Assembly: GCF_013032855.1 (NCBI RefSeq)
Contig: NZ_WQDA01000001.1
Location: 255,501-319,500 of the forward strand
DNA length: 64,000 bases
Direction of reading: 5' to 3'
Origin: Ruegeria arenilitoris
GTDB taxonomy: Bacteria > Pseudomonadota > Alphaproteobacteria > Rhodobacterales > Rhodobacteraceae
Of the stretch, positions 1-64,000 are shown piece after piece; positions within the stretch are counted from its first letter, which is position 1; each line of letters opens with the position of its first letter. Made by a program: the position numbers and the translations under genes. The notes under the pieces are model-generated. The model saw nothing but the letters and a program-made list of their open reading frames with translations, made no database searches and was not told the origin of the DNA.

Positions 1-82
1 GGGGTTGCGGACGCCCGGATCGCCACTGTCCCGCAGAGCACGCCAGCGGCACCGGCAAGTGGTGCCGTCCCGCGTTGACCGA

Positions 83-682
83 TCAGAAATCGACGCCGCG
101 CTGGGCCTTGATGCCGGCCTGAAACGGGTGCTTTTCCTCGGTCATTTCGGTGACCAGATCGGCATAGTCGCGCAGCGCCTGCGGCGCGTCGCGCCCGGTC
201 AAGAACACGCTGGTCCGGTCCGAGCGGGCCTTCAGCCCCTCGATCACTGCGTCCACCGACAGGTATTCATAGCGCAGGGCGATGTTGATCTCGTCCAGCA
301 CCACAAGGTCATAGTCGCCGCTGGCCATCAGGTCGCGCGCCTTGTCGAAGGCGGCAGTGGCGGCGGCGATGTCGCGGTCGCGGTCCTGGGTGTCCCAGGT
401 GAAGCCTTCGCCCATCGTGTGCCAGGTGACCAGATCGCGCTCTTCGAAGAACCGCCGCTCGCCGGTCTTCCATTTGCCCTTGATGAACTGAACCACGGCG
501 ACCTTCTGGCCCCAGCCCAGTGCGCGGATCACCACGCCGAAGGCGGCCGAGGATTTGCCCTTGCCCTTGCCGGTGTTGATCAGCACCAGCCCGCGGCCGG
601 GATCCACGGCCTCGGACACTTTCTTGCGGTGCTGGGCCTGCACCTGTTGCATCTTCTGTTTGTGGTCCTGTGCGTCGCTCAT
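83..682 (-). CDS. cobO: Cob(I)yrinic acid a,c-diamide adenosyltransferase
   Basis: Transfers the 5'-deoxyadenosyl group of ATP to the reduced cobalt of corrinoids, a late cytoplasmic step of adenosylcobalamin synthesis. The 199-residue length is normal for the CobO/BtuR type. A P-loop GKGKGKSS lies at residues 38-45, followed by the acidic strand LVVLDEIN and the FLTGRDAP segment, all typical. It starts with ATG at 682. It lies 56 bases after an EamA transporter gene on the same strand and may share its transcript. Other cob genes are not in view. The 82 bases beyond its stop show no gene I can recognise. Confidence 0.95.
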   Translation of the reverse strand: MSDAQDHKQKMQQVQAQHRKKVSEAVDPGRGLVLINTGKGKGKSSAAFGVVIRALGWGQKVAVVQFIKGKWKTGERRFFEERDLVTWHTMGEGFTWDTQDRDRDIAAATAAFDKARDLMASGDYDLVVLDEINIALRYEYLSVDAVIEGLKARSDRTSVFLTGRDAPQALRDYADLVTEMTEEKHPFQAGIKAQRGVDF

Positions 683-738
683 GGCAAAACCTCGTTGATT
701 GTCCGCGCCAACCTAGGCGATGGGCGCGAAAGGTAAAG

Positions 739-1674
739 TCAGGGTTTGTGATCGGTCAGCGACCGCGCCTTGCCGCGCTCCAGACCCAGCTGGTGTTCGC
801 GCCAGATCACCACCGCATTGCCGGCGATCACCAGTGCCGCCCCCAGCAGGATCGCCAGGGTCGGCAGTTCGTCGAACCAGACATAGCCGATGAAGATCGC
901 AAACAGCATCGACGTGTAGTCATAGGGCGCCAGCATCGAGGCCTGCCCGAACCGGTAGGACGAGGTCACCAGAATCTGCGCGACGCCGCCGATCAGCCCC
1001 ATCGTGATCAGGATCAGCAGCTGGTTCAGGGTCGGCATGGTCCAGCCCCAGAACACGGTCAGCGCTGACAGCAGCGTGGCGGTCATCGAGAAATAGAAGA
1101 CGATTGCGGCGGGGTGATCGACTTGAACCAGTTGCCGGATGTGGATCTGCACGAAGCCACGGGCGACGGTCGCACCCAGCACGCACAGCGCGCCGATCGT
1201 GGCGCCGGTGCCCAGATCGGCCGAGCCCAGCCGCGGCCAGATCATGATCAGCACGCCCAAGAGCCCGATCGCCACCGCGCCGATGCGGATCAGGCGGATG
1301 CGCTCGCCCAGCAGCAGCGCCGCCAGGATCAGGGTGAAGATCGGGGTGGCATAGCCGATCGCCGTAACCTCGGGCAGCGGCAGCAGGCTGAGCCCGGTGA
1401 AGGTCAGGCCCATGGCGGTGGTGCCCAGCACCCCGCGCCAGAAATGGCCCATGGGTTTCCTGACGACAAAGCCTTGCGCCAGTTCCCCGCGCGAGATCAG
1501 CCAGGCCACGATCACCGGCACCGCGAAAAGCGAACGGAAAAACACCATCTGGCCTGGCGGGAAATCCGCCGACAGCGCCTTGACCAGCGCCGACATCGCC
1601 GTGAACAGGAACAGCGCGCTGAGTTTCAGCGTCACGGCCAGCACGGGGCGATGAGAGGTCAGGGATTGGGCCAT
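739..1674 (-). CDS. EamA/DMT-family transporter
   Basis: A 311-residue inner-membrane protein of the drug/metabolite transporter superfamily: about ten hydrophobic segments in two EamA repeats. Substrate unknown; members export or import amino acids, nucleobases or S-adenosylmethionine. I chose the ATG at 1674 (MAQSLTSHRP...). The longer frame reaching 1710 begins with TTG and would add a charged stretch before the first membrane segment. It sits 32 bases downstream of the HD hydrolase gene and 56 bases upstream of cobO on the same strand. This is one of three EamA proteins in the window; they are not close copies of each other. Confidence 0.85.
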   Translation of the reverse strand: MAQSLTSHRPVLAVTLKLSALFLFTAMSALVKALSADFPPGQMVFFRSLFAVPVIVAWLISRGELAQGFVVRKPMGHFWRGVLGTTAMGLTFTGLSLLPLPEVTAIGYATPIFTLILAALLLGERIRLIRIGAVAIGLLGVLIMIWPRLGSADLGTGATIGALCVLGATVARGFVQIHIRQLVQVDHPAAIVFYFSMTATLLSALTVFWGWTMPTLNQLLILITMGLIGGVAQILVTSSYRFGQASMLAPYDYTSMLFAIFIGYVWFDELPTLAILLGAALVIAGNAVVIWREHQLGLERGKARSLTDHKP

Positions 1675-1706
1675 CGGCGCGACCCTGCGCCTTTGCGCGG
1701 CAAAGA

Positions 1707-2390
1707 TCAACGGGTCGGATTGGGGCGTGTCCAGCTGTCGGGCAGGGGGCTTCCGATCTCTTCTGCGAATTCGGTCAGAAACCGGATCATGCGCCGGACC
1801 CGTTGCTGCGCGATCTGCCGTCCGGCTTCGGTCAGCATGTCGTCGGGCAGGGCCAGCAGCTTCACCTTCCAGTGGTCGATCGAATAGTGCAGATCGTCCA
1901 GCGGCCGGTGCGATGCGAACGGATCGGCCGGATCATAGAGCGTCCGCCCCAAAGCGCCGGACACCGAGAAATTCCGCGCGATCCCGATGGCGCCCAGCGC
2001 ATCCAACCGGTCGGCATCGCGCAGGATTCGCGCCTCGGGCGTCTCGGGCGGGATGTTGGCGGAAAAACTGTGCGCCTCGATCGCGTGGCGGGTGGCGGCG
2101 ATCTGGGCATCGCTCAGGCCCAGTTCTCGCAGAACAGGCTCGGACTCCTGGGCCGACCGGCGCGAGGCCAGGTGTCGGTCGGGGTCGTTCTTGGGCAGGT
2201 TGACCAGATCGTGCAGATAGCAGGCCGCCAGCAGCACGGTCCTGTCGGTTTGCGCATCGGCGATGGCGCGGGCATTGACCCAGACACGGTCCAGATGGGC
2301 CAGGTCATGGGCCGGGTCGGTGATCATCCGCTGCGCGACGACCGCGCGTAGGCGGTCGCGCAGCTCAGCCAATCCGTCCACGGTTCTCAC
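1707..2390 (-). CDS. HD-domain phosphohydrolase (YedJ-like)
   Basis: A 227-residue soluble metal-dependent phosphohydrolase of the HD superfamily. The metal-ligand motifs are visible in order: HDLAHLDRV (first His), [11 protein letters not shown] (the HD pair), then AIEAHSFS and [12 protein letters not shown] (distal His/Asp). This layout is the YedJ type; the substrate is probably a nucleotide or phosphate ester, but it is not known. The start is GTG at 2390, inside the last codons of aroC (26-base overlap), which points to translational coupling. A later ATG at codon 22-23 would drop an N-terminal helix and is less likely. Confidence 0.8.
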
Positions 2391-3465
2391 CGATCTGGCC
2401 CCGATGCAGCAGCAGGTGGTCCAGGATCACGCAGGCCATCATCGCCTCGCCGACCGGCACGGCGCGGATGCCGACGCAGGGGTCGTGGCGGCCCTTGGTG
2501 ATGATCTCGGTCTCTTCGCCCGATTTGGTGATGGTCTTGCGCGTGGTCAGGATCGATGAGGTCGGTTTGACTGCAAAACGCACCACGATGTCCTGCCCGG
2601 TCGAGATACCGCCCAGAATGCCGCCTGCATGGTTCGAGCTGTATTGCGGGCCGTTCTGGCCCATGAAAATCTCGTCGGCATTGGCCTCGCCGGTCAGTTC
2701 GGCGGCGGCCATGCCTTCGCCGATCTCGACGCCCTTGACCGCGTTGATCGACATCATCGCCGCGGCCAGATCGGTGTCGAGCTTGCCATAGACCGGCGCG
2801 CCGAGGCCCGCTGGAACGCCGCGCGCCACCACTTCGACCACCGCGCCGACCGAGTTGCCGGATTTGCGCAGATCGTCCAGATAGGCCGCCCAGTCCTCGG
2901 CGGCTTGTGCATCCGGGGTCCAGAACGGGTTCTGTTCGATCTGCGCCCAGTCAAAGTTGGCCCGGTCGATCCGGTGCGGGCCGATCTGGGTCATGTAGCC
3001 GGTGATCTGGACATTCGGCGCGATCTGTTTGATCGCCTCGCGCGCCAGCCCGCCCGCGGCCACCCGCGCCGCCGTTTCCCGGGCCGAGCTGCGCCCGCCG
3101 CCGCGATAGTCGCGGATGCCGTATTTCTGCCAATAGGTAATGTCGGCATGGCCGGGGCGGAACTTGTCCATGATGTCCCCGTAGTCCTTCGAGCGTTGAT
3201 CGGTGTTCTCGATCATCAGCTGGACCGGGGTGCCGGTTGTCTGGCCCTCGAACACGCCTGACAGGATCTCCACCTGATCGGGCTCGCGCCGCTGGGTGGT
3301 GAACTTGTTCTGGCCCGGTTTGCGCTTGTCCAGCCAGTGCTGGATCATACCCTCGTCGATCGGGACGCCGGGCGGGCAGCCATCCACCGTGGCGCCCAGC
3401 GCGGGGCCGTGGCTTTCACCCCAGGTGGTGACGCGGAAAAGGTGTCCAAAGCTGTTCATCGACAT
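2365..3465 (-). CDS. aroC: Chorismate synthase
   Basis: Last enzyme of the shikimate pathway: it converts 5-enolpyruvylshikimate-3-phosphate to chorismate and needs reduced FMN. The 366-residue length is standard. The three family signatures are present: GESHG near residue 17, [12 protein letters not shown] near 125 and GRHDPC near 335. The ATG at 3465 follows AGGAG by nine bases. The gene lies 94 bases downstream of ribH2 on the same strand. It may therefore come under the FMN riboswitch of that transcript, which would suit an FMN-dependent enzyme. A stem-loop at 3528-3551 separates the two genes. Confidence 0.97.
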
Positions 3466-3527
3466 GGGGCGTGCTCCTTTGAGGGTCGTGATTAACGACG
3501 AGAGCCTGCCGCCTCAAGCGGATTTGC

Positions 3528-3551
3528 GGTTGGGGCATCGCTGCCCCAACC
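3528..3551 (-). other. Stem-loop between ribH2 and aroC
   Basis: A perfect 10-bp inverted repeat (GGTTGGGGCA / TGCCCCAACC) with a four-base loop. Read on the minus strand the loop is GCGA, a GNRA tetraloop. No T-run follows on either strand, so it is not a canonical intrinsic terminator. It could stabilise the ribH2 3' end or set the ribH2:aroC ratio. Confidence 0.6.
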
Positions 3552-3559
3552 CAGTGTGC

Positions 3560-4000
3560 TTAGGCAGCACGGGTCAGTGCGGCGCGGGTTTCGACGATTT
3601 TCAGCGCCGCCCGAGCTGCCTCGCGCCCCTTTTCCACGAAATGCGCGCGGTAGATGGCGTTGTGATGGTCGGTTTCCTGGTACTGGTGCGGCGTCAGCGA
3701 CACCGACAGGACCGGCACGCCGGTTTCCAGCCCCGCGCGCATCAGCCCGTCAACCACGGCCTGCGCCACGAAATCGTGCCGGTAGATGCCGCCATCGACG
3801 ACAAAAGCCGCGCAGGCCACGGCGGCATAGCGGCCCGTCCGGGCCAGGTCGCGGGCCAGCAGGGGCATTTCAAACGCGCCCGGCACGTCGAACACATCGA
3901 CCTGATCGGCGGGGATCAACTCCAGAAAACCGCCCAGCGCGCGGTCGACGATATCGGCATGCCAGTTGGCTTTGACGAAAGCATAGCGGGTGTGTGTCAT
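3560..4000 (-). CDS. ribH: 6,7-dimethyl-8-ribityllumazine synthase, type II (RibH2-like)
   Basis: Penultimate enzyme of riboflavin synthesis: it condenses 5-amino-6-ribitylamino-uracil with 3,4-dihydroxy-2-butanone 4-phosphate. The 146-residue protein resembles the shorter type II lumazine synthases known from alphaproteobacteria such as Brucella and Mesorhizobium. The VPGAFEMP substrate loop is near residues 40-46 and the catalytic-region ETDHHNAIYR near 108-117. ATG at 4000 is preceded by AAAGGAG. An FMN riboswitch aptamer lies in its leader at 4121-4269, so expression should fall when FMN is plentiful. The other rib genes are not adjacent. Confidence 0.93.
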   Translation of the reverse strand: MTHTRYAFVKANWHADIVDRALGGFLELIPADQVDVFDVPGAFEMPLLARDLARTGRYAAVACAAFVVDGGIYRHDFVAQAVVDGLMRAGLETGVPVLSVSLTPHQYQETDHHNAIYRAHFVEKGREAARAALKIVETRAALTRAA

Positions 4001-4075
4001 CGTGATCTCCTTTCAGCTTGGTGGCCTGCTGGCGGGTGCGAAGGGTTTCGCGGCCAGCGCGGCATGACACGTCAC

Positions 4076-4115
4076 CCAAGGCGATCACGGACAGACGCGC
4101 CCTTGGCGAGGCGCG
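4076..4115 (-). promoter_or_regulatory. Mutually exclusive hairpins, possible riboswitch expression platform
   Basis: Just downstream of the FMN aptamer two hairpins compete for the same bases. Hairpin 1 pairs 4110-4115 with 4096-4101 (CGCGCC/GGCGCG). Hairpin 2 pairs 4098-4106 with 4076-4083 (CCAAGGGCG/CGCCTTGG, one bulged base). Bases 4098-4101 are in both, so only one can form. Neither has a T-run, so if this is the switch it is not a simple intrinsic terminator. The role is inferred from position. Confidence 0.45.
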
Positions 4116-4120
4116 CTGCT

Positions 4121-4269
4121 CGTTCTCTTTCATCCGGACTTTAACCGTCGGCTCTGGCCTCTCACCAGATCTGCTGACACTCTGTCGGTTGAATGACAGA
4201 GCCGCTCGCGGGCTGGCGGGTCTGGGCCCGCATACCGCCGGTGGGGAATTCCGCCCCGCCCTGAGAACG
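4121..4269 (-). ncRNA. FMN riboswitch (RFN element) aptamer
   Basis: The minus-strand leader of ribH2 carries the conserved RFN core. The P1 helix pairs CGTTCTC (4263-4269) with GAGAACG (4121-4127). Inside it follow the conserved blocks GGAATTCCCCACCGGCGGTA, GCCCGCGAGC, a TCTGGTGAGAGGCCAGA hairpin, and GCCGACGGTTAAAGTCCGGA. The spacing and order match the known six-helix FMN aptamer. It should reduce ribH2 expression when FMN binds. Only 57 bases separate its 5' end from the start of the divergent flavin-binding gene at 4327. Confidence 0.95.
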
Positions 4270-4326
4270 GCGCGACCTTGCCAAGCGTGCGCGCGATCTG
4301 CAAGACCTGTCTGCAGGAGGACGGTC

Positions 4327-4941
4327 ATGCACCCCAACTCAGCCTTTCGCGCCGAGGACCGCGCGCGCCATGTGGAGTTTGCCCGCAGCCGGGGATTCGG
4401 CGTACTGGCGCTGTCGGTCGACGGCCCGCCATTGATCAGCCATGTGCCCTTTCTGCTGTCCGAGGATGGCGCGGTGGCCGAACTGCATCTGGTGCGTTCG
4501 AACCCGATCGTGCGGGCGCTGGCCAACCCGCAGGAGGCGCGGATCGCGGTTCAGGGGCCCGACGGCTATGTCTCGCCCGATTGGTACGGGGTCGCGGATC
4601 AGGTGCCCACATGGAACTATGTGGCGGTCCACCTGACAGGCCGGCTGGAATTGCAGCCCCAGGACCGGCTGCGCGATCTTCTGGATCGGCAATCGGCCTT
4701 TTTTGAGCAGCGGCTGCAACCCAAACCGCCCTGGCGCGCCGACAAGATGGACCCGGCGGCGCTGGAGCGCATGATGCGCATGATCGTGCCCTGCTGGATG
4801 CAGATCACTCAGATCGACGGCACCTGGAAACTGAACCAGAACAAGCCCGGGACGGCGCGGCTGGCCGCCGCCGAGAATGTCGAGCAGTCCGGGATCGGCA
4901 CCGAGCTTGGTCAACTGGCCGCCCTGATGCGGGACAGTTGA
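4327..4941 (+). CDS. PaiB-type FMN-binding protein
   Basis: A 204-residue protein of the PaiB/FMN-binding negative transcriptional regulator family, a split-barrel flavin-binding fold. Typical segments are HPNSAFRAED at the N-terminus, LISHVPFLL, GPDGYVSPDWY, VPTWNYVAVHLTGR and the C-terminal WKLNQNKP. Bacillus PaiB was described as a repressor of sporulation and protease genes; most homologues have no proven DNA-binding role, so the function here is open. ATG at 4327 is preceded by a perfect AGGAGG at 4315-4320. It diverges from ribH2 and its FMN riboswitch, which suggests a flavin-linked role. Confidence 0.85.
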   Translation: MHPNSAFRAEDRARHVEFARSRGFGVLALSVDGPPLISHVPFLLSEDGAVAELHLVRSNPIVRALANPQEARIAVQGPDGYVSPDWYGVADQVPTWNYVAVHLTGRLELQPQDRLRDLLDRQSAFFEQRLQPKPPWRADKMDPAALERMMRMIVPCWMQITQIDGTWKLNQNKPGTARLAAAENVEQSGIGTELGQLAALMRDS

Positions 4942-4958
4942 CCGGCGCCGGGTTGGGT

Positions 4959-5402
4959 TCAGTCGGTGAACGTGGCCAGATAGGCGGCGATATCCTCGGC
5001 ACCTGTCTTCAGCTTGACGCTCATGTTCGGGCGGGCGGTCTCGTCCTTCAGGAAGTCCTGGATGAACCCGATCGGGTCGCGGGCGTAGGCGGCAATATTC
5101 TCTTGCGTCCAGACCAGGCCGTTTTCACCGGCGCGGATCATGTCATCGGTGAACATGCCGATGGGCAGCCGTTCGCTGCCGTTCAGATAGTCGTTTTCGG
5201 TTCCGGCGGCCCTGCCGACCACACCATAGAGATTCGGGCCGGTGATGCCGCCTTTGATCAGAACCTCGCCATCCTTGATGATGGCGTGACAGGACGAGCA
5301 GCGGTTGTAGAGTTTCTCGCCGCGCGCTGCGTCGCCTTCGGCGGCGGCCTGGTGTGCGGCGGTGAACGCGAGCAGCAGAATGGCATTTTTTGACAAAGTC
5401 AT
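4959..5402 (-). CDS. Cytochrome c2-like c-type cytochrome
   Basis: A 147-residue periplasmic electron carrier with an N-terminal signal peptide ending near AAAEG and one haem-binding site CSSCH at about residues 35-39. The likely Met axial ligand is in ARPNMSVKL near the C-terminus. I chose ATG at 5402 because GAGGA precedes it; an in-frame ATG at 5414 has no ribosome site. It is a clear paralogue of the cytochrome at 53639-54052: both share the GGxTGPNLYG and GLVW blocks. It stands divergently from petABC across 473 bases, so it may take electrons from the bc1 complex. Confidence 0.9.
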   Translation of the reverse strand: MTLSKNAILLLAFTAAHQAAAEGDAARGEKLYNRCSSCHAIIKDGEVLIKGGITGPNLYGVVGRAAGTENDYLNGSERLPIGMFTDDMIRAGENGLVWTQENIAAYARDPIGFIQDFLKDETARPNMSVKLKTGAEDIAAYLATFTD

Positions 5403-5875
5403 TTGGGTCCTCATTCAGATCGGTCGCGCGCCCGCCGCCTTTGCTTGAAAAACCCCGGGGTCGCAACCGGGAAATTTATCGCGACGCAACTAAAAAAATG
5501 ATTTCAAAATAGATGTTTACATGGGTTTCGTGGTCCCGGAACCGCGCGGTCAGGTTGCTGTCGTATATGCCTCGTGCCGGGTACCCGAGTGAACAGGTGC
5601 TCGGCCGGGCCAGGGGCGATAGCCGTGGCGAAGGGTCAGAGAATCACCTGCGAAGTGATTCGCGCCTTCGAACGGCGATTTTCGCAACATCCGAGGAAGT
5701 TCTTGAAAAATGACCCCTTCATTGTGACATGAATGCCCAGATGCGGCGTAGTGCGCGCCTATGACCGCTGGACGAACCGATTTCCGCCAGCTAGATACCC
5801 GCGATGAGACGCCGCTTTGATGCGGTGCTGATGCATGTTTGCCCGTAGCCGGGCGCTGGAATCGGAGAAAACCTC
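5403..5875. other. Divergent intergenic region between cytochrome c and petA
   Basis: About 470 bases without a convincing gene on either strand. It holds an A/T-rich patch at about 5490-5520, likely promoter DNA for one or both sides. It also holds a perfect 7-bp inverted repeat GAATCAC/GTGATTC at 5641-5661 with a seven-base spacer, which could be an operator. I could not fix start points for either transcript. Confidence 0.5.
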
Positions 5876-6436
5876 GTGTCCCACGCAGAAGACCACGAAG
5901 GCACCCGCAGAGATTTCCTCTACTACGCCGCCGGCGGCGCAGGTGTCGTTGCAACGGGAGCCGCCGTGTGGCCCCTGGTCAACCAAATGAACCCCTCGGC
6001 AGACGTTCAGGCGCTGTCCTCGATCCGCGTGGACGTCAGCGGCGTCGAGATTGGCACCCAGATCACGGTCAAGTGGCTGGGCAAGCCCGTCTTCATTCGT
6101 CGCCGTACCGAAGAAGAGATCAACTGGGGCCGCGAAGTGCCGCTGGAGGATCTGCCGGATCAGAACGACCGGAACGAAAACAAGCCGAACCTGCCCGCGA
6201 CCGATGAAAACCGGACGCTGGACGAAGCCGGCGAATGGCTGGTGATGATGGGCGTCTGCACCCATCTGGGCTGCGTTCCTCTGGGCGACGGCGCTGGTGA
6301 TTTTCACGGGTGGTTCTGCCCGTGCCACGGATCGCACTACGATACGGCGGGCCGTATCCGCAAAGGTCCCGCTCCGGAAAACCTGCATATCCCGGTCGCC
6401 GAGTTCCTCGACGAAACCACCATCAAGCTGGGTTAA
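5876..6436 (+). CDS. petA: Rieske iron-sulfur subunit of cytochrome bc1
   Basis: Ubiquinol-cytochrome c reductase iron-sulfur subunit, 186 residues. It carries electrons from ubiquinol to cytochrome c1 on the periplasmic face. A twin-arginine motif (TRRDFLYY) precedes the single N-terminal membrane helix at about residues 15-35, as in other Tat-exported Rieske proteins. The [2Fe-2S] ligands are in CTHLGC and CPCHGSHYD. The start is GTG at 5876 with GGAGAAA just upstream. First gene of petABC, with 12 bases to petB. Confidence 0.97.
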
Positions 6437-6448
6437 GGAGACGCGCTC

Positions 6449-7780
6449 ATGTCCGGTATCCCGCACGATCACTATGAACCGAAGACCAACGGCGAGAAGT
6501 GGCTGAACAGCCGTCTGCCCATCGTCGGCCTTCTATACGACACTTTGATGATCCCCACCCCGAAGAACCTGAACTGGATGTGGATCTGGGGCATCGTCCT
6601 GACCTTCTGCCTGGCGTTGCAGATCGTCACCGGCATCGTTCTAGTGATGCACTATACCCCGCATGTCGATCTGGCCTTTGCCAGCGTCGAGCACATCATG
6701 CGCAACGTAAACGGCGGCTACATGCTGCGGTACCTGCACATGAACGGCGCGTCGCTGTTCTTCGTGGCGGTCTATATCCACATCTTCCGCGGCCTGTTCT
6801 ACGGTTCGTACAAGGCGCCGCGCGAAGTGACCTGGATCATCGGCATGCTGATCTACCTGATGATGATGGGCACCGCCTTCATGGGTTATGTTCTGCCTTG
6901 GGGTCAGATGTCCTTCTGGGGCGCCACCGTGATCACCGGCCTGTTCGGCGCGATCCCCTTCGTGGGCGAAGCGATCCAGACCTGGCTGCTGGGCGGACCG
7001 GCCGTCGACAACGCGACGCTGAACCGCTTCTTCTCGCTGCACTATCTGCTGCCCTTCATCATCGCAGGGCTGGTCATCGTGCATATCTGGGCCTTCCACA
7101 CCACCGGCAACAACAACCCCACGGGTGTTGAAGTTCGCCGCACGTCGAAAGCCGAGGCCGAGAAAGACACGCTGCCATTCTGGCCCTATTTCGTGATCAA
7201 GGACCTGTTCGCGCTGGCCGTCATCCTGGTCGTGTTCTGGGCAATCGTCGGCTTCATGCCGAACTACCTGGGCCACCCGGACAACTACATCGAAGCCAAC
7301 CCGCTGGTCACGCCCGCGCACATCGTGCCTGAATGGTACTTCCTGCCGTTCTACGCGATCCTACGTGCCTTCACCAGCGAAGTCTGGGTCGTGCAGTTCG
7401 CCAGCTTCATCACCGGTGGCATCATCGACGCCAAGTTCTTTGGTGTTCTGGCGATGTTCGGTGCAATCCTGGCAATGGCGCTGGCGCCTTGGCTGGACAC
7501 TTCGACCGTGCGTTCGGGCAAGTACCGCCCGATGTTCAAATGGTGGTTCTACCTTCTGGTCATCGACTTCTTTGCCCTGATGTGGCTGGGTGCGATGCCG
7601 GCGGAAGAGCCCTATGCGACCTTCTCGCTGATCGCGTCCGCCTACTGGTTCGCTTATTTCTTCGTGATCCTGCCGATCCTGGGTGTCATCGAAAAGCCCG
7701 ATGCCCAGCCGGAAACCATCGAAGAAGACTTCAACGCGCATTATGGCAAGGCTGACGCCGACGCCACGCCGGCCGAGTAA
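6449..7780 (+). CDS. petB: Cytochrome b subunit of the bc1 complex
   Basis: The 443-residue di-haem cytochrome b, with eight or more membrane helices. It oxidises quinol at the Qo site and re-reduces quinone at the Qi site. Visible hallmarks are the paired haem histidines (HMNGAS...[31 protein letters not shown]), the [14 protein letters not shown] segment of the cd helix and the Qo motif PEWYF. The 443-residue length with an extended C-terminus is usual for Rhodobacter-type proteins. Second gene of petABC. Confidence 0.98.
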
Positions 7781-7798
7781 GAAGAGGGACCGGAAACC

Positions 7799-8584
7799 AT
7801 GTTCAAGAAACTTGCAATCGGTGCCGCGTTTGCCATCGCCCTTGCTCCTGCTGCGGTATCCGCAGCCGGAGGCGGCGAGCAGCATATCGAGGACTTCGAC
7901 TTCTCGTTCGAAGGGCCCTTTGGCGCTTACGATCAGAACCAGCTTCAGCGCGGCCTGCAGATCTATACCGAGGTTTGCGCGGCCTGCCACGGTCTGAAAT
8001 ACGTACCGCTGCGCGACCTCACGGCGCTGGGCTACTCGGAAGAAGAAGTCATCGCTTATGCCGCCGGCTCGTTCGAGGTGTTCGATCCCGAGCTGGACGA
8101 TTTCCGCCCGGCCAGGCCGACCGATCACTTCCCGGCCAATGATGCCGTGGGCGCACCTGACCTGAGCCTGATGGCCAAGGCGCGTGCAGGCTTCCACGGC
8201 CCCTACGGTCTGGGGATCAACCAGCTGGTCAAAGGCATGGGTGGCGCTGAATACATCGCCTCGCTGCTGGACGGCTATACCGGCAAGGAAAAAGAAGAGG
8301 CCGGCACGATCCTGTACGAAAACACCGCCTTCCCGGGCGGCTGGATTTCGATGGGCCCGCCGTTGTCTGACGAACAGGTCGAGTTTGCCGACGGACACGA
8401 AAACACCGTCGAGGCCATGTCCCAGGACGTCGCTGCGTTCCTGATGTGGGCCGCCGAACCAAAAATGATGGATCGCAAGGCCTCGGGCTTTGTCGGGGTT
8501 CTGTTCCTGACCATCATGTCGGTGCTTCTCTACCTGGTGAACAAGCGTCTGTGGGCGCCGGTCAAAGGCAAAAAGTCGGTTTGA
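7799..8584 (+). CDS. petC: Cytochrome c1 subunit of the bc1 complex
   Basis: A 261-residue membrane-anchored c-type cytochrome that passes electrons from the Rieske centre to soluble cytochrome c. It has a cleavable signal peptide (to about residue 22, AVSA|AGGG), the haem site CAACH at about residues 60-64, and a C-terminal helix ([16 protein letters not shown]) followed by a basic tail. The axial Met region is [10 protein letters not shown]. It ends the petABC operon and is followed by a strong intrinsic terminator. Confidence 0.97.
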
Positions 8585-8613
8585 CCTGAGCGTCGCCTGC
8601 AAAAGCAAGACAA

Positions 8614-8645
8614 CCCCGCGCATGGCGCGGGGTTTTTTCTTTTTG
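8614..8645 (+). terminator. Intrinsic terminator of petABC
   Basis: A perfect 8-bp stem CCCCGCGC/GCGCGGGG with an ATG loop (8614-8632) is followed by TTTTTTCTTTTT. It lies 29 bases after the petC stop, a textbook Rho-independent terminator. Confidence 0.95.
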
Positions 8646-8747
8646 CGGTCGGAAACCCGCCGAACCGGGCATCAGCGCGGGCTTATTCACGGCTTTTAAG
8701 CGGAATGCGCATGGCGCCGGCGGTGTCGGCTGCTCAGGTTTTCGACA

Positions 8748-8766
8748 GCGTCAGGCGGTCTGACGC
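8748..8766. promoter_or_regulatory. Perfect dyad upstream of the PepSY/b561/LuxR module
   Basis: GCGTCAG and CTGACGC flank a five-base spacer GCGGT, just ahead of the ribosome site of the PepSY gene. It is a candidate operator, perhaps for the LuxR-type protein encoded at the end of the same operon, or an mRNA hairpin. Nothing in the sequence proves binding. Confidence 0.4.
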
Positions 8767-8791
8767 AGGATCGAAACCGAGGAGACCCGAC

Positions 8792-9043
8792 ATGAAACTA
8801 CCCATACTTGCAGCGGCGTTGCTTGTGGCCACTCCGGTTCTGGCTCTGGACCTGGTGCCGGATACGGAACTGGGCAAGACAGAGACCGAGGTGCGCACCG
8901 CTCTGACCGAGCTTGGCTATGACGTGCGCAAGATCGAAATGGAGGACGGTGAAATCGAGGCCTATGTCGTGAAAGACGGACAGATGGCCGAGGTCTATGT
9001 GGACCCCGCGTCCGGCAAGATCCAAAAGATCGAGGACAAGTGA
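8792..9043 (+). CDS. PepSY-domain periplasmic protein
   Basis: An 83-residue exported protein: signal peptide MKLPILAAALLVATPVLA, then one PepSY-like domain (LGKTETEVRTALTELGYDV...IEAYVVKDGQMAEVYVDPASGKI). PepSY domains are often found with membrane cytochromes or sensor proteins and are thought to inhibit or assist a partner; the role here is unknown. ATG at 8792 follows GAGGAG (8779-8784). The cytochrome b561 gene starts six bases after its stop and the membrane LuxR gene overlaps that one, so the three form a unit. A perfect dyad lies at 8748-8766. Confidence 0.85.
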   Translation: MKLPILAAALLVATPVLALDLVPDTELGKTETEVRTALTELGYDVRKIEMEDGEIEAYVVKDGQMAEVYVDPASGKIQKIEDK

Positions 9044-9049
9044 CCGGCA

Positions 9050-9625
9050 ATGTCCGAGTCCATCCAGCACCAGGGCGGGCGCGAGGGCGCCCGCACCATC
9101 CGGGTCTGGGACCCGCTGGTCCGCCTGATCCACTGGTCGGTGGTTCTGGGCATTCTGCTCAACGCCGCTGTGACCGACCCCGAGGGGCCGTTGCATGAAT
9201 ATGTCGGTTACGCCGTGCTCGGGCTGGTTCTGTTGCGCATGGCCTGGGGCGTCCTTGGGCCGGCACCGGCCAGGTTCTCGGCAATTCCGTTCAGCCCGAA
9301 TGCTGCGGTCCGACATGTGCGTGACACCGTCCGGGGCGACCGGTCGGTTCACCTGTCGCACAATCCTCTGGGCGCGCTGATGGTCTACAACATCTGGATG
9401 ACGTTGGGCGTCATCTGCGCCACAGGCATCATGATGGGCACCACGGCCTTCTTCGGGGTGGGTTGGGTCGAGGATGCGCACGAGCTGGCGTTCAACTGGC
9501 TGATGCTTAGCGTTGTTCTGCACGTGCTTGGCGTGCTTTTGGACCAACGTCGAACCGGTGTCGCTCTGGTCAAAGCCATGGTATCAGGGGACAAGAATAT
9601 TCCTGATGGCTGGTCGACCAAATGA
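9050..9625 (+). CDS. Cytochrome b561 family membrane protein
   Basis: A 191-residue inner-membrane di-haem b-type cytochrome with four predicted helices. Candidate haem ligands are His in RVWDPLVRLIHWS, the His of LHEYVGYAVL, and the His residues of DAHELAFNW and VVLHVLG. The RVWDPLVRxxHW opening is typical of the nickel-dependent-hydrogenase/thiosulfate-reductase-like b561 branch. It probably moves electrons from the quinone pool to a periplasmic carrier. A cognate c-type cytochrome is not adjacent, but a PepSY protein is. Its stop overlaps the start of the next gene by four bases. Confidence 0.88.
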   Translation: MSESIQHQGGREGARTIRVWDPLVRLIHWSVVLGILLNAAVTDPEGPLHEYVGYAVLGLVLLRMAWGVLGPAPARFSAIPFSPNAAVRHVRDTVRGDRSVHLSHNPLGALMVYNIWMTLGVICATGIMMGTTAFFGVGWVEDAHELAFNWLMLSVVLHVLGVLLDQRRTGVALVKAMVSGDKNIPDGWSTK

Positions 9626-10143
9626 TCAAATGGATCACCGAAAACTTGCGGTCCGGCGATGCGGATGCACGCCGGGCCGTTCTGATGGCGGCGATGATCG
9701 TGGTTCAGGGGCTATGTGCCGCATTCTACATGGGCGACGCCATTCTGGACCTCGATGGCAGCGAGCCCCTGGCACATCTCGTTTTGGAATCCCTGGTCGC
9801 AACCGTCCTTTGCCTTGGTGTCCTGTTCTTCATGCTCGAGCTGCGCAGATTGCTGGCGCGAATGGACCAGGCAAAACAAGGCCTGCGCGCGGCGCAGGGC
9901 GAAATGAGCGCCGTGATCGATACTTTCTTTACCCGCTGGGGCCTGACCAGCGCCGAGCGCGAAGTGGGCTTGTTGATCCTCAAGGGCGTCGACAATGAGA
10001 ATATCGCCCGGATCCGAGGCCGTGCCGTGGGTACCGTACGCGCGCAGTCGGCTTCGATCTATGGAAAAGCCGGCGTGGACGGACGCGCCCAACTGATCAG
10101 TGTCTTCATGGAAGAGCTTCTGGCAAGCGACGGTCCGGCCTGA
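9622..10143 (+). CDS. Membrane-anchored LuxR-type transcriptional regulator
   Basis: A 173-residue protein with two membrane helices (about residues 19-41 and 52-72), a short helical linker rich in charged residues (75-98), and a C-terminal LuxR/GerE helix-turn-helix. The latter is recognisable from LTSAEREVGLLILKGVDNEN, IARIRGRAVGTVRAQSASIY and GKAGVDGRAQLIS. A regulator held in the membrane next to a b-type cytochrome may sense redox state or a membrane signal; this is inference. It overlaps the b561 gene by four bases (ATGA). No receiver or autoinducer-binding domain is present. Confidence 0.82.
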   Translation: MIKWITENLRSGDADARRAVLMAAMIVVQGLCAAFYMGDAILDLDGSEPLAHLVLESLVATVLCLGVLFFMLELRRLLARMDQAKQGLRAAQGEMSAVIDTFFTRWGLTSAEREVGLLILKGVDNENIARIRGRAVGTVRAQSASIYGKAGVDGRAQLISVFMEELLASDGPA

Positions 10144-10149
10144 GGGACG

Positions 10150-11406
10150 TCAGGCCACCAACTGCTGATCGCGAACCCCGGTGATGGTGGCAGTCACGAT
10201 CTGCCCTTCGGGTTGCGCGTTCGCAAATGTTACCTCGGTGAACTGCTCGGTCCGGCCCATGTGGGGATTTTCCATCAGTATGTGATGGGTCTTGCCCAGC
10301 TGGGCTTCCAGGTGTCTGGCTACCTGCGCGTCACCCGCCTCACGTAGCCTGGCGGCACGTTGCTTTGTCACCTTGCCGTTGACTTGCTGCGGAATGCGCG
10401 CCGCCGGCGTGCCTTCGCGCTTGGAATAGGGGAAGACGTGCAGCCAGGTCAGGTCGCAGTCGGTGACCAGTTTCAGCGAGTTCTCGAAATGGGCCTCGGT
10501 TTCCGTCGGAAAGCCCGCGATGATGTCGGCACCAAAGGTGATCTCGGGGCGCAGCCTGCGGGCCTCTTCGGTGAAGCGTATGGCGTCGTCGCGCAGGTGG
10601 CGGCGCTTCATCCGTTTCAGGATCAGGTCGTCACCATGCTGCAGCGACAGGTGCAGATGCGGCATCAGGCGCGGCTCGGTCGCGATGGCCTGCATCAGGT
10701 TCTCGTCCACCTCGATCGAATCGATCGAGCTGATGCGCAGGCGCGGCAGGTCGGGCACCAGTTTCAGGATGCGCATGACCAGATCGCCCAGCTTGGGGCT
10801 TGCGGGTAGGTCGGCGCCCCATGAGGTCAGGTCGACCCCGGTCAGCACGACCTCGTTGTAGCCCCGGTCCACCAGCCGCTTGATCTGGTCCACCACCACG
10901 CCCGCCGGGACGCTGCGCGAGTTGCCGCGGCCATAGGGGATGATGCAGAAGGTGCAGCGATGATCACAGCCGTTCTGGACCTGCACATAGGCGCGCGAAC
11001 GGGTGCCGAACCCGTCGATCAGATGGCCCGCGGTTTCGGTGACCGACATGATGTCATCGACCTGCACCGCCTCGGTCTCGCCGATGAAATCGGCGGCCAT
11101 GCCCTGCCAGGTTTCGGGGCGCATCTTTTCGGTGTTGCCGATCACCGCATCGACCTCGTCCATCTCGGCAAAGGTCTGGGGTTCGGTCTGGGCCGCGCAG
11201 CCGGTGACGATCAACCGGGCGTTGGGGTTCTCGCGGCGCAGCTTGCGGATCTCCTGCCGGGCCTTGCGCACGGCTTCGGCGGTGACGGCGCAGGTGTTCA
11301 CGATCACCGCGTCCGTCAGCCCGGCCTGCTGCGACAGCTCCTTCATCGCCTCGGTCTCATAGGCGTTGAGCCGGCAGCCCAGCGTGGTGAATTTCGGCGG
11401 GTTCAT
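10150..11406 (-). CDS. mtaB: tRNA N6-threonylcarbamoyladenosine methylthiotransferase
   Basis: A radical-SAM enzyme that adds a methylthio group to t6A37 of tRNAs reading ANN codons. 418 residues: an N-terminal MTTase domain with cluster cysteines C11, C39 and C70, a radical-SAM domain with C147, C151 and C154 (CDHRCTFC), and a C-terminal TRAM-like domain. I set the start at ATG 11406 (MNPPKFTTLGCR), which overlaps the dapF stop by four bases. The reading frame continues open upstream, but that part is only the shadow of dapF. The dapF-mtaB pair is common in Rhodobacteraceae. Confidence 0.93.
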   Translation of the reverse strand: MNPPKFTTLGCRLNAYETEAMKELSQQAGLTDAVIVNTCAVTAEAVRKARQEIRKLRRENPNARLIVTGCAAQTEPQTFAEMDEVDAVIGNTEKMRPETWQGMAADFIGETEAVQVDDIMSVTETAGHLIDGFGTRSRAYVQVQNGCDHRCTFCIIPYGRGNSRSVPAGVVVDQIKRLVDRGYNEVVLTGVDLTSWGADLPASPKLGDLVMRILKLVPDLPRLRISSIDSIEVDENLMQAIATEPRLMPHLHLSLQHGDDLILKRMKRRHLRDDAIRFTEEARRLRPEITFGADIIAGFPTETEAHFENSLKLVTDCDLTWLHVFPYSKREGTPAARIPQQVNGKVTKQRAARLREAGDAQVARHLEAQLGKTHHILMENPHMGRTEQFTEVTFANAQPEGQIVTATITGVRDQQLVA

Positions 11407-12245
11407 CCCAGCGACTCCAGAAACTCGGGCTTCAGCGTGCCCGAGAAGACATGGCAGGTGGGGCCGGTCATCCAGACGCCGTCCTCGCGCCAGTCGATCC
11501 AGATGGTGCCGCCGTCCAGTTCGATCTGCACCTTGCGTCCGGTCAGGCCGCGCCGCGCCGCGGCCACGGCCGTGGCGCAGGACGACGAGCCCGAGGCCAG
11601 CGTGATGCCCACGCCGCGTTCCCACACCCGCATGCGGATTTGATCCGGGCCGATGATCTGGGCGACCTGCACATTGGTGCGCTGCGGATAGAGCGGGTGA
11701 TGCTCGTAGCGCGCGCCGAATTCTGCCAGCGGAATCGCCTCGGCGTCTTCGACGAAGAAGGTGCAATGCGGGTTGCCCATGCCGGTGGCCACCGGTCCGC
11801 CTTCGATCGGCAGTTCCAGCGTATCCACCTCTTCGGCCAATGGAATGTCGGCCCAGTCCAGCTGCGGATGCCCCATGTTGACCGAGGTCAGCCCATCGCC
11901 CGCGTCGCGCGCCTGCAGCGTGCCGTGGCTGGTGGTCAGCGTCAGTTCGGACTTGGCGCTTTCCCGCATCAGGAACCGGGCGATGCAGCGGGTGGCGTTG
12001 CCGCACGTGGCCGAGATCGACCCATCAGCATTGTAGAACACCAGATGTGCATCCGATTCGCCGTTTTCGATGACGGCCAGCTGGTCGAATCCGACCCCGA
12101 ACTGCCGGTGTCCGATTCCGCGTGCCAGCGCCGGCGTGATCTGCACCGGATGCGCGCGCGCGTCCACAATGACGAAGTCATTGCCAAGCCCGTGCATCTT
12201 CATGAAGGGCAAACCGGTGTCGGATCGTTGCTGCATGGCGGGCAT
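11403..12245 (-). CDS. dapF: Diaminopimelate epimerase
   Basis: Interconverts LL- and meso-diaminopimelate for lysine and peptidoglycan synthesis. 280 residues, usual length. The two catalytic cysteines are visible: C81 in ISATCGNATRC and C223 in ASGSSSCATAV. The KMHGLGNDFV opening is characteristic. ATG at 12245 has AAGG seven bases upstream; an ATG four codons later is an alternative. Co-transcribed with mtaB through a 4-base overlap. Confidence 0.95.
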   Translation of the reverse strand: MPAMQQRSDTGLPFMKMHGLGNDFVIVDARAHPVQITPALARGIGHRQFGVGFDQLAVIENGESDAHLVFYNADGSISATCGNATRCIARFLMRESAKSELTLTTSHGTLQARDAGDGLTSVNMGHPQLDWADIPLAEEVDTLELPIEGGPVATGMGNPHCTFFVEDAEAIPLAEFGARYEHHPLYPQRTNVQVAQIIGPDQIRMRVWERGVGITLASGSSSCATAVAAARRGLTGRKVQIELDGGTIWIDWREDGVWMTGPTCHVFSGTLKPEFLESLG

Positions 12246-12301
12246 ATAGCCTTGCCGCAGACATGAATCCAGCCCGGCGCGAAGATTCCTGAAAAAAGGG
12301 G

Positions 12302-12330
12302 TTGACCCCCCGCCGCCTCAACCCTAATTA
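12302..12330 (+). promoter_or_regulatory. Possible upstream sigma-70-like promoter
   Basis: TTGACC (12302-12307), a 17-base spacer and TAATTA (12325-12330). It lies about 120 bases before tRNA-Lys and could be a second, distal promoter. Identified by eye only. Confidence 0.3.
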
Positions 12331-12392
12331 GGCCGCCTATCGGGACGCCGGGAACACAATGATTTCAGGCGGAACGCGGTGCGAAAAAGGGC

Positions 12393-12421
12393 TTGTACCC
12401 GGTCGGGAAAATGCCTTAGAC
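12393..12421 (+). promoter_or_regulatory. Probable tRNA-Lys promoter
   Basis: TTGTAC (12393-12398), a 17-base spacer and TTAGAC (12416-12421). The predicted start is about 30 bases before the mature tRNA, a sensible leader length. The -10 is imperfect. Confidence 0.4.
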
Positions 12422-12456
12422 AGCGCCACGGATCGAAACGATCCGATGAAAAGAGT

Positions 12457-12532
12457 GGGCCGTTAGCTCAGTTGGTAGAGCAACTGACTTTTAATCAGTG
12501 GGTCGCAGGTTCGAATCCTGCACGGCTCACCA
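12457..12532 (+). tRNA. tRNA-Lys (anticodon TTT)
   Basis: A 76-base gene with the CCA end encoded. The acceptor stem GGGCCGT pairs with ACGGCTC (one G-T). The D arm contains TAGCTCAGTTGGTAGAG. The anticodon arm ACTGA-CTTTTAA-TCAGT gives anticodon TTT, and the T arm has GGTTCGAATCC. A run of five T follows at 12534-12538 and may serve as terminator. The neighbouring gene at 12571 converges on it. Confidence 0.98.
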
Positions 12533-12570
12533 CTTTTTCCAAAGATTGATCGGGACGCCGCGCCGCGCGG

Positions 12571-13104
12571 TTACTTCTTTTCGAAGAACAGCACGACTTC
12601 GCCCAGCCGGATGCCAAAGCGCGAGACGTAGGCGCGGTTCAGCAGGCGGTCATCGTCCAGCAGCCACATCCAGTCGTCGAAATCGACGCGCATCGTGCCG
12701 TCCTTCACCGGCAGGTCGATACGGTATTTCCAGTTGAACGTGTCGCCACGCTCGGTTCCCGACGCGGTGCCCAGAACGCCGGGCGCGGTGCCGGTCCAGG
12801 TATCCTCGCCGGTTTTGGTCAGGGTCCAGATGCGCTGTTCGGTGGCGCCGTCGTCATAGACGAAGTCTTCGACCAAAGTCAGGGTCTGGCCATCCCATGT
12901 CCCGTTGATGTCTACCGTGAACCGGCGGGGGATATTGCCCAGAACGTCCTGGAACTGCCCATAGGCCACGGTGTGGCCCTCAAAGAACTCTTCGAGGTTC
13001 AGTTGGCGGTCCGACAGGAAAGTGGTCGGAACTTTCGGTTTGAAGGCACAGGCCGCTGTCAGCAGCAGGCACGCGAAGGCCAGTCGTTTCATGAGTCGGG
13101 TCAT
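12571..13104 (-). CDS. DUF3833 lipoprotein
   Basis: A 177-residue protein of the DUF3833 family with a lipoprotein signal (LLTAACAFKP, Cys near residue 20). The conserved run is NLEEFFEGHTVAYGQFQD, then FTVDINGTWDG, EDFVYDDG and the C-terminal WMWLLDDDRLLNRAYVSRFG. Function unknown. It is the last gene of a five-gene operon starting at 16759, and overlaps by four bases a second DUF3833 gene. That operon resembles genes controlled by RpoE-ChrR in relatives, so a role in membrane-lipid or singlet-oxygen stress is possible. Confidence 0.85.
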   Translation of the reverse strand: MTRLMKRLAFACLLLTAACAFKPKVPTTFLSDRQLNLEEFFEGHTVAYGQFQDVLGNIPRRFTVDINGTWDGQTLTLVEDFVYDDGATEQRIWTLTKTGEDTWTGTAPGVLGTASGTERGDTFNWKYRIDLPVKDGTMRVDFDDWMWLLDDDRLLNRAYVSRFGIRLGEVVLFFEKK

Positions 13105-13718
13105 TGCAGAGCCCTCGGGTCGGCGGTTCGGTCATGACCGTTTGCGCCGGGCACATGCGCCGTCTTTTCCGGCGGGGCGGGGCGCATCGTGGCGACCAAC
13201 TCGGCCACCTTCAGGCCGAACTTGCGCATTTCCGAGCGGTTCATGATCGCCCCGCTCTCGGTCAGGTACATCCAGTCGGTGACGTCCAGGGTATGGCCCC
13301 CGGCGTCTTCCGGCAGAACGATACGATAGGTCAGTTTGACCGTCGCGCCCGAGATCACACCGCGGCCTTCGCCGACGATGTCTTCGGCGGTTGCGGTAAA
13401 ACTGTTACCTGTGCCCATGGTCAGGTACCATTTGCGGGTCATCTGTTTGCCGTTGGAATAGGTGAAATACTCGGTCAGGGTGCCGGAACTGCCGTTCCAT
13501 TCCCCGATCATCCGCGCCACGAAGCTGTTCGACATCTTGCCAGTCGGGCCATAGATCAGCCCTTCGGACAGGATTTCCCCGTTCAGATTGTCCTTCAGCG
13601 AGAAATCGGGGCCGGTTCCGGCATAATCCGACGGCGATTGCGCACGAAAGCTGAGAAGGCGGGTTTTGACCGCGATCAGGGCCAGTACGGCCAGTGCGGC
13701 AATCAGAAGGAATGTCAT
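13101..13718 (-). CDS. DUF3833-family protein, N-terminal membrane anchor
   Basis: A 205-residue paralogue of the preceding DUF3833 protein: DFSLKDNLNGEILSEGLIYG, IGEWNGSSGTLTEYFTYSNG and WMYLTESGAIMNRSEMRKFGL align with it in order. It has an uncleaved-looking N-terminal helix (LLIAALAVLALIAVKT) instead of a lipobox, and a proline-rich C-terminal extension. Both ends overlap neighbours by four bases. Function unknown. Confidence 0.8.
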   Translation of the reverse strand: MTFLLIAALAVLALIAVKTRLLSFRAQSPSDYAGTGPDFSLKDNLNGEILSEGLIYGPTGKMSNSFVARMIGEWNGSSGTLTEYFTYSNGKQMTRKWYLTMGTGNSFTATAEDIVGEGRGVISGATVKLTYRIVLPEDAGGHTLDVTDWMYLTESGAIMNRSEMRKFGLKVAELVATMRPAPPEKTAHVPGANGHDRTADPRALQ

Positions 13719-14941
13719 TTTGCGGGTACCTCTGTAGGCAGCGTCAGGACCATTCCGAACGCGCCGAGTTTCAGGATGCAGGGCAGCACGGCATAGGCCA
13801 GGTTGAGCGTTTCCAACGCCTGCGCCGAATTCGTCTGACCGGGCACAAAGCCGCTGCGTTCCAGCAGCGGAAGGGTGAAGAATGCGGCCAATGCCAGCCC
13901 CAGTTTGCCGGCGAAAGACCAGATGCCGAAGGCGGCCGAGGCATTCAGCCCCGCGCGTGTCAGCACCACCGAGAACATGGCCGGCAGAACCACCATGTCC
14001 GCCCCCAGCGCCGCCCCCGACGCCAGGCAGATAACCGCAAACCCGGCCAGGTTGCCGGGCGCCAGCATGGCCGCGCCGACAAAGCCCAGAATGGCCAGTG
14101 GCATCGCGATGATCAGAGTCTGTTTCGGGCCGATCCGGTTGCTGAGCCGCGCCCAGAGCGGCACTGTGGCACCGGCGCTGAGGAAGAACAGGATCAGCAG
14201 CGGCCCGGCCTTGCCCGGCAATTGCAGCCGGTCTTCGACGAAGAACAAGAACAGGGTCGAGGTGATCGCAACCGGCAGGCTGTTGACCAGCGCCAGCGCC
14301 AGCAGACGCAGGGCCCCGGCCTGACCCAGCCCGTCGAACGACAGGCCCCGCCCGGTGACGGGCGCGCGCCGCCAGATCGGCAATGTCAGCACCATGGTGA
14401 CCAGCGCCAGCGCGCCCAGAAACAGCCCGAAGGCCGGATAGCCTTGTGCGCCCGCGCCCAAGGCCACGAACAGCGCCGGTGCGCTGGCGGCCAGAACCAC
14501 GCCGGCCAGTTGCCCACCCTCACGAAAGGCGGCGAGGGTCATCAACTCGCGCGGGGTGGCCTGTTTCGCCAGCGTCGCGCTGCGGCCATAAAGCAGGATG
14601 GTGCCCAGGCTGTAGGCGGAAAACAGCAGGATCAGGATCGCCACGAGGACGCCGACGCTCGCCCCCTGCGGCAGCGAAAACAACAGCGGAAAACCGACCG
14701 CCAGACCTCCGGCGGCCAAGACGGCAAAACCCATCTGCGCGCCGGGCCAGCGGTCAATGGCCCAGCCGATCAGCGGGTCTTGCACCAGATCCACCAGCCG
14801 GATCAGCAGCAGAACCGTGCCGATCACGCCCAGGCCGATCCCGAGGTTCACCGCCGCGAAACGCGGCAAGTGGATGTAGAGCGGGATACCCGCCGCAGCA
14901 AGCATCAGCGCATAGAGGCTGACACGCGGATACAGCATCAC
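13715..14941 (-). CDS. GPH-type MFS transporter
   Basis: A 408-residue inner-membrane protein with about twelve helices, of the glycoside-pentoside-hexuronide/cation symporter branch of the major facilitator superfamily. The segment RLVDLVQDPLIGWAIDR, conserved near the first cytoplasmic loop, supports this. The cargo in this operon type is unknown and need not be a sugar. Overlaps both neighbours by four bases. Confidence 0.85.
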   Translation of the reverse strand: MMLYPRVSLYALMLAAAGIPLYIHLPRFAAVNLGIGLGVIGTVLLLIRLVDLVQDPLIGWAIDRWPGAQMGFAVLAAGGLAVGFPLLFSLPQGASVGVLVAILILLFSAYSLGTILLYGRSATLAKQATPRELMTLAAFREGGQLAGVVLAASAPALFVALGAGAQGYPAFGLFLGALALVTMVLTLPIWRRAPVTGRGLSFDGLGQAGALRLLALALVNSLPVAITSTLFLFFVEDRLQLPGKAGPLLILFFLSAGATVPLWARLSNRIGPKQTLIIAMPLAILGFVGAAMLAPGNLAGFAVICLASGAALGADMVVLPAMFSVVLTRAGLNASAAFGIWSFAGKLGLALAAFFTLPLLERSGFVPGQTNSAQALETLNLAYAVLPCILKLGAFGMVLTLPTEVPAK

Positions 14942-15474
14942 TGACCCCGCAGCTGACGCGTAAAGGCGGCGGACCGGGTGTTGTTGCCCAGAAAGATCGA
15001 CATGAAACTGCGCTTGATCCCCGGATAGGAGAGGGTGCAGGTCTTGCGCCCGTTGCGCCAGAACTCGATCGCGTCGGGGCCTTTGGTGACGGCCAGGTAG
15101 CTGTCACCGGCGCCGACCGCCTGATAGCAGGTTTTCAACTGCGCCTCGATCGGGGCGCTGTTGCCCTGCCGGGCCATCTCGTCCAGCGTGGATTCGATCA
15201 GCGCCTTCTGCTTCAGCGATTTCCGATAGGTCAGCTTCAGCCCGAAATCCTGCGACCAGCTGAGCGGGCCGCCGCCTTTGGTGAACAGCTGCGCGTCGTA
15301 GATCGGCAGACCGAGGAACCGGAAGGTGGCAGTGCCACGCAGCTCGGCATCGGGCAGCAGGTTGGTGACGGGGGTGGCCGCAAGCCCGGCAGGGGCCAGC
15401 AGAACCAGGCTCAGGATCGCTGCGTTACGGGCTGGCCGTAACCGGGACAGCGACGCTTGGATCAGATATCGCAT
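14938..15474 (-). CDS. Chalcone isomerase-like exported protein
   Basis: A 178-residue protein with an N-terminal hydrophobic export signal (AAILSLVLLAPAGLAA) and a chalcone-isomerase-like fold, recognised from TATFRFLGLPIYDAQLFT and LTYRKSLKQKALIESTLDEM. Bacterial members bind fatty acids or are of unknown function; true chalcone isomerase activity is not expected. ATG at 15474 has GGAG upstream. It starts inside the 3' end of the amine oxidase gene (50-base overlap), longer than the 4-base overlaps elsewhere in this operon. Confidence 0.8.
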   Translation of the reverse strand: MRYLIQASLSRLRPARNAAILSLVLLAPAGLAATPVTNLLPDAELRGTATFRFLGLPIYDAQLFTKGGGPLSWSQDFGLKLTYRKSLKQKALIESTLDEMARQGNSAPIEAQLKTCYQAVGAGDSYLAVTKGPDAIEFWRNGRKTCTLSYPGIKRSFMSIFLGNNTRSAAFTRQLRGQ

Positions 15475-16759
15475 TTTCAGCTCCGTTGGTTTGCGGATCG
15501 CCGGTCAACAGCCCGACCACGTGCATCGCGCTGGCGATTCCGTCTTCGTGGAACCCGTGCCGGTTGTAGGCGCCGGCGAACCAGGTCCGGTTGCGGCCCT
15601 GCATCTCGCGGATCTGGCCCTGCGCTTTCAGCGCGGCCTTGTCGAACACCGGATGGGCGAATTCCACCTCGTCATAGATTTTGTCTGGCGCGATGTCGGA
15701 AGACGGATTCAGGGTGACGAACAACGGGTCGCTTTCAGGGATGTTCTGCAACCGGTTCATCCAATAGGTCACGCCCACGTTGCCCGCCTGCGAGCGGTAG
15801 GTCCAGCTGGACCAGCAGGCGCGGCGGCGCGGCATCTGGCTGGGGTCGCAGTGCAAGACCGCGCGGTTGGGCTGATAGCGGATCGCGCCCAGCGCCGCGG
15901 CCTCGTCGGTGGTGGCGTTCTGGCCCAGAATGGCCAACGACTGGTCGGAATGGGTGGCCAGGATGATCTCGTCATACTGATCCGAGCGGCCCTGCGCCTG
16001 AACGGTCACGCCCAAGGCATCGCGTTCGACGTTAGAGACCGGCGCGCCCAGGCGGATGTCGCAACCCCGGCCGCGCAACGCGGATTCGAGCCGGCGGACA
16101 TATTCGATGCTGCCACCCTTTACCGTCCACCACTGGTGCTGGGCGCCGCGTTTGCTGGACAGCAAGGCGTGGTTGCGGAAGAACTGCACCAGCGACCGCG
16201 CCGGAAACTGATCGACGAACTCCACCGGAGTTGACCAGATCGCGCCGCACATCGGCATCAGGTAATTGTTGCGGAACCAGTGGCCCAGCCGCATCTGGTC
16301 AACCAGCTCACCAATCGTGGTGTCATCATCCCGGGCGGCCTCGGGCGCTTCTTTGCCAAAGCGCAGGATGTCGGCGATCATCTTGTAGTAGGAGGGCCGC
16401 ACGAGGTTGCGCTTCTGCGCGGTGATGGTGCGCAGATTGTTCAGGCCATATTCGATGCGACCATTGTCGATGGTGGCGCCAAAGCTCATCTCGCTTTTGA
16501 TGACCGGCACGTCCAGTTCACCGAACAGCTTGGTCAGAAAGGGATATGTGGCATAGTTGAAGACGATGAACCCGGTATCAACCGGTTGATCACCATTGCG
16601 GCCGGCCATCACCGTGCGGGCATGTCCGCCCAGACGGGGTTCGGCCTCATACAGGGTGACGTCGTGACTTTCCGACAGGTAATAAGCCGCTGATAATCCT
16701 GAGATGCCTGCGCCTACAATTGCGATTTTTTTCCGTACGCCCCGGGTTTCGTCGAACAT
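15425..16759 (-). CDS. FAD-dependent amine oxidase-like oxidoreductase
   Basis: A 444-residue flavoprotein of the COG2907 NAD/FAD-dependent oxidoreductase group. The FAD-binding Rossmann motif KIAIVGAGISGLSAAYYLSE is near the N-terminus and GGHARTV and DTGFIVFN follow. A C-terminal FAD segment (WFAGAYNRHGFHEDGIASA) is present. In relatives it neighbours a cyclopropane-fatty-acid-synthase-like methyltransferase and takes part in modified (furan or cyclopropane) fatty acid formation; no such methyltransferase is found here. I chose ATG 16759, preceded by AAAGAGGA. First gene of the operon running to 12571. Confidence 0.85.
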   Translation of the reverse strand: MFDETRGVRKKIAIVGAGISGLSAAYYLSESHDVTLYEAEPRLGGHARTVMAGRNGDQPVDTGFIVFNYATYPFLTKLFGELDVPVIKSEMSFGATIDNGRIEYGLNNLRTITAQKRNLVRPSYYKMIADILRFGKEAPEAARDDDTTIGELVDQMRLGHWFRNNYLMPMCGAIWSTPVEFVDQFPARSLVQFFRNHALLSSKRGAQHQWWTVKGGSIEYVRRLESALRGRGCDIRLGAPVSNVERDALGVTVQAQGRSDQYDEIILATHSDQSLAILGQNATTDEAAALGAIRYQPNRAVLHCDPSQMPRRRACWSSWTYRSQAGNVGVTYWMNRLQNIPESDPLFVTLNPSSDIAPDKIYDEVEFAHPVFDKAALKAQGQIREMQGRNRTWFAGAYNRHGFHEDGIASAMHVVGLLTGDPQTNGAENAISDPSVAVPVTASP

Positions 16760-16788
16760 GCCATCCTCTTTATGCGACATTTTACAAT

Positions 16789-16818
16789 AAGATACGCAGG
16801 GTAGGCCGGAGCGGATCA
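16789..16818 (-). promoter_or_regulatory. ECF11 (RpoE-ChrR)-like promoter for the amine oxidase operon
   Basis: On the minus strand TGATCC (16813-16818) is followed by exactly 18 bases and TATCTT (16789-16794). This agrees with the TGATCC/TA-rich pattern I know for the singlet-oxygen sigma factor RpoE of Rhodobacter sphaeroides. The expected start point is about 20 bases before the ATG at 16759. Confidence 0.7.
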
Positions 16819-16895
16819 AATCCGGGCCATGTTTTTACCTGTTTCCCGCTGATCGGCGGGCTGTGCGTCAGGATTGCATCAATCGCGTTTGCTGG

Positions 16896-16925
16896 TGATC
16901 CGAGGTATGCCCTTCCGCGTAATGA
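16896..16925 (+). promoter_or_regulatory. ECF11 (RpoE-ChrR)-like promoter for the SDR gene
   Basis: TGATCC (16896-16901), 18 bases, then TAATGA (16920-16925). It is the mirror of the minus-strand promoter at 16789-16818, with the same -35 hexamer and the same spacer length. The predicted start is near 16932. Confidence 0.65.
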
Positions 16926-16933
16926 AAGGTGTT

Positions 16934-17002
16934 ATGGTCGAGACAACCCAACCCAAGACCGCGGCTGTTCACGCTTCGGCACATGTGAACCGCGCGGTAT
17001 GA
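16934..17002 (+). CDS. Possible 22-codon leader ORF coupled to the SDR gene
   Basis: ATG at 16934 opens a 22-residue frame (MVETTQPKTAAVH...) whose TGA overlaps the ATG of the SDR gene by four bases (ATGA at 16999-17002). An in-frame ATG at 16922 would fall inside the predicted -10. If transcription starts near 16932 the mRNA would be practically leaderless. The SDR gene itself lacks a clear ribosome site, so coupled translation is plausible. Too short to assign by homology. Confidence 0.4.
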   Translation: MVETTQPKTAAVHASAHVNRAV

Positions 17003-17724
17003 GTAGTTTTGACGGAAAAATCTATTGGATCATCGGCGCCAGCGAAGGGCTGGGCCGGGCGCTGGCCGATGCCTTGGGCGGTCAGGGCGCGCACCTTGTG
17101 CTGTCCGCACGCAATGCCGAGCGGCTGGAGCAGATTTGCGCTTCGCTGCCCAATGCCCGTGCGGTACCGCTGGACGTGACCGATCTGGCGCAGGTGCGCC
17201 GCGCCGTGGCCGAGATCGGCCAAGTTGACGGTCTGGTCTACAACGCCGGGGCCTATGAGCCGATGCGCGCGCAGGACTGGCAGACCGAAGCCGCGCTGGC
17301 CATCAGCGACGTGAACTACTCAGGCGCGCTGCGGGTTCTGGGGGAAACCGTGCCGGCCATGGTGAAGGCGGGGCGTGGCGACATTACCCTGATCGGGTCG
17401 CTGGCGGGCTATCACGGACTGCCTGCGGCGATCGGGTACGGGTCCAGCAAGGCGGCGCTGATCTCGCTGGCCGAAACGATGCGGCATGACCTGGCCGGAA
17501 CCGGGGTGACGGTGCGCATCGTCAATCCGGGGTTCATCAAGACCCGGCTGACCGACAAGAACAGCTTCAAGATGCCGATGCTGATGGAGCCCGAAGACGC
17601 CGCGCAGCGCGTGCTGCGCGCAATGGCGCGCCGGCGCTTCCGGACCGACTTTCCGGCGCCGTTCTCGTGGGTCATCCGGCTGATCGATTACCTTCCGGAT
17701 ATTCTGGTCTATCGTGGAAAATAG
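16999..17724 (+). CDS. Short-chain dehydrogenase/reductase (SDR)
   Basis: A 241-residue classical SDR. The nucleotide-binding glycine motif is GASEGLG near residue 12, the NAG motif follows at VYNAGAYE, the active-site Ser is in IGSLAGYHG and the Tyr/Lys pair in YGSSKAALIS. The substrate is unknown. It diverges from the amine oxidase operon and shares with it an apparent pair of back-to-back ECF-type promoters. In R. sphaeroides an SDR gene belongs to the RpoE-controlled cluster with an amine oxidase and a GPH symporter (from memory), so a role in the same lipid or stress pathway is likely. Confidence 0.85.
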   Translation: MSSFDGKIYWIIGASEGLGRALADALGGQGAHLVLSARNAERLEQICASLPNARAVPLDVTDLAQVRRAVAEIGQVDGLVYNAGAYEPMRAQDWQTEAALAISDVNYSGALRVLGETVPAMVKAGRGDITLIGSLAGYHGLPAAIGYGSSKAALISLAETMRHDLAGTGVTVRIVNPGFIKTRLTDKNSFKMPMLMEPEDAAQRVLRAMARRRFRTDFPAPFSWVIRLIDYLPDILVYRGK

Positions 17725-17727
17725 ACT

Positions 17728-19380
17728 CTAACCAAGGCACCCTTGGCAGAACCAGCCCGCCGACATGGTGCCGCCATGGCCGTAGAACAGCCACAGCCGC
17801 TCGCCCTGTTCAGTCACCACCACCCAGTAATCGCGCACGCCGCTGCGCCAGTTGGGGTCGTCCAGCCACCATTCCGGGGCGATCCGCTCCGGGCCGGTGG
17901 CCTGCGCCAGTTGCCAGTCGCGCCCGCGCCAGCGGAAGCTGGTGGGCACATCCGGGTGGTCGGGGGCCATCACCGGCTCGGGCCGCCACATCAGCAGGGG
18001 GCGCGGGCGCGGCGGGACGGGCCAGTCGCGGGCCGGTTCCGACCAGGCCGCCGCCAGCGTCTGCGCGGTTTTCTCGGGGATGTGCGAAGCCGCCGGGTGT
18101 TGCCGCGTGATCGCCTCGAGCCCCACCCGCGCGCCCAGCTTTCCGATCAGATCGTCCAGCGCCGTGTTCCCCTCCAGACGGTTGCGGACGGCGCGGCTGG
18201 CCTCGGCATGGCCGGTCAGGGTGCGGGCATGCACCGGCTCGGTCTGCACCGCCGCAAGCCGCAGCATGTCGATGCCATAGCCTGCGTCGATCTGGTCGAT
18301 TTTCATCTCTAACAAAGGGCGAATGCGGTGTTTGTCATGGCTCGGCCGGGCCAGTCCGATCTCGATGATCTCGGCCGCCTGATCGGTGCGGTGCGCCTCG
18401 AGCCGCAGGGTCCGCGCCCCGCGCGCCTTTTCTTCCAGCCGGGCGCACAGGGTCGGCAGCATCCGGTCGATGGCGGCCATCACGTCCTCGGCCAGGCCGA
18501 TCGGGTTGGGCAGGGTCATCCGCACCGCAAAGTGATGCGGGGGCCGCGCGGGCGAGACCGGCTCGGGTGCGCTGCCCATCGCCTGATCCAGCCGTAGCAC
18601 CAGCCCGCGCCCGAATCGGCGGGCCAAACTGGCACGCGGCTGGCCCAGCAGGTCGCCGATCCGCCGCAGGCCCAGCCGGTTCAGCTGCGCCACGGTCTGG
18701 TCGTCCAGCCGCAGCGCCGCGATGGGCAGGGGGGCGAGCGCGCCATAGGCCTGCCCCGGCGGCGCGATCCGGGCCCCGCCGCCCACGGCCACCACCTGCG
18801 GCGCGGCACCGCCCTTGGTCCAGTGCCGCCGCTTGCCGGCGCGGGCGCGGGTGGCGCGGGCCTCTTGGGAGATGGCGTCGCCGCTGCGGTCCGAGGTGGC
18901 CTCTTGCCCGGCATAGCGCGCCAGCGCCCAGGCCGCGCCCAGCGTGTCGGCAATGCCCATCTGCACGCTCAGACCCATGTCGGCGCAGTCGGTTTCGATC
19001 ACGTCCAGCAGCGCCTCTTCGCCGCCGAACAGGTGGGCGCAGCCCGACAGATCGACGATCAGGCCATCGGGCGCCTCTTCGGCGACCCAGGGGCTGAACT
19101 TGCCCGCCCAGCGGCGCAGCGCGGTCAGAAAAGCAGCCTCGGCCGGGGCGTTGCGGGGGCGGGTGACAAGGGCCGCGCACATGGCATGGGCATCGCGCAC
19201 CGGCTGGCCCACGCGCAGACCGGCGGCCTGTGCATCAGTGTTCAGCGAGGTGATGACCTGCATGTTCGACTGTTCGGCCACCACCGCCAGCGGGCCTGTA
19301 TGCAGGCCCCGCGCGGCGCGGATCAGCCGTTCGGCCCCCAGACGGGGGAACCACAGCGAGAGTATTCGGCGTTTGGGCAT
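17728..19380 (-). CDS. imuB: ImuB-like, Y-family polymerase homologue of the SOS mutasome
   Basis: A 550-residue relative of Y-family DNA polymerases that, in the ImuA-ImuB-DnaE2 system, acts as a non-catalytic hub linking DnaE2 to the beta clamp during SOS mutagenesis. Hallmarks are the opening RILSLWFPRLGAERLIR, the LIVDLSGCAHLFGGEEALL block, the helix-hairpin-helix region (QLNRLGLRRIGDLLGQPRAS) and the C-terminal RPRPLLMWRPEPV with a WWxxD-like end. A consensus LexA box sits 17 bases before its ATG. imuA is not adjacent and dnaE2 is 4 kb away, unlike the usual cassette. Confidence 0.88.
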   Translation of the reverse strand: MPKRRILSLWFPRLGAERLIRAARGLHTGPLAVVAEQSNMQVITSLNTDAQAAGLRVGQPVRDAHAMCAALVTRPRNAPAEAAFLTALRRWAGKFSPWVAEEAPDGLIVDLSGCAHLFGGEEALLDVIETDCADMGLSVQMGIADTLGAAWALARYAGQEATSDRSGDAISQEARATRARAGKRRHWTKGGAAPQVVAVGGGARIAPPGQAYGALAPLPIAALRLDDQTVAQLNRLGLRRIGDLLGQPRASLARRFGRGLVLRLDQAMGSAPEPVSPARPPHHFAVRMTLPNPIGLAEDVMAAIDRMLPTLCARLEEKARGARTLRLEAHRTDQAAEIIEIGLARPSHDKHRIRPLLEMKIDQIDAGYGIDMLRLAAVQTEPVHARTLTGHAEASRAVRNRLEGNTALDDLIGKLGARVGLEAITRQHPAASHIPEKTAQTLAAAWSEPARDWPVPPRPRPLLMWRPEPVMAPDHPDVPTSFRWRGRDWQLAQATGPERIAPEWWLDDPNWRSGVRDYWVVVTEQGERLWLFYGHGGTMSAGWFCQGCLG

Positions 19381-19397
19381 CGGGCAGACATCAAAGT

Positions 19398-19412
19398 GTT
19401 CTCATTTTGTTC
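19398..19412 (-). promoter_or_regulatory. LexA box of imuB
   Basis: GTTC-TCATTTT-GTTC, the perfect alphaproteobacterial LexA operator pattern (GTTC-N7-GTTC). It ends 17 bases before the imuB ATG, so imuB should be SOS-controlled. Confidence 0.85.
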
Positions 19413-19446
19413 TTATCTGAGAATCATGCCCCGAGTCGAGTCCGCC

Positions 19447-19734
19447 TTATCCGCAGGTCAGCCGCTGAATGACCCCGGCTCCGTTCACATAGACGTTTAG
19501 CCGGTCGATGCGGTAATCCTGCGTGGCGATGTCATCGGGGCCCAGAACGCGGCTCCGTTCCGGCAGGCTGGCCTGAATGGTCGAGACCGGTTGCCCCACG
19601 GACTGGGCAAAGGGTTCGCCCTTGCAGAAGGCCAGATCCACCGGGGCGGCATCCACCTCGGCAGAGCCCGGTTCGGGCAGGTCGGTTTCGGCGCAGGCGG
19701 CCAGGACGATCAGGATCGGGATGAACCGGTACAT
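19447..19734 (-). CDS. I78-type protease inhibitor-like lipoprotein
   Basis: A 95-residue probable lipoprotein ([18 protein letters not shown], Cys near residue 15). The mature part has the I78 peptidase-inhibitor layout: [32 protein letters not shown], then [20 protein letters not shown] and a final TCG. Family members inhibit serine proteases such as elastase; bacterial ones are uncharacterised. ATG at 19734 has GAGGAG six bases upstream. It stands alone between imuB and the divergent frmA. Confidence 0.75.
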
Positions 19735-19864
19735 TGGCGCTCCTCTTTTCGGCAATGTCGTTTCTGAAATATCAAAAGCTTACAGAGACTGCCATGAAAG
19801 CGCAGTTGAAAACACCCTGTATTTGACGCAGGGTCGGGTCAAACAAGACAGGGAGACAAGCAAC

Positions 19865-20977
<1,113 letters not shown>

Positions 20978-20991
20978 CAATCGGAAATTGC

Positions 20992-21018
20992 AAGGGCGGG
21001 GTTTATCCCGCCCTTTTT
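20992..21018 (+). terminator. Intrinsic terminator of frmA
   Basis: A 9-bp stem AAGGGCGGG/CCCGCCCTT with a GTTTAT loop and a TTTTT run, 15 bases after the frmA stop. It separates frmA from the low-G+C gene that follows. Confidence 0.9.
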
Positions 21019-21066
21019 GTCGCCTATCATCAGGACATTGATGAATATCTGAATAGAGAGATCAAA

Positions 21067-21786
21067 TTGACCACTGAAACAACGGAACGTTTGGCCGTTC
21101 TGATTGACGCCGAAAACGTACCGGCAAAGCATGTTGCCGAGATTTTCGAAGAAGTTGCCACATTGGGTGAGGCCGGTCTGCGCCGGATTTATGGCGATTT
21201 TTCGAACAGCACGCTACAGGGTTGGAGCGCTGAGAAACTGGCGGAATACGCCATCGTTCCGCACCAGCAATTCGCCAATACCACCGGTAAAAACGCAGGG
21301 GATATCGCCCTAGTAATTGATGCCATGGATATACTGCATTCTGCCCGATTTGGCGGCTTTGTGCTGGTGTCGTCAGACAGCGATTTTACGCGGTTGGCCA
21401 GCCGAATCCGCGAGCAAGGGTTGAGCGTGTTTGGGATCGGCGAGGAAAAGACGCCCAACGCCTTCAAGAAAGCCTGCAACCGCTTCATTCTTATTGAGAA
21501 CATCAAAAAGGAAGAGACGAATGGCGGCGAGAAGGTAAAGACAGTTCAGCCCAAAAAAGAACTGAATCATGCGTTCCAGTTGATTCGGAATGTCGTGCTT
21601 AAGTCCGAGGAACCGGACGGCTGGGCGGACCTTGGTTGGATAGGTAGTCAGCTCAGTATGAACTATTCGGATTTTGACACGCGAACTTATGGCTTCAAGC
21701 GGCTGAGCGACTTGGTACGAGCCACCGGAAAGTTCGAGGAAACAGGCGAAAACGGCGGCCTTAAGATCAGACTGAAGGATCAGTAG
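21067..21786 (+). CDS. NYN-domain nuclease-like protein with OST-HTH/LOTUS domain
   Basis: A 239-residue protein: an N-terminal NYN (PIN-like) ribonuclease-type domain, residues 1-150, and a C-terminal OST-HTH/LOTUS domain, about 165-239. Acidic residues expected in the active site are in LAVLIDAENV, DIALVIDAMDIL and VSSDSDFTRL. Such proteins probably cut or bind RNA; bacterial targets are unknown. TTG at 21067 is the best start (AGAGAG upstream). Base content is low for this genome: three sampled 60-base lines are 45, 55 and 43 % G+C against about 70 % in frmA, so it is probably a recent arrival. Confidence 0.8.
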   Translation: MTTETTERLAVLIDAENVPAKHVAEIFEEVATLGEAGLRRIYGDFSNSTLQGWSAEKLAEYAIVPHQQFANTTGKNAGDIALVIDAMDILHSARFGGFVLVSSDSDFTRLASRIREQGLSVFGIGEEKTPNAFKKACNRFILIENIKKEETNGGEKVKTVQPKKELNHAFQLIRNVVLKSEEPDGWADLGWIGSQLSMNYSDFDTRTYGFKRLSDLVRATGKFEETGENGGLKIRLKDQ

Positions 21787-21794
21787 CCGCCGCG

Positions 21795-22733
21795 TTATGA
21801 CCCCGGCCGCGCCGAGGCGCCGGTGTCAGAGCGCGGCGAGCGGACGCGCAAAACCGGCTTGTTCGGCGATACATTTGCCCGGCTTTCGCGCCAGACGACG
21901 AAGATGCCCGATGCGATGATGATCGCGGCCCCCACGGCCACCCATTTGTCGGGCTTTTCGCCGAAGAACACCGCGCCGAATATCGTGGCCCAGATGATCT
22001 GGCTGTACTGGCTGGGCGCGACCACGCCGGCGGGCGCCGCGCGATAGGCCAGGATGATCAGGTGCTGGGCGATCACCGAGAACACGCCGACCAAGGCCAT
22101 CATCGCCAGATGGATCAGCGAAGGCGGCTGATAGACCGCTGGTTGCGCAAGGCTCATGACCGCGATCGCCAGCAGCATCGGATACAGGATCAGCACGGCC
22201 GAGCGTTCCTCGTTTCCGATCTTGCGCACCAGCACGGATGCGAAGGCGCTGCAGAACGCGGCCGTCAGGGCGGCAAGGTGGCCGAGGGTGATCTCGGTCG
22301 CGCCGGGGCGCAGGACGATCAGCACTCCGATCAGGCCCACGCCCACTGCGGCCCAGCGTTGGGCGCGCACGACCTCGCCCAGTATCGGGATCGACAGGAC
22401 GGTGACGATCAGCGGAAAGGAAAACAGCAGCGAATAAACCTCGGCCAGGGGCAGGACCGAAAAGGCGTAGAAGGCACAGGACATCGACGTGACCATCAGC
22501 CCCGAGCGTAGCATCACCAGCCACGGGTGATGCGGCCGAAAATTGCCAGCGGTCCGGTCCGCGAGGATCGTGACCGCCATCGGCACAAAGGAAAACAGCG
22601 TGGCAAAAAAGATGATCTGCAGCACGGAATAGGTGCCGCCCAGCGTCTTGATCAGCGCGTCATGGGTGGCAAAGACGGCAAACCCGAGAAAGGCAAAGCC
22701 AAGTCCCTGCAGGGTCGAGTTCTGTGTGCTCAT
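21795..22733 (-). CDS. EamA/DMT-family transporter
   Basis: A 312-residue inner-membrane protein with about ten helices and two EamA repeats (for example FATHDALIKTLGGTYSVLQI and PSQYSQIIWATIFGAVFFGE). Substrate unknown. I chose ATG 22733 (MSTQNSTLQG); the longer open frame to 22814 has no ribosome site. It converges with the NYN gene with eight bases between stops. Confidence 0.82.
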   Translation of the reverse strand: MSTQNSTLQGLGFAFLGFAVFATHDALIKTLGGTYSVLQIIFFATLFSFVPMAVTILADRTAGNFRPHHPWLVMLRSGLMVTSMSCAFYAFSVLPLAEVYSLLFSFPLIVTVLSIPILGEVVRAQRWAAVGVGLIGVLIVLRPGATEITLGHLAALTAAFCSAFASVLVRKIGNEERSAVLILYPMLLAIAVMSLAQPAVYQPPSLIHLAMMALVGVFSVIAQHLIILAYRAAPAGVVAPSQYSQIIWATIFGAVFFGEKPDKWVAVGAAIIIASGIFVVWRESRANVSPNKPVLRVRSPRSDTGASARPGS

Positions 22734-22848
22734 CTGGCTGGTCCCGGGCGATTGGATGCTGTGGCAGGTGTCTGAGGCCTGATTAAACCCAATCGGCAGA
22801 GTCGGATAGTCCAAACTTTACCGCTAACATCCCTGCAGGGCCGGCCGT

Positions 22849-23262
22849 TCAGCGCAGGATCGGCGGAGCCCCGGCCGGTTGGCGGGCGGCCGCGACACCG
22901 GCCTGCATCCCCGCGCCGATGCGTCGGGCCAGCGCCACCCAGGGCGTGGCCGTTTCCGGGGGCAGGGTGCCGTGGGCGACCTCTTCGAACAGGTCCAGCC
23001 AATGGGCAAACATTTCGGGTTTCACGTCCGGACGCTCGATATGCACACGCTGCGGATTGCCGCTGTAGCCGCGCTCGTACAGGATGGCGTTGCGCCAGAA
23101 GGCGGCGATCCGGTCCTCATGCGCGGGCCAGTCGGTGACGTGGCGGTTGAAGATCGGGCCCAGCAGGGGGTCCTGCCGGACGCGGGCGTAGAATGCGGTG
23201 ACCTGCGCTTGGATCTGGTCGGGCGTGGCGGGAAAACGCGGGGGCAGTACGGGCCGGGTCAT
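22849..23262 (-). CDS. Group III truncated haemoglobin
   Basis: A 137-residue truncated globin of group III (TrHb3, Cgb-like). Markers are FYARVRQDPLLGPIFN, the DWPAHEDRIAAFWRNAILYE stretch, and HxxR-type haem contacts in QRVHIERPDVKPEMFAHWLDLF, where His of FAHWL is a likely proximal ligand. The physiological role of the group is uncertain: oxygen, NO or sulfide chemistry has been proposed. It follows dnaE2 by 16 bases on the same strand and may be transcribed with it, which would place a globin in an SOS transcript. Confidence 0.88.
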   Translation of the reverse strand: MTRPVLPPRFPATPDQIQAQVTAFYARVRQDPLLGPIFNRHVTDWPAHEDRIAAFWRNAILYERGYSGNPQRVHIERPDVKPEMFAHWLDLFEEVAHGTLPPETATPWVALARRIGAGMQAGVAAARQPAGAPPILR

Positions 23263-23278
23263 GATCGGGGCTTTCGAT

Positions 23279-26233
23279 TCAGGCTCTGTTCCGGGCAGAT
23301 ACCGCGTTTTTCGGCCCGGATGCAGGGGCGGAATTGTCGCGCTGCCCCGGCGTCAGCAGGTGCCGCAACAGGGCCACCGGGTGTGCCCGCAGGCTCAGGC
23401 GGGTGGCGACGTAATCCTCGACCACCTGCTCGCCCAGCGACATCTGCGGCAGATGGGCGGCGGGTTCGTCCAGCGCCTCGCCTTCCAGATCCTGCGCGAA
23501 CAGGGGCAGGGGTTTGGCGGTGGCGATCGCCTTGGCCTGCCACAGCGCCTCGCGCCGGGTCAGGCCGCAGGCGGCAAAGGCATCGGCCTCGGCCAGACGC
23601 TCGATCACCGAGGGGCCAAGGCCCGCGCGGCGCCAGACGTCGTCAACCTGGTGGTAGCCGTTGCCGCGCGCGGCGGTCAGCCAACTGGCGTCCTCTTCGC
23701 TCAGGCCCTTGATCTGGCGAAAGCCCAGCCGCAGGGCCAGCCCGCCATGGCCGTCTGGCTCCATCACGTTGTCCCAGAAGCTGGCATTGATGCAGACCGG
23801 ACGCACTTGCACGCCATGCTCGCGCGCATCGCGCACGATCTGGGCGGGGGCATAGAACCCCATTGGTTGCGAATTCAGCAGCGCGCAGGCAAAAATCCCC
23901 GGATGGTGGCACTTGATCCAGGCGCTGGCATAGACCAGCAGCGCAAAGCTGGCCGCGTGGCTTTCGGGGAAGCCGTAGGAGCCGAACCCCTCGATCTGCG
24001 AGAAACAGCGCTCGGCGAACTCGGCGTCATAGCCGTTGCGCTGCATCCCGCGCAGGAACAGGGTGCGGAATTCGCTGACATTGCCGTGTTTCTTGAAGGT
24101 CGCCAGCGAGCGCCGCAGCCGGTCGGCCTGTTCGGGGGTGAAACCCGCGCCGACGATGGCGATCTGCATCGCCTGTTCCTGAAACAGCGGTACGCCCAGC
24201 GTCTTGCCCAGCACCTCGCCCAGTGCGTCCGAGGGGAAGCTGACCTCCTCCTCGCCATTCCGGCGGCGGATATAGGGATGCACCATGTCGCCCTGAATGG
24301 GGCCGGGGCGGATGATGGCGACCTCGATAACCAAGTCATAGAAATTGCGCGGCCGCATCCGGGGCAGAAAGTTCATCTGTGCACGTGATTCCACCTGGAA
24401 CACGCCGACCGAATCCGCGCGGCACAGCATGTCATAGACCGCCGGGTCCTCGGGCGGCAGGGTGGCGAGCGTATAGCTGGTCTGGTGGTGCTGGGCGATC
24501 AGGTCAAAGGCCTTGCGGATGCAGGTCAGCATGCCAAGGCTCAGGACATCGACCTTGAGGATGCCAAGCGTATCAATGTCATCCTTGTCCCAGCAGATGA
24601 CGGTGCGGTCCTCCATCGTGGCGTTCTCGATGGGCACCAGCTCGTCCAAGCGGCCCTCGGTGATGATGAACCCGCCCACATGCTGGGACAGGTGGCGGGG
24701 GAAGCCGTTGATCTCATTTACCAGTGTTAGAGTCTGTTTCAGGCGGCGATCCTCGGGGTCGAGGCCGATTTCGCGCATCCGTTCCGCCTCGAGCCCCGAG
24801 GCCGAGAAGAACCCCCACAGCTGCGAGGACAGGGCGGAAATCGTGTCTTCGGTCAGGCCCATGGCGCGGCCCACCTCGCGGATGGCGCGCTTGCCGCGAT
24901 AGTGGATCACCGTGGCGCACAGCCCCGCGCGGTGGCGGCCATAGCGTTCATAGATGTGCTGGATCACCTCTTCGCGGCGTTCATGTTCGAAATCCACGTC
25001 GATGTCGGGCGGCTCGTCCCGCGCCTCGGAGACGAAGCGTTCGAACACCATGGTGCCCATCTCAGGGCTGACCGAGGTGACGCCCAGGCAATAGCAGACC
25101 ACCGAATTGGCCGCCGAGCCGCGCCCCTGGCACAGGATCCCGCGGCCGCGGGCAAAATGCACGATGTCGCGGACGGTCAGGAAATAGGGCTCGTATTTCA
25201 GCTTGCCGATCAGGGTCAGCTCATGCGCCAGCATCGCCTTGACCTTTTCGGGTGCGCCAGCGGGATAGCGCCAGGCCAGCCCCTCATGCGCCAGACGGTG
25301 CAGGCGCTGGGCGGGGGTTTCTGTGCCGCTGACCTCGCTGGGATATTCATAGCGCAGCTCGTCCAGCGAGAAGGTGAGGTCCTGGCTGAGCGCATACGCA
25401 CGGGCCACAGCGCCTTCATGCCCCTTGAAGATGCGCAGCATCTCGGCCTCGGACCGCAGGCGCTGTTCGCCATTGGCCAGCGCGTGACGGCCCAGATCGT
25501 CCACCTTGCGGCGCAGCCGGATCGCGGTCAGCACATCGGCCAGCCGGCGGCGCGAGCCGTGATGCATCATCGGTGCGGCGCTGGCGATGGTGAGCAGGCC
25601 CAGATGGCGCGATTCAGTCTCTAACAAATGGAAAAACATCGAATCCGCCCCGTCATAGCGCGGATGCATCAGCAAATGCATGCGCCCGGCAAAGCGGCGC
25701 GTCAGCTGTTGCGCCTGTGTCCGCCATCCGCTCGCGCCGCCGGTCGGACGGCCCGCCTGTGGCCAGAGCAGCAGGTGGAGGCCGTCGGAAAACTCCAACA
25801 GGTCGGACAGGTGCAGGATGCAGTCGCCCTTGGCCGCGCGCAGCCGTCCGGTGGACAGGAGGCGGCACAGGCTGGCCCAGCCCTGCCGGTTGAGGGGCAG
25901 GGCGGTGACGGGCGGGGCGTCGGTAAAGATCAGCCGCGCCGCCGGGATCAGGCGCGGCACCGCATGCACCGGGAACGAGGGCGGTTTCGGGATGTGATCG
26001 GGGCAGGGCGGGCCGATGGGCGTGTTCTGCTCCTCCCACGCGCGGCGCTCGTGCACCTTGCGGGCGATCTCGCGCGCCTGGGTATGGGCGCGGACGATGC
26101 CCGCCACCGAGTTGTCATCGGCGATGGCGATGGCGGGCAGGCCCAGGGTGACGGCGCGCTCCATGTACTCCTCGGGGTGCGAGGCCCCGGTGAGGAAGGT
26201 GAAGTTCGACGTGATCGACAGCTCGGCATACAT
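23279..26233 (-). CDS. dnaE2: Error-prone DNA polymerase DnaE2
   Basis: A 984-residue C-family polymerase used in SOS translesion synthesis with ImuB. The N-terminal PHP domain is degenerate (LSITSNFTFLTGASHPEEYM) and lacks the metal-site histidines of replicative DnaE. The catalytic aspartates are in PDIDVDFEHERREEV, preceded by GRGSAANSVVCYCLGVT. It starts with ATG at 26233, with a near-consensus LexA box 16 bases upstream. The gene is shorter than DnaE1 and has no C-terminal tau-binding region, as usual for DnaE2. Confidence 0.95.
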   Translation of the reverse strand: MYAELSITSNFTFLTGASHPEEYMERAVTLGLPAIAIADDNSVAGIVRAHTQAREIARKVHERRAWEEQNTPIGPPCPDHIPKPPSFPVHAVPRLIPAARLIFTDAPPVTALPLNRQGWASLCRLLSTGRLRAAKGDCILHLSDLLEFSDGLHLLLWPQAGRPTGGASGWRTQAQQLTRRFAGRMHLLMHPRYDGADSMFFHLLETESRHLGLLTIASAAPMMHHGSRRRLADVLTAIRLRRKVDDLGRHALANGEQRLRSEAEMLRIFKGHEGAVARAYALSQDLTFSLDELRYEYPSEVSGTETPAQRLHRLAHEGLAWRYPAGAPEKVKAMLAHELTLIGKLKYEPYFLTVRDIVHFARGRGILCQGRGSAANSVVCYCLGVTSVSPEMGTMVFERFVSEARDEPPDIDVDFEHERREEVIQHIYERYGRHRAGLCATVIHYRGKRAIREVGRAMGLTEDTISALSSQLWGFFSASGLEAERMREIGLDPEDRRLKQTLTLVNEINGFPRHLSQHVGGFIITEGRLDELVPIENATMEDRTVICWDKDDIDTLGILKVDVLSLGMLTCIRKAFDLIAQHHQTSYTLATLPPEDPAVYDMLCRADSVGVFQVESRAQMNFLPRMRPRNFYDLVIEVAIIRPGPIQGDMVHPYIRRRNGEEEVSFPSDALGEVLGKTLGVPLFQEQAMQIAIVGAGFTPEQADRLRRSLATFKKHGNVSEFRTLFLRGMQRNGYDAEFAERCFSQIEGFGSYGFPESHAASFALLVYASAWIKCHHPGIFACALLNSQPMGFYAPAQIVRDAREHGVQVRPVCINASFWDNVMEPDGHGGLALRLGFRQIKGLSEEDASWLTAARGNGYHQVDDVWRRAGLGPSVIERLAEADAFAACGLTRREALWQAKAIATAKPLPLFAQDLEGEALDEPAAHLPQMSLGEQVVEDYVATRLSLRAHPVALLRHLLTPGQRDNSAPASGPKNAVSARNRA

Positions 26234-26249
26234 GGCGATTCCACATTAT

Positions 26250-26264
26250 ATTCACGTTTTGTTC
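26250..26264 (-). promoter_or_regulatory. Near-consensus LexA box of dnaE2
   Basis: On the plus strand ATTC-ACGTTTT-GTTC, one base off GTTC-N7-GTTC, 16 bases before the dnaE2 ATG. Position and spacing match the perfect box at imuB. Confidence 0.7.
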
Positions 26265-26355
26265 TTTTTCGAGTCCCTGTCTGCATTGCGCAGGAAACGG
26301 GTCGTCTGCCCGCGTGTGGCAGGCGCATTGTCAGGGCAACAAAAGGAGACTCGAG

Positions 26356-26826
26356 ATGTTCAAGATCACCGCCCTGCCCACCGACGAAGTACGCGCCTTT
26401 CAGGCAGGCGCGCCCGATGCCTACGGACACGCGCCTGAACGCGCGGTATCAACCGGAACCGGAAATCCGTGCCGCCATTGCTTGCAGCACATTCCCGAAG
26501 GTGCAGAAATGCTGATTCTGGCCCATCGGCCTTTTGCAGAGACACATCCTTATGCCGAAACGGGGCCGATCTTCCTGTGTGCAAGCCCTTGTGAACGGTA
26601 TGAAGGGACTGATCTGCCAGAGGTTCTGACCTCATCGCCCGATTATCTGATCAAGGGCTATGGCCGCGATGACCGGATTGTCTACGGTACCGGCGTCGTG
26701 ACACCCACCGGACGGATCAGCGCGGCGGTGGATGCAATACTTGCCCGCCCCGAGGTGGCCTATATCCATGTACGCTCGGCCCGGAACAACTGCTATCAGG
26801 CGCGGATCGACCGGGTCACAGCTTGA
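26356..26826 (+). CDS. DUF1203 protein
   Basis: A 156-residue soluble protein of the DUF1203 family. Family segments: CRHCLQHIPEGAEMLILAHRPF, TGPIFLCASPCERYEG, and the C-terminal VRSARNNCYQARIDRV. A cluster of Cys and His suggests a metal site, but no function is known. ATG at 26356 follows AAAAGGAG. Its last 11 bases overlap the 3' end of the convergent ABC gene, and it diverges from dnaE2 over 122 bases. Confidence 0.85.
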   Translation: MFKITALPTDEVRAFQAGAPDAYGHAPERAVSTGTGNPCRHCLQHIPEGAEMLILAHRPFAETHPYAETGPIFLCASPCERYEGTDLPEVLTSSPDYLIKGYGRDDRIVYGTGVVTPTGRISAAVDAILARPEVAYIHVRSARNNCYQARIDRVTA

Positions 26827-27808
26827 CCCGGTGCAGACCCCGGCGCGGCTGGTCCTGATCGTCGGCCGGGGCATCGTCGGCGCGCGAGGAGGTGAGGGCA
26901 AGGAACACGTCCTCGAGATCGGCCTCTTCGGTGCGCACGTCGCGGATGCGGATGCCGGCCTGGCGGACCGCCTCGAGCACTTGCTCGGCGCTGGTTTCCG
27001 GGCTGCGGTAGTGCAGCGCCAGGCTGCCGTCGTCGCGCAGGCTGGCCTGAACGCCGGGGGCGGCGGGCAGGTCGGTTACCGGGGCCTCGGGGGTGATGAC
27101 CATGGTGCGTCCGTCCATGCGGCCCAGCAGGTTGGCGGTGCTGTCCTGCGCGACCTTTTCCCCGTGGTTGATGATGGCGATCTCGTCGCACATCTCCTGC
27201 GCTTCTTCCAGGTAGTGGGTGGTCAGGATGATGGTCATGCCCTGCTGGTTCAGCTTGCGCACATTGGCCCACAGCATCTGGCGCAGTTCGATGTCCACGC
27301 CGGCGGTGGGTTCGTCCAGAACCAGGATTTTGGGGTGGTGCACCAGTGCCTTGGCCAGCAGCAGGCGCCGCCGCATCCCGCCCGACAGCGTGCGGGCATA
27401 GGCCTCGGCCTTGTCGCGGAGGCCGACCAGTTCGAGAATCTCGTCGCTGCGCCGCTGCGATTTGGGAACGCCATAGAGCCCCGCCTGCACCTCGAGCGCG
27501 CCACGGGGGGTGAAGAACGGATCGAGGTTCAGCTCTTGAGGCATCACCCCGATGGCGGCGCGGGCCTGGCGCGGGTTGCGGTCCTGGTCATAGCCCCAGA
27601 TCGTCACCTGGCCTGCGGTCTTGATCACCAGCCCCGCTAGGATGTTGATCAGGGTCGATTTGCCGGCCCCGTTCGGCCCCAGCAGGCCAAAGACCGATCC
27701 GCGCGGGATCTCCAGATCGATGCCCTTCAGCGCATGTTTCTCGGGCTGGCCCTTGCCGCCGCGATAGGTTTTGCGCAGGCCGCGAAGGCTGATCGCTGCA
27801 TCGGTCAT
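26816..27808 (-). CDS. ABC transporter ATP-binding protein (ABC-2/YadG type)
   Basis: A 330-residue ATPase. Walker A is GPNGAGKS, the Q-loop is in MPQELNLDPFFT, the signature is LSGGM, Walker B is ILVLDEPTAGVD and the H-loop TTHYLEEA. The architecture and C-terminal extension match the YadG/CcmA-like subunits of ABC-2 exporters. No permease gene is adjacent on either side, so the partner must be elsewhere. I chose ATG 27808 (MTDAAISLRG). Confidence 0.88.
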   Translation of the reverse strand: MTDAAISLRGLRKTYRGGKGQPEKHALKGIDLEIPRGSVFGLLGPNGAGKSTLINILAGLVIKTAGQVTIWGYDQDRNPRQARAAIGVMPQELNLDPFFTPRGALEVQAGLYGVPKSQRRSDEILELVGLRDKAEAYARTLSGGMRRRLLLAKALVHHPKILVLDEPTAGVDIELRQMLWANVRKLNQQGMTIILTTHYLEEAQEMCDEIAIINHGEKVAQDSTANLLGRMDGRTMVITPEAPVTDLPAAPGVQASLRDDGSLALHYRSPETSAEQVLEAVRQAGIRIRDVRTEEADLEDVFLALTSSRADDAPADDQDQPRRGLHRVKL

Positions 27809-27897
27809 TGCTGGCTCTTGCCCCCGGTTTCCTGATCCCTCATAAACGCACCTAATGCATGCCCGCGAGGCCGACAACCAGTGAAGGATCGCACGCC

Positions 27898-28074
27898 GTG
27901 ACAATCGAAGCTCCGGAAACCAAGATCGTCGAGACAAGCCGTGTCGCCTGTGATGGCGGCGAGGGCGCGCTGGGCCATCCGCGCGTCTGGTTGCAGATCC
28001 CCGAGGATCAGGGCTGGGTCGAGTGCCCCTATTGCGATTGCAAGTATGTTCTGAAGGACGCACAGCAACACTGA
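27898..28074 (+). CDS. Zinc-finger domain protein (zf-CHCC/NDUFS6-like)
   Basis: A 58-residue protein. Zinc ligands of the CHCC type are visible: RVACDGGEGALGHPRVW (Cys, His) and VECPYCDCKYV (Cys pair). This small family is related to the NDUFS6 accessory subunit of respiratory complex I and is widespread in alphaproteobacteria. GTG at 27898 is the likely start, with GAAGGA upstream. It diverges from the ABC ATPase gene. Confidence 0.82.
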   Translation: MTIEAPETKIVETSRVACDGGEGALGHPRVWLQIPEDQGWVECPYCDCKYVLKDAQQH

Positions 28075-28126
28075 TTGCCCGCCCAACCTCGGTCTGCCCA
28101 AATCTCGCCGCGATTTTCGCCTAGTG

Positions 28127-28143
28127 CGTTGGTGTGACCAACG
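28127..28143. repeat. Perfect dyad before the 28153 membrane protein gene
   Basis: CGTTGGT-GTG-ACCAACG, a 7-bp inverted repeat nine bases before the ATG. Candidate operator or 5' mRNA hairpin close to the ribosome site. Confidence 0.35.
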
Positions 28144-28152
28144 TAGGTGCGA

Positions 28153-28626
28153 ATGATGACCGATATGACTGCTGCTGATACCGGCAATCCGGTTTTTGGT
28201 TGGGCCGGGTTTATGCTTGCGGTACTGGCCCTGTTCGCAGCCTTGTTCGTGTTCTGGGCAGGGCCGTTCGCACCGCAGCAATCCACCGGCGTGACGCTGG
28301 GCGAACTGGCCGCCGAGTTGGGTAAATCGACCCTGCGGGCCGCCGCGGGGATGGAGCAGCCTGCGCCGGTCGCGCCCACCCGCGATCTGGATGACATTCT
28401 GCAGATCGGCGTCGCCATGCTGGGCGGGTTGGCGATCGTCGTCTCGGTCATCGGCATCCTGCGGCACGAAAAACGCCGCCCGGCCATCGCCGGTTTGGTC
28501 ATCGGAACGGGCGCGATCCTGTTCCAGTTCTTCGCGATGGCGTTTTTCGCGTTCCTCGGTGCGCTGGTCATCATGGCGCTGCTGAACAGTTTCTCGGATG
28601 TTTTCAGCGGTCTGTTTGGCGGCTAG
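28153..28626 (+). CDS. Hypothetical membrane protein
   Basis: A 157-residue protein with an N-terminal helix (FGWAGFMLAVLALFAALFVFW), a loop of about 60 residues, then two or three further helices (IGVAMLGGLAIVVSVIGIL, IAGLVIGTGAILFQFFAMAFFAFLGALVIMALL). I do not recognise a family. ATG 28153 or the adjacent ATG 28156 may start it. A perfect dyad (28127-28143) lies just upstream and polA follows 70 bases downstream on the same strand. Confidence 0.7.
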   Translation: MMTDMTAADTGNPVFGWAGFMLAVLALFAALFVFWAGPFAPQQSTGVTLGELAAELGKSTLRAAAGMEQPAPVAPTRDLDDILQIGVAMLGGLAIVVSVIGILRHEKRRPAIAGLVIGTGAILFQFFAMAFFAFLGALVIMALLNSFSDVFSGLFGG

Positions 28627-28696
28627 GGCGCGTTCCTGACTGGTCACCCGGCTGCCCCTGTGGCAGAACCGTCCCTGACCGACAGGGAGAGCGCGC

Positions 28697-31495
28697 ATGA
28701 GCAAATTCGGAAAAGGCTGCCATCTGCATCTGATCGACGGATCGGCCTTCATCTTTCGCGCCTATCACGCCCTTCCGCCGCTGACGCGGAAATCGGACGG
28801 GATGCCGATTGGCGCCGTTTCGGGCTTTTGCAACATGCTGCAGCGTTACGTGGATGGCGACCACGGCCCTGACGCGCCGACCCATCTGGCAGTGATCTTC
28901 GACAAGGGCTCGCACACCTTCCGCAATGACATGTACGACCTCTACAAGGCCAACCGCGAGGCGATGCCCGAGGACCTGCGCCCGCAGATCCCGCTGACCC
29001 GGCAGGCGACCGAGGCCTTCAATATCGCCTGCAAAGAGCTGGAGGGGTACGAGGCCGACGACATCATCGCCACGCTGGCCTGCCAGGCGCGCCAGGCCGG
29101 GGGGCGGGTGACCATCGTCAGTTCCGACAAGGACCTGATGCAGCTGGTGGGCGACGGTGTCGAGATGCTGGATGCCATGAAGAACAAGCGCATCGACCGC
29201 GAGGGGGTGTTCGAGAAATTCGGCGTCTACCCCGAGCGCGTCGTCGATGTGCAGGCGCTGGCCGGTGACAGCGTGGACAACGTACCGGGCGCGCCGGGGA
29301 TCGGGATCAAGACGGCGGCGCTGCTGATCAACGAGTTCGGCGATCTGGAGACGCTGCTGGACCGCGCCGAGGAGATCAAGCAACCCAAGCGCCGCGAAAC
29401 CCTGATCGAGAAACGAGATCAGATCGAGTTGTCGAAGAGGCTGGTGCAGCTGGATTGCGAAACACCGCTGGACTTCACGCTGGATGATCTGGAACTGCGC
29501 GATCCCGATCCGGACAAGCTGATGGAGTTTCTGGCCGAGATGGAGTTCCGCACTCTGACCAAGCGGATCGCCGACAAGCTGGGCGTCGAACCGCCGGTGA
29601 TCGCGGATACTCCGGCGCAGGCGGCAGATGAGCCGCAGGCCGAGGACATTCCGTTCGATGCCAGCAAATACGAATGCGTGCGCGATGCGGCCGCGCTGCG
29701 GAAATGGATCGATCAGGCCAATGAGCGCGGCTGGCTGGCCGTGGACACCGAGACCACGGGCCTGAACGAAATGATCGCCGATCTGGTCGGCATCTCGCTG
29801 TGCATCGAGCCGGGCGAGGCCTGTTACATCCCGCTGACCCACCGCGATGGGTCCAGCGACGACCTGTTCGGCTCGGACGCGCTGGCCGAGGGGCAGATGC
29901 CGCTGGACGAGGCGCTGGAGATGCTCAAGCCGGTGCTTGAGGACCCGTCGATCCTGAAGGTCGGGCAGAACATGAAATATGACGCCAAGATATTTGCGCG
30001 CTATGGCGTGGATGTGGCCCCGATCGACGACACGATGCTGATGTCCTATGCCATGCATGCGGGCGAGCATGGGCATGGAATGGACACGCTGTCCGAACGC
30101 TATCTGGGCCATACGCCGATCCCGATCAAACCGCTGCTGGGGTCGGGCAAATCGGCGATTACCTTCGACAAGGTGCCGATCGACGAGGCCACCGCCTATG
30201 CCGCCGAGGATGCCGACATCACCCTGCGTCTGTGGAAGCTGTTCAAGCCGCAGCTGCACCGGGTTCAGGTGACCACCGTCTATGAAACGCTCGAGCGCCC
30301 CCTTGTGCCGGTTCTGGCCGAGATGGAGATGCATGGCATCAAGGTCGACCGCGACGTGCTGAGCCGTATGTCGAACGCGTTTGCCCAGAAAATGGCTGGT
30401 TTAGAGGCTGAAATCCACGAGCTGGCCAGAGAAACCTTCAACGTCGGCTCGCCCGCGCAGCTGGGCGAGATCCTGTTCGACAAGATGGGTCTGGAAGGCG
30501 GCAAGAAGGGCAAGACCGGCAAGTATTCGACCGGTGCCGACGTGCTGGAAGATCTGGCGACCGAGCATGAGCTGCCGCGCCGTGTGCTGGACTGGCGGCA
30601 ACTGTCCAAGCTGAAATCGACCTATACCGACGCGCTGCAGACCCATATCAACCCCGACACGGGGCGGGTGCATACATCCTATGCCATCACCGGGGCGAAC
30701 ACGGGGCGTCTGGCTTCGACCGACCCCAACCTGCAGAACATCCCGGTGCGCACCGAAGAAGGCCGCCGCATCCGCGAGGCTTTCATCGCCGAGCCGGGCA
30801 ATGTTCTGGTGTCGCTGGACTATTCACAGATCGAGCTGCGCATCCTGGCCCATATCGCCGATATTCCGGCCTTGAAACAGGCCTTTGCCGACGGGCTGGA
30901 CATTCACGCCATGACCGCGTCGGAAATGTTCGACGTGCCGCTGGACGAGATGACGCCCGAGATCCGTCGCAAGGCCAAGGCGATCAATTTCGGCGTGATC
31001 TACGGCATTTCGGGCTTTGGCCTGGCGCGCAACCTGCGCATTCCGCGGGCCGAGGCGCAGGGCTTCATCGACCGCTATTTCGAACGCTTCCCGGGCATCC
31101 GGCGCTATATGGACGATACCATCGCCTTGGCCAAAGAGCATGGCTATGTGCAGACCCTGTTCGGTCGCAAGATCCACACGACAGAAATCAATGCCAAGGG
31201 GCCGCACGCGGGGTTTGCCCGCCGGGCGGCGATCAACGCGCCGATCCAGGGCACGGCGGCAGACGTGATCCGGCGGGCGATGGTGCGGATGCCCGAGGCG
31301 ATCGACGGGCTGCCAGCCAAGATGCTGCTGCAGGTGCATGACGAACTGCTGTTCGAAGTGGCCGAAGACGCGGTGGATCAGACCATCGAGATTGCGCGCG
31401 ACGTGATGGAAAACGCGCCCGATCCGGCAGTGAAGCTGGACGTGAAACTGACGGTGGATGCGGGCAAAGGCGCCAACTGGGCCGAGGCGCATTAG
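28697..31495 (+). CDS. polA: DNA polymerase I
   Basis: A 932-residue repair and Okazaki-fragment-processing polymerase with all three domains. The N-terminal 5'-3' exonuclease is residues 1-290 (LIDGSAFIFRAYHALPPL, YEADDIIATLA). The 3'-5' exonuclease starts near 330 with an intact DTETTGL, so proofreading is probably retained. The A-family polymerase follows with SLDYSQIELRILAH (motif A), RRKAKAINFGVIYGISGFGL (motif B) and LQVHDELLFEV (motif C). Starts at ATG 28697. Confidence 0.97.
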   Translation: MSKFGKGCHLHLIDGSAFIFRAYHALPPLTRKSDGMPIGAVSGFCNMLQRYVDGDHGPDAPTHLAVIFDKGSHTFRNDMYDLYKANREAMPEDLRPQIPLTRQATEAFNIACKELEGYEADDIIATLACQARQAGGRVTIVSSDKDLMQLVGDGVEMLDAMKNKRIDREGVFEKFGVYPERVVDVQALAGDSVDNVPGAPGIGIKTAALLINEFGDLETLLDRAEEIKQPKRRETLIEKRDQIELSKRLVQLDCETPLDFTLDDLELRDPDPDKLMEFLAEMEFRTLTKRIADKLGVEPPVIADTPAQAADEPQAEDIPFDASKYECVRDAAALRKWIDQANERGWLAVDTETTGLNEMIADLVGISLCIEPGEACYIPLTHRDGSSDDLFGSDALAEGQMPLDEALEMLKPVLEDPSILKVGQNMKYDAKIFARYGVDVAPIDDTMLMSYAMHAGEHGHGMDTLSERYLGHTPIPIKPLLGSGKSAITFDKVPIDEATAYAAEDADITLRLWKLFKPQLHRVQVTTVYETLERPLVPVLAEMEMHGIKVDRDVLSRMSNAFAQKMAGLEAEIHELARETFNVGSPAQLGEILFDKMGLEGGKKGKTGKYSTGADVLEDLATEHELPRRVLDWRQLSKLKSTYTDALQTHINPDTGRVHTSYAITGANTGRLASTDPNLQNIPVRTEEGRRIREAFIAEPGNVLVSLDYSQIELRILAHIADIPALKQAFADGLDIHAMTASEMFDVPLDEMTPEIRRKAKAINFGVIYGISGFGLARNLRIPRAEAQGFIDRYFERFPGIRRYMDDTIALAKEHGYVQTLFGRKIHTTEINAKGPHAGFARRAAINAPIQGTAADVIRRAMVRMPEAIDGLPAKMLLQVHDELLFEVAEDAVDQTIEIARDVMENAPDPAVKLDVKLTVDAGKGANWAEAH

Positions 31496-31544
31496 GCAAG
31501 CGCCGTGCCGCTCATCAGGCCCGGCGGGCCATCTTCGCGGCAGG

Positions 31545-31775
31545 TCAGGCCTCGGGCCTGACCAACAGCGCGACCAACCGCCGGGTCAGCGGGGCCATGA
31601 CCAGAACCACCGCAAACGCCACCGGCCAGCTGATGCTCCACGCGCCCATCCAGCTGGCAAAGGTCTCGGGGCCCAGCCCGATCTCTTTGACCGTTGCGAT
31701 GCAGGTCACGATGCAGGACATCAGCCCCGACAGGATCAATCCGAACAGGACGGGGGCAAAGCGGGCGGGGATCAT
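31545..31775 (-). CDS. DUF2798 membrane protein
   Basis: A 76-residue protein with two membrane helices (FAPVLFGLILSGLMSCIVTCIA; WSISWPVAFAVVLVMAPL), typical in size and layout of the DUF2798 family. Function unknown. I chose ATG 31775 because AGAGGA precedes it. It converges on polA, with 49 bases between. Confidence 0.8.
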   Translation of the reverse strand: MIPARFAPVLFGLILSGLMSCIVTCIATVKEIGLGPETFASWMGAWSISWPVAFAVVLVMAPLTRRLVALLVRPEA

Positions 31776-31851
31776 GCGGCTGTTCCTCTGCTGAATTGCC
31801 GCTTCGTATGCGATATCCAAGATGTGATTTCCAGTGCGCAGGTGCACAGGC

Positions 31852-32604
31852 CTATCGCATCCAGTGCAGAGAGGCGTCGGTGCGCCGCGTCGAGGGCGTG
31901 TATTCGGCGCTGACCCAGCCGTCATAGCCGCTGTCGTCGATCGCTGCGAACAGGGCGGGGAAATCGGTCTCGTCCCGGCCGGGTTCCGACCGGTCGGGGG
32001 CCGATCCGATCTGAACATGTACGATCCGGTCGCGGAATCTGTCCCAGATGGCCTGTGCATCGCCATGGATCATCCGGGCATGAAAGCTGTCGAATTGCAG
32101 GCCCACATTCGGACGGTCGATCCGGTCCAGGCACGCGGCGGCCAGATCATAGTCGTTGAGGTAGTATCCGGGCTGCGAGACGGGGTTCAGCGGTTCGATC
32201 GTGAACTGCTGATGCGGTGCAAAATCCGCGGCCCATTGCAGGTTGCGCACGAAACAGTCCTGCGCGTCCGCCCCCGAGGCATAGCCCGCCATCACATGGA
32301 TCAGGCCCGGCCTCAACGCCTCGGCATAGCGCAGGACGCGGCGGATGTCGGACTGGAACCGCCCCTCGCCCCCCGGAACGGCCGCATAACCCGGCTGGCC
32401 GCCGGTATAGTTGGGCGGCGGCGCGTTGATCAGCACAAGGTCCAGACCGTTGGTCATCAATGCGCGGCGGGTTTCCTTGGCCGCCAGGTCATAGGGAAAC
32501 AGGATCTCGACCGCCTTGAACCCGGCATCCGCGGCCGCCTTGAATCGGTCGAGATAGGGCAGCTCGGCAAAGAGCAGCGAGATATTGGCGGCAAATCGGG
32601 GCAT
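31852..32604 (-). CDS. hyi: Hydroxypyruvate isomerase-family TIM-barrel protein
   Basis: A 250-residue sugar isomerase of the Hyi/OtnI family (xylose isomerase-like TIM barrel). Hyi converts hydroxypyruvate to tartronate semialdehyde. Signature blocks: FAANISLLFAELPYLDRF, AGFKAVEILFPYD, then metal-site residues around FTIEPLNP, VGLQFDSFHARMIHGD and HVQIGSAPDRSEPG, and WVSAEYTPS. The start is ATG 32604. A relative such as 2-oxo-tetronate isomerase (OtnI) cannot be excluded, as no glyoxylate-pathway neighbours are present. Confidence 0.85.
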   Translation of the reverse strand: MPRFAANISLLFAELPYLDRFKAAADAGFKAVEILFPYDLAAKETRRALMTNGLDLVLINAPPPNYTGGQPGYAAVPGGEGRFQSDIRRVLRYAEALRPGLIHVMAGYASGADAQDCFVRNLQWAADFAPHQQFTIEPLNPVSQPGYYLNDYDLAAACLDRIDRPNVGLQFDSFHARMIHGDAQAIWDRFRDRIVHVQIGSAPDRSEPGRDETDFPALFAAIDDSGYDGWVSAEYTPSTRRTDASLHWMR

Positions 32605-32778
32605 TGTCCTCTCGGTCCGATGGCGTGCTGACCTTAGTCGCGGGCGGCGCGCAGAGAAAGGGTTTGAAAACGACAATATGTCGAAAATCGGCCAGACCGG
32701 CGCGGGCCGAATGTGAAGGGTCGGGGTATTGCAGCGAATCATTTTCGTGGCGCTGCACCAACAAAAGGATTGAAACCG

Positions 32779-33723
32779 ATGGCGATGAGTCCGGACCCCG
32801 TTCGCGGGCCCAGTTTCGCTGTGCCCAGTGCGCGGCAATCCGCCTTGTCCGGAAACGGACTGGCGGTGGCGTCGATGCTGACTTGGGCAGCCGGATTCCC
32901 GGCGGCCGAGATCCTGCTGCAGACCTGGCCGCCAGTTGCCTTGCTGGCCGCGCGGCTGATGCTGGCGGTGGCCGTGATGATCCCGATCTGGCTGTGGATC
33001 GATGGCGCGGACGCGGCGCTGCGGGCGCGTTGGGCCCATGCGATGCGAGTGGGCGGGTTTGGCCTTGGATTGGGCATGTTCCTGATCATCCTCGCGCAGA
33101 AACTGACCGATCCCGTGACCGTTGCCATTATTGCGTCCTGCGCGCCCTTGATTGCGACACTGCTCGAGTTGGCCGCGGGAACGCGCAGATTGCGCTGGAA
33201 CTTCGCGCTGGGGGTTGCTGTTTCGATCATAGGCGGCCTGATCGCGACCAGCGCGGTGGCGCCGGCCCAGCTGGGACTGGGCGCGCTTTGCGCAATCGCC
33301 TCGACCGCGCTGTTCTGCTGGGCCAGCATGGCGACCGCGCGGGACTTCCCGGACCTCAGCCAAACCGGACGTACCACGATCACGCTGATCGGCGGCACGT
33401 TCATGGCCGGCGCGCTGTTCTATCTGTCGAGCGTCCTCGGGTTCGAAGTCTGGCCATCGTCGCCGATCGACCCGCAGCAGGCAGGAATGCTGGCGATCTA
33501 CGCCGTGATCTCTCTCGGCCTCAGCCAGGTCCTGTTCATCGCTTCGATCGGCCGGCTGGGTGTTGCTCTGGCGTCATTCCACATCAATGTGGCCCCGTTC
33601 TACGTGATGCTCATCATGGTGGTTCTGGGTTCGGAGTGGAACTGGACCCGGGCGCTGGGCGCCGGAGTCGTGGCGCTGGCGGTTGTCCTTGCGCAAGACC
33701 GTCCCGCACGACGGGTTGCCTAA
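32779..33723 (+). CDS. EamA/DMT-family transporter
   Basis: A 314-residue inner-membrane protein with about ten helices in two EamA repeats. Substrate unknown. The start is ATG 32779. It diverges from hyi across 174 bases, so the two may share control. Its stop overlaps the 3' end of the convergent DUF1285 gene by four bases. Confidence 0.85.
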   Translation: MAMSPDPVRGPSFAVPSARQSALSGNGLAVASMLTWAAGFPAAEILLQTWPPVALLAARLMLAVAVMIPIWLWIDGADAALRARWAHAMRVGGFGLGLGMFLIILAQKLTDPVTVAIIASCAPLIATLLELAAGTRRLRWNFALGVAVSIIGGLIATSAVAPAQLGLGALCAIASTALFCWASMATARDFPDLSQTGRTTITLIGGTFMAGALFYLSSVLGFEVWPSSPIDPQQAGMLAIYAVISLGLSQVLFIASIGRLGVALASFHINVAPFYVMLIMVVLGSEWNWTRALGAGVVALAVVLAQDRPARRVA

Positions 33724-34307
33724 GGCGTTTCCTCGGCGCGACCCAAGACAAAGAACTGCCCGCCGGACCAGACCCCGACCTGCCCGGCGCGTTCCGTCGC
33801 AATGTCCACAAGGCGGTAGAAACTCTTGCGGTCGATCCGCGCCTCGAGGTTCGATCGCACCAATATATAGGGTCTGGGTTCGTTTGTTTCCGGGTCGATG
33901 GCCACCCGTATCGGGTGATCCGGACCCGCCGACACCGTATCGCCGACATGGGTGGTAAAGGTCAGAACCTGATCCTCGTCCGCGCCGGTCCGGTCGAAAT
34001 CGACCGCCACAAACGGCGCGTCTTCGACCCTGATGCCGACCTTCTCGACCGGGGTGACCAGAAAATAGGCGTCCCCTTTTTTCTTAAGAATTGAGGAAAA
34101 AAGCTTCACAAGCTCGAACCGGGTGATGGGCGACCCTAGGTAATACCAGGTGCCATCGCGCGCGATGCGCATGTCCAGATCGCCGCAGAACGGAGGATTC
34201 CAGCTGTCGACAGGGGGCAGACCCCGCGGTTTGGCCGCCTTGACCGAGGCCGCCAGACCCTCAGGGGACGGTTTCACAGGATTTTGTCCGCTCATTGTTT
34301 TTGCCAT
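33720..34307 (-). CDS. DUF1285 protein
   Basis: A 195-residue soluble protein of the DUF1285 family. Recognisable segments: NPPFCGDLDMRIARDGTWYYLGSPITR, LVKLFSSILKK and PYILVRSNLEARIDRKSFYRLVD. Family function is not known to me. It diverges from the MoxR gene with 53 bases between starts, and in many alphaproteobacteria lies next to that operon, so a link is possible. ATG 34307 has AGAGGA very close; ATG 34295 is the alternative. Confidence 0.82.
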   Translation of the reverse strand: MAKTMSGQNPVKPSPEGLAASVKAAKPRGLPPVDSWNPPFCGDLDMRIARDGTWYYLGSPITRFELVKLFSSILKKKGDAYFLVTPVEKVGIRVEDAPFVAVDFDRTGADEDQVLTFTTHVGDTVSAGPDHPIRVAIDPETNEPRPYILVRSNLEARIDRKSFYRLVDIATERAGQVGVWSGGQFFVLGRAEETP

Positions 34308-34360
34308 TTCCTCTCAGCGCGATACACTTCAACCATAATAAGTCCACGGAAGGGAAAGTC

Positions 34361-35364
<1,004 letters not shown>

Positions 35365-35368
<4 letters not shown>

Positions 35369-36240
35369 ACGCGGCCCGCACCCTTCGCGAAAGATCCGAG
35401 GCCGAGGCGTCCCGGCTGCCGCCGCTGTTGGCGCGGGCCGAACACCTGGCCGGAACCGTGCTGCTGGGCGATCACGGCCGGCGGCGTTCGGGGTTGGGCG
35501 ATGATTTCTGGCAATATCGACCGGCCCAGATCGGCGACAGCCGGCGGATGATCGACCATCGGCGCTCGGCCCGCGGCGATCAACAATATGTGCGCGAACG
35601 CGAATGGCAGATCGCGCAGTCGATCATGCTGTGGGTCGATCAGGGCGCCTCGATGCGCTTTGCGTCCGATAAATCCCTGCCCACCAAGGCCGACCGGGCG
35701 CGTTTGCTGGGGCTGGCCACGGCGATCCTGCTGGTGCGCGGGGGCGAGCGTGTGGGCCTGACGGGAACCACCCTGCCGCCCCGGCGCGGCAATGCCCAGA
35801 TCATCCGGCTGGCGCAGGCCTTGTCCGAAGATACCGAGGCCGATTATGCCCCGCCCGAGCACCGCGCCATGATTCCCCATGCCCGCGCCGTGTTCATGTC
35901 TGACTTCCTCGGCCCGCTGGACGAGGTCGAACTGGCCCTGACCAAGGCCGCCGACCGCGGCGTGCGCGGTGTGCTGCTGCAGGTTCTGGACCCGGGCGAG
36001 GAGAACTTTCCCTATCGCGGGCGCACCATCTTCGAAAGCGTTGGCGGCACGGTCCGGCACGAGACACTGAAGGCGGGCGACCTGCGCGAGCGCTATCTGG
36101 CGCGGCTGGCGCGGCGCAAGGATGACCTGACCCGCCTGTGCCGGGTGACCGGCTGGCAGCTGGGCCTGCACCATACGGGCGACAGCGCGCAGGCGGCCCT
36201 ATTGTGGCTCTATCGTGCGCTGGACGGAGGGGCGCGATGA
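35365..36240 (+). CDS. DUF58 (vWA-like) protein
   Basis: A 291-residue cytoplasmic DUF58 protein, the usual companion of MoxR ATPases. The family motif appears as RPAQIGDSRRMIDHRRSARG followed by a MIDAS-like WVDQGASMRF (D-x-G-x-S instead of the common D-x-S-x-S). MIDAS-type vWA folds bind a metal ion and partner proteins. Overlaps both neighbours by four bases. Confidence 0.9.
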
Positions 36241-38999
36241 CGGTTCTGGCGGGCATCGGCTTTACCGCGCCATGGGTGTTGCTGGGTCTGCTGACCCTGC
36301 CGATCCTGTGGCTGATCCTGCGCGCCGTGCCGCCCGCGCCGATCCGCCGGCTGTTCCCGGCGGTGACCCTGTTGCTGGGCCTGAAGGACGACGAGAGTGT
36401 ATCCGACCGCACCCCGTGGTGGCTGCTGCTGCTGCGGATGCTGGCGGCAGCGGCGATCATCATTGGTCTGGCCGGCCCGGTGCTGAACCCGTCGCGCGAC
36501 CAAACCGGATCGGGGCCGCTGCTGCTGGTGCTGGATGCCAGCTGGGCCGGGGCCACGCGCTGGCCCGCCACGCTGGAGCAGATCGACGCGCAGCTGACCG
36601 AAGCCGGGCGGGCCGGGCGCCCGGTGTCGATTCTGCGACTGACCGAGCCGGAACCGCCGGTTTTCCAGGCCGCCGAAGCCTGGCGCAACCGCCTGCCCGG
36701 GCTGGTTCCGCAGCCGTGGCAGCCGGACGCGGCGCAGATCGAACAGGCGCTGGCCGACCTGTCGGCGGTCGAGGGCGGGTTCGACACGCACTGGTTCACC
36801 GACAAGCTGGACTATCCGGGCCGTGAAACCCTGCTGTCTGCACTTCAGGCGCGGGGCGCGGTCACGGTCTATCGCGCGGCGGCGCCGATCCTGGCGCTGC
36901 GGCCGGCCACCTATCAGGACGGGGCGATCCGGCTGACCGCGGTGCGCGCCACACCCGGTCCGGCGCAGACCGTCACCATCAATGCGCAGGGGCGCGACCC
37001 TGCGGGCGTGATGCGCCTGCTGCAATCGGTCGAGGTCAGCTTTGACAGCGGCGCGACCGAGGCGCAGGCCGATCTGGCGTTGCCGTCCGAACTACGCGCC
37101 CGCATCACGCGGTTCGAGCTGCAGGGCCAGCGGTCGGCCGGGGCGGTGTCGCTGACCGATGACAGCCTGCGCCGGCGCGAGGTCGCCCTGATCGCCGGAA
37201 CCGTCAACCGCGAGGGGCTGGAGCTGCTGTCGCCGCTGCACTACCTGACGCAGGTGCTGATCCCCACCGCCGATTTCGTCGAGGGCGGGCTGACCGAGGT
37301 TCTGCCCGCCAACCCGGATGTGATCGTGCTGGCCGATGTGGCCAAGCTGACCCCCAGCGAACAGGCCGGTTTGGTCGAATGGGTCGAACAGGGCGGGCTG
37401 TTGCTGCGCTTTGCCGGTCCGCACATGGCAGGCAGCGATCTGGGCCGCGATGCCGAAGACACGTTGCTGCCGGTGCGGCTGCGCAGCGGTGGCCGCTCGG
37501 TCGGCGGCGCGATGAGCTGGGGCGAAGCCAAGGGGCTGGCGCCTTTCCAGGAAGGCTCGCCCTTTTACGGGTTGCGCATTCCAGACGACGTGACCGTCAG
37601 CACCCAGGTGATGGCGCAGCCCGACCCGAACCTGGCCGACCGGGTGATCGCCGCGCTGTCGGATGGCACCCCGCTGGTGACGCGCAAGCCACTGGGCCTG
37701 GGTCAGGTGGTGCTGTTCCACGTCACCGCCGATGCCGAATGGTCGACGCTGCCGCTGTCGGGCCTGTTCGTCGAAATGCTCGACCGGCTGGCCGTGGCCT
37801 CGGCCGCCAAGACGCGGCAGGTCGAACAGCTGCAAGGCACCACGTGGGAGCCGATTCAGGTGATGGACGGGTTCGGAACCCTGTCTGATGCGGGCAATCT
37901 GGCCGGTGTCGATGGCCCTGCGCTGATATCCGGCGCCCTTGGCCCCGACTTGCGCCCGGGTCTGTATGAAAGCGGCAAGCAGAAACTGGCCCTGAACGTG
38001 CTCACCGAGGACAGCACGCTGCGCCCGATAAGTTGGCCTGCGGATGTGCCGATCAAGGGGCAGGAGGTCAGTGCCGAAACGCCGATCGGGGGTCTGCTGC
38101 TGAGCCTGGCCCTGATCCTGCTGACGGTTGACGTCGTGGCCTCGCTGGCGCTGTCGGGGCGTCTGGGGCTGGCGCGGGCGGCGGCGGTCGCACTGGGCGC
38201 GCTTCTGATCGCACCGCAAGCGCAGGCGCAGACGCCTGAAGAGACTGAATTCGCCCTGCAGGCGACCAAGGAATTGGTTTTGGCCCATGTACTGACCGGC
38301 AATGCCCAGATTGACGACGTCGCCCATGCCGGGCTGCGCGGCCTGTCGCAAACTCTGTTTTATCGCACGTCCGTCGAACCGGCCGAGCCTATGGGCGTGG
38401 ACCTCGAACGTGATGAACTGGCCTTCTTCCCGCTGCTCTACTGGCCGATCACGCCGGATCAGCCCCAGCCTTCGGCCGAAGCTTATGCCAAGCTGAATGG
38501 ATATCTGCGGTCGGGCGGGATGATCCTGTTTGACACGCGGGACGCCAACATCGCCGGGTTTGGCGCCTCGAGCCCCAATGGCCGCAAGCTGCAGCAACTG
38601 GCTGCTCCGCTGAATATCCCTGCGTTGGAGCCTGTTCCGCGCGATCACGTCCTGACCCGTGCGTTCTACCTGTTGCAGGATTTCCCCGGTCGCTTTGCCG
38701 GAACCGAGGTCTGGGTCGAGGCCGCGCCGCTGGACGCCGAACAGATCGAAGGTATGCCCTTCCGCAACCTCAACGACAACGTCACCCCGGTGGTGATCGG
38801 TGGCAACGACTGGGCCGGGGCCTGGGCAATCGACGGGAACGGGCAGGCGCTGCTGCCGGTCGGGCGCGGCTATGCCGGAGAACGCCAGCGCGAGCTGGCC
38901 AACCGGTTCGGCGTCAACCTGGTCATGCACGTGCTGACCGGGAACTACAAATCCGATCAGGTGCACGTGCCTGCTCTGCTTGACAGGTTGGGCCAATGA
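36237..38999 (+). CDS. BatA-like membrane protein with C-terminal DUF4159 domain
   Basis: A 920-residue protein. The N-terminus is BatA-type: a membrane helix (APWVLLGLLTLPILWLILRA), a basic loop and a second helix (WWLLLLRMLAAAAIIIGLAGPVL), then a vWA-like part (PLLLVLDASWAGA). A pair of helices near residues 620-665 precedes the C-terminal DUF4159 domain (LAFFPLLYWPITPDQPQPS, YLRSGGMILFDTRDANI). Probably a membrane platform served by MoxR. The physiological role is unknown. Confidence 0.87.
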   Translation: MTVLAGIGFTAPWVLLGLLTLPILWLILRAVPPAPIRRLFPAVTLLLGLKDDESVSDRTPWWLLLLRMLAAAAIIIGLAGPVLNPSRDQTGSGPLLLVLDASWAGATRWPATLEQIDAQLTEAGRAGRPVSILRLTEPEPPVFQAAEAWRNRLPGLVPQPWQPDAAQIEQALADLSAVEGGFDTHWFTDKLDYPGRETLLSALQARGAVTVYRAAAPILALRPATYQDGAIRLTAVRATPGPAQTVTINAQGRDPAGVMRLLQSVEVSFDSGATEAQADLALPSELRARITRFELQGQRSAGAVSLTDDSLRRREVALIAGTVNREGLELLSPLHYLTQVLIPTADFVEGGLTEVLPANPDVIVLADVAKLTPSEQAGLVEWVEQGGLLLRFAGPHMAGSDLGRDAEDTLLPVRLRSGGRSVGGAMSWGEAKGLAPFQEGSPFYGLRIPDDVTVSTQVMAQPDPNLADRVIAALSDGTPLVTRKPLGLGQVVLFHVTADAEWSTLPLSGLFVEMLDRLAVASAAKTRQVEQLQGTTWEPIQVMDGFGTLSDAGNLAGVDGPALISGALGPDLRPGLYESGKQKLALNVLTEDSTLRPISWPADVPIKGQEVSAETPIGGLLLSLALILLTVDVVASLALSGRLGLARAAAVALGALLIAPQAQAQTPEETEFALQATKELVLAHVLTGNAQIDDVAHAGLRGLSQTLFYRTSVEPAEPMGVDLERDELAFFPLLYWPITPDQPQPSAEAYAKLNGYLRSGGMILFDTRDANIAGFGASSPNGRKLQQLAAPLNIPALEPVPRDHVLTRAFYLLQDFPGRFAGTEVWVEAAPLDAEQIEGMPFRNLNDNVTPVVIGGNDWAGAWAIDGNGQALLPVGRGYAGERQRELANRFGVNLVMHVLTGNYKSDQVHVPALLDRLGQ

Positions 39000-41038
39000 C
39001 CGGTTCCGTCATCTTTGACCCGCTGATCCCGTGGCCCGTGCTGGTGGTCATCGGTTCGATCGCTTTGGCCGCGACGGTTCTGGCGCTATGGCGCGGGCTG
39101 TCGGGTTGGGCGTTGCGCGGACTGGCGGCGCTGGTGCTGCTGGCGGCTTTGTCCGGCCCTGTCTACCAGATCGAGGACCGCGCCCCGCTGACCGACATTG
39201 TGTTGATGATCGAGGATGAAAGCGCCAGCCAAACCCTGTCGGACCGCGCCGAACAGACCGCGCAGACCGCCGAGGCCCTGGCCGCCGAGATCGAGGCCCG
39301 CGACAACACCGAACTGCGCCGCATCACCGTGGGCGACGGCGACGGAGACGAAGGTACCCAGGTGATGGCGGCGCTGAATGCCGCGCTGGCCGAGGAACCG
39401 CGCGCCCGGATCGCCGGAATTCTGGTCCTGTCGGACGGCATCGTGCATGACGTCGATCAGGCCCCCGACCTGCCCGCGCCGATGCACCTGTTGCAGACCG
39501 GTCGCGCGCAGGACTGGGACCGCCGCCTGATCGTGCGCAACGCGCCGGCCTTTGCCATCATCGATGAGCCCGTCACTCTGACCTTGCGGGTCGAGGACAG
39601 TGGCGCGGTGCCCGCCGGTCCGGCGTCCGCCCCGCTCGAGATTGCGGTGGACGGGGGCGAGCCGCAGCAGTTCAGCATCCCGATCGGTGTGGATGTCGAG
39701 CTGCCGGTGACCCTGCCCCATGGCGGGCGCAACGTCATCCAGTTCACGGTTTCGCAGGCCGACGGCGAACTGACCGACCGCAACAACACCGCCTTGATCC
39801 AGATGAACGGCGTGCGCGACCGGCTTCGGGTTCTGTTGGTTTCGGGCGAGCCGCATCCGGGCGGGCGAACCTGGCGCAATCTGCTGAAATCCGACAGCTC
39901 GGTCGATCTGGTGCATTTCACCATCCTGCGCCCACCCGAGAAACAGGACGGGGTTCCGGTGGACGAACTGTCGCTGATCGCATTCCCCACGCGCGAGTTG
40001 TTTCTGGAGAAGATCAACGATTTCGACCTGATCATCTTTGACCGCTACAAGCGGCGCGGCATCCTGCCCGCGATCTATCTGGACAACGTGACCAACTACA
40101 TCAATGACGGCGGTGCGGTGCTGATTGCGGCCGGGCCTGACTTTGCCACCGCCGACAGCATCTTCCGCTCGCCCCTGTCTGCGATCCTGCCGGCGCAACC
40201 CTCGGCCCGGGTCATCGAAGAACGCTACGTGCCCACGGTGACAGACCTGGGCCAGCGTCATCCGGTGACCGCCGATCTGGGTGAGACGGGCGACTGGGGC
40301 GCATGGCTGCGGCAGATCGACGTGAAACAGCGCTCGGGTGAATTGTTGATGACCGGCGTCGACGACCGTCCGCTGCTGGTGCTGGACCGTGTGGGGGAAG
40401 GGCGCGTGGCGTTGCTGGCCTCGGACCACGCCTGGCTGTGGAGCCGTGGCTACGAGGGCGGTGGCCCGCAGTTGGAACTGCTGCGCCGCCTTGCCCACTG
40501 GATGATGAAAGAGCCCGAGCTTGAAGAAGAGGCGCTGTGGGCAGAGGCCAACGGGCAGTCAATGCGCATCATCCGCCAGACCCTGAACGAAGAGGTGGGC
40601 CCCGTCACGGTCACCCGACCCAATGGCGACACGCTTGAAGTGCCCTTGCGCGAATTGTCCCCCGGTCGGTTCGAGGCGCAGTATTTCGGCCCTGAAATTG
40701 GGCTTTATCGCCTGCAGGAAGGTGAGCTGTCCTCGGTCATCGGCCTTGGCCCTGCGGCGCCGCGGGAATTCGAACGCACCATCGCAACAGCCGAAATCCT
40801 TGAACCGGTCATGGCCGGGATGCGCGGCGGGGTGATCCGGGTCGAGGACGGGCTGCCGGCAATCCGCAACGTGCGCGCCGGGCGTCCTGCGGCCGGGCGT
40901 GGCTGGATCGGTCTGACCCCGCGCGAGGCATATGAAACCCGTGACGTGACCCAGGCCGGACTGTTGCCTCCCTGGCTGGTGCTGCTGCTGGCGGGTGGCT
41001 TCCTGCTGGCGGGCTGGCTGCGCGAAGGACGGCGCTGA
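38996..41038 (+). CDS. Membrane protein with vWA-like and glutamine amidotransferase-like domains
   Basis: A 680-residue protein: two N-terminal helices (about residues 13-55), a degenerate vWA-like region (VLMIEDESASQTLS, GILVLSDGI), a beta-rich middle, a class I glutamine amidotransferase-like domain (VLLVSGEPHPGGRTWRNLL, DFDLIIFDRYKRRG, NDGGAVLIAAGPDF), and a C-terminal helix (LVLLLAGGFLLAGWL). No amidotransferase nucleophile Cys is evident, so a binding role is likelier than catalysis. Last gene of the MoxR operon. Confidence 0.85.
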   Translation: MTGSVIFDPLIPWPVLVVIGSIALAATVLALWRGLSGWALRGLAALVLLAALSGPVYQIEDRAPLTDIVLMIEDESASQTLSDRAEQTAQTAEALAAEIEARDNTELRRITVGDGDGDEGTQVMAALNAALAEEPRARIAGILVLSDGIVHDVDQAPDLPAPMHLLQTGRAQDWDRRLIVRNAPAFAIIDEPVTLTLRVEDSGAVPAGPASAPLEIAVDGGEPQQFSIPIGVDVELPVTLPHGGRNVIQFTVSQADGELTDRNNTALIQMNGVRDRLRVLLVSGEPHPGGRTWRNLLKSDSSVDLVHFTILRPPEKQDGVPVDELSLIAFPTRELFLEKINDFDLIIFDRYKRRGILPAIYLDNVTNYINDGGAVLIAAGPDFATADSIFRSPLSAILPAQPSARVIEERYVPTVTDLGQRHPVTADLGETGDWGAWLRQIDVKQRSGELLMTGVDDRPLLVLDRVGEGRVALLASDHAWLWSRGYEGGGPQLELLRRLAHWMMKEPELEEEALWAEANGQSMRIIRQTLNEEVGPVTVTRPNGDTLEVPLRELSPGRFEAQYFGPEIGLYRLQEGELSSVIGLGPAAPREFERTIATAEILEPVMAGMRGGVIRVEDGLPAIRNVRAGRPAAGRGWIGLTPREAYETRDVTQAGLLPPWLVLLLAGGFLLAGWLREGRR

Positions 41039-41104
41039 CCGGCCTTTGGTCTTAAACAGATTTTCACGGTCTGCGGGAATGCTGATCCCGAACCGACCGG
41101 GAAG

Positions 41105-43324
41105 ATGACCATGAGTCTTGCAGAAAAACTGGCACAGGAACGGCGGGCGCGTCTGGCCGCCGAACGCATGCTTGCACTTAAGCAAAGTGAACTGTCCGAG
41201 GCCAATCGCAAGCTGGGCGAATATGCGATGGCCCTGACCAAACGTATCGGCGAGACCGAGGCCGAGGTCGAAACCGTGCGTGGCGAGAATGAAAAGGTCA
41301 AATCGGACCTGACCGTTGCAAATGCCAAGATCGAAGTGGCCGAACGCCGCCTCTGGCACTCGATCCAGACGATCCAGGACGGTTTCGCCTTCTTCGACGG
41401 CAGTGATCGGTTGATCAGCGCAAATACGGCCTATCTGAGCGTATTCGAAGGACTGGATGAGGTCGCGCCCGGGATTTCATACCCCCGCATTCTTGATCTG
41501 CTGACCACAGAGGGCATCATCGATATCGGGTCGGAACCGGCCGAGGCGTGGAAAACCCGCATGATGCGCCGCTGGACCCGGATCAACCCGCCGCCCGAAG
41601 TGATCCAGCTGTGGAATGGGCAATATATCAAGCTGATCGACCAGCGCGGGCAGGGCGGCGATGTGGTCAGTCTGGCCCTGAACATCACGGCCTCGGTCCA
41701 GCATGAGGCGCAACTGCAAGCCGCGCGCGAAAAGGCCGAGGCCGCCAACCGGGCCAAGTCGGCTTTCCTTGCCAATATGAGCCATGAGATCCGGACCCCG
41801 ATGAATGGCATCGTCGGGATGACCGACCTGCTGTCGGAAACCCCTCTGAATGAGGAGCAGAGGCTTTATGTCGATACGATCCGCAATTCGGGGGACGCGC
41901 TGCTGGTCATCATCAATGACGTTCTGGACTATTCCAAGATCGAAGCGGACAAGCTTGTGCTGCATCCGGAGGATTTCGATCTTGAACGTTGCATCCTCGA
42001 AGTTGCGATGCTGCTGCAGCCCACGGTGCGCGACAAGGGGCTGACCTTGCTGGTCGACTATGACCTGTTCCTGCCGACGCTGTTCGTGGGCGATCCGGGC
42101 CGGGTGCGTCAGGTGCTGACCAATCTGGTGGGCAACGCGGTCAAATTCACCGCCCAAGGCCATGTTCTGATCCGGGTCACCGGAGTACCCCATGCCGATC
42201 AGAAGACCTGCGACATCCATATTGCGATCGAAGACACCGGAATCGGCATCGAAGCGGACAAGATCGAGCACATATTTGGCGAGTTCAATCAGGTCGAAAA
42301 CGAAAAGAACCGCGCCTTTGACGGCACTGGCCTTGGTCTGGCCATCACCAAACGCCTGATTACCTTGATGGGTGGCTCGATCTGGGTCGAGAGCGAGGCC
42401 AGCAAGGGGTCGTGCTTTGGGTTCCGCATCACGCTGCCCACCGCCGAAGGCCCTCAACCGGCTCCGCCTGCCTTGGCGGACAGGCTGGAACATGTCCTCG
42501 TGGTCGAGGATCTGGCGGTCAATCGGGCCATTCTGAACAAGCAGCTGCGGCGTTTGGGGGCCGAGGTGACGGTTTGCGCCACAGGCACCGAAGCGCTGAG
42601 GGCGGTGGAAGCGTCGATCGACCTGATCCTTTGCGATCACGATCTGCCTGACATGGACGGGCTGGATTTGGCGGAAACTCTGCGCAAGCGAGGCTGGTCC
42701 GACGTTCCGATCGTGCTGATGTCCGCAAACCCGGCCATCGTGCACGCCGATCCGAACCATCGGCTGATACAAGGGGTGGTTCAGAAACCGATCCCACGGG
42801 CCGAGCTGTTCTCGCGGCTTCAGGCGCTGGGCGCCGCTGTGTTGCCTGCGCCTGTTTCCCCGCCCTGCCGCGCGGAGCCGGCCCAATCGTCCGGCGGAAA
42901 CACGAAGCTGCGCAAGATGCGGGTTCTGGCCGCCGAGGACAATCGCACCAACCAGTTGATCCTGAGCAAGATGACCAAGGATCTGAACATAGACCTCAAG
43001 CTGGTGGCCAACGGGCTTGAGGCTGTTGAAGCCTTTTCGGAATTCGCGCCGGACCTGATCCTCATGGACATCTCGATGCCCAAGATGGACGGAAAGCAGG
43101 CCACGGGTGAGATCCGTAGACGCGAAATCGGCACAGGGCAGCATGTGCCGATCGTGGCGCTGACCGCTCATGCTTTGGCGGGTGACGAGCACAGCATCCT
43201 AGCGGCCGGGCTGGATCACTACCTGACGAAACCGCTTCAGAAGAAGCTGATTTGCGAGATGATCCAGTCCAACTGCCCGACGGATGCGCAACCCGTCATT
43301 GTCGCGCCGGCCGGTGCGGTCTAG
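41105..43324 (+). CDS. Hybrid histidine kinase, PAS-HisKA-HATPase-REC-REC
   Basis: A 739-residue soluble-looking sensor kinase without membrane helices. An N-terminal coiled coil (residues 5-85) leads into a PAS-like domain (about 85-200). The phospho-acceptor His is H227 in [15 protein letters not shown]. The HATPase has [20 protein letters not shown] and GTGLGLAIT. Two receiver domains follow, with phospho-Asp candidates in [13 protein letters not shown] and [13 protein letters not shown]; no C-terminal Hpt is present. It starts 66 bases after the MoxR operon and may read out of it. The signal is unknown. Confidence 0.92.
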
Positions 43325-43333
43325 GCTGTCGCT

Positions 43334-43795
43334 ATGTCACAGGAACGAGGTTTTCGCCCCCGCGCTTTGGGTGAAATAGCAATACGCTGCGCCGACATGG
43401 CAGCGATGGTCGATTTCTATGAAAACGTCATCGGGCTGACCCGCCTGCATGGCGGTCATGACAGCGCCATCACATTCTTTCGGATTGCGGAAGGGTTCGA
43501 AGGACACACACAAGTTCTGGCGCTGTTTCACCATGGGGCAGCGCCGCGGCCGGGTTTGCACCCCACCGGTGCCGACAAACCCATGACCGGGGCGCAATCG
43601 TCGTTGCACCATATCGCCTTGTCTCTTCCTTTTGCGGAACAGGAGGCCGTCATGCGCTGGTATGATCAAATCGGCCAGCCCTATCGCGTCGAACGGTTCG
43701 GCTGGATCGGTTGGCGCGGCGTATTCACCACGGACCCCGAGGGCAACACGGTCGAGCTGGTGGCGTATGATGCCTCGATGTTGGGTCAGGCCTGA
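43334..43795 (+). CDS. VOC/glyoxalase-family protein
   Basis: A 153-residue vicinal-oxygen-chelate fold protein with the paired beta-alpha-beta modules: AIRCADMAAMVDFYENVIGLTRL and LHHIALSLPFAEQEAVMRWYD, ending DPEGNTVELVAYD. Metal ligands are probably the His of SSLHHIAL and the Glu of NTVELV. Substrate unknown; it could be a dioxygenase or lyase. It follows the kinase gene by nine bases and overlaps the convergent yaaA by ten. Confidence 0.82.
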   Translation: MSQERGFRPRALGEIAIRCADMAAMVDFYENVIGLTRLHGGHDSAITFFRIAEGFEGHTQVLALFHHGAAPRPGLHPTGADKPMTGAQSSLHHIALSLPFAEQEAVMRWYDQIGQPYRVERFGWIGWRGVFTTDPEGNTVELVAYDASMLGQA

Positions 43796-44556
43796 TAGGG
43801 GCGCACGAATACCGGTTTGTCCGGTTCCGACAACTCAGACCGATACACATAGCCGCCGGTGTCGAAATCCCGCAGGCCCGCAGGGTCGGTCAGCCGGTGC
43901 TGGATGATGTACCGCGCCATCGAACCGCGAGCCTTTTTGGCGAAGAAGCTGACGATCTTCGGTGCGCCGTCCTTGTCCTCCATGAAGACAGGGGTGATGA
44001 CCCGCAGTTTCAGCGCCTTGGGGGTCACCGCGCCGAAATACTCCTGGCTGGCGCAGTTCACTAGCGTACCGGTGCCGATCTCGTCGGCCTGCGCATTCAG
44101 CGCCTTGCTCAGCTGGTCGCGCCAATAGTCGTACAAGGACGTGCCGCGTCGGGTCTTCAGCCGGCTGCCCATTTCCAGCCGATAGGGCTGAATGGCGTCC
44201 AGCGGGCGCAACAGGCCATAAAGCCCCGACAGGATGCGCAGATGGTTCTGCGCCCAGGCCAGTTCGTCGACGTCCAGCGAAGCGGCCTCGAGCCCCTGAT
44301 AGGTGTCGCCGGCAAAGGCCAGCGCGGCTGGGCGGGTGGCCTCGGGCTGCGGCGCGTCGGCAAAGGCGCGGAACCGGTCACGGTTCAGTCGGGCCAGATC
44401 GTCGCTGAGGCTCATAAGCCTTTTCAGATCCCCCAGTGTCAGGTTGCGCGCGGTCTTCGCCAACCGGATCGCGTCGTCCTGAAAATCGGGCCGGGTCGGT
44501 GCCACGTCCCGCTCTGCCCAGTCCAGCCGTTTGGCCGGAGAGATCACCACCAGCAT
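43786..44556 (-). CDS. yaaA: Peroxide stress protein YaaA
   Basis: A 256-residue DUF328/YaaA protein, which in E. coli lowers free intracellular iron and so limits Fenton damage during peroxide stress. Typical blocks are LVVISPAKRLDW at the N-terminus, ALAFAGDTYQGLEA, LRILSGLYGLLRPLDAIQPYRLEMG, NCASQEYFGAV and ARGSMARYIIQHRL. Length is normal. ATG at 44556. The gene lies 34 bases downstream of recQ on the same strand. Confidence 0.93.
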   Translation of the reverse strand: MLVVISPAKRLDWAERDVAPTRPDFQDDAIRLAKTARNLTLGDLKRLMSLSDDLARLNRDRFRAFADAPQPEATRPAALAFAGDTYQGLEAASLDVDELAWAQNHLRILSGLYGLLRPLDAIQPYRLEMGSRLKTRRGTSLYDYWRDQLSKALNAQADEIGTGTLVNCASQEYFGAVTPKALKLRVITPVFMEDKDGAPKIVSFFAKKARGSMARYIIQHRLTDPAGLRDFDTGGYVYRSELSEPDKPVFVRPYQA

Positions 44557-44590
44557 GTCTGCCCCCGTGTTCGTGCCTGCCCGTCGATAC

Positions 44591-46630
44591 CTAGCCCGCC
44601 GCGCGCAGCACGTCCAGAAAGGCGGCGGCGAAACGTTCGGCGCGGCGGTCGCCCAGGATCTGCTCCAACGCGCGTTCGTCTTTGGGGCGCATCTGCGCCA
44701 CCTTGGCCAGTTGCGAGGCCGAACAGCTCAGCGGTTTGTCGATCCCGTCCGGTCCTCGGGCCAGCTGCGCCTGCACCTCGAGCAGACGGTCGTAGATATC
44801 GCCCTGTTCGCGCCCGGCCAGCTTCCGGCGCGCCGGGTGGACCGCCTGCGCCTCGCCCGCGACCACTTCAAGGAAGGTGTCGCCGTAGCGGTCCAGCTTT
44901 TTCGCGCCAACACCGCCGATCCGGGCCATCTCGTCCAGGGTCATGGGGCGTTGTTCCGCCATCTCGATCAGCGTGCGGTCGGGGAAGATGACATAGGCGG
45001 GCACGCGGGCGGCCTCGGCCAGCGCGCGGCGCTTGGCCTTGAGCGCCGACAGCAGGGGCGCGTCTTCTTCCGAGACCATCATCTTGACCGCGGGCCGCCG
45101 GGTGGCCTTGCGCAGCGTGTCCTTGCGCAGGGTGATCTGCGCCTCGCCCTTCAGGATCGGCTTGGCGGCCTCGTTCATGCGCAGGGCGCCGTGGCGTTCG
45201 GGGTCGGGGCGCACCAGGTCGTGGCCCATCATCTGCCGGAAGATCGCCTGCCATTGCGGGCGCGACCAGTCCTTGCCGATGCCGTAGGTGGGCAATTCGT
45301 CATGCCGCCGCGCGCGGATCTTGTCGGTGTCATTGCCCAGAAGGATGTCGATCAGGTGGCCCGAGCCGAACCATTCCTCGGTGCGCAGGATTGCCGACAG
45401 GGCCATGCGCACGGGCGTGGTGCCGTCGAACAGTTCGGGCGGGCTGTCGCACAGGTCGCATTTGCCGCAGGGCTGGGCCTCTTCCCCAAAATAGCCCAGC
45501 AGAGTCTGGCGGCGGCAGTGCAGCGCCTCGGCCAGACCCAGCAACGCGTTGAGGCGGGCATGGTCGGCGGCGCGGCGTTCGGGCGGGGCCAATCCCTCGT
45601 CGATCTGGCTGCGGCGCAGGCGGATGTCGTCGGGGCCGAACAGGGTCAGGGTCTCGGCCGGCCCACCGTCGCGTCCGGCGCGGCCGATTTCCTGGTAATA
45701 GGCCTCGATCGACTTCGGCAGGTCCGCATGGGCGACCCAGCGGATGTCGGGCTTGTCGATGCCCATGCCGAAGGCCACGGTGGCCACCACGATCAGCCCG
45801 TCCTCGCGCGCGAAACGGGTTTCGACGATGCGGCGGTCCTCGGCCTCCATCCCGCCGTGGTAGTGGCAGGCGCTGTGGCCCTGTTCGCGCAGGGCCTGCG
45901 CCAGCACTTCGGTCTTGTTGCGGGTGCCGCAATAGACGATGCCCGACTGGCCCCGGCGGGCGTCGGCGAAATCCAGGATCTGCTTGCGCGGGCTGTCCTT
46001 GGCGGCAAAGGCCAGGTGGATGTTCGGGCGATCAAAGCCGCGCAGGAACTTGCGCGGGGGCGTGCCGTCGAACAGTTTCTCGACGATCTCGTCCTGGGTT
46101 TCCGCATCCGCCGTGGCGGTGAAGGCGGCCAAGGGCATGTTCAGCGCGCGCCGCAGCTCTCCGATCCGCAGATAGTCGGGGCGGAAATCATGGCCCCACT
46201 GGCTGACGCAATGCGCCTCGTCCACGGCGATCAGGCTGACATTGATCCGCCGCAGCATCCCCAGCGCCGACCCGGCGGCCAGCCGCTCGGGCGCCATATA
46301 CAGCAGTTTCAGCCGCCCGGCCTCGAGCGCCTCCCACACGGCATCGGTTTCCTCGGGTGTGTTGCCCGAGGTCAGCGCGCCGGCCTCGACCCCGGCCTCT
46401 TGCAACCCCCGCACCTGGTCGCGCATCAGCGCGATCAGCGGCGAAATCACCACCGTCACCCCGTCGCGCAGCAGGGCAGGCAATTGGAAACACAGGGATT
46501 TGCCACCCCCGGTGGGCATGATGGCCAGCACGTTCTCGCCGGCGGTCACGGCATCGACGATCTCTTCCTGCCCGGGGCGGAACTCATCGAATCCAAAGAC
46601 ATCTCGCAGCAGAGGCGCGGCGTCGAACAT
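44591..46630 (-). CDS. recQ: ATP-dependent DNA helicase RecQ
   Basis: A 679-residue superfamily 2 helicase that unwinds DNA 3'-5' in recombination and repair. Walker A is MPTGGGKSLCFQLP, the DEAH box is AVDEAHCVSQWGHDFRPDY, motif VI is QEIGRAGRDG. The RQC zinc site is visible as CGKCDLCD, and an HRDC domain (LEVQAQLARGPDGIDKPLSC...) closes the protein. No LexA box is visible upstream. Confidence 0.95.
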   Translation of the reverse strand: MFDAAPLLRDVFGFDEFRPGQEEIVDAVTAGENVLAIMPTGGGKSLCFQLPALLRDGVTVVISPLIALMRDQVRGLQEAGVEAGALTSGNTPEETDAVWEALEAGRLKLLYMAPERLAAGSALGMLRRINVSLIAVDEAHCVSQWGHDFRPDYLRIGELRRALNMPLAAFTATADAETQDEIVEKLFDGTPPRKFLRGFDRPNIHLAFAAKDSPRKQILDFADARRGQSGIVYCGTRNKTEVLAQALREQGHSACHYHGGMEAEDRRIVETRFAREDGLIVVATVAFGMGIDKPDIRWVAHADLPKSIEAYYQEIGRAGRDGGPAETLTLFGPDDIRLRRSQIDEGLAPPERRAADHARLNALLGLAEALHCRRQTLLGYFGEEAQPCGKCDLCDSPPELFDGTTPVRMALSAILRTEEWFGSGHLIDILLGNDTDKIRARRHDELPTYGIGKDWSRPQWQAIFRQMMGHDLVRPDPERHGALRMNEAAKPILKGEAQITLRKDTLRKATRRPAVKMMVSEEDAPLLSALKAKRRALAEAARVPAYVIFPDRTLIEMAEQRPMTLDEMARIGGVGAKKLDRYGDTFLEVVAGEAQAVHPARRKLAGREQGDIYDRLLEVQAQLARGPDGIDKPLSCSASQLAKVAQMRPKDERALEQILGDRRAERFAAAFLDVLRAAG

Positions 46631-46706
46631 GTGCGGGGGTGCCCTGTTTCAAGATTTGACTGCTCTTGAACGGACAATCACACAGTCGGAATCGGGGAAC
46701 AAGAGG

Positions 46707-47000
46707 TCAGTAGAAATAGACCGCGTTGTTGATAAGGATGATCCGCAGCGCATAGACCCCGATCAGCACCACCAGAGGCGTCAGGTCCAGACCGCCCATG
46801 TTGGGCAGAATGCGGCGGATCGGGCCGTATATCGGCTCGAGCAGGCGGTTCAGGCCGTACCAGATCTGGGCGACCAGCTGTTGATGCAGGTTCAGGACCT
46901 GGAAGTTGATCAGCCAGCTCATGATCACATGGGCCAGGATGATGAACCAGACGATGTCCAGGATCAGCAGCAGGATTTGGATCAGCGACAGCATGGGCAC
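46707..47000 (-). CDS. YggT-family membrane protein
   Basis: A 97-residue YggT protein with two hydrophobic blocks: IQILLLILDIVWFIILAHVIMSWL and LTPLVVLIGVYALRIILI. The central PIYGPIRRILPNMGGLDLTP motif is the family hallmark. The function is not settled; roles in cell division, membrane shape or osmotic response have been suggested in plastids and bacteria. It lies 76 bases beyond recQ's start and diverges from the UMF1-type transporter gene. Confidence 0.88.
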   Translation of the reverse strand: MPMLSLIQILLLILDIVWFIILAHVIMSWLINFQVLNLHQQLVAQIWYGLNRLLEPIYGPIRRILPNMGGLDLTPLVVLIGVYALRIILINNAVYFY

Positions 47001-47125
47001 CTCGTTTTCCGTACGGCCTGAGACCTAAGTGCCCAAGCGGCAATAGGCAAGCCCGCAGTCACAGAACGCTTGCGAAATGGCCCAAAGGCCCGTCTTATGA
47101 AATCAAAAGCAGGCAAGGGGCAGAG

Positions 47126-48493
47126 ATGGCAGAGATTTCCAAGCGCAGGCGCATCTGGGGCTGGTGGTTTTTCGACTGGGCCAGCCAGCCGTATCACACC
47201 CTGTTGGTGACCTTTGTCTTTGGCCCGTATTTCGCCGGTGTTGCGGCTGAATATTACGCAACCGCCGGGATGGATGCCGAAGCTGCCGCCGCGCAGGCGC
47301 AGACGGTCTGGGCCAACTGCCTGACGATCACCGGTCTGATCATCGCTTTCGGCGCGCCGCTGCTGGGGGCCATGGCCGATGTCTCGGGGCGGCGCATCCC
47401 GTGGATCTTTGCCTTTTCGGTGATGTATGCCGTGGGGTCTGCTGCGCTGTGGTTCACGCTGCCGGACGGGTCGAACATGTGGCTGATGCTGTCGGCCTTC
47501 GGTCTGGGCTTCGTGGGGGCCGAATACGCGCTGATCTTCATCAACTCGCAACTGCCCGATCTGGGGGGCGACGATGAGGTGGGCGAGATCTCGGGCTCGG
47601 GCTTTGCCTTCGGCTATTTCGGCGGGCTGATTTCCTTGGCGATCATGCTGGCGCTGTTCGTCGAGCAGCCCAACGGCAAGACGCTGATCGGGATGGAGCC
47701 GCTGTTCGGTCTGGACGCCGGCACGCGCAAAGGCACGCGTTTCGTGGGGCCGTTCACCGCCGGGTGGTTCATCCTGTTCATGGTCCCGTATTTCCTGTGG
47801 GTTCGCGACGATCCTGCCGCCGACAAGAAAGGCAGCGTATCCGAGGCGCTACGCCTGCTGGGCAAATCCGTGGCCGCCTTGCGGTACCGGGTCAGCCTTG
47901 CCAGCTATCTGGGGTCATCGATGTTCTACCGGGACGCGCTGAACGGGCTGTACAGTTTCGGCGGCGTCTATGCGCGGCTGGTGCTGGAATGGGACCTGAT
48001 CAAGATCGGTGTCTTCGGCATCATCAGCGTGCTGGCTTCGGCGGTCTTCGCCTGGGTCGGCGGAAAGCTGGACCGGAAATTCGGCCCCAAGCCGGTGATC
48101 CTGACCGCGATCTGGGTTCTGATCCTGGTCTGCACCACCATCGTGTCGATGGACCGGACGCAGATCTTCGGCATCGCCCTGCCCCAAGGGTCGGGCCTGC
48201 CGGACATGGTGTTCTTTGGCTGCGGCATCCTGATCGGCGGGATGGGGGGCATTCTGCAATCGGCCAGCCGTTCGTTGATGGTGCGCCACACCGACCCGGC
48301 CGCCCCGGTCGAGAGCTTTGGCCTCTATGGTCTGTCGGGCCGCGCCACCGCTTTTGCGGCGCCTTTGCTGATCGGAATTGCAACAACCGCGACCGGCAGC
48401 GCTCGGTTGGGGGTGTCTCCGATCGTCGGGTTGTTTATTCTGGGATTGTTCCTAATGCGCTGGGTCAAACCGGAAGGGGATCAGAGTAGATGA
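47126..48493 (+). CDS. UMF1/Atg22-like MFS transporter
   Basis: A 455-residue MFS protein, about twelve helices. The N-terminal WGWWFFDWASQPYHTLLVTFVFGPYF and FGAPLLGAMADVSGRRIPW are typical of the UMF1 branch related to fungal vacuolar effluxer Atg22. Cargo in bacteria unknown. The mepA start overlaps its stop by four bases. Confidence 0.87.
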   Translation: MAEISKRRRIWGWWFFDWASQPYHTLLVTFVFGPYFAGVAAEYYATAGMDAEAAAAQAQTVWANCLTITGLIIAFGAPLLGAMADVSGRRIPWIFAFSVMYAVGSAALWFTLPDGSNMWLMLSAFGLGFVGAEYALIFINSQLPDLGGDDEVGEISGSGFAFGYFGGLISLAIMLALFVEQPNGKTLIGMEPLFGLDAGTRKGTRFVGPFTAGWFILFMVPYFLWVRDDPAADKKGSVSEALRLLGKSVAALRYRVSLASYLGSSMFYRDALNGLYSFGGVYARLVLEWDLIKIGVFGIISVLASAVFAWVGGKLDRKFGPKPVILTAIWVLILVCTTIVSMDRTQIFGIALPQGSGLPDMVFFGCGILIGGMGGILQSASRSLMVRHTDPAAPVESFGLYGLSGRATAFAAPLLIGIATTATGSARLGVSPIVGLFILGLFLMRWVKPEGDQSR

Positions 48494-49353
48494 TTTCATT
48501 ACGTTTTTTGGTATTTTTGGCAGGAATTGCGCTGGCCGGGGCGGCTGGTGCCCAACCGCTGGCCAAGCAGTTGTTCGGGGCTCAGAAGGACAGTTCGCAA
48601 CAAAAACCGGCCGCTTTCGGCAGTTATTCGCGCGGATGCGCCGCCGGATCGGTGCAACTGCCCGAGACCGGACCCACCTGGCAGGCGATGCGTCTGTCGC
48701 GCAACCGCAACTGGGGCCACCCGCAGTCCATCGATTTCGTGCAGGACCTCAGCCGTTTTGCGGCAAAGCAACCGGGGTGGAACGGGCTTTACATCGGGGA
48801 TATCAGCCAGCCGCGGGGCGGGCCTATGACCTCGGGCCACCGCAGCCACCAGCTTGGCTTGGACATCGACATCTGGATGCTACCCGGTGACAACATGCGC
48901 CTGTCGCGCAAGGCGCGCGAGAACATCTCGTCGATCTCCTTGCGGCGCTCGAACGGCGCCTATGTGAACGGCAACTGGACGAAACAGCACCACGCCATCC
49001 TGCGCGAGGCGGCCAAGGACAAACGCGTGGCCCGCATCTTCGTGTTTCCGGGCGCCAAGGTGCAGATGTGCAAGGAAGAGAAGGGCAACCGTGCCTATCT
49101 GCGCAAGATCCGGCCCTGGTGGGGGCATCATTATCACTTCCACGTCCGGCTGAACTGCCCGCGCGGCTCGCGCGGGTGCGTCAATCAGGATCCGCCGCCC
49201 AAGGGTGACGGCTGCGCCGAGGCCGAACAGTGGGTGCGCAACATCCTGAACCCGCCGCCGCCCGACCCCAACGCGCCGCCTCCGAAGAAACGTCGTGAGT
49301 ATGTTCTGGCGGATCTGCCCCAGCAATGCGCCGCCGTCTTGCAGTCCAACTGA
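48490..49353 (+). CDS. mepA: Penicillin-insensitive murein endopeptidase
   Basis: A 287-residue periplasmic LAS-type metallopeptidase that cuts D-Ala-meso-DAP cross-links in peptidoglycan. A signal peptide (FLVFLAGIALAGAAGAQ) is followed by GSYSRGCAAGSVQLP. Zinc ligands are in SGHRSHQLGLDIDIWM and WWGHHYHFHVRLNCP, and paired Cys residues suggest disulfides. A proline-rich tail ends the protein. Starts in a 4-base overlap with the upstream transporter and overlaps the following gene by 28 bases. Confidence 0.95.
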   Translation: MISLRFLVFLAGIALAGAAGAQPLAKQLFGAQKDSSQQKPAAFGSYSRGCAAGSVQLPETGPTWQAMRLSRNRNWGHPQSIDFVQDLSRFAAKQPGWNGLYIGDISQPRGGPMTSGHRSHQLGLDIDIWMLPGDNMRLSRKARENISSISLRRSNGAYVNGNWTKQHHAILREAAKDKRVARIFVFPGAKVQMCKEEKGNRAYLRKIRPWWGHHYHFHVRLNCPRGSRGCVNQDPPPKGDGCAEAEQWVRNILNPPPPDPNAPPPKKRREYVLADLPQQCAAVLQSN

Positions 49354-50210
49354 TCGCCAGCCTGTTTCTGGCCGGTTCCGCCTGGGCGGTCGAAGTCAAA
49401 TCGGCCGAATATCTGGGCAGCTTTGCATGGCGCGCCGGCCATGACTGGTTCGGCGGGTTTTCCGCCATCCATGTCTCGGATGACGGGCAGCTCGCATGGG
49501 TGCTGAGCGACCGCTCCACCCTGGCATCGGTCCGCATCGACCGGGATGGCGATGAGATTGTCGGCATCCGTATTGTTGGCCACTGGCCGGTTCTGTCCAG
49601 CCGGGGACGGTTCATGCCCGGCAGCTCGGGTGACTCCGAGGGGCTGGCGCTGGCGCCGGATGGCAGCTTCTTCATTTCGTTCGAAGGCGTGCATCGCGTG
49701 GCCCGTTATGCCGCGCCCGGTGCCCATGCTCAGGTGCTGCCGCGCCCCAAGGCCTTTGACGCGCTCGACCAGAATGGTTCGTTCGAGGGGCTGGCCATCG
49801 ACGCCCAGGGTCGCCTGTACACGTTGCCCGAGAAAAGCCGCACGGCAAATGGCGACATTCCGGTCTATCGGTGGAACGGGCGCGCCTGGTCCACGCCCTT
49901 TGTCCTGACGCAGCGGGACGGTTTTCTGCCCGTAGCGGCCGATTTCGGTCCGGACGGGCGGTTCTACGTTCTGGAACGCGCGGTCTCGCTGACCGGGTTC
50001 CGGTCGCGTTTGCGTCGGTGGCGGATCGCGGGTGATACACCTGCGGCCGAGGAAATCCTGTTCCAGACCGGAACCGGAACCCATGACAATCTCGAGGGGC
50101 TGTCGGTCTGGCGCGACGGGCAGGGGCGGTTGCGGGCCACGATGATCTCGGACGACAACTTTCTGGCGCTGCAGCGTACCGAACTGGTCGAGTATCTGCT
50201 GCCGGATTGA
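49326..50210 (+). CDS. Esterase-like activity of phytase family protein
   Basis: A 294-residue exported protein with signal peptide RRRLAVQLIASLFLAGSAWA and a phytase-like beta-propeller (PF13449 type): FGGFSAIHVSDDGQLAWVLSD, SEGLALAPDGSFFISFEGVHRV, GSFEGLAIDAQGRLYTLPEK, NLEGLSVWRDGQGRLRATMISDD. True phytase activity is unproven for this group. The start lies inside mepA's last 28 bases, so the two are translationally linked. Confidence 0.85.
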   Translation: MRRRLAVQLIASLFLAGSAWAVEVKSAEYLGSFAWRAGHDWFGGFSAIHVSDDGQLAWVLSDRSTLASVRIDRDGDEIVGIRIVGHWPVLSSRGRFMPGSSGDSEGLALAPDGSFFISFEGVHRVARYAAPGAHAQVLPRPKAFDALDQNGSFEGLAIDAQGRLYTLPEKSRTANGDIPVYRWNGRAWSTPFVLTQRDGFLPVAADFGPDGRFYVLERAVSLTGFRSRLRRWRIAGDTPAAEEILFQTGTGTHDNLEGLSVWRDGQGRLRATMISDDNFLALQRTELVEYLLPD

Positions 50211-50301
50211 CACGGGCCGATCCCGGGTCTAGAAGCGCGGCTTGCCTTGGGACGGTCCCTTGGCCAAGTCGCCGCTACCTTGTCAAAACGGGCATCAGAA
50301 C

Positions 50302-50949
50302 ATGCAACGCAACTTTATCCCCGGCATTCTTGCCATGGCCGCCATCGTCGTGGTCTCGAACATCCTGGTCCAGTTCCTGATCTTTGATGGGCTGTTGACC
50401 TGGGGTGCCTTCACCTACCCGCTGGCCTTTCTGGTCACCGACATCATGAACCGCGTCTATGGCGTGGGCCCGGCCCGCAAGGTCGTCTTCGCGGGCTTCG
50501 TCACCGGCGTGATCTGCTCGCTGATCGGCAGCCAGATCATGCTGCAGGGCAACGGCTTCACCTACGCCGCCGTGCCGCTGCGCATCGCCGTGGCTTCGGG
50601 AACGGCGTTCCTGATCGCGCAGCTGACCGACGTCACCGTGTTCAACGCCATGCGTGAAGGCCGCTGGTGGCGCGCGCCGCTGGTATCCACCCTGGTCGGA
50701 TCGGCGCTGGATACCGCGATCTTCTTCACCATCGCCTTCTCGGCCTCGGTGACCTTCTTCGGCGCCGATGCGGATGCGGCCATCAACTGGGCGTGGGAGC
50801 CTGTGCCCTTCATGCTGTCGGGCCCCGAGGCGCCCCTGTGGGTGACGCTGGCCTTTGCCGACTGGCTGGTGAAGCTGTCGCTGGCCTTGGTCGCACTGAT
50901 CCCCTTCAAGGTGATCGTTGCGCGATTGACCGCTGCACAGCCTGCGTAA
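50302..50949 (+). CDS. yhhQ: Queuosine precursor transporter YhhQ
   Basis: A 215-residue inner-membrane protein of the VUT/YhhQ family, about six helices. It imports 7-cyano-7-deazaguanine or related queuosine precursors. Signature blocks: FTYPLAFLVTDIMNRVYG and AQLTDVTVFNAMR, with the C-terminal WVTLAFADWLVKLSLALVALIPF. I chose ATG 50302 (MQRNFIPGIL). No preQ1 riboswitch is evident in the 90 bases upstream. The structured mini-gene at 51011-51189 lies downstream. Confidence 0.9.
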   Translation: MQRNFIPGILAMAAIVVVSNILVQFLIFDGLLTWGAFTYPLAFLVTDIMNRVYGVGPARKVVFAGFVTGVICSLIGSQIMLQGNGFTYAAVPLRIAVASGTAFLIAQLTDVTVFNAMREGRWWRAPLVSTLVGSALDTAIFFTIAFSASVTFFGADADAAINWAWEPVPFMLSGPEAPLWVTLAFADWLVKLSLALVALIPFKVIVARLTAAQPA

Positions 50950-51010
50950 AAAAAGTGCTTTGAGAATGGCGCATCTTGTGTCACGCTTCTTTTCAACCGC
51001 AACAGATAGA

Positions 51011-51024
51011 AAAGGAGGTGATCC
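51011..51024 (+). promoter_or_regulatory. Extreme-length Shine-Dalgarno sequence
   Basis: AAAGGAGGTGATCC is fully complementary to the 3' end of bacterial 16S rRNA (GGATCACCTCCTTT), far longer than the 4-6 pairs used elsewhere in this window. AGGAGG ends seven bases before GTG 51026, ideal spacing. Confidence 0.85.
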
Positions 51025-51025
51025 A

Positions 51026-51082
51026 GTGTCGAGAAAGAGATTGGAGAGAGGTGTCGGAACAACCGGGGGGACCGCCTGCTAG
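51026..51082 (+). CDS. 18-codon mini-ORF behind the extreme Shine-Dalgarno
   Basis: GTG 51026 opens an 18-residue basic peptide (MSRKRLERGVGTTGGTAC) ending in TAG at 51080-51082. The perfect Shine-Dalgarno at ideal spacing argues for real translation. It could be a leader or stalling peptide, or simply a ribosome-loading site. A second frame from the GTG at 51018 would give 36 codons but has no ribosome site of its own. No known family recognised. Confidence 0.5.
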   Translation: MSRKRLERGVGTTGGTAC

Positions 51083-51153
51083 GGCAGCCCTTGGCGGAGC
51101 GCGCGCTCCGGCTGGTCGATTGATCTAACCGACCCGACCTCCTGAACTTTCGA

Positions 51154-51189
51154 AGGGCCGTCCCGCCGGGGCGGCCCTTTCTGTTTCCG
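51154..51189 (+). terminator. Intrinsic terminator of the small transcript
   Basis: A 10-bp stem GGGCCGTCCC/GGGGCGGCCC (one G-T pair) with a GCC loop, followed by TTTCTGTTT. It lies 30 bases before arfB, so arfB probably has its own promoter or depends on read-through. Confidence 0.85.
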
Positions 51190-51213
51190 GGTGGCGCCTG
51201 TAAGGTCGCGCCC

Positions 51214-51633
51214 ATGTTGCGCATCACCGAAGATATCACCCTGCACGATTGGGAAATGACCGAGAGCTTCATCCGCGCTTCGGGGCCCGGCGGGCAGAAC
51301 GTGAACAAGGTCTCGACCGCGGTCGAGCTGCGCTTCGAGGCGGCGCGCTCGCCCTCGCTGCCCGATCCGGTCAAGGCGCGGCTGAAACGGCTGGCCGGGC
51401 GGCGCTGGACCAAGGATGGTGCAATCATCATCCAATGCGACGAAACCCGCAGCCAGGCCCGCAACCGCGAGATCGCCCGCGCCCGTCTGGCCGAGCTGAT
51501 CGGCAAGGCGCTGGTCAAACCCAAGCGGCGGATCGCGACGAAACCCACCTATGGCTCGGTCAAGCGCCGGCTGGCGGCCAAAAAGGCCCGGTCCGACGTC
51601 AAGGCGCTGCGCGGCAAGGTGGCGGAAGATTGA
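51214..51633 (+). CDS. arfB: Alternative ribosome-rescue factor ArfB
   Basis: A 139-residue peptidyl-tRNA hydrolase (YaeJ/ArfB, ICT1-like) that frees ribosomes stalled on broken mRNA. The catalytic GGQ motif is in RASGPGGQNVNKVST near residue 27. The C-terminal tail is very basic (KPKRRIATKPTYGSVKRRLAAKKARSDVKALRGK), as needed to enter the empty mRNA channel. ATG 51214. The tmRNA partner gene smpB lies 3.2 kb further on. Confidence 0.95.
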   Translation: MLRITEDITLHDWEMTESFIRASGPGGQNVNKVSTAVELRFEAARSPSLPDPVKARLKRLAGRRWTKDGAIIIQCDETRSQARNREIARARLAELIGKALVKPKRRIATKPTYGSVKRRLAAKKARSDVKALRGKVAED

Positions 51634-51693
51634 TCTGGCATCTTTCCATGCCGTTGCTAGTCTGACTGCGACAGGCGGCAGGGAGGCAAAGCC

Positions 51694-52440
51694 ATGAGGC
51701 TGGAGGGAAAAACCGCAATCGTGACCGGCGGCGCATCCGGGTTCGGGGCCGGGATCGTGCAGAAATTCCTGTCCGAGGGCGCACGGGTGATGATCGCCGA
51801 CATCAACGGGGATGCCGCGCGTCACATGGCGGCAACGCTGGGCCCTCTGGCCGACCACTGCCAGGTGGATGTCTCCGACGGCGACTCGGTCCAAGCGATG
51901 GCGGATGCGGCGCTGGGACTTTATGGCCATCTGGACATCCTGGTGAACAATGCCGGTGTGACCCACCTGCCGACGCCGCTGGAGGAGGTCAGCGAAGAAG
52001 ACTTCGACCGTGTCTATCGCGTGAACATGAAGTCGGTCTTTCTGACTGCGCGGTCGCTGGTGCCACATATGAAAGCGCGCGGGGCGGGTGCGATCCTGAA
52101 CGTCGCCTCGACCGCCGGATTGTCGCCGCGCCCGAATCTGAACTGGTACAACGCCTCCAAGGGCTGGATGATCACCGCGACCAAGACGATGGCGGTCGAG
52201 CTGGCCCCGTCCGGTGTGCGCGTGAACGCGATCTGCCCGGTGGCGGGGGAAACGCCCCTGCTGAAATCCTTCATGGGCGAGGACACGCCCGAAATCCGCG
52301 CCAGGTTCCTGTCGACCATCCCGTTGGGCCGGTTCTCGACCCCGCAGGACATGGGCAACGCCGCCTGTTTCCTGTGCTCGGACGAGGCCAGCATGATCAC
52401 CGGCACCGCGCTCGAGGTGGACGGCGGCCGCTGCATCTGA
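51694..52440 (+). CDS. SDR-family oxidoreductase
   Basis: A 248-residue classical SDR. Cofactor motif GGASGFGAG, then DILVNNAGVTHLPTP (NNAG), the Ser of NVASTAGLSPRP, the YNASK catalytic Tyr/Lys, and the C-terminal MITGTALEVDGGRCI. Resembles FabG/glucose dehydrogenase-like enzymes; substrate unknown. ATG 51694 follows GGGAGG. Confidence 0.85.
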   Translation: MRLEGKTAIVTGGASGFGAGIVQKFLSEGARVMIADINGDAARHMAATLGPLADHCQVDVSDGDSVQAMADAALGLYGHLDILVNNAGVTHLPTPLEEVSEEDFDRVYRVNMKSVFLTARSLVPHMKARGAGAILNVASTAGLSPRPNLNWYNASKGWMITATKTMAVELAPSGVRVNAICPVAGETPLLKSFMGEDTPEIRARFLSTIPLGRFSTPQDMGNAACFLCSDEASMITGTALEVDGGRCI

Positions 52441-52512
52441 GCCAGTCCTTCATCTGGCCAATAATACCCCGTCGGAGGCAGCCCGCCTTCCCGCAGCAAA
52501 GGACAAACCCAA

Positions 52513-53526
52513 ATGACCCCCGGACCCAGAAACCTGATCACAGACGTGCCCGGCCTGCTGGTGGGCAACGCACAGGATGCGGCTCTGAAATCAGGTGTCA
52601 CCGTCCTGACCGGAGATCAGCCCCTGCGGGCCTCGGTGCATGTGATGGGGGGCGCCCCGGGCACGCGCGAGACCGATCTGCTGGCCGCCGACAAGACGGT
52701 CGACCGGGTGGATGCGATCGTTCTTTCTGGTGGCTCGGCCTTCGGGCTGGATGCCTGTTCGGGCGTGATGGACGCGCTGCATGCACAGGGACGCGGGTTT
52801 CAGGTGGGGCCGGCCGTGGTGCCGATCGTACCCGGGGCGATTCTGTTCGACCTGCTGAACGGCGGCGACAAGGCGTGGGGTGAAAACCCGTACCGCGCCT
52901 TGGGCCGCGCCGCATTTGACGACGCGGCGGAGACGTTCGATCTGGGCAGCGCCGGGGCCGGAACCGGCGCTCTGACGGCCATGTGCAAGGGCGGGCTGGG
53001 CTCGGCCTCGGCGATTTTGCCGGGCGGCGTGACCGTGGGTGCGCTGGTTGCGGCCAACCCGCTGGGCAGCGTCACCACCCCGGGCGACCGGCATTTCTGG
53101 GGCGCCCCGTTCGAGATCGGGGCCGAGTTCGGCGGGCGGGGGCCGGATGCGGCGTCCGGTCTGGGGGACCCCGCGCCCAGCCGCAAGGCACGGGCGATGG
53201 GCCATCCCCCGCCCGACAAGGCCAACACGACCATCGCCATCGTCGCCACCGACGCGGCCCTGACCAAACCGCAATGCCAGCGCATAGCGGTGGCCGCCCA
53301 TGACGGGATCGCCCGCGCCATCCTGCCCGCCCACACGCCGGGCGATGGAGACCTGGTGTTCGGCGTCAGCACGGGGCGGATCCCTTCGGCCGAGGCCGAT
53401 CTGGCCTTGCTGGGCCACGCCGCCGCCCTGTGCCTGACCCGCGCCATCGCACGCGCGGTCTACCATGCGAAACCGGCGCCGGGCGACCTGTTGCCGTGCT
53501 GGTCGGATCTGCAAAATACGCCTTGA
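52513..53526 (+). CDS. P1 (DmpA/NylC-type) family peptidase
   Basis: A 337-residue N-terminal-nucleophile hydrolase of the P1/DmpA family, which includes beta-peptidyl aminopeptidases and nylon-oligomer hydrolase NylC. Self-cleavage is expected in KANTTIAIVATD, leaving a Thr nucleophile. Other blocks: ITDVPGLLVGNA, LSGGSAFGLDACSGVMDAL and GSAGAGTGALTAMCKGGLGSAS. The substrate is probably a small peptide or amide. Confidence 0.88.
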   Translation: MTPGPRNLITDVPGLLVGNAQDAALKSGVTVLTGDQPLRASVHVMGGAPGTRETDLLAADKTVDRVDAIVLSGGSAFGLDACSGVMDALHAQGRGFQVGPAVVPIVPGAILFDLLNGGDKAWGENPYRALGRAAFDDAAETFDLGSAGAGTGALTAMCKGGLGSASAILPGGVTVGALVAANPLGSVTTPGDRHFWGAPFEIGAEFGGRGPDAASGLGDPAPSRKARAMGHPPPDKANTTIAIVATDAALTKPQCQRIAVAAHDGIARAILPAHTPGDGDLVFGVSTGRIPSAEADLALLGHAAALCLTRAIARAVYHAKPAPGDLLPCWSDLQNTP

Positions 53527-53577
53527 AAATATACCTTTTCGACTGCGTCAGGTCGCCGCCGCGCGTCAAATTGCGCA

Positions 53578-53606
53578 TTGACTCTGCGTGCGTTTGATAC
53601 TGGTTA
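53578..53606 (+). promoter_or_regulatory. Possible cytochrome c2 promoter
   Basis: TTGACT (53578-53583), 17 bases, TGGTTA (53601-53606). Weak -10, position suitable for the gene at 53639. No ECF11-like TGATCC site is seen here, although cycA of R. sphaeroides has one (from memory). Confidence 0.3.
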
Positions 53607-53638
53607 AAGGGCAGCCAATTCATATCGGAGCAACGCCA

Positions 53639-54052
53639 ATGAAACGTATCATCGCGACTGCCATCGTCGGCCTGCTGGCTGTGCCGGCCCTGGCCGAGGG
53701 CGACGCCGAAGCCGGTGCCAAGACCTTCAACAAGTGCAAGTCCTGCCACATGATCGCAACGCCCGACGGCGAAGCCATCGTCAAGGGCGGCAAAACCGGG
53801 CCGAACCTCTACGGCATTGCAGGCCGTACCGCCGGCACCGAGGAAGGCTTCAAGTATGGTGACAGCCTGGTTGCGGCCGGCGAAAAAGGTCTGGTCTGGG
53901 ACGAAGAAAGCTTTGTCGCCTATGTTGAGGACCCCAAGGCGTTCCTGAAAGACTACCTAGGTGAAACCTCGGCCAAGTCGAAGATGACCTTCAAGCTGAA
54001 GAAGGGTGGCGAGGACGTCTTTGCCTATCTGCAGAGCGTTTCGGCCGAATAA
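53639..54052 (+). CDS. Cytochrome c2
   Basis: A 137-residue periplasmic class I cytochrome c with signal peptide KRIIATAIVGLLAVPALA, the haem site CKSCH at about residues 33-37 and the Met ligand in KSKMTFKLKKG. It probably shuttles electrons from the bc1 complex to cytochrome oxidase. Paralogue of the cytochrome at 4959-5402, with the same insertions. ATG 53639. An intrinsic terminator follows. Confidence 0.93.
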   Translation: MKRIIATAIVGLLAVPALAEGDAEAGAKTFNKCKSCHMIATPDGEAIVKGGKTGPNLYGIAGRTAGTEEGFKYGDSLVAAGEKGLVWDEESFVAYVEDPKAFLKDYLGETSAKSKMTFKLKKGGEDVFAYLQSVSAE

Positions 54053-54084
54053 GCCGCACATGCCAAAAAATCGGAACAAGTACA

Positions 54085-54108
54085 AAAGGCCGCAGCCCTG
54101 CGGCCTTT
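54085..54108 (+). terminator. Intrinsic terminator after cytochrome c2
   Basis: An 11-base inverted repeat AAAGGCCGCAG/CTGCGGCCTTT around CC, 32 bases after the stop. The T-run is short (TTT), but the stem is strong. Confidence 0.8.
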
Positions 54109-54240
54109 CGTGCGCTTGATTGAAACGTCGATCATCGCCAGTTTTGTCGCAGACCAAAAAACACTGCGCCCAACCCGCCAGCGCATCGCGCCCAGTCGCC
54201 GATGCTGCCAGATCGACGCAGTCACATCAGGAGAGGACAG

Positions 54241-54783
54241 ATGGGAATCATGATCCCGGCTTGGGTTCATGGCGAGCTGACACCCGTGGACAAGCTGGAA
54301 GCCCACGAAAAGGGGCTCAAGCACAAGGCGGTCTCGGTCTTCGTCGTGCGGGGCACCGAGATTCTGATGCAGCGCCGCGCGCTGGGCAAATATCACACGC
54401 CCGGCCTGTGGGCGAATACCTGCTGCACCCATCCCGACTGGGACGAAAACTCCTCGGACTGCGCCGTGCGCCGTCTGCGCGAGGAGTTGGGTATCACCGG
54501 GCTGTATCCCGAATACCGGCACCGGCTGGAATATCACGCGGATGTCGGCAACGGGATGGTCGAGAACGAGGTCGTGGACGTGTTCCTGGCGCATGTACGC
54601 GGGCCGCTGAAGATCGAGCCCAACCCCGACGAAGTGATGGAGATCCGGTGGATCGACTACCACGATCTGCTGGCCGAAGTGCGTCGTCATCCCGAACGGT
54701 TCACCCCTTGGCTGAAGATCTACCTGCACAACCACGCCGACACGATCTTTGGCCCCGACCTGATCATCTCGGCCAAATCCTGA
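54241..54783 (+). CDS. idi: Isopentenyl-diphosphate delta-isomerase, type I
   Basis: Interconverts isopentenyl and dimethylallyl diphosphate for isoprenoid synthesis. 180 residues with a Nudix-like fold. The catalytic Cys is in LWANTCCTHP, and metal-binding residues follow in the Nudix-like CAVRRLREELGI and the acidic MVENEVVDVF. ATG 54241 follows GAGAGGA. No other isoprenoid genes are in view. Confidence 0.93.
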   Translation: MGIMIPAWVHGELTPVDKLEAHEKGLKHKAVSVFVVRGTEILMQRRALGKYHTPGLWANTCCTHPDWDENSSDCAVRRLREELGITGLYPEYRHRLEYHADVGNGMVENEVVDVFLAHVRGPLKIEPNPDEVMEIRWIDYHDLLAEVRRHPERFTPWLKIYLHNHADTIFGPDLIISAKS

Positions 54784-54830
54784 CGCGCCCATCTTGCAAG
54801 GGCTGACGAAGCCGCATACATCACGGCGTC

Positions 54831-55313
54831 ATGGCCAAGCAGAAGCAGAAGACAGACCCAAACTACAAGGTGATCGCCGAAAACCGGCGGGCCCGCTTCG
54901 ATTACGCGATCGAAGAGGATATCGAGTGCGGCATCGTGCTGGAAGGGTCCGAGGTCAAGTCTCTGCGCGCAGGCGGGGCGAACATCGCGGAAAGCTATGC
55001 CGCGGTCGAGGATGGCGAACTGTGGCTGATCAACAGCTACATCGCGCCCTACGAGCAGGCCAAGGCGTTCAAGCACGACGAGCGCCGCCGGCGCAAGCTG
55101 CTGGTGTCCCGCAAAGAGCTGTCGAACCTGTGGAACGCCACGCAGCGCAAGGGCATGACCCTGGTGCCGCTGGTGCTGTATTTCAACCACAAGGGTCGGG
55201 CCAAGCTGAAGATCGGCATCGCCAAGGGCAAGAAGATCCACGACAAGCGCGAAACCCAGGCCAAGCGCGACTGGTCGCGCCAGAAACAGCGCCTGCTGAA
55301 GGATCACAGCTGA
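54831..55313 (+). CDS. smpB: SsrA-binding protein SmpB
   Basis: A 160-residue tmRNA-binding protein that brings SsrA RNA to stalled ribosomes. Signature blocks: [53 protein letters not shown] and a basic C-terminal tail [19 protein letters not shown]. No ssrA gene is seen in this window. ATG 54831. A stem-loop (55310-55335) separates it from the convergent glpK. Confidence 0.96.
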
Positions 55314-55335
55314 CCCGGGCTGCGCCGCGGGTCAG
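55310..55335. other. Stem-loop between convergent smpB and glpK
   Basis: CTGACCCG/CGGGTCAG, 8 bp with a ten-base loop; the smpB stop codon lies in the first arm. It lacks a T-run on both strands, but its place between converging genes suggests shared 3'-end formation. Confidence 0.5.
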
Positions 55336-55341
55336 ACTGAA

Positions 55342-56820
55342 TCAGAACGCCATGGTGGCCTGCACCGCCCGTTTCCAGCGCGTATAGGCCGCTTCGCGGT
55401 CAGCCTCGGGCAGGATCGGTTCGAACCGTTGGTCCAGCGCCCAGGTGTCGGCAAATCCGGCCTGATCGGGATAGACCCCGGCCTTCATCCCCGCCAGCCA
55501 GGCTGCGCCCAGCGCCGTGGTTTCCTGCATCACCGGCCGGTCGACCGGCGCGCCCAGAATGTCCGACAGGCCCTGCATCGCCCAGTCGGACGCGCTCATC
55601 CCGCCATCGACCCGCAGAATCACGTCCGCGTCGGCGCCCCAATCGCCCTGCATCGCGTGCCACAGGTCGCGGGTCTGGAAGGCGATGCTTTCCAGCGTGG
55701 CCCGTGCGATCTCGGCCCGGCCCGAGTTGCGGGTCAGGCCGAACATGGCGCCGCGGCAGTCGGGCTTCCAATAGGGCGCGCCCAGCCCGGTGAAGGCGGG
55801 CACCAGCACCACATGCTGGTTGGGGTCGGACTGCGCGGCCAGTTCGCCGCTTTGCGGGGCCGAGTCGATGATCTGCAGCGCGTCGCGCAGCCACTGCACC
55901 GCCGCGCCCGCGATGAAGATCGAGCCTTCCAGCGCATAGGTCCGCTGACCGTCCAGCTGATAGGCGATGGTTGTCAGCAGGCGGTTTTTCGACTCCACGG
56001 GCTGCGTGCCGGTGTTCAGCAGCGCGAAACAGCCCGTGCCATAGGTGGATTTCATCATCCCAGGCTGGAAACAGGCCTGCCCGATCGTGGCGGCCTGCTG
56101 GTCGCCGGCCACGCCCAAAATCGGGATCGTCCTGCCGAACAGGCCGGTCTGGCCGAAATCGGCCGCGCAGTCGCGCACCTCGGGCAGCATCGACAGCGGC
56201 ACGTCCAGAAGATCGCAGATCTCGGCGCTCCAGTTGCCCTTGTGGATGTCGAACAGCAGGGTGCGCGCGGCGTTGGTGGCGTCGGTGGCGTGGACCTGGC
56301 CCTCGGTCAGGCGCCAGATCAGGAAACTGTCGATGGTGCCGAACAGCAGCTCGCCCGCCTCGGCCCGATCGCGCGCGCCGGGTACGGTGTCGAGTATCCA
56401 CTTGACCTTGGTGCCCGAGAAATACGGGTCGAGCAGCAGGCCGGTCTGAGCGGTCACGTCATCCTCGCAGCCCGCGTCGCGGAACCGCTGGCAGATCTCG
56501 GCGGTGCGGCGGTCCTGCCAGACGATGGCGTTGTGGATGGCCTTACCGGTCGTCTTGTCCCAGACCACGGTGGTTTCGCGCTGGTTGGTGATGCCGATCC
56601 CGGCGATCTGGTCGGCCGAGGCGCCCACCTTGTCCATCACCTGCCGGCTGACGTTCAGGACACTGTCCCAGATTTCCTCGGGGTCGTGCTCGACCCAGCC
56701 TTCCTGCGGAAAACACTGGGTGAATTCCTGCTGTGCAGTGCCCACGCGTTGCATCTGCGCGTCGAACAGGATCGCGCGCGAGGACGTGGTGCCCTGATCG
56801 ATTGCCAGAATATAGGTCAT
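55342..56820 (-). CDS. glpK: Glycerol kinase
   Basis: A 492-residue FGGY-family kinase that phosphorylates glycerol to sn-glycerol 3-phosphate. The phosphate-binding opening is [16 protein letters not shown]. Further blocks are [41 protein letters not shown] and the C-terminal [17 protein letters not shown] chose ATG 56820; the longer frame to 56844 has a weaker context. No glpF or glpD lies nearby. Confidence 0.95.
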
Positions 56821-56892
56821 GCCCGTGCTCCCCCCGGTCTTCATTTTCAGGGGACATTAGGCGATTGGTCGGGGCCGTTCCAGACCCCAGTT

Positions 56893-57744
56893 TCAGGCTG
56901 TTGGCACGTCGATATTGTCGATCAGGCGCACGCCCTCCAGCCAGGCGGTGGCGAACAGGCGCGCGGGGCGGGTGGCGGCGGTCAGCGGCGCAAGCGTTTC
57001 GGCGCAGCGCAGGTCGATATATTCCACCTCGGAAAAGCCCGCCGCCAGCAGCGTGTCGCGAGCCGGCCCCTTCAGATCCGCGAATGCGGCCCCCTGCGCC
57101 AGTTGCCCGGCCATGTCCTGCATCACCGCATGCATCCGCGCCCCGGTCACCAGCCCCTGGTCCGACAAGCGCAGATTGCGCGAGGACATCGCCAGCCCCG
57201 AGGGCTCGCGCACGGTGGGGCAGCCGATCACCTCGATCGGGATGTCCAGATCGCGGGCCATGCGGCGCACGACCATCAACTGCTGATAGTCTTTTTCGCC
57301 GAAATAGGCCCTGTCTGCCTGCGTCTGCAGGAACAGTTTTGCCACGACGGTTGCCACGCCGTCGAAATGTCCAGCGCGGAATTCGCCCTCCATCACGTCG
57401 GTCAGCCCGGCGACGGACACGGTGGTGGCGAACCCGTCTGGATAGATCTGGTCCGGGTCGGGGACATAGATCGCATCAACCCCCAGCGGTGCCAGCTTGG
57501 CCGCGTCGTCCTGCTCGGTGCGGGGGTACTTGGCCAGATCCTCGGGGTTGTTGAACTGTTTGGGGTTGACGAAGATCGTCACGATCACGCGGTCGCAATC
57601 GGCCCGCGCCGCCTGTGCCAGCGACAGGTGCCCCTGATGCAGCGCGCCCATGGTGGGCACCACGCCGATGGTCTGGCCCGCCCGGCGCCAGGCCCGGGTC
57701 TTGGCGCGTAGCTCCGAAAGGGTGCGCAGGATGGGCGCGGTCAT
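56893..57744 (-). CDS. panC: Pantothenate synthetase
   Basis: Joins pantoate and beta-alanine with ATP to give pantothenate, the precursor of coenzyme A. 283 residues. The nucleotide-binding [17 protein letters not shown] (HIGH-like) is near the N-terminus and MSSRNLRLS (KMSKS-like) near residue 185. Its start overlaps the panB stop by four bases. Confidence 0.96.
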
Positions 57745-58580
57745 GCCTTGCCCCCCTTGGCGGGCGCCTGATCGGCAAACACATGCTCGGCCGCGGGGAA
57801 GGTGCGGGCGCGCACCTCGGCGGCGTATTCGGCGATGGCGGCCTCGGCCAGCGGGCCCAGATCGGCATAGCGTTTGACGAATTTCGGTTTGAAGGCGGTG
57901 AAAAAGCCCAGCATGTCATCGACCACCAGGATCTGACCGTCACAGCCCGCCGAGGCGCCGATGCCGATGGTGGGGATGGGCACCTCGGCGGTGATCCGGT
58001 CGGCCAGACCCTGCGGAACCTTCTCGAGCACGACCGAAAACGCCCCGGCCTCGGCCACGGCGCGGGCGTCGGCCAGCACCGCATCGGCCTGTTCGTCGCG
58101 GCCCTGCACCTTATAGCCGCCCAGCGTGTTGATCGATTGCGGCGTCAGACCCACATGCGCCATCACCGGGATGCCGCGCTTGACCAGAAAGCGGATCGTC
58201 TCGGCCATCTCGACCCCGCCCTCCAGCTTGACCGCGCCGGCGCCGGTCTCGGCCATCAGCCGGGCCGCGTTGCGGAAGGCCTGCGCAGGGCTTTCTTCAT
58301 AGCTGGCAAAGGGCATGTCGATGACCATCATCGCCGTCTCCAGCCCGCGCGCCACGGCCTGCCCGTGCAAGATCATCATCTCCATCGTCACGCCCAGGGT
58401 CGAGCTCAGCCCATGCAGCACCATGCCGACACTGTCGCCCACCAGGACGAAGTCGCAATGGGGGTCCATCAGCCGGGCCATCGGCGTGGTATAGGCGGTC
58501 AGGCTGACCAGCGGATCGTCCCCTTTGCGGGCGCGGATATCCTCGGCATTCGGGGCTGTCTTGCGGGCGGTGGCGCTCAT
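57741..58580 (-). CDS. panB: 3-methyl-2-oxobutanoate hydroxymethyltransferase
   Basis: Makes ketopantoate from 2-oxoisovalerate and methylene-tetrahydrofolate, first step of pantothenate synthesis. 279 residues. Key blocks: [48 protein letters not shown], and [21 protein letters not shown]. First gene of the panBC pair; it diverges from the ABC binding-protein gene over 171 bases. Confidence 0.96.
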
Positions 58581-58751
58581 GCTCGCTCCTCGCGGGGTTC
58601 ATGTTGCAGCGCGGCATAGCAGATCGGCAGGGGCCAGAGAAACCCCGGTTGCGCGAACATTTCCTTGAATGACCCAAGGTTTGCAGGGACATTGATTCCG
58701 TCTGGGCCGCGTCATCCGCCGCCCATCCGCACATTCTGGGAGGGAATTTAC

Positions 58752-60239
58752 ATGACCAAGCCGTTCTTTCGCACCTTTGCCGGCGCCATGGCGCTGGGCG
58801 TGGGGCTTCTCGCCTCGCAGGCCATGGCCCGGTCGGACATCACAATCGCCATGCAGCTGGAGCCGCCGCATCTGGACCCGACCAGCGCCGCCGCACAAGC
58901 CATCGATTCGGTCGTCTACACCAACGTGTTCGAAGGGCTGACCCGGTTCATGGGCGATGGCTCGGTCGTGCCGGGGCTGGCCGAAAGCTGGGAGATTTCC
59001 GAGGACGGAAAGGTCTATACCTTCACGCTGCACGATGGCGTCACCTTTCACGATGGCACCACGATGGATGCCGAGGACGTGAAGTTCAGCCTCGACCGCG
59101 CCACCGCCGAGGACAGCGCCAATGCGCAGAAGGCCCTGTTCGCCGGGATCGAAAGCGTTGAGGTCGTGGACCCGCTGACCGTCAGAATCACTCTGGCGGA
59201 ACCCAACGGCAATTTTCTGTTCAACCTGGCCTGGGGCGACGCGGTGATCGTGGCGCCCGAAAGCATCGAGGGCATCAAGACCAACCCGGTGGGCACCGGT
59301 GCCTACAAGTTCGCCGAATGGGTCCAGGGCGACCGCATCACCTTGGAGCGCAACCCGGACTACTGGGGCGATCAACCCGCGCTGGAGAAAGCCACGTTCA
59401 AGTTCATCTCGGACCCCACCGCCGCCTTCGCCGCGATGATGGCCGAGGACGTGGACGTGTTCGACTATTTCCCCGCCCCCGAGAACCTGCCGCAGTTCGA
59501 GGCCGACCCGCGATTCCAGGTGCTCGTCGGTTCGACCGAGGGCGAGACCATTCTGGCGACCAACAACAAGAAGCCGCCCTTTGACGACGTGCAGGTGCGG
59601 CAGGCGCTGGCCCATGCGATCGACCGTCAAGCGATTATCGACGGCGCGATGTTCGGCTATGGCACGCCGATCGGCACGCATTTCGCACCGCACAACCCGG
59701 CCTATGTCGATCTGACCGGCAATTCGGCGCATGACCCGGACAAGGCCCGCGCCCTGCTGGCCGAGGCCGGGTTCGCAGACGGGTTCGAAACTACGCTGCA
59801 CCTGCCGCCGCCCTCCTACGCCCGCCGCGGGGGCGAGATCGTGGCCGCGCAGCTGGCCGAGGTCGGGATCAAGGCCGAGATCATCAACGTGGAATGGGCG
59901 CAGTGGCTGGAAACCGTGTTCAAGGGCAAGGATTTCGCCCTGACCATCGTCAGCCATACCGAGCCGATGGACATCGGCATCTATGCCCGGCCGGATTACT
60001 ACTTCCAATATGACAACCCGGACTTCCAGGCCCTGATGGCGACGCTGAACGCCACCACCGACCCCGATGAACGCACCCGCCTTATGGGTGAGGCGCAGCG
60101 CATGATCGCCGAGGATTACGTCAACGCCTATCTGTTCCAACTTGCCAAACTGGGCGTGGCCAAGGCCGGGGTTAAGGGCCTGTGGGAAAACGCGCCCACG
60201 GCGGCCATCGACCTGACCGCGATCAGCTGGGCGGAATGA
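58752..60239 (+). CDS. ABC transporter substrate-binding protein, family 5 (peptide/nickel type)
   Basis: A 495-residue periplasmic binding protein with a signal peptide ending LASQAMA. Family 5 landmarks: TNVFEGLTRFMGDGSVVPGLAESWEISEDGKVYTFTLHDGVTFHDG, VKFSLDRA, GTGAYKFAEWVQGDRITLERNPDYWG, VRQALAHAIDRQAIIDGAM. Ligand unknown; peptides, glycosides, opines or nickel are possible. It opens an operon with a channel-like gene, two permeases and a fused ATPase. Confidence 0.92.
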   Translation: MTKPFFRTFAGAMALGVGLLASQAMARSDITIAMQLEPPHLDPTSAAAQAIDSVVYTNVFEGLTRFMGDGSVVPGLAESWEISEDGKVYTFTLHDGVTFHDGTTMDAEDVKFSLDRATAEDSANAQKALFAGIESVEVVDPLTVRITLAEPNGNFLFNLAWGDAVIVAPESIEGIKTNPVGTGAYKFAEWVQGDRITLERNPDYWGDQPALEKATFKFISDPTAAFAAMMAEDVDVFDYFPAPENLPQFEADPRFQVLVGSTEGETILATNNKKPPFDDVQVRQALAHAIDRQAIIDGAMFGYGTPIGTHFAPHNPAYVDLTGNSAHDPDKARALLAEAGFADGFETTLHLPPPSYARRGGEIVAAQLAEVGIKAEIINVEWAQWLETVFKGKDFALTIVSHTEPMDIGIYARPDYYFQYDNPDFQALMATLNATTDPDERTRLMGEAQRMIAEDYVNAYLFQLAKLGVAKAGVKGLWENAPTAAIDLTAISWAE

Positions 60240-60246
60240 GCCTTGC

Positions 60247-60270
60247 GGGTCCGCACTGCGGACCTGTTTC
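60247..60270 (+). other. Stem-loop between binding-protein and channel genes
   Basis: GGTCCGC/GCGGACC with an ACT loop (60248-60264), followed by TGTTTC. Such loops often protect the 3' end of a binding-protein message or cause partial termination, which keeps downstream genes at lower level. T-run too weak for a firm terminator call. Confidence 0.45.
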
Positions 60271-60292
60271 CCCAGATTAGGGTCTGTTTCAG

Positions 60293-61354
60293 ATGACACG
60301 TTGCCTTGTTTCGGTGTTTTTCTTCATGGTCGCCCTGGCCCTGTCGGGGCCCTCGGGCGCGCAGGGGTTGTTTCAGGATGGCCACAGCGCGCTGTTGGGC
60401 ACCCCGGAAAACCCGGTCGAGGTCGGCGTCGGCATCAAGATCGACCAGATCACCTCGGTCGATCAGAAGGCCGAGAATTATGGCGCCGTGGTCGTGCTGC
60501 GCTTTGAATGGAGCGATCCGGCCCTGGCATTCGATCCGGATGAGCTGGGCCGCGATTTCCGCGTATTCGATCCGCCGGCCTTCGTACGCCATGCGGCCGC
60601 ACGGGATGCGGTGGTTCCCGCCTTTGTCATCCACAACCAGCAGTCCAACCGCTGGGTGCACGAATCCGCGGCCGCCCTGCGCTATGATGGGCATGTGACG
60701 TTTGTCGAGAAATCCTCGCTGACGCTGCAGGCGCCGCATTTCAACTTCCTCAGGTTCCCCTTCGACACGCAGGAGTTCCACTTCGAGGTCGTCTCGGTCT
60801 TTCCGTCCGACTTCGTGCACTACTACGCGCTGGACCAGTTCTCGGGGCTGGGCGACACGCTGGGCGAAGAGGAGTGGATTTTGGGCAATGCCCGTATGCT
60901 GGCCTCGACCACGACCGGCCTGTCGGGCAACGAAAGCGATCAGGTGTCACTGGTCTTTCAGGGCAAGCGCCACCTGACCTACTATGTCATCCGGGTGTTC
61001 CTGCCGATGCTGGTGCTGGTTCTGGTCGGCTGGGCGCTGTTCTTTCTGGACGAATACCGCAAGCGGATCGACATCGCCGGGGCCAACCTGCTGGTCTTTG
61101 TCGCCTTCAACTGGGCAATCTCGGCCGATCTGCCCAAGCTGGGCTATCTGACCTTTCTGGATTTCATCCTGCAATGCATGTTCCTGATGACCGGGGCGCT
61201 GGTGGTGTTCAACGTGATGCTGCGGCGGCTCAAGGTCTCGGGGCGCGAGGACACGGCGCGCAAGCTGGACAACTACGCGATCAAGTGGATTTATCCGCTG
61301 GGCTATGCCGCGATCGTGGGCTACGCGGTCTGGGCGTTTCTGATGCAGTCCTGA
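60293..61354 (+). CDS. Pentameric ligand-gated ion channel (Cys-loop receptor-like) homologue
   Basis: A 353-residue protein with signal peptide (residues 1-24), an extracellular beta-sandwich of about 200 residues and four membrane helices near 230-252, 259-279, 287-310 and 332-350. Channel-family marks in the right order: WSDPALAF (72-80, the WxD motif of loop D), RYDGHVTFVEK, FPFDTQEFHFEV (155-166), the TM1 proline in VFLPMLVLV, and LPKLGYLTFLD after TM2. It lacks the disulfide of the animal Cys-loop, as bacterial members do. It lies inside a peptide-type ABC transporter operon. Ligand and ion preference cannot be read. Confidence 0.85.
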   Translation: MTRCLVSVFFFMVALALSGPSGAQGLFQDGHSALLGTPENPVEVGVGIKIDQITSVDQKAENYGAVVVLRFEWSDPALAFDPDELGRDFRVFDPPAFVRHAAARDAVVPAFVIHNQQSNRWVHESAAALRYDGHVTFVEKSSLTLQAPHFNFLRFPFDTQEFHFEVVSVFPSDFVHYYALDQFSGLGDTLGEEEWILGNARMLASTTTGLSGNESDQVSLVFQGKRHLTYYVIRVFLPMLVLVLVGWALFFLDEYRKRIDIAGANLLVFVAFNWAISADLPKLGYLTFLDFILQCMFLMTGALVVFNVMLRRLKVSGREDTARKLDNYAIKWIYPLGYAAIVGYAVWAFLMQS

Positions 61355-61403
61355 CGCGCTGTGCCGCTGGACCGGCGGCCAATCCCGGCCTAACGTGGCG
61401 GCA

Positions 61404-62351
61404 ATGCTCCGATATGCGCTCAAACGTCTGATTTCGCTGGCACTCAGCCTTGCCGTCGCTTCGGTGGTCATCTTCGCGGTGATCGAGGTGGCACCGGGGG
61501 ATCCGGCCTCGTTCATGCTGGGGGTGAACGCCCAGCCCGAAACGCTGGCCGCCCTGCGCGCCGAACTGGGCTTGGACGTGTCACGGCCGCAGCGCTACCT
61601 GAACTGGGTCAGCGGTATGCTGGCCGGAGATTTCGGCACGTCGTACACCTATCGCACGCCGGTGGCGCAGATGGTGGCCGACCGGCTGTGGGTGTCGCTG
61701 CCGCTGGCGCTCTATGCGCTGACACTGTCGACGCTGATCGCCTTTCCGGTCGGTATCTACGCCGCCGCGCGTCGGGGGAAACCGGGCGATCTGGCGGTAA
61801 TGGGGGCCACGCAGCTGGGCATCGCGGTGCCGAATTTCTGGTTTGCGATGATGCTGGTGCTGATCTTCGCCATCAACCTGCGCTGGTTCAACGCGGGCGG
61901 GTTCGCGGGGTGGGACAACGGCCTGTGGGCCGGGCTGCACTCGCTGACCTTGCCGGCGATTGCGCTGGCTCTGCCACAGGCGGCGATTCTGTCGCGGGTC
62001 ATGCGCTCGGCACTGCTGGACATTCTGGGTGAGGATTTTATGCGCACCGCCCGCGCCAAGGGCCTGTCGCGCCGTCAGGCGCTGTGGCGGCACGGGGTGC
62101 GCAACGCGCTGATCCCGGTGTTGACCATCATCGGGCTGCAGTTTTCCTTCCTGCTGGCCGGATCGATCATCATAGAGCAGGTCTTCTATCTGCCCGGGTT
62201 GGGGCGGCTGGTGTTCCAGGCGATCTCGGCGCGGGACCTGATCGTGGTGGAGTCGGTGGTGATGCTGCTGGTCTTTGCGGTCATCACGGTGAATTTCCTG
62301 GTCGATCTGGCCTATGCCGCGGTCGACCCCCGGTTGCGGAGCCGCACATGA
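61404..62351 (+). CDS. ABC transporter permease (DppB type)
   Basis: A 315-residue inner-membrane permease of the DppB/OppB type, six helices. The N-terminus LRYALKRLISLALSLAVASVVIFAVIEVAPGDPA is typical. The EAA-like coupling motif is DFMRTARAKGLSRRQALWRHGVRNALIP near residue 210. I chose ATG 61404; a GTG three codons earlier is possible. Overlaps the next permease by four bases. Confidence 0.93.
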   Translation: MLRYALKRLISLALSLAVASVVIFAVIEVAPGDPASFMLGVNAQPETLAALRAELGLDVSRPQRYLNWVSGMLAGDFGTSYTYRTPVAQMVADRLWVSLPLALYALTLSTLIAFPVGIYAAARRGKPGDLAVMGATQLGIAVPNFWFAMMLVLIFAINLRWFNAGGFAGWDNGLWAGLHSLTLPAIALALPQAAILSRVMRSALLDILGEDFMRTARAKGLSRRQALWRHGVRNALIPVLTIIGLQFSFLLAGSIIIEQVFYLPGLGRLVFQAISARDLIVVESVVMLLVFAVITVNFLVDLAYAAVDPRLRSRT

Positions 62352-63163
62352 GCCGGTCTCTGATTCTGGGGGCGGGGCTGTCCTCGGTGGTGGTGCTGAT
62401 GGCGCTGCTGTCCTTCGTCTGGACACCCTATGACCACGCCGCGCTGAACATCCCCGACAAATTGCAGCCGCCCAATGCGCAGCACTGGTTCGGTACCGAT
62501 CATTTCGGGCGCGACATGTTCTCGATGATCATGGTGGGTGCGCGCACCTCGATCGCCGTTGCGTTGGTGGCTGTGGGCATCGGCATGGGGTTCGGCGTGC
62601 CGCTGGGGCTGACGGCCGCGGCGCGCAAGGGGTCGTGGCTGGACGAGCTGATCATGCGCGGCAACGATCTGGTCTTTGCCTTCCCCTCGCTGGTCATCGC
62701 CATCCTGATCACCGCCGTCTTCGGCCCTGGTGCGGTGAACGCGATCATCGCCATCGGCATCTTCAACATCCCCGTCTTCGCCCGCATCACCCGCGGCGCG
62801 GCCCTGTCCCTGTGGGAGCGCGAGTTCATCCTGGCCGCCCGTGTGGCGGGCAAGGGCGCGGCGCGGATTTCGGCCGAGCACATCCTGCCCAACGTCGCCA
62901 ATTTGCTGATCGTGCAGGGCACCATCCAGTTCAGCCTTGGTATTCTGGCCGAAGCGGGGCTGTCCTATGTCGGCCTCGGTGCGCAGCCACCCACGCCCAG
63001 CTGGGGCCGGATGCTGGCGGATGCGCAGACGATGGTCAGTTTTGCCCCGCATTTGGCTCTGATTCCGGGGCTGGCGATCATCGTGACGGTGCTGGGGCTG
63101 AACCTGCTGGGCGACGGGCTGCGCGATTGGCTTGACCCTCGCATCCGGGTGGCCCGCGCATGA
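62348..63163 (+). CDS. ABC transporter permease (DppC type)
   Basis: A 271-residue permease of the DppC/OppC type. HWFGTDHFGRDMFSMIMVGARTS is the family hallmark, and the coupling motif is EFILAARVAGKGAARISAEHILPN. About six helices. Overlaps both neighbours by four bases. Confidence 0.94.
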   Translation: MSRSLILGAGLSSVVVLMALLSFVWTPYDHAALNIPDKLQPPNAQHWFGTDHFGRDMFSMIMVGARTSIAVALVAVGIGMGFGVPLGLTAAARKGSWLDELIMRGNDLVFAFPSLVIAILITAVFGPGAVNAIIAIGIFNIPVFARITRGAALSLWEREFILAARVAGKGAARISAEHILPNVANLLIVQGTIQFSLGILAEAGLSYVGLGAQPPTPSWGRMLADAQTMVSFAPHLALIPGLAIIVTVLGLNLLGDGLRDWLDPRIRVARA

Positions 63164-64000
63164 GCCTGCTGGAAATCCATAACCTGTCGCTGTCGATCCA
63201 CGGGGTCCCTGTTCTGGACCAGGTCAGCCTGTCCATCGACCCCGGGCAGATCGTGGCCGTCACCGGTGAGAGCGGCTCGGGCAAGTCGATGTCGGCACTG
63301 GCGGTGATGCAGTTGCTGCCCGCAGGGGCCGTGGCCAGCGGCTCGGTCCGCCTTGACGGGCACGAGGTTCTGAATAGCCCCGAGGACGAGATGTGCCGCC
63401 TGCGCGGCGCGGTCGTCGGGATGGTGTTCCAGGAGCCGATGACAGCGCTCAATCCGGTGAAGACCATCGGTGATCAGGTGATGGAGACCATCCTGATCCA
63501 CAAGGCCATGCCCCCTGACGCCGCCCGCACGCGCGCCCAAGAGGTTCTGACCCGCGTCGGCCTGCCGCCCGACCGCTTTCCCCTGTCGCGCTATCCGCAC
63601 GAACTTTCGGGCGGGCAACGGCAGCGTGTGGTGATCGCCATGGCCATCGCGCTGCGTCCCCGGCTGCTGATCGCGGACGAGCCGACAACTGCGCTGGACG
63701 TGACCACGCAGGCGCAGATCCTCGATCTGCTGCGAGGGCTGGTCACGGAATACGGCATGGGCCTGCTGATGATCACCCACGATCTGGCGGTGGTGGCCGA
63801 CATGGCCGACCGGGTCGTGGTGATGCAGAAGGGGCGGGTGGTCGAAACCGGGGCCACCGACCACCTGCTGCGCCACATGCAGCACCCCTATACGCGGATG
63901 CTGTTTCAGGCCTCGGGCCACCGGGTCGCATTGCCTGCGCCGCCTGCGCCCGCGCCGCTGCTCGAGGTCCGCGACGTGGTGCGCGACTATCGCCTGCCGC
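63160..64000 (+). CDS. ABC transporter ATP-binding protein, DppD-DppF fusion (partial)
   Basis: Begins ATG 63160 in a 4-base overlap with the permease and runs off the window. The first ATPase module is complete: Walker [10 protein letters not shown]-loop [10 protein letters not shown], signature LSGGQRQR, Walker [14 protein letters not shown]-loop [11 protein letters not shown]. After a proline-rich linker (LPAPPAPAP) a second module starts ([14 protein letters not shown]), so this is a fused double ATPase as in many alphaproteobacterial peptide transporters. Confidence 0.93.

Follow-up and report, generated by a model that had tools for sequence, protein, structure and literature searches.

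Two solved channels stand closest to the protein considered here. DeCLIC is inhibited by Ca2+, which binds between E347 and E479/E480, close to E481 (accessible text of PMC9897478), while sTeLIC is termed alkaline-pH-gated in the titles of its PDB entries and has a vestibule that accommodates bromocinnamate and bromoamphetamine (excerpted text of PMC11988449). The physiology of bacterial pentameric ligand-gated ion channels (pLGICs) is poorly characterized, a wording used of DeCLIC in the accessible part of PMC12664993. With regard to gene organization, Tasneem et al. (2004/5) reported that some pLGIC genes of bacteria share predicted operons with PBP-II or Cache genes, and they suggested that the pLGICs and the PBP-II/Cache proteins cooperate as chemoreceptors (PMC549065, available in part). 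Our search of the CC-licensed literature found no paper on a pLGIC in importer operons of Ruegeria, and operons or gene neighbors were unmentioned in a word search of PMC4795631.

The locus analyzed here lies in a window of 64,000 nucleotides from the marine bacterium Ruegeria arenilitoris (contig NZ_WQDA01000001.1 of assembly GCF_013032855.1), in which a pLGIC gene is situated between the genes for the solute-binding protein (SBP) and the first permease of an ABC importer. It resembles the operons of Tasneem et al. in that a pLGIC gene is found beside a gene for a periplasmic binding protein, but the PBP-II genes in the accessible part of that report stand alone, whereas the Ruegeria gene is part of a complete importer cluster, at a site whose occupant varies between species (PMC549065). 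A first-pass annotation of this DNA had suggested that channel and SBP share a ligand, or that the SBP delivers it, and had stated that no system of this kind was known to have been described. The latter statement leaves the operons listed above out of account; because Tasneem et al. had proposed such a cooperation, the idea of an SBP-channel coupling is therefore not new (PMC549065).

Results

Identity and predicted fold of the channel

The open reading frame from position 60293 to 61354 (plus strand; 353 amino acids) matches the Neur_chan_LBD profile PF02931 with an E-value of 4.1e-12 (46.4 bits; cut-off 26). Searches against solved pLGIC chains returned sTeLIC (6fl9) with an E-value of 6.9e-76 and the DeCLIC-type chains 9ftg/6v4a with about 1e-68, while GLIC followed at 2e-22 and weaker; judged by these E-values and not by a tree, the protein is closer to sTeLIC and DeCLIC (7e-76 to 1e-68) than to GLIC (2e-22). 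All motifs that had been named in the first-pass annotation could be located: W73-S-D75, FPFDTQ at residues 155-160, LPKLGYLTFLD at residues 280-290, and the M1 proline P238. An AlphaFold single-chain model (mean pLDDT 78.4, pTM 0.65) contains the strands of the beta-sandwich and four predicted transmembrane helices (residues 228-251, 255-277, 285-315, and 319-351), and hence the fold that had been expected for a pLGIC. The best 50 fold matches listed for this model are pLGICs throughout, with sTeLIC at the top (Foldseek E-value of 4.1e-33 for sTeLIC; VIA-align Z-score of 27.6 over 306 residues at 2.9 A) and DeCLIC in second place. In an alignment of 60 channel rows (59 of them distinct, as close strains are included; the far relative L031 and the frame-broken L029/L082 are omitted), P156 and D158 of the Pro-loop are kept in every row. 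In a separate set of 25 rows, P238 is invariant (25 of 25).

Across 18 loci the median dN/dS ratio of the channel gene is 0.110, against 0.043-0.087 for five neighboring genes; these are rough values, as the median dS of 0.84-1.34 is near saturation. The channel gene is thus under purifying selection, and since this is joined by 60 aligned homologs (59 distinct), a chance open reading frame is excluded. By family and fold, the gene encodes a genuine pLGIC of the sTeLIC/DeCLIC clade, and thus a relative of the neurotransmitter receptor channels of animals, and its product can be expected to form a pentamer. With the window protein as query, the channel gives the only match in the 3.82-Mb source genome, and it is 99% identical to its counterpart in Ruegeria intermedia DSM 29341. 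None of the ten pattern matches in a scan of viral sequences encodes a relative of the channel.

The channel shares about 40% sequence identity with sTeLIC (PDB 6fl9, 9ewa), the closest relative in both sequence and fold, and 33-36% with DeCLIC (PDB 6v4a, 7q3g, 9ftg). Its core begins at about residue 40 of 353, so that the extra N-terminal domain of DeCLIC, which consists of two lobes, is absent, as it is from sTeLIC. According to the alignment, sTeLIC and the Ruegeria channel have an acidic 2' residue and the EEE of loop F in common, whereas W75 in the sTeLIC vestibule corresponds to V108 in an ungapped alignment (sTeLIC residue from the excerpted text of PMC11988449).

The four glutamates at or near the Ca2+ site of DeCLIC, E347, E479, E480, and E481, align with E61, E192, E193, and E194 of the channel, and these are kept in 60, 60, 60, and 59 of the 60 rows, respectively, copies at other genomic homes included. 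A putative acidic, inter-subunit Ca2+ site of the DeCLIC type is consequently conserved, and it predicts that the channel responds to Ca2+. The 2' position of the pore, whose numbering we take from the AFN motif of GLIC, is occupied by D or E in all 60 rows. Such an acidic 2' ring points to cation selectivity, and homology to DeCLIC and sTeLIC suggests that gating would depend on Ca2+ and/or pH.

The importer genes and the conserved gene order

The channel gene is preceded by a gene for a family 5 SBP (positions 58752 to 60239, plus strand; 495 amino acids with a signal peptide recognized by eye; PF00496, E-value of 9.6e-98 in a scan from an earlier start codon). On the same strand it is followed by the genes for a permease of the DppB/GsiC/NikB type (PermB; 61404 to 62351; PF00528, 1.7e-38, scanned from the GTG at 61395), a second permease (PermC; 62348 to 63163; PF00528, 3.1e-33, scanned from an earlier start codon), and a two-domain ABC ATPase (PF00005) that starts at 63160 and runs past the window end at 64000; in full, it comprises 532 amino acids (L021:10161-11759). 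With one SBP_bac_5 protein, two BPD_transp_1 permeases, and an ATPase, the importer has the composition of the peptide/nickel type. In these components it is like the Dpp/Gsi/Nik peptide/nickel/opine-type operons, from which the Ruegeria cluster differs in that the gene run closes, beyond the window, with an aldehyde dehydrogenase gene. The SBP matches GsiB, NikA, DppA, and others among the NCBIfam models, all far under the cut-off; SBP and permeases alike stay below every specific NCBIfam cut-off, and comparisons with PDB entries likewise do not decide the importer substrate. Divergently oriented panB-panC-like genes (56893 to 58580, minus strand; named by eye), whose homologs are placed likewise in most channel loci, border the cluster upstream and lie outside the system.

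A genome scan for relatives of the channel yielded 44 loci (L039-L082). The order SBP-channel-permease, for which the first-pass annotation had suggested a neighborhood survey, recurs in this set: in 43 of the 44 loci, which stem from several genera, the SBP gene lies directly upstream of the channel gene and the PermB gene downstream of it. The sole exception (L080) is a 3.2-kb contig with neither SBP nor PermB. Two further genomes of the family, represented by L239 and L240, also carry a channel in this importer position. Additional genes are present in four loci from two genera. In one Ruegeria locus (L040, the same strain as L022), about 6.5 kb with sarcosine-oxidase-like genes (annotated by eye; one is a DAO-family oxidoreductase) separate channel and PermB, while three Leisingera loci have a histone-deacetylase-like gene on the minus strand at this place (PF00850, one tested). 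All of these insertions are found between channel and PermB and none between SBP and channel, as expected if the SBP-channel pair matters. In Jhaorihella thermophila (L029/L082), the channel at this site falls into two reading frames, which cover residues 11-229 and 211-350, and looks either broken or mis-sequenced.

The site between SBP and PermB is variable

The importer is far more widespread than the channel. Among 198 genomes of the family, the SBP was found in 119 (E-value of at most 1e-160) and the channel in 17 (E-value of at most 1e-5); ten of these 17 belong to the clade studied here, and eight of the ten have the channel between SBP and PermB, one of them in the frame-broken form. 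Over 385 genomes of the class, PF02931 detected channels in four. Within the genus Ruegeria the channel is present in 38 of 54 genomes, and the SBP is kept in all 16 others, in one of them only partly. The slot between SBP and PermB is filled in nine of these 16 by the gene for an unrelated secreted protein of 339 amino acids and in four by an SH3-like gene on the minus strand (SH3_3 by Pfam in the one of the four that was tested); it is empty in two, and one genome has a truncated SBP. Across the SBP tree (FastTree), channel-less strains turn up in scattered places.

Four pairs of strains that differ in their slot occupant were aligned, including two pairs with the channel; homology breaks off no more than 2 nt from the SBP stop codon and restarts at the PermB start or up to about 42 nt before it. 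The 60 SBP places from the family, a non-random choice from the ranked list of the 119 genomes, comprise 21 in which SBP and PermB are adjacent, 20 with a gap of at least 250 bp, which was scored as occupied without each gene being identified, and 19 with no PermB downstream (contig end in two). Tannase and cyclase genes (Pfam) as well as cupin-like and histone-deacetylase-like genes (by eye) are other occupants in the family. The search for channel remnants in short or empty slots gave a best match with an E-value of 0.025 only. The gap between SBP and PermB is a swap site.

The 339-amino-acid protein (e.g., positions 3008-4027 of L113), which takes the place of the channel in nine of the 54 Ruegeria genomes, had been labeled Sel1-like by eye; Pfam finds no family, and we dropped this label. 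It occurs in the slot of no channel genome. Outside the slot, the channel genome G233 has a homolog of 60% identity and the channel genome G247 a weak match of 28%; in the family, G073 has a homolog of 56% identity and G193 a weak match of 26%. Channel and 339-amino-acid protein are thus mutually exclusive in the slot, not in the genome. Our search of a defence library gave no match to the channel, the 339-amino-acid protein, or the SH3-like protein.

Predicted transcription signals

A GC-rich hairpin with a stem of 10 pairs (60245 to 60267, plus strand; z-score of -3.4) begins 5 nt past the SBP stop codon. For the 48-nt stretch that starts at the SBP stop, the median fold z-score over 46 channel loci is -3.18, and 40 of the 46 lie below -1.5; none of the corresponding 48-nt stretches from the channel stop does so. 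These 46 loci leave out the repeat strains L022, L026, L029, and L039, the off-slot loci L028 and L080, and L023.

The sequence CTGGAC-N17-CTAACGT (61367 to 61396, plus strand) is located 7 nt before the ATG of PermB. Its generalized form YTRGAC-N16/17-YTAACST, a pattern drawn up after the sequences had been seen, is present 6-7 nt before the PermB ATG in 41 of the 46 channel loci, or in 41 of 47 if L023 is counted, which lacks it and shares 87-92% DNA identity with L070 and L071. The element also precedes PermB in 12 of 15 other Ruegeria slots (7/9 with the 339-amino-acid gene, 3/4 with the SH3-like gene, and 2/2 empty) and in 11 of 20 other occupied loci, and in none of the 21 loci in which SBP and PermB are adjacent. 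These counts total 64, which are all matches in the scanned loci (1.42 Mb, both strands). A slightly stricter pattern has one match in the source genome, and its reversed-pattern control has two. Since a scan of positions 58400 to 61600 for consensus sigma-70 sequences found no promoter, it is only the position of the element and its near-fixed spacing that lead us to name it promoter-like.

Co-transcription of the channel gene with the SBP gene is plausible. The permease genes, which in most loci are preceded by the promoter-like element, would there have a predicted separate start. A different arrangement is found in the Tropicibacter-type loci L023, L069, L070, and L071, which have only 10 nt between the channel stop codon and the permease ATG and lack the element; these look like a single operon.

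Sister channels at other genomic positions

Sister channels with 41-50% identity have other genomic homes. The order typA-channel-alaS is found in five genomes (L028, L235-L238), four genomes have the channel beside a gene of the cysteine-desulfurase type (L241-L243 and the decayed L030), and in one the channel gene adjoins an MFS gene (L233); the typA, alaS, aminotransferase-V family, and MFS assignments rest on Pfam searches of one example each, and the suf-like cluster was recognized by eye. In none of these ten off-slot stretches did tblastn (E-value of at most 1e-5) detect a homolog of the SBP. The slot copies are at least 53% identical to each other and closer to one another than to the off-slot sisters. 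Being a more distant set, the sisters are no proof that the slot copies are independent of the SBP.

The channel tree and the importer tree reject each other in both directions (AU test, p < 1e-38; 17 taxa, IQ-TREE). Single importer genes, used as a control, reject the tree of the remaining ones too, though less strongly (p from 5e-5 to 0.04; differences in log-likelihood of 21-54, against 159 for the channel); the control trees were made with FastTree and those of the main test with IQ-TREE, and divergence is greater in the channel than in the importer genes. The copy L030 (G007:C15), which lies beside the suf-like cluster, is decayed with internal stop codons, and its counterparts in three congeners (L241-L243) are intact.

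Discussion

Since the same site is empty or occupied by unrelated genes in related species, the position of the channel gene is not enough to show that channel and importer cooperate. A conserved order with a binding-protein gene may arise at a variable insertion site and does not have to imply that a ligand is shared. At a rough probability of 55%, we read the gene as that of a self-contained cation channel of the sTeLIC/DeCLIC clade that is cargo in a swap-prone importer slot and does not need a ligand of the SBP. Facing the periplasm, this channel would act alone, conduct cations, and sense one or more of divalent ions, pH, and small amphipathic molecules. The channel gene would ride in a commoner importer, where it separates SBP and permease genes, and would probably be read at a reduced level from the SBP promoter, through the hairpin, while the permease-ATPase-aldehyde dehydrogenase genes would mostly start on their own.

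The coupling that the first-pass annotation had put forward, in which an importer substrate, concentrated or passed on by the SBP, opens the channel and thereby creates an uptake-linked ion signal, found no support: the occupants of the slot are swapped, sister channels do without an SBP homolog nearby, and for the most part the permeases have their own promoter-like element. Furthermore, the importer usually occurs without the channel, and in most loci the unit is interrupted by the hairpin and the promoter-like element. For the Ruegeria lineage, the slot comparison amounts to a test of coupling as envisaged by Tasneem et al., and it goes mostly, not wholly, against it. Three observations speak for a coupled pair: SBP and channel keep their order in 43 of 44 loci, the insertions spare this junction, and L023 and L069-L071 look like one operon. 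Because the binding-protein or Cache neighbors of distant pLGIC genes described below fit the theme of PBP-II/Cache neighbors in Tasneem et al. (PMC549065, in its available part), we continue to regard a coupled pair as doubtful and not as dismissed.

This theme can be followed in twelve distant pLGIC loci whose neighbors we read (L031-L036, L038, L234, and L244-L247; 22-29% identity where measured). A binding-protein or Cache gene is near the channel gene in four of the twelve, a count that has no random-gene control. In L247 (G657; positions 389-2658), a dCache_3 gene directly precedes the pLGIC gene on the same strand, and in L234 an SBP_bac_3 gene lies within three genes of it. The pLGIC gene of L034 (G180:C57; 27% identity) directly follows a TAXI-type TRAP transporter (NMT1_3 and DctM) and is about 5 kb downstream of orthologous PermB-PermC-ATPase genes. 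In L246 (G639; positions 3503-9013), a pLGIC gene (25% identity) adjoins a Phosphonate-bd gene, which is followed by a hybrid histidine kinase gene, all on one strand; L246 is a better candidate for a channel coupled to a binding protein than the Ruegeria channel. The genome G1049 has two distant pLGIC genes at separate loci (L244, L245).

Less probable still is a modular accessory site, at which the channel and the 339-amino-acid and SH3-like proteins would be alternative envelope partners of the transporter that are swapped by recombination. Channel and two unrelated envelope proteins would then be interchangeable, each acting on a periplasmic state on which the importer depends, and the channel might, for example, clamp the membrane potential or report divalent ions upon induction of the importer. 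The shared position with its clean junctions, the signal-like N-termini (by eye), and the absence of the 339-amino-acid protein from the slot of channel genomes are in keeping with this idea, but the SH3-like gene is on the opposite strand, empty slots occur, and the tannase, cyclase, and minus-strand histone-deacetylase-like genes in other slots have no common theme. In addition, the Ruegeria genome G233 and the genome G073 carry the channel together with a homolog of the 339-amino-acid protein elsewhere (60% and 56% identity, respectively). Neutral or selfish cargo, tolerated after a highly expressed SBP gene and kept by drift, would account for the variable slot, for one frame-broken slot copy (L029/L082) and one decayed off-slot copy (G007), and for a channel dN/dS that is the highest of six genes compared, but is very improbable with this ratio still at just 0.11 and the channel retained in 38 of 54 genomes.

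The channel-less sister species in which SBP and PermB are kept at the site provide natural comparisons for the physiology of bacterial pLGICs. With respect to the importer, the histone-deacetylase-like genes and the aldehyde dehydrogenase might hint at its substrate. The dehydrogenase has matches of the aminobutyraldehyde-dehydrogenase type, all below the cut-off; a polyamine, the substrate considered from these hints, found no support in our literature search and was set aside. A minus-strand histone-deacetylase-like gene is situated directly before PermB in several genera (L066, L067, L072, L135, L141, L157, and L159; Pfam on L072 only).
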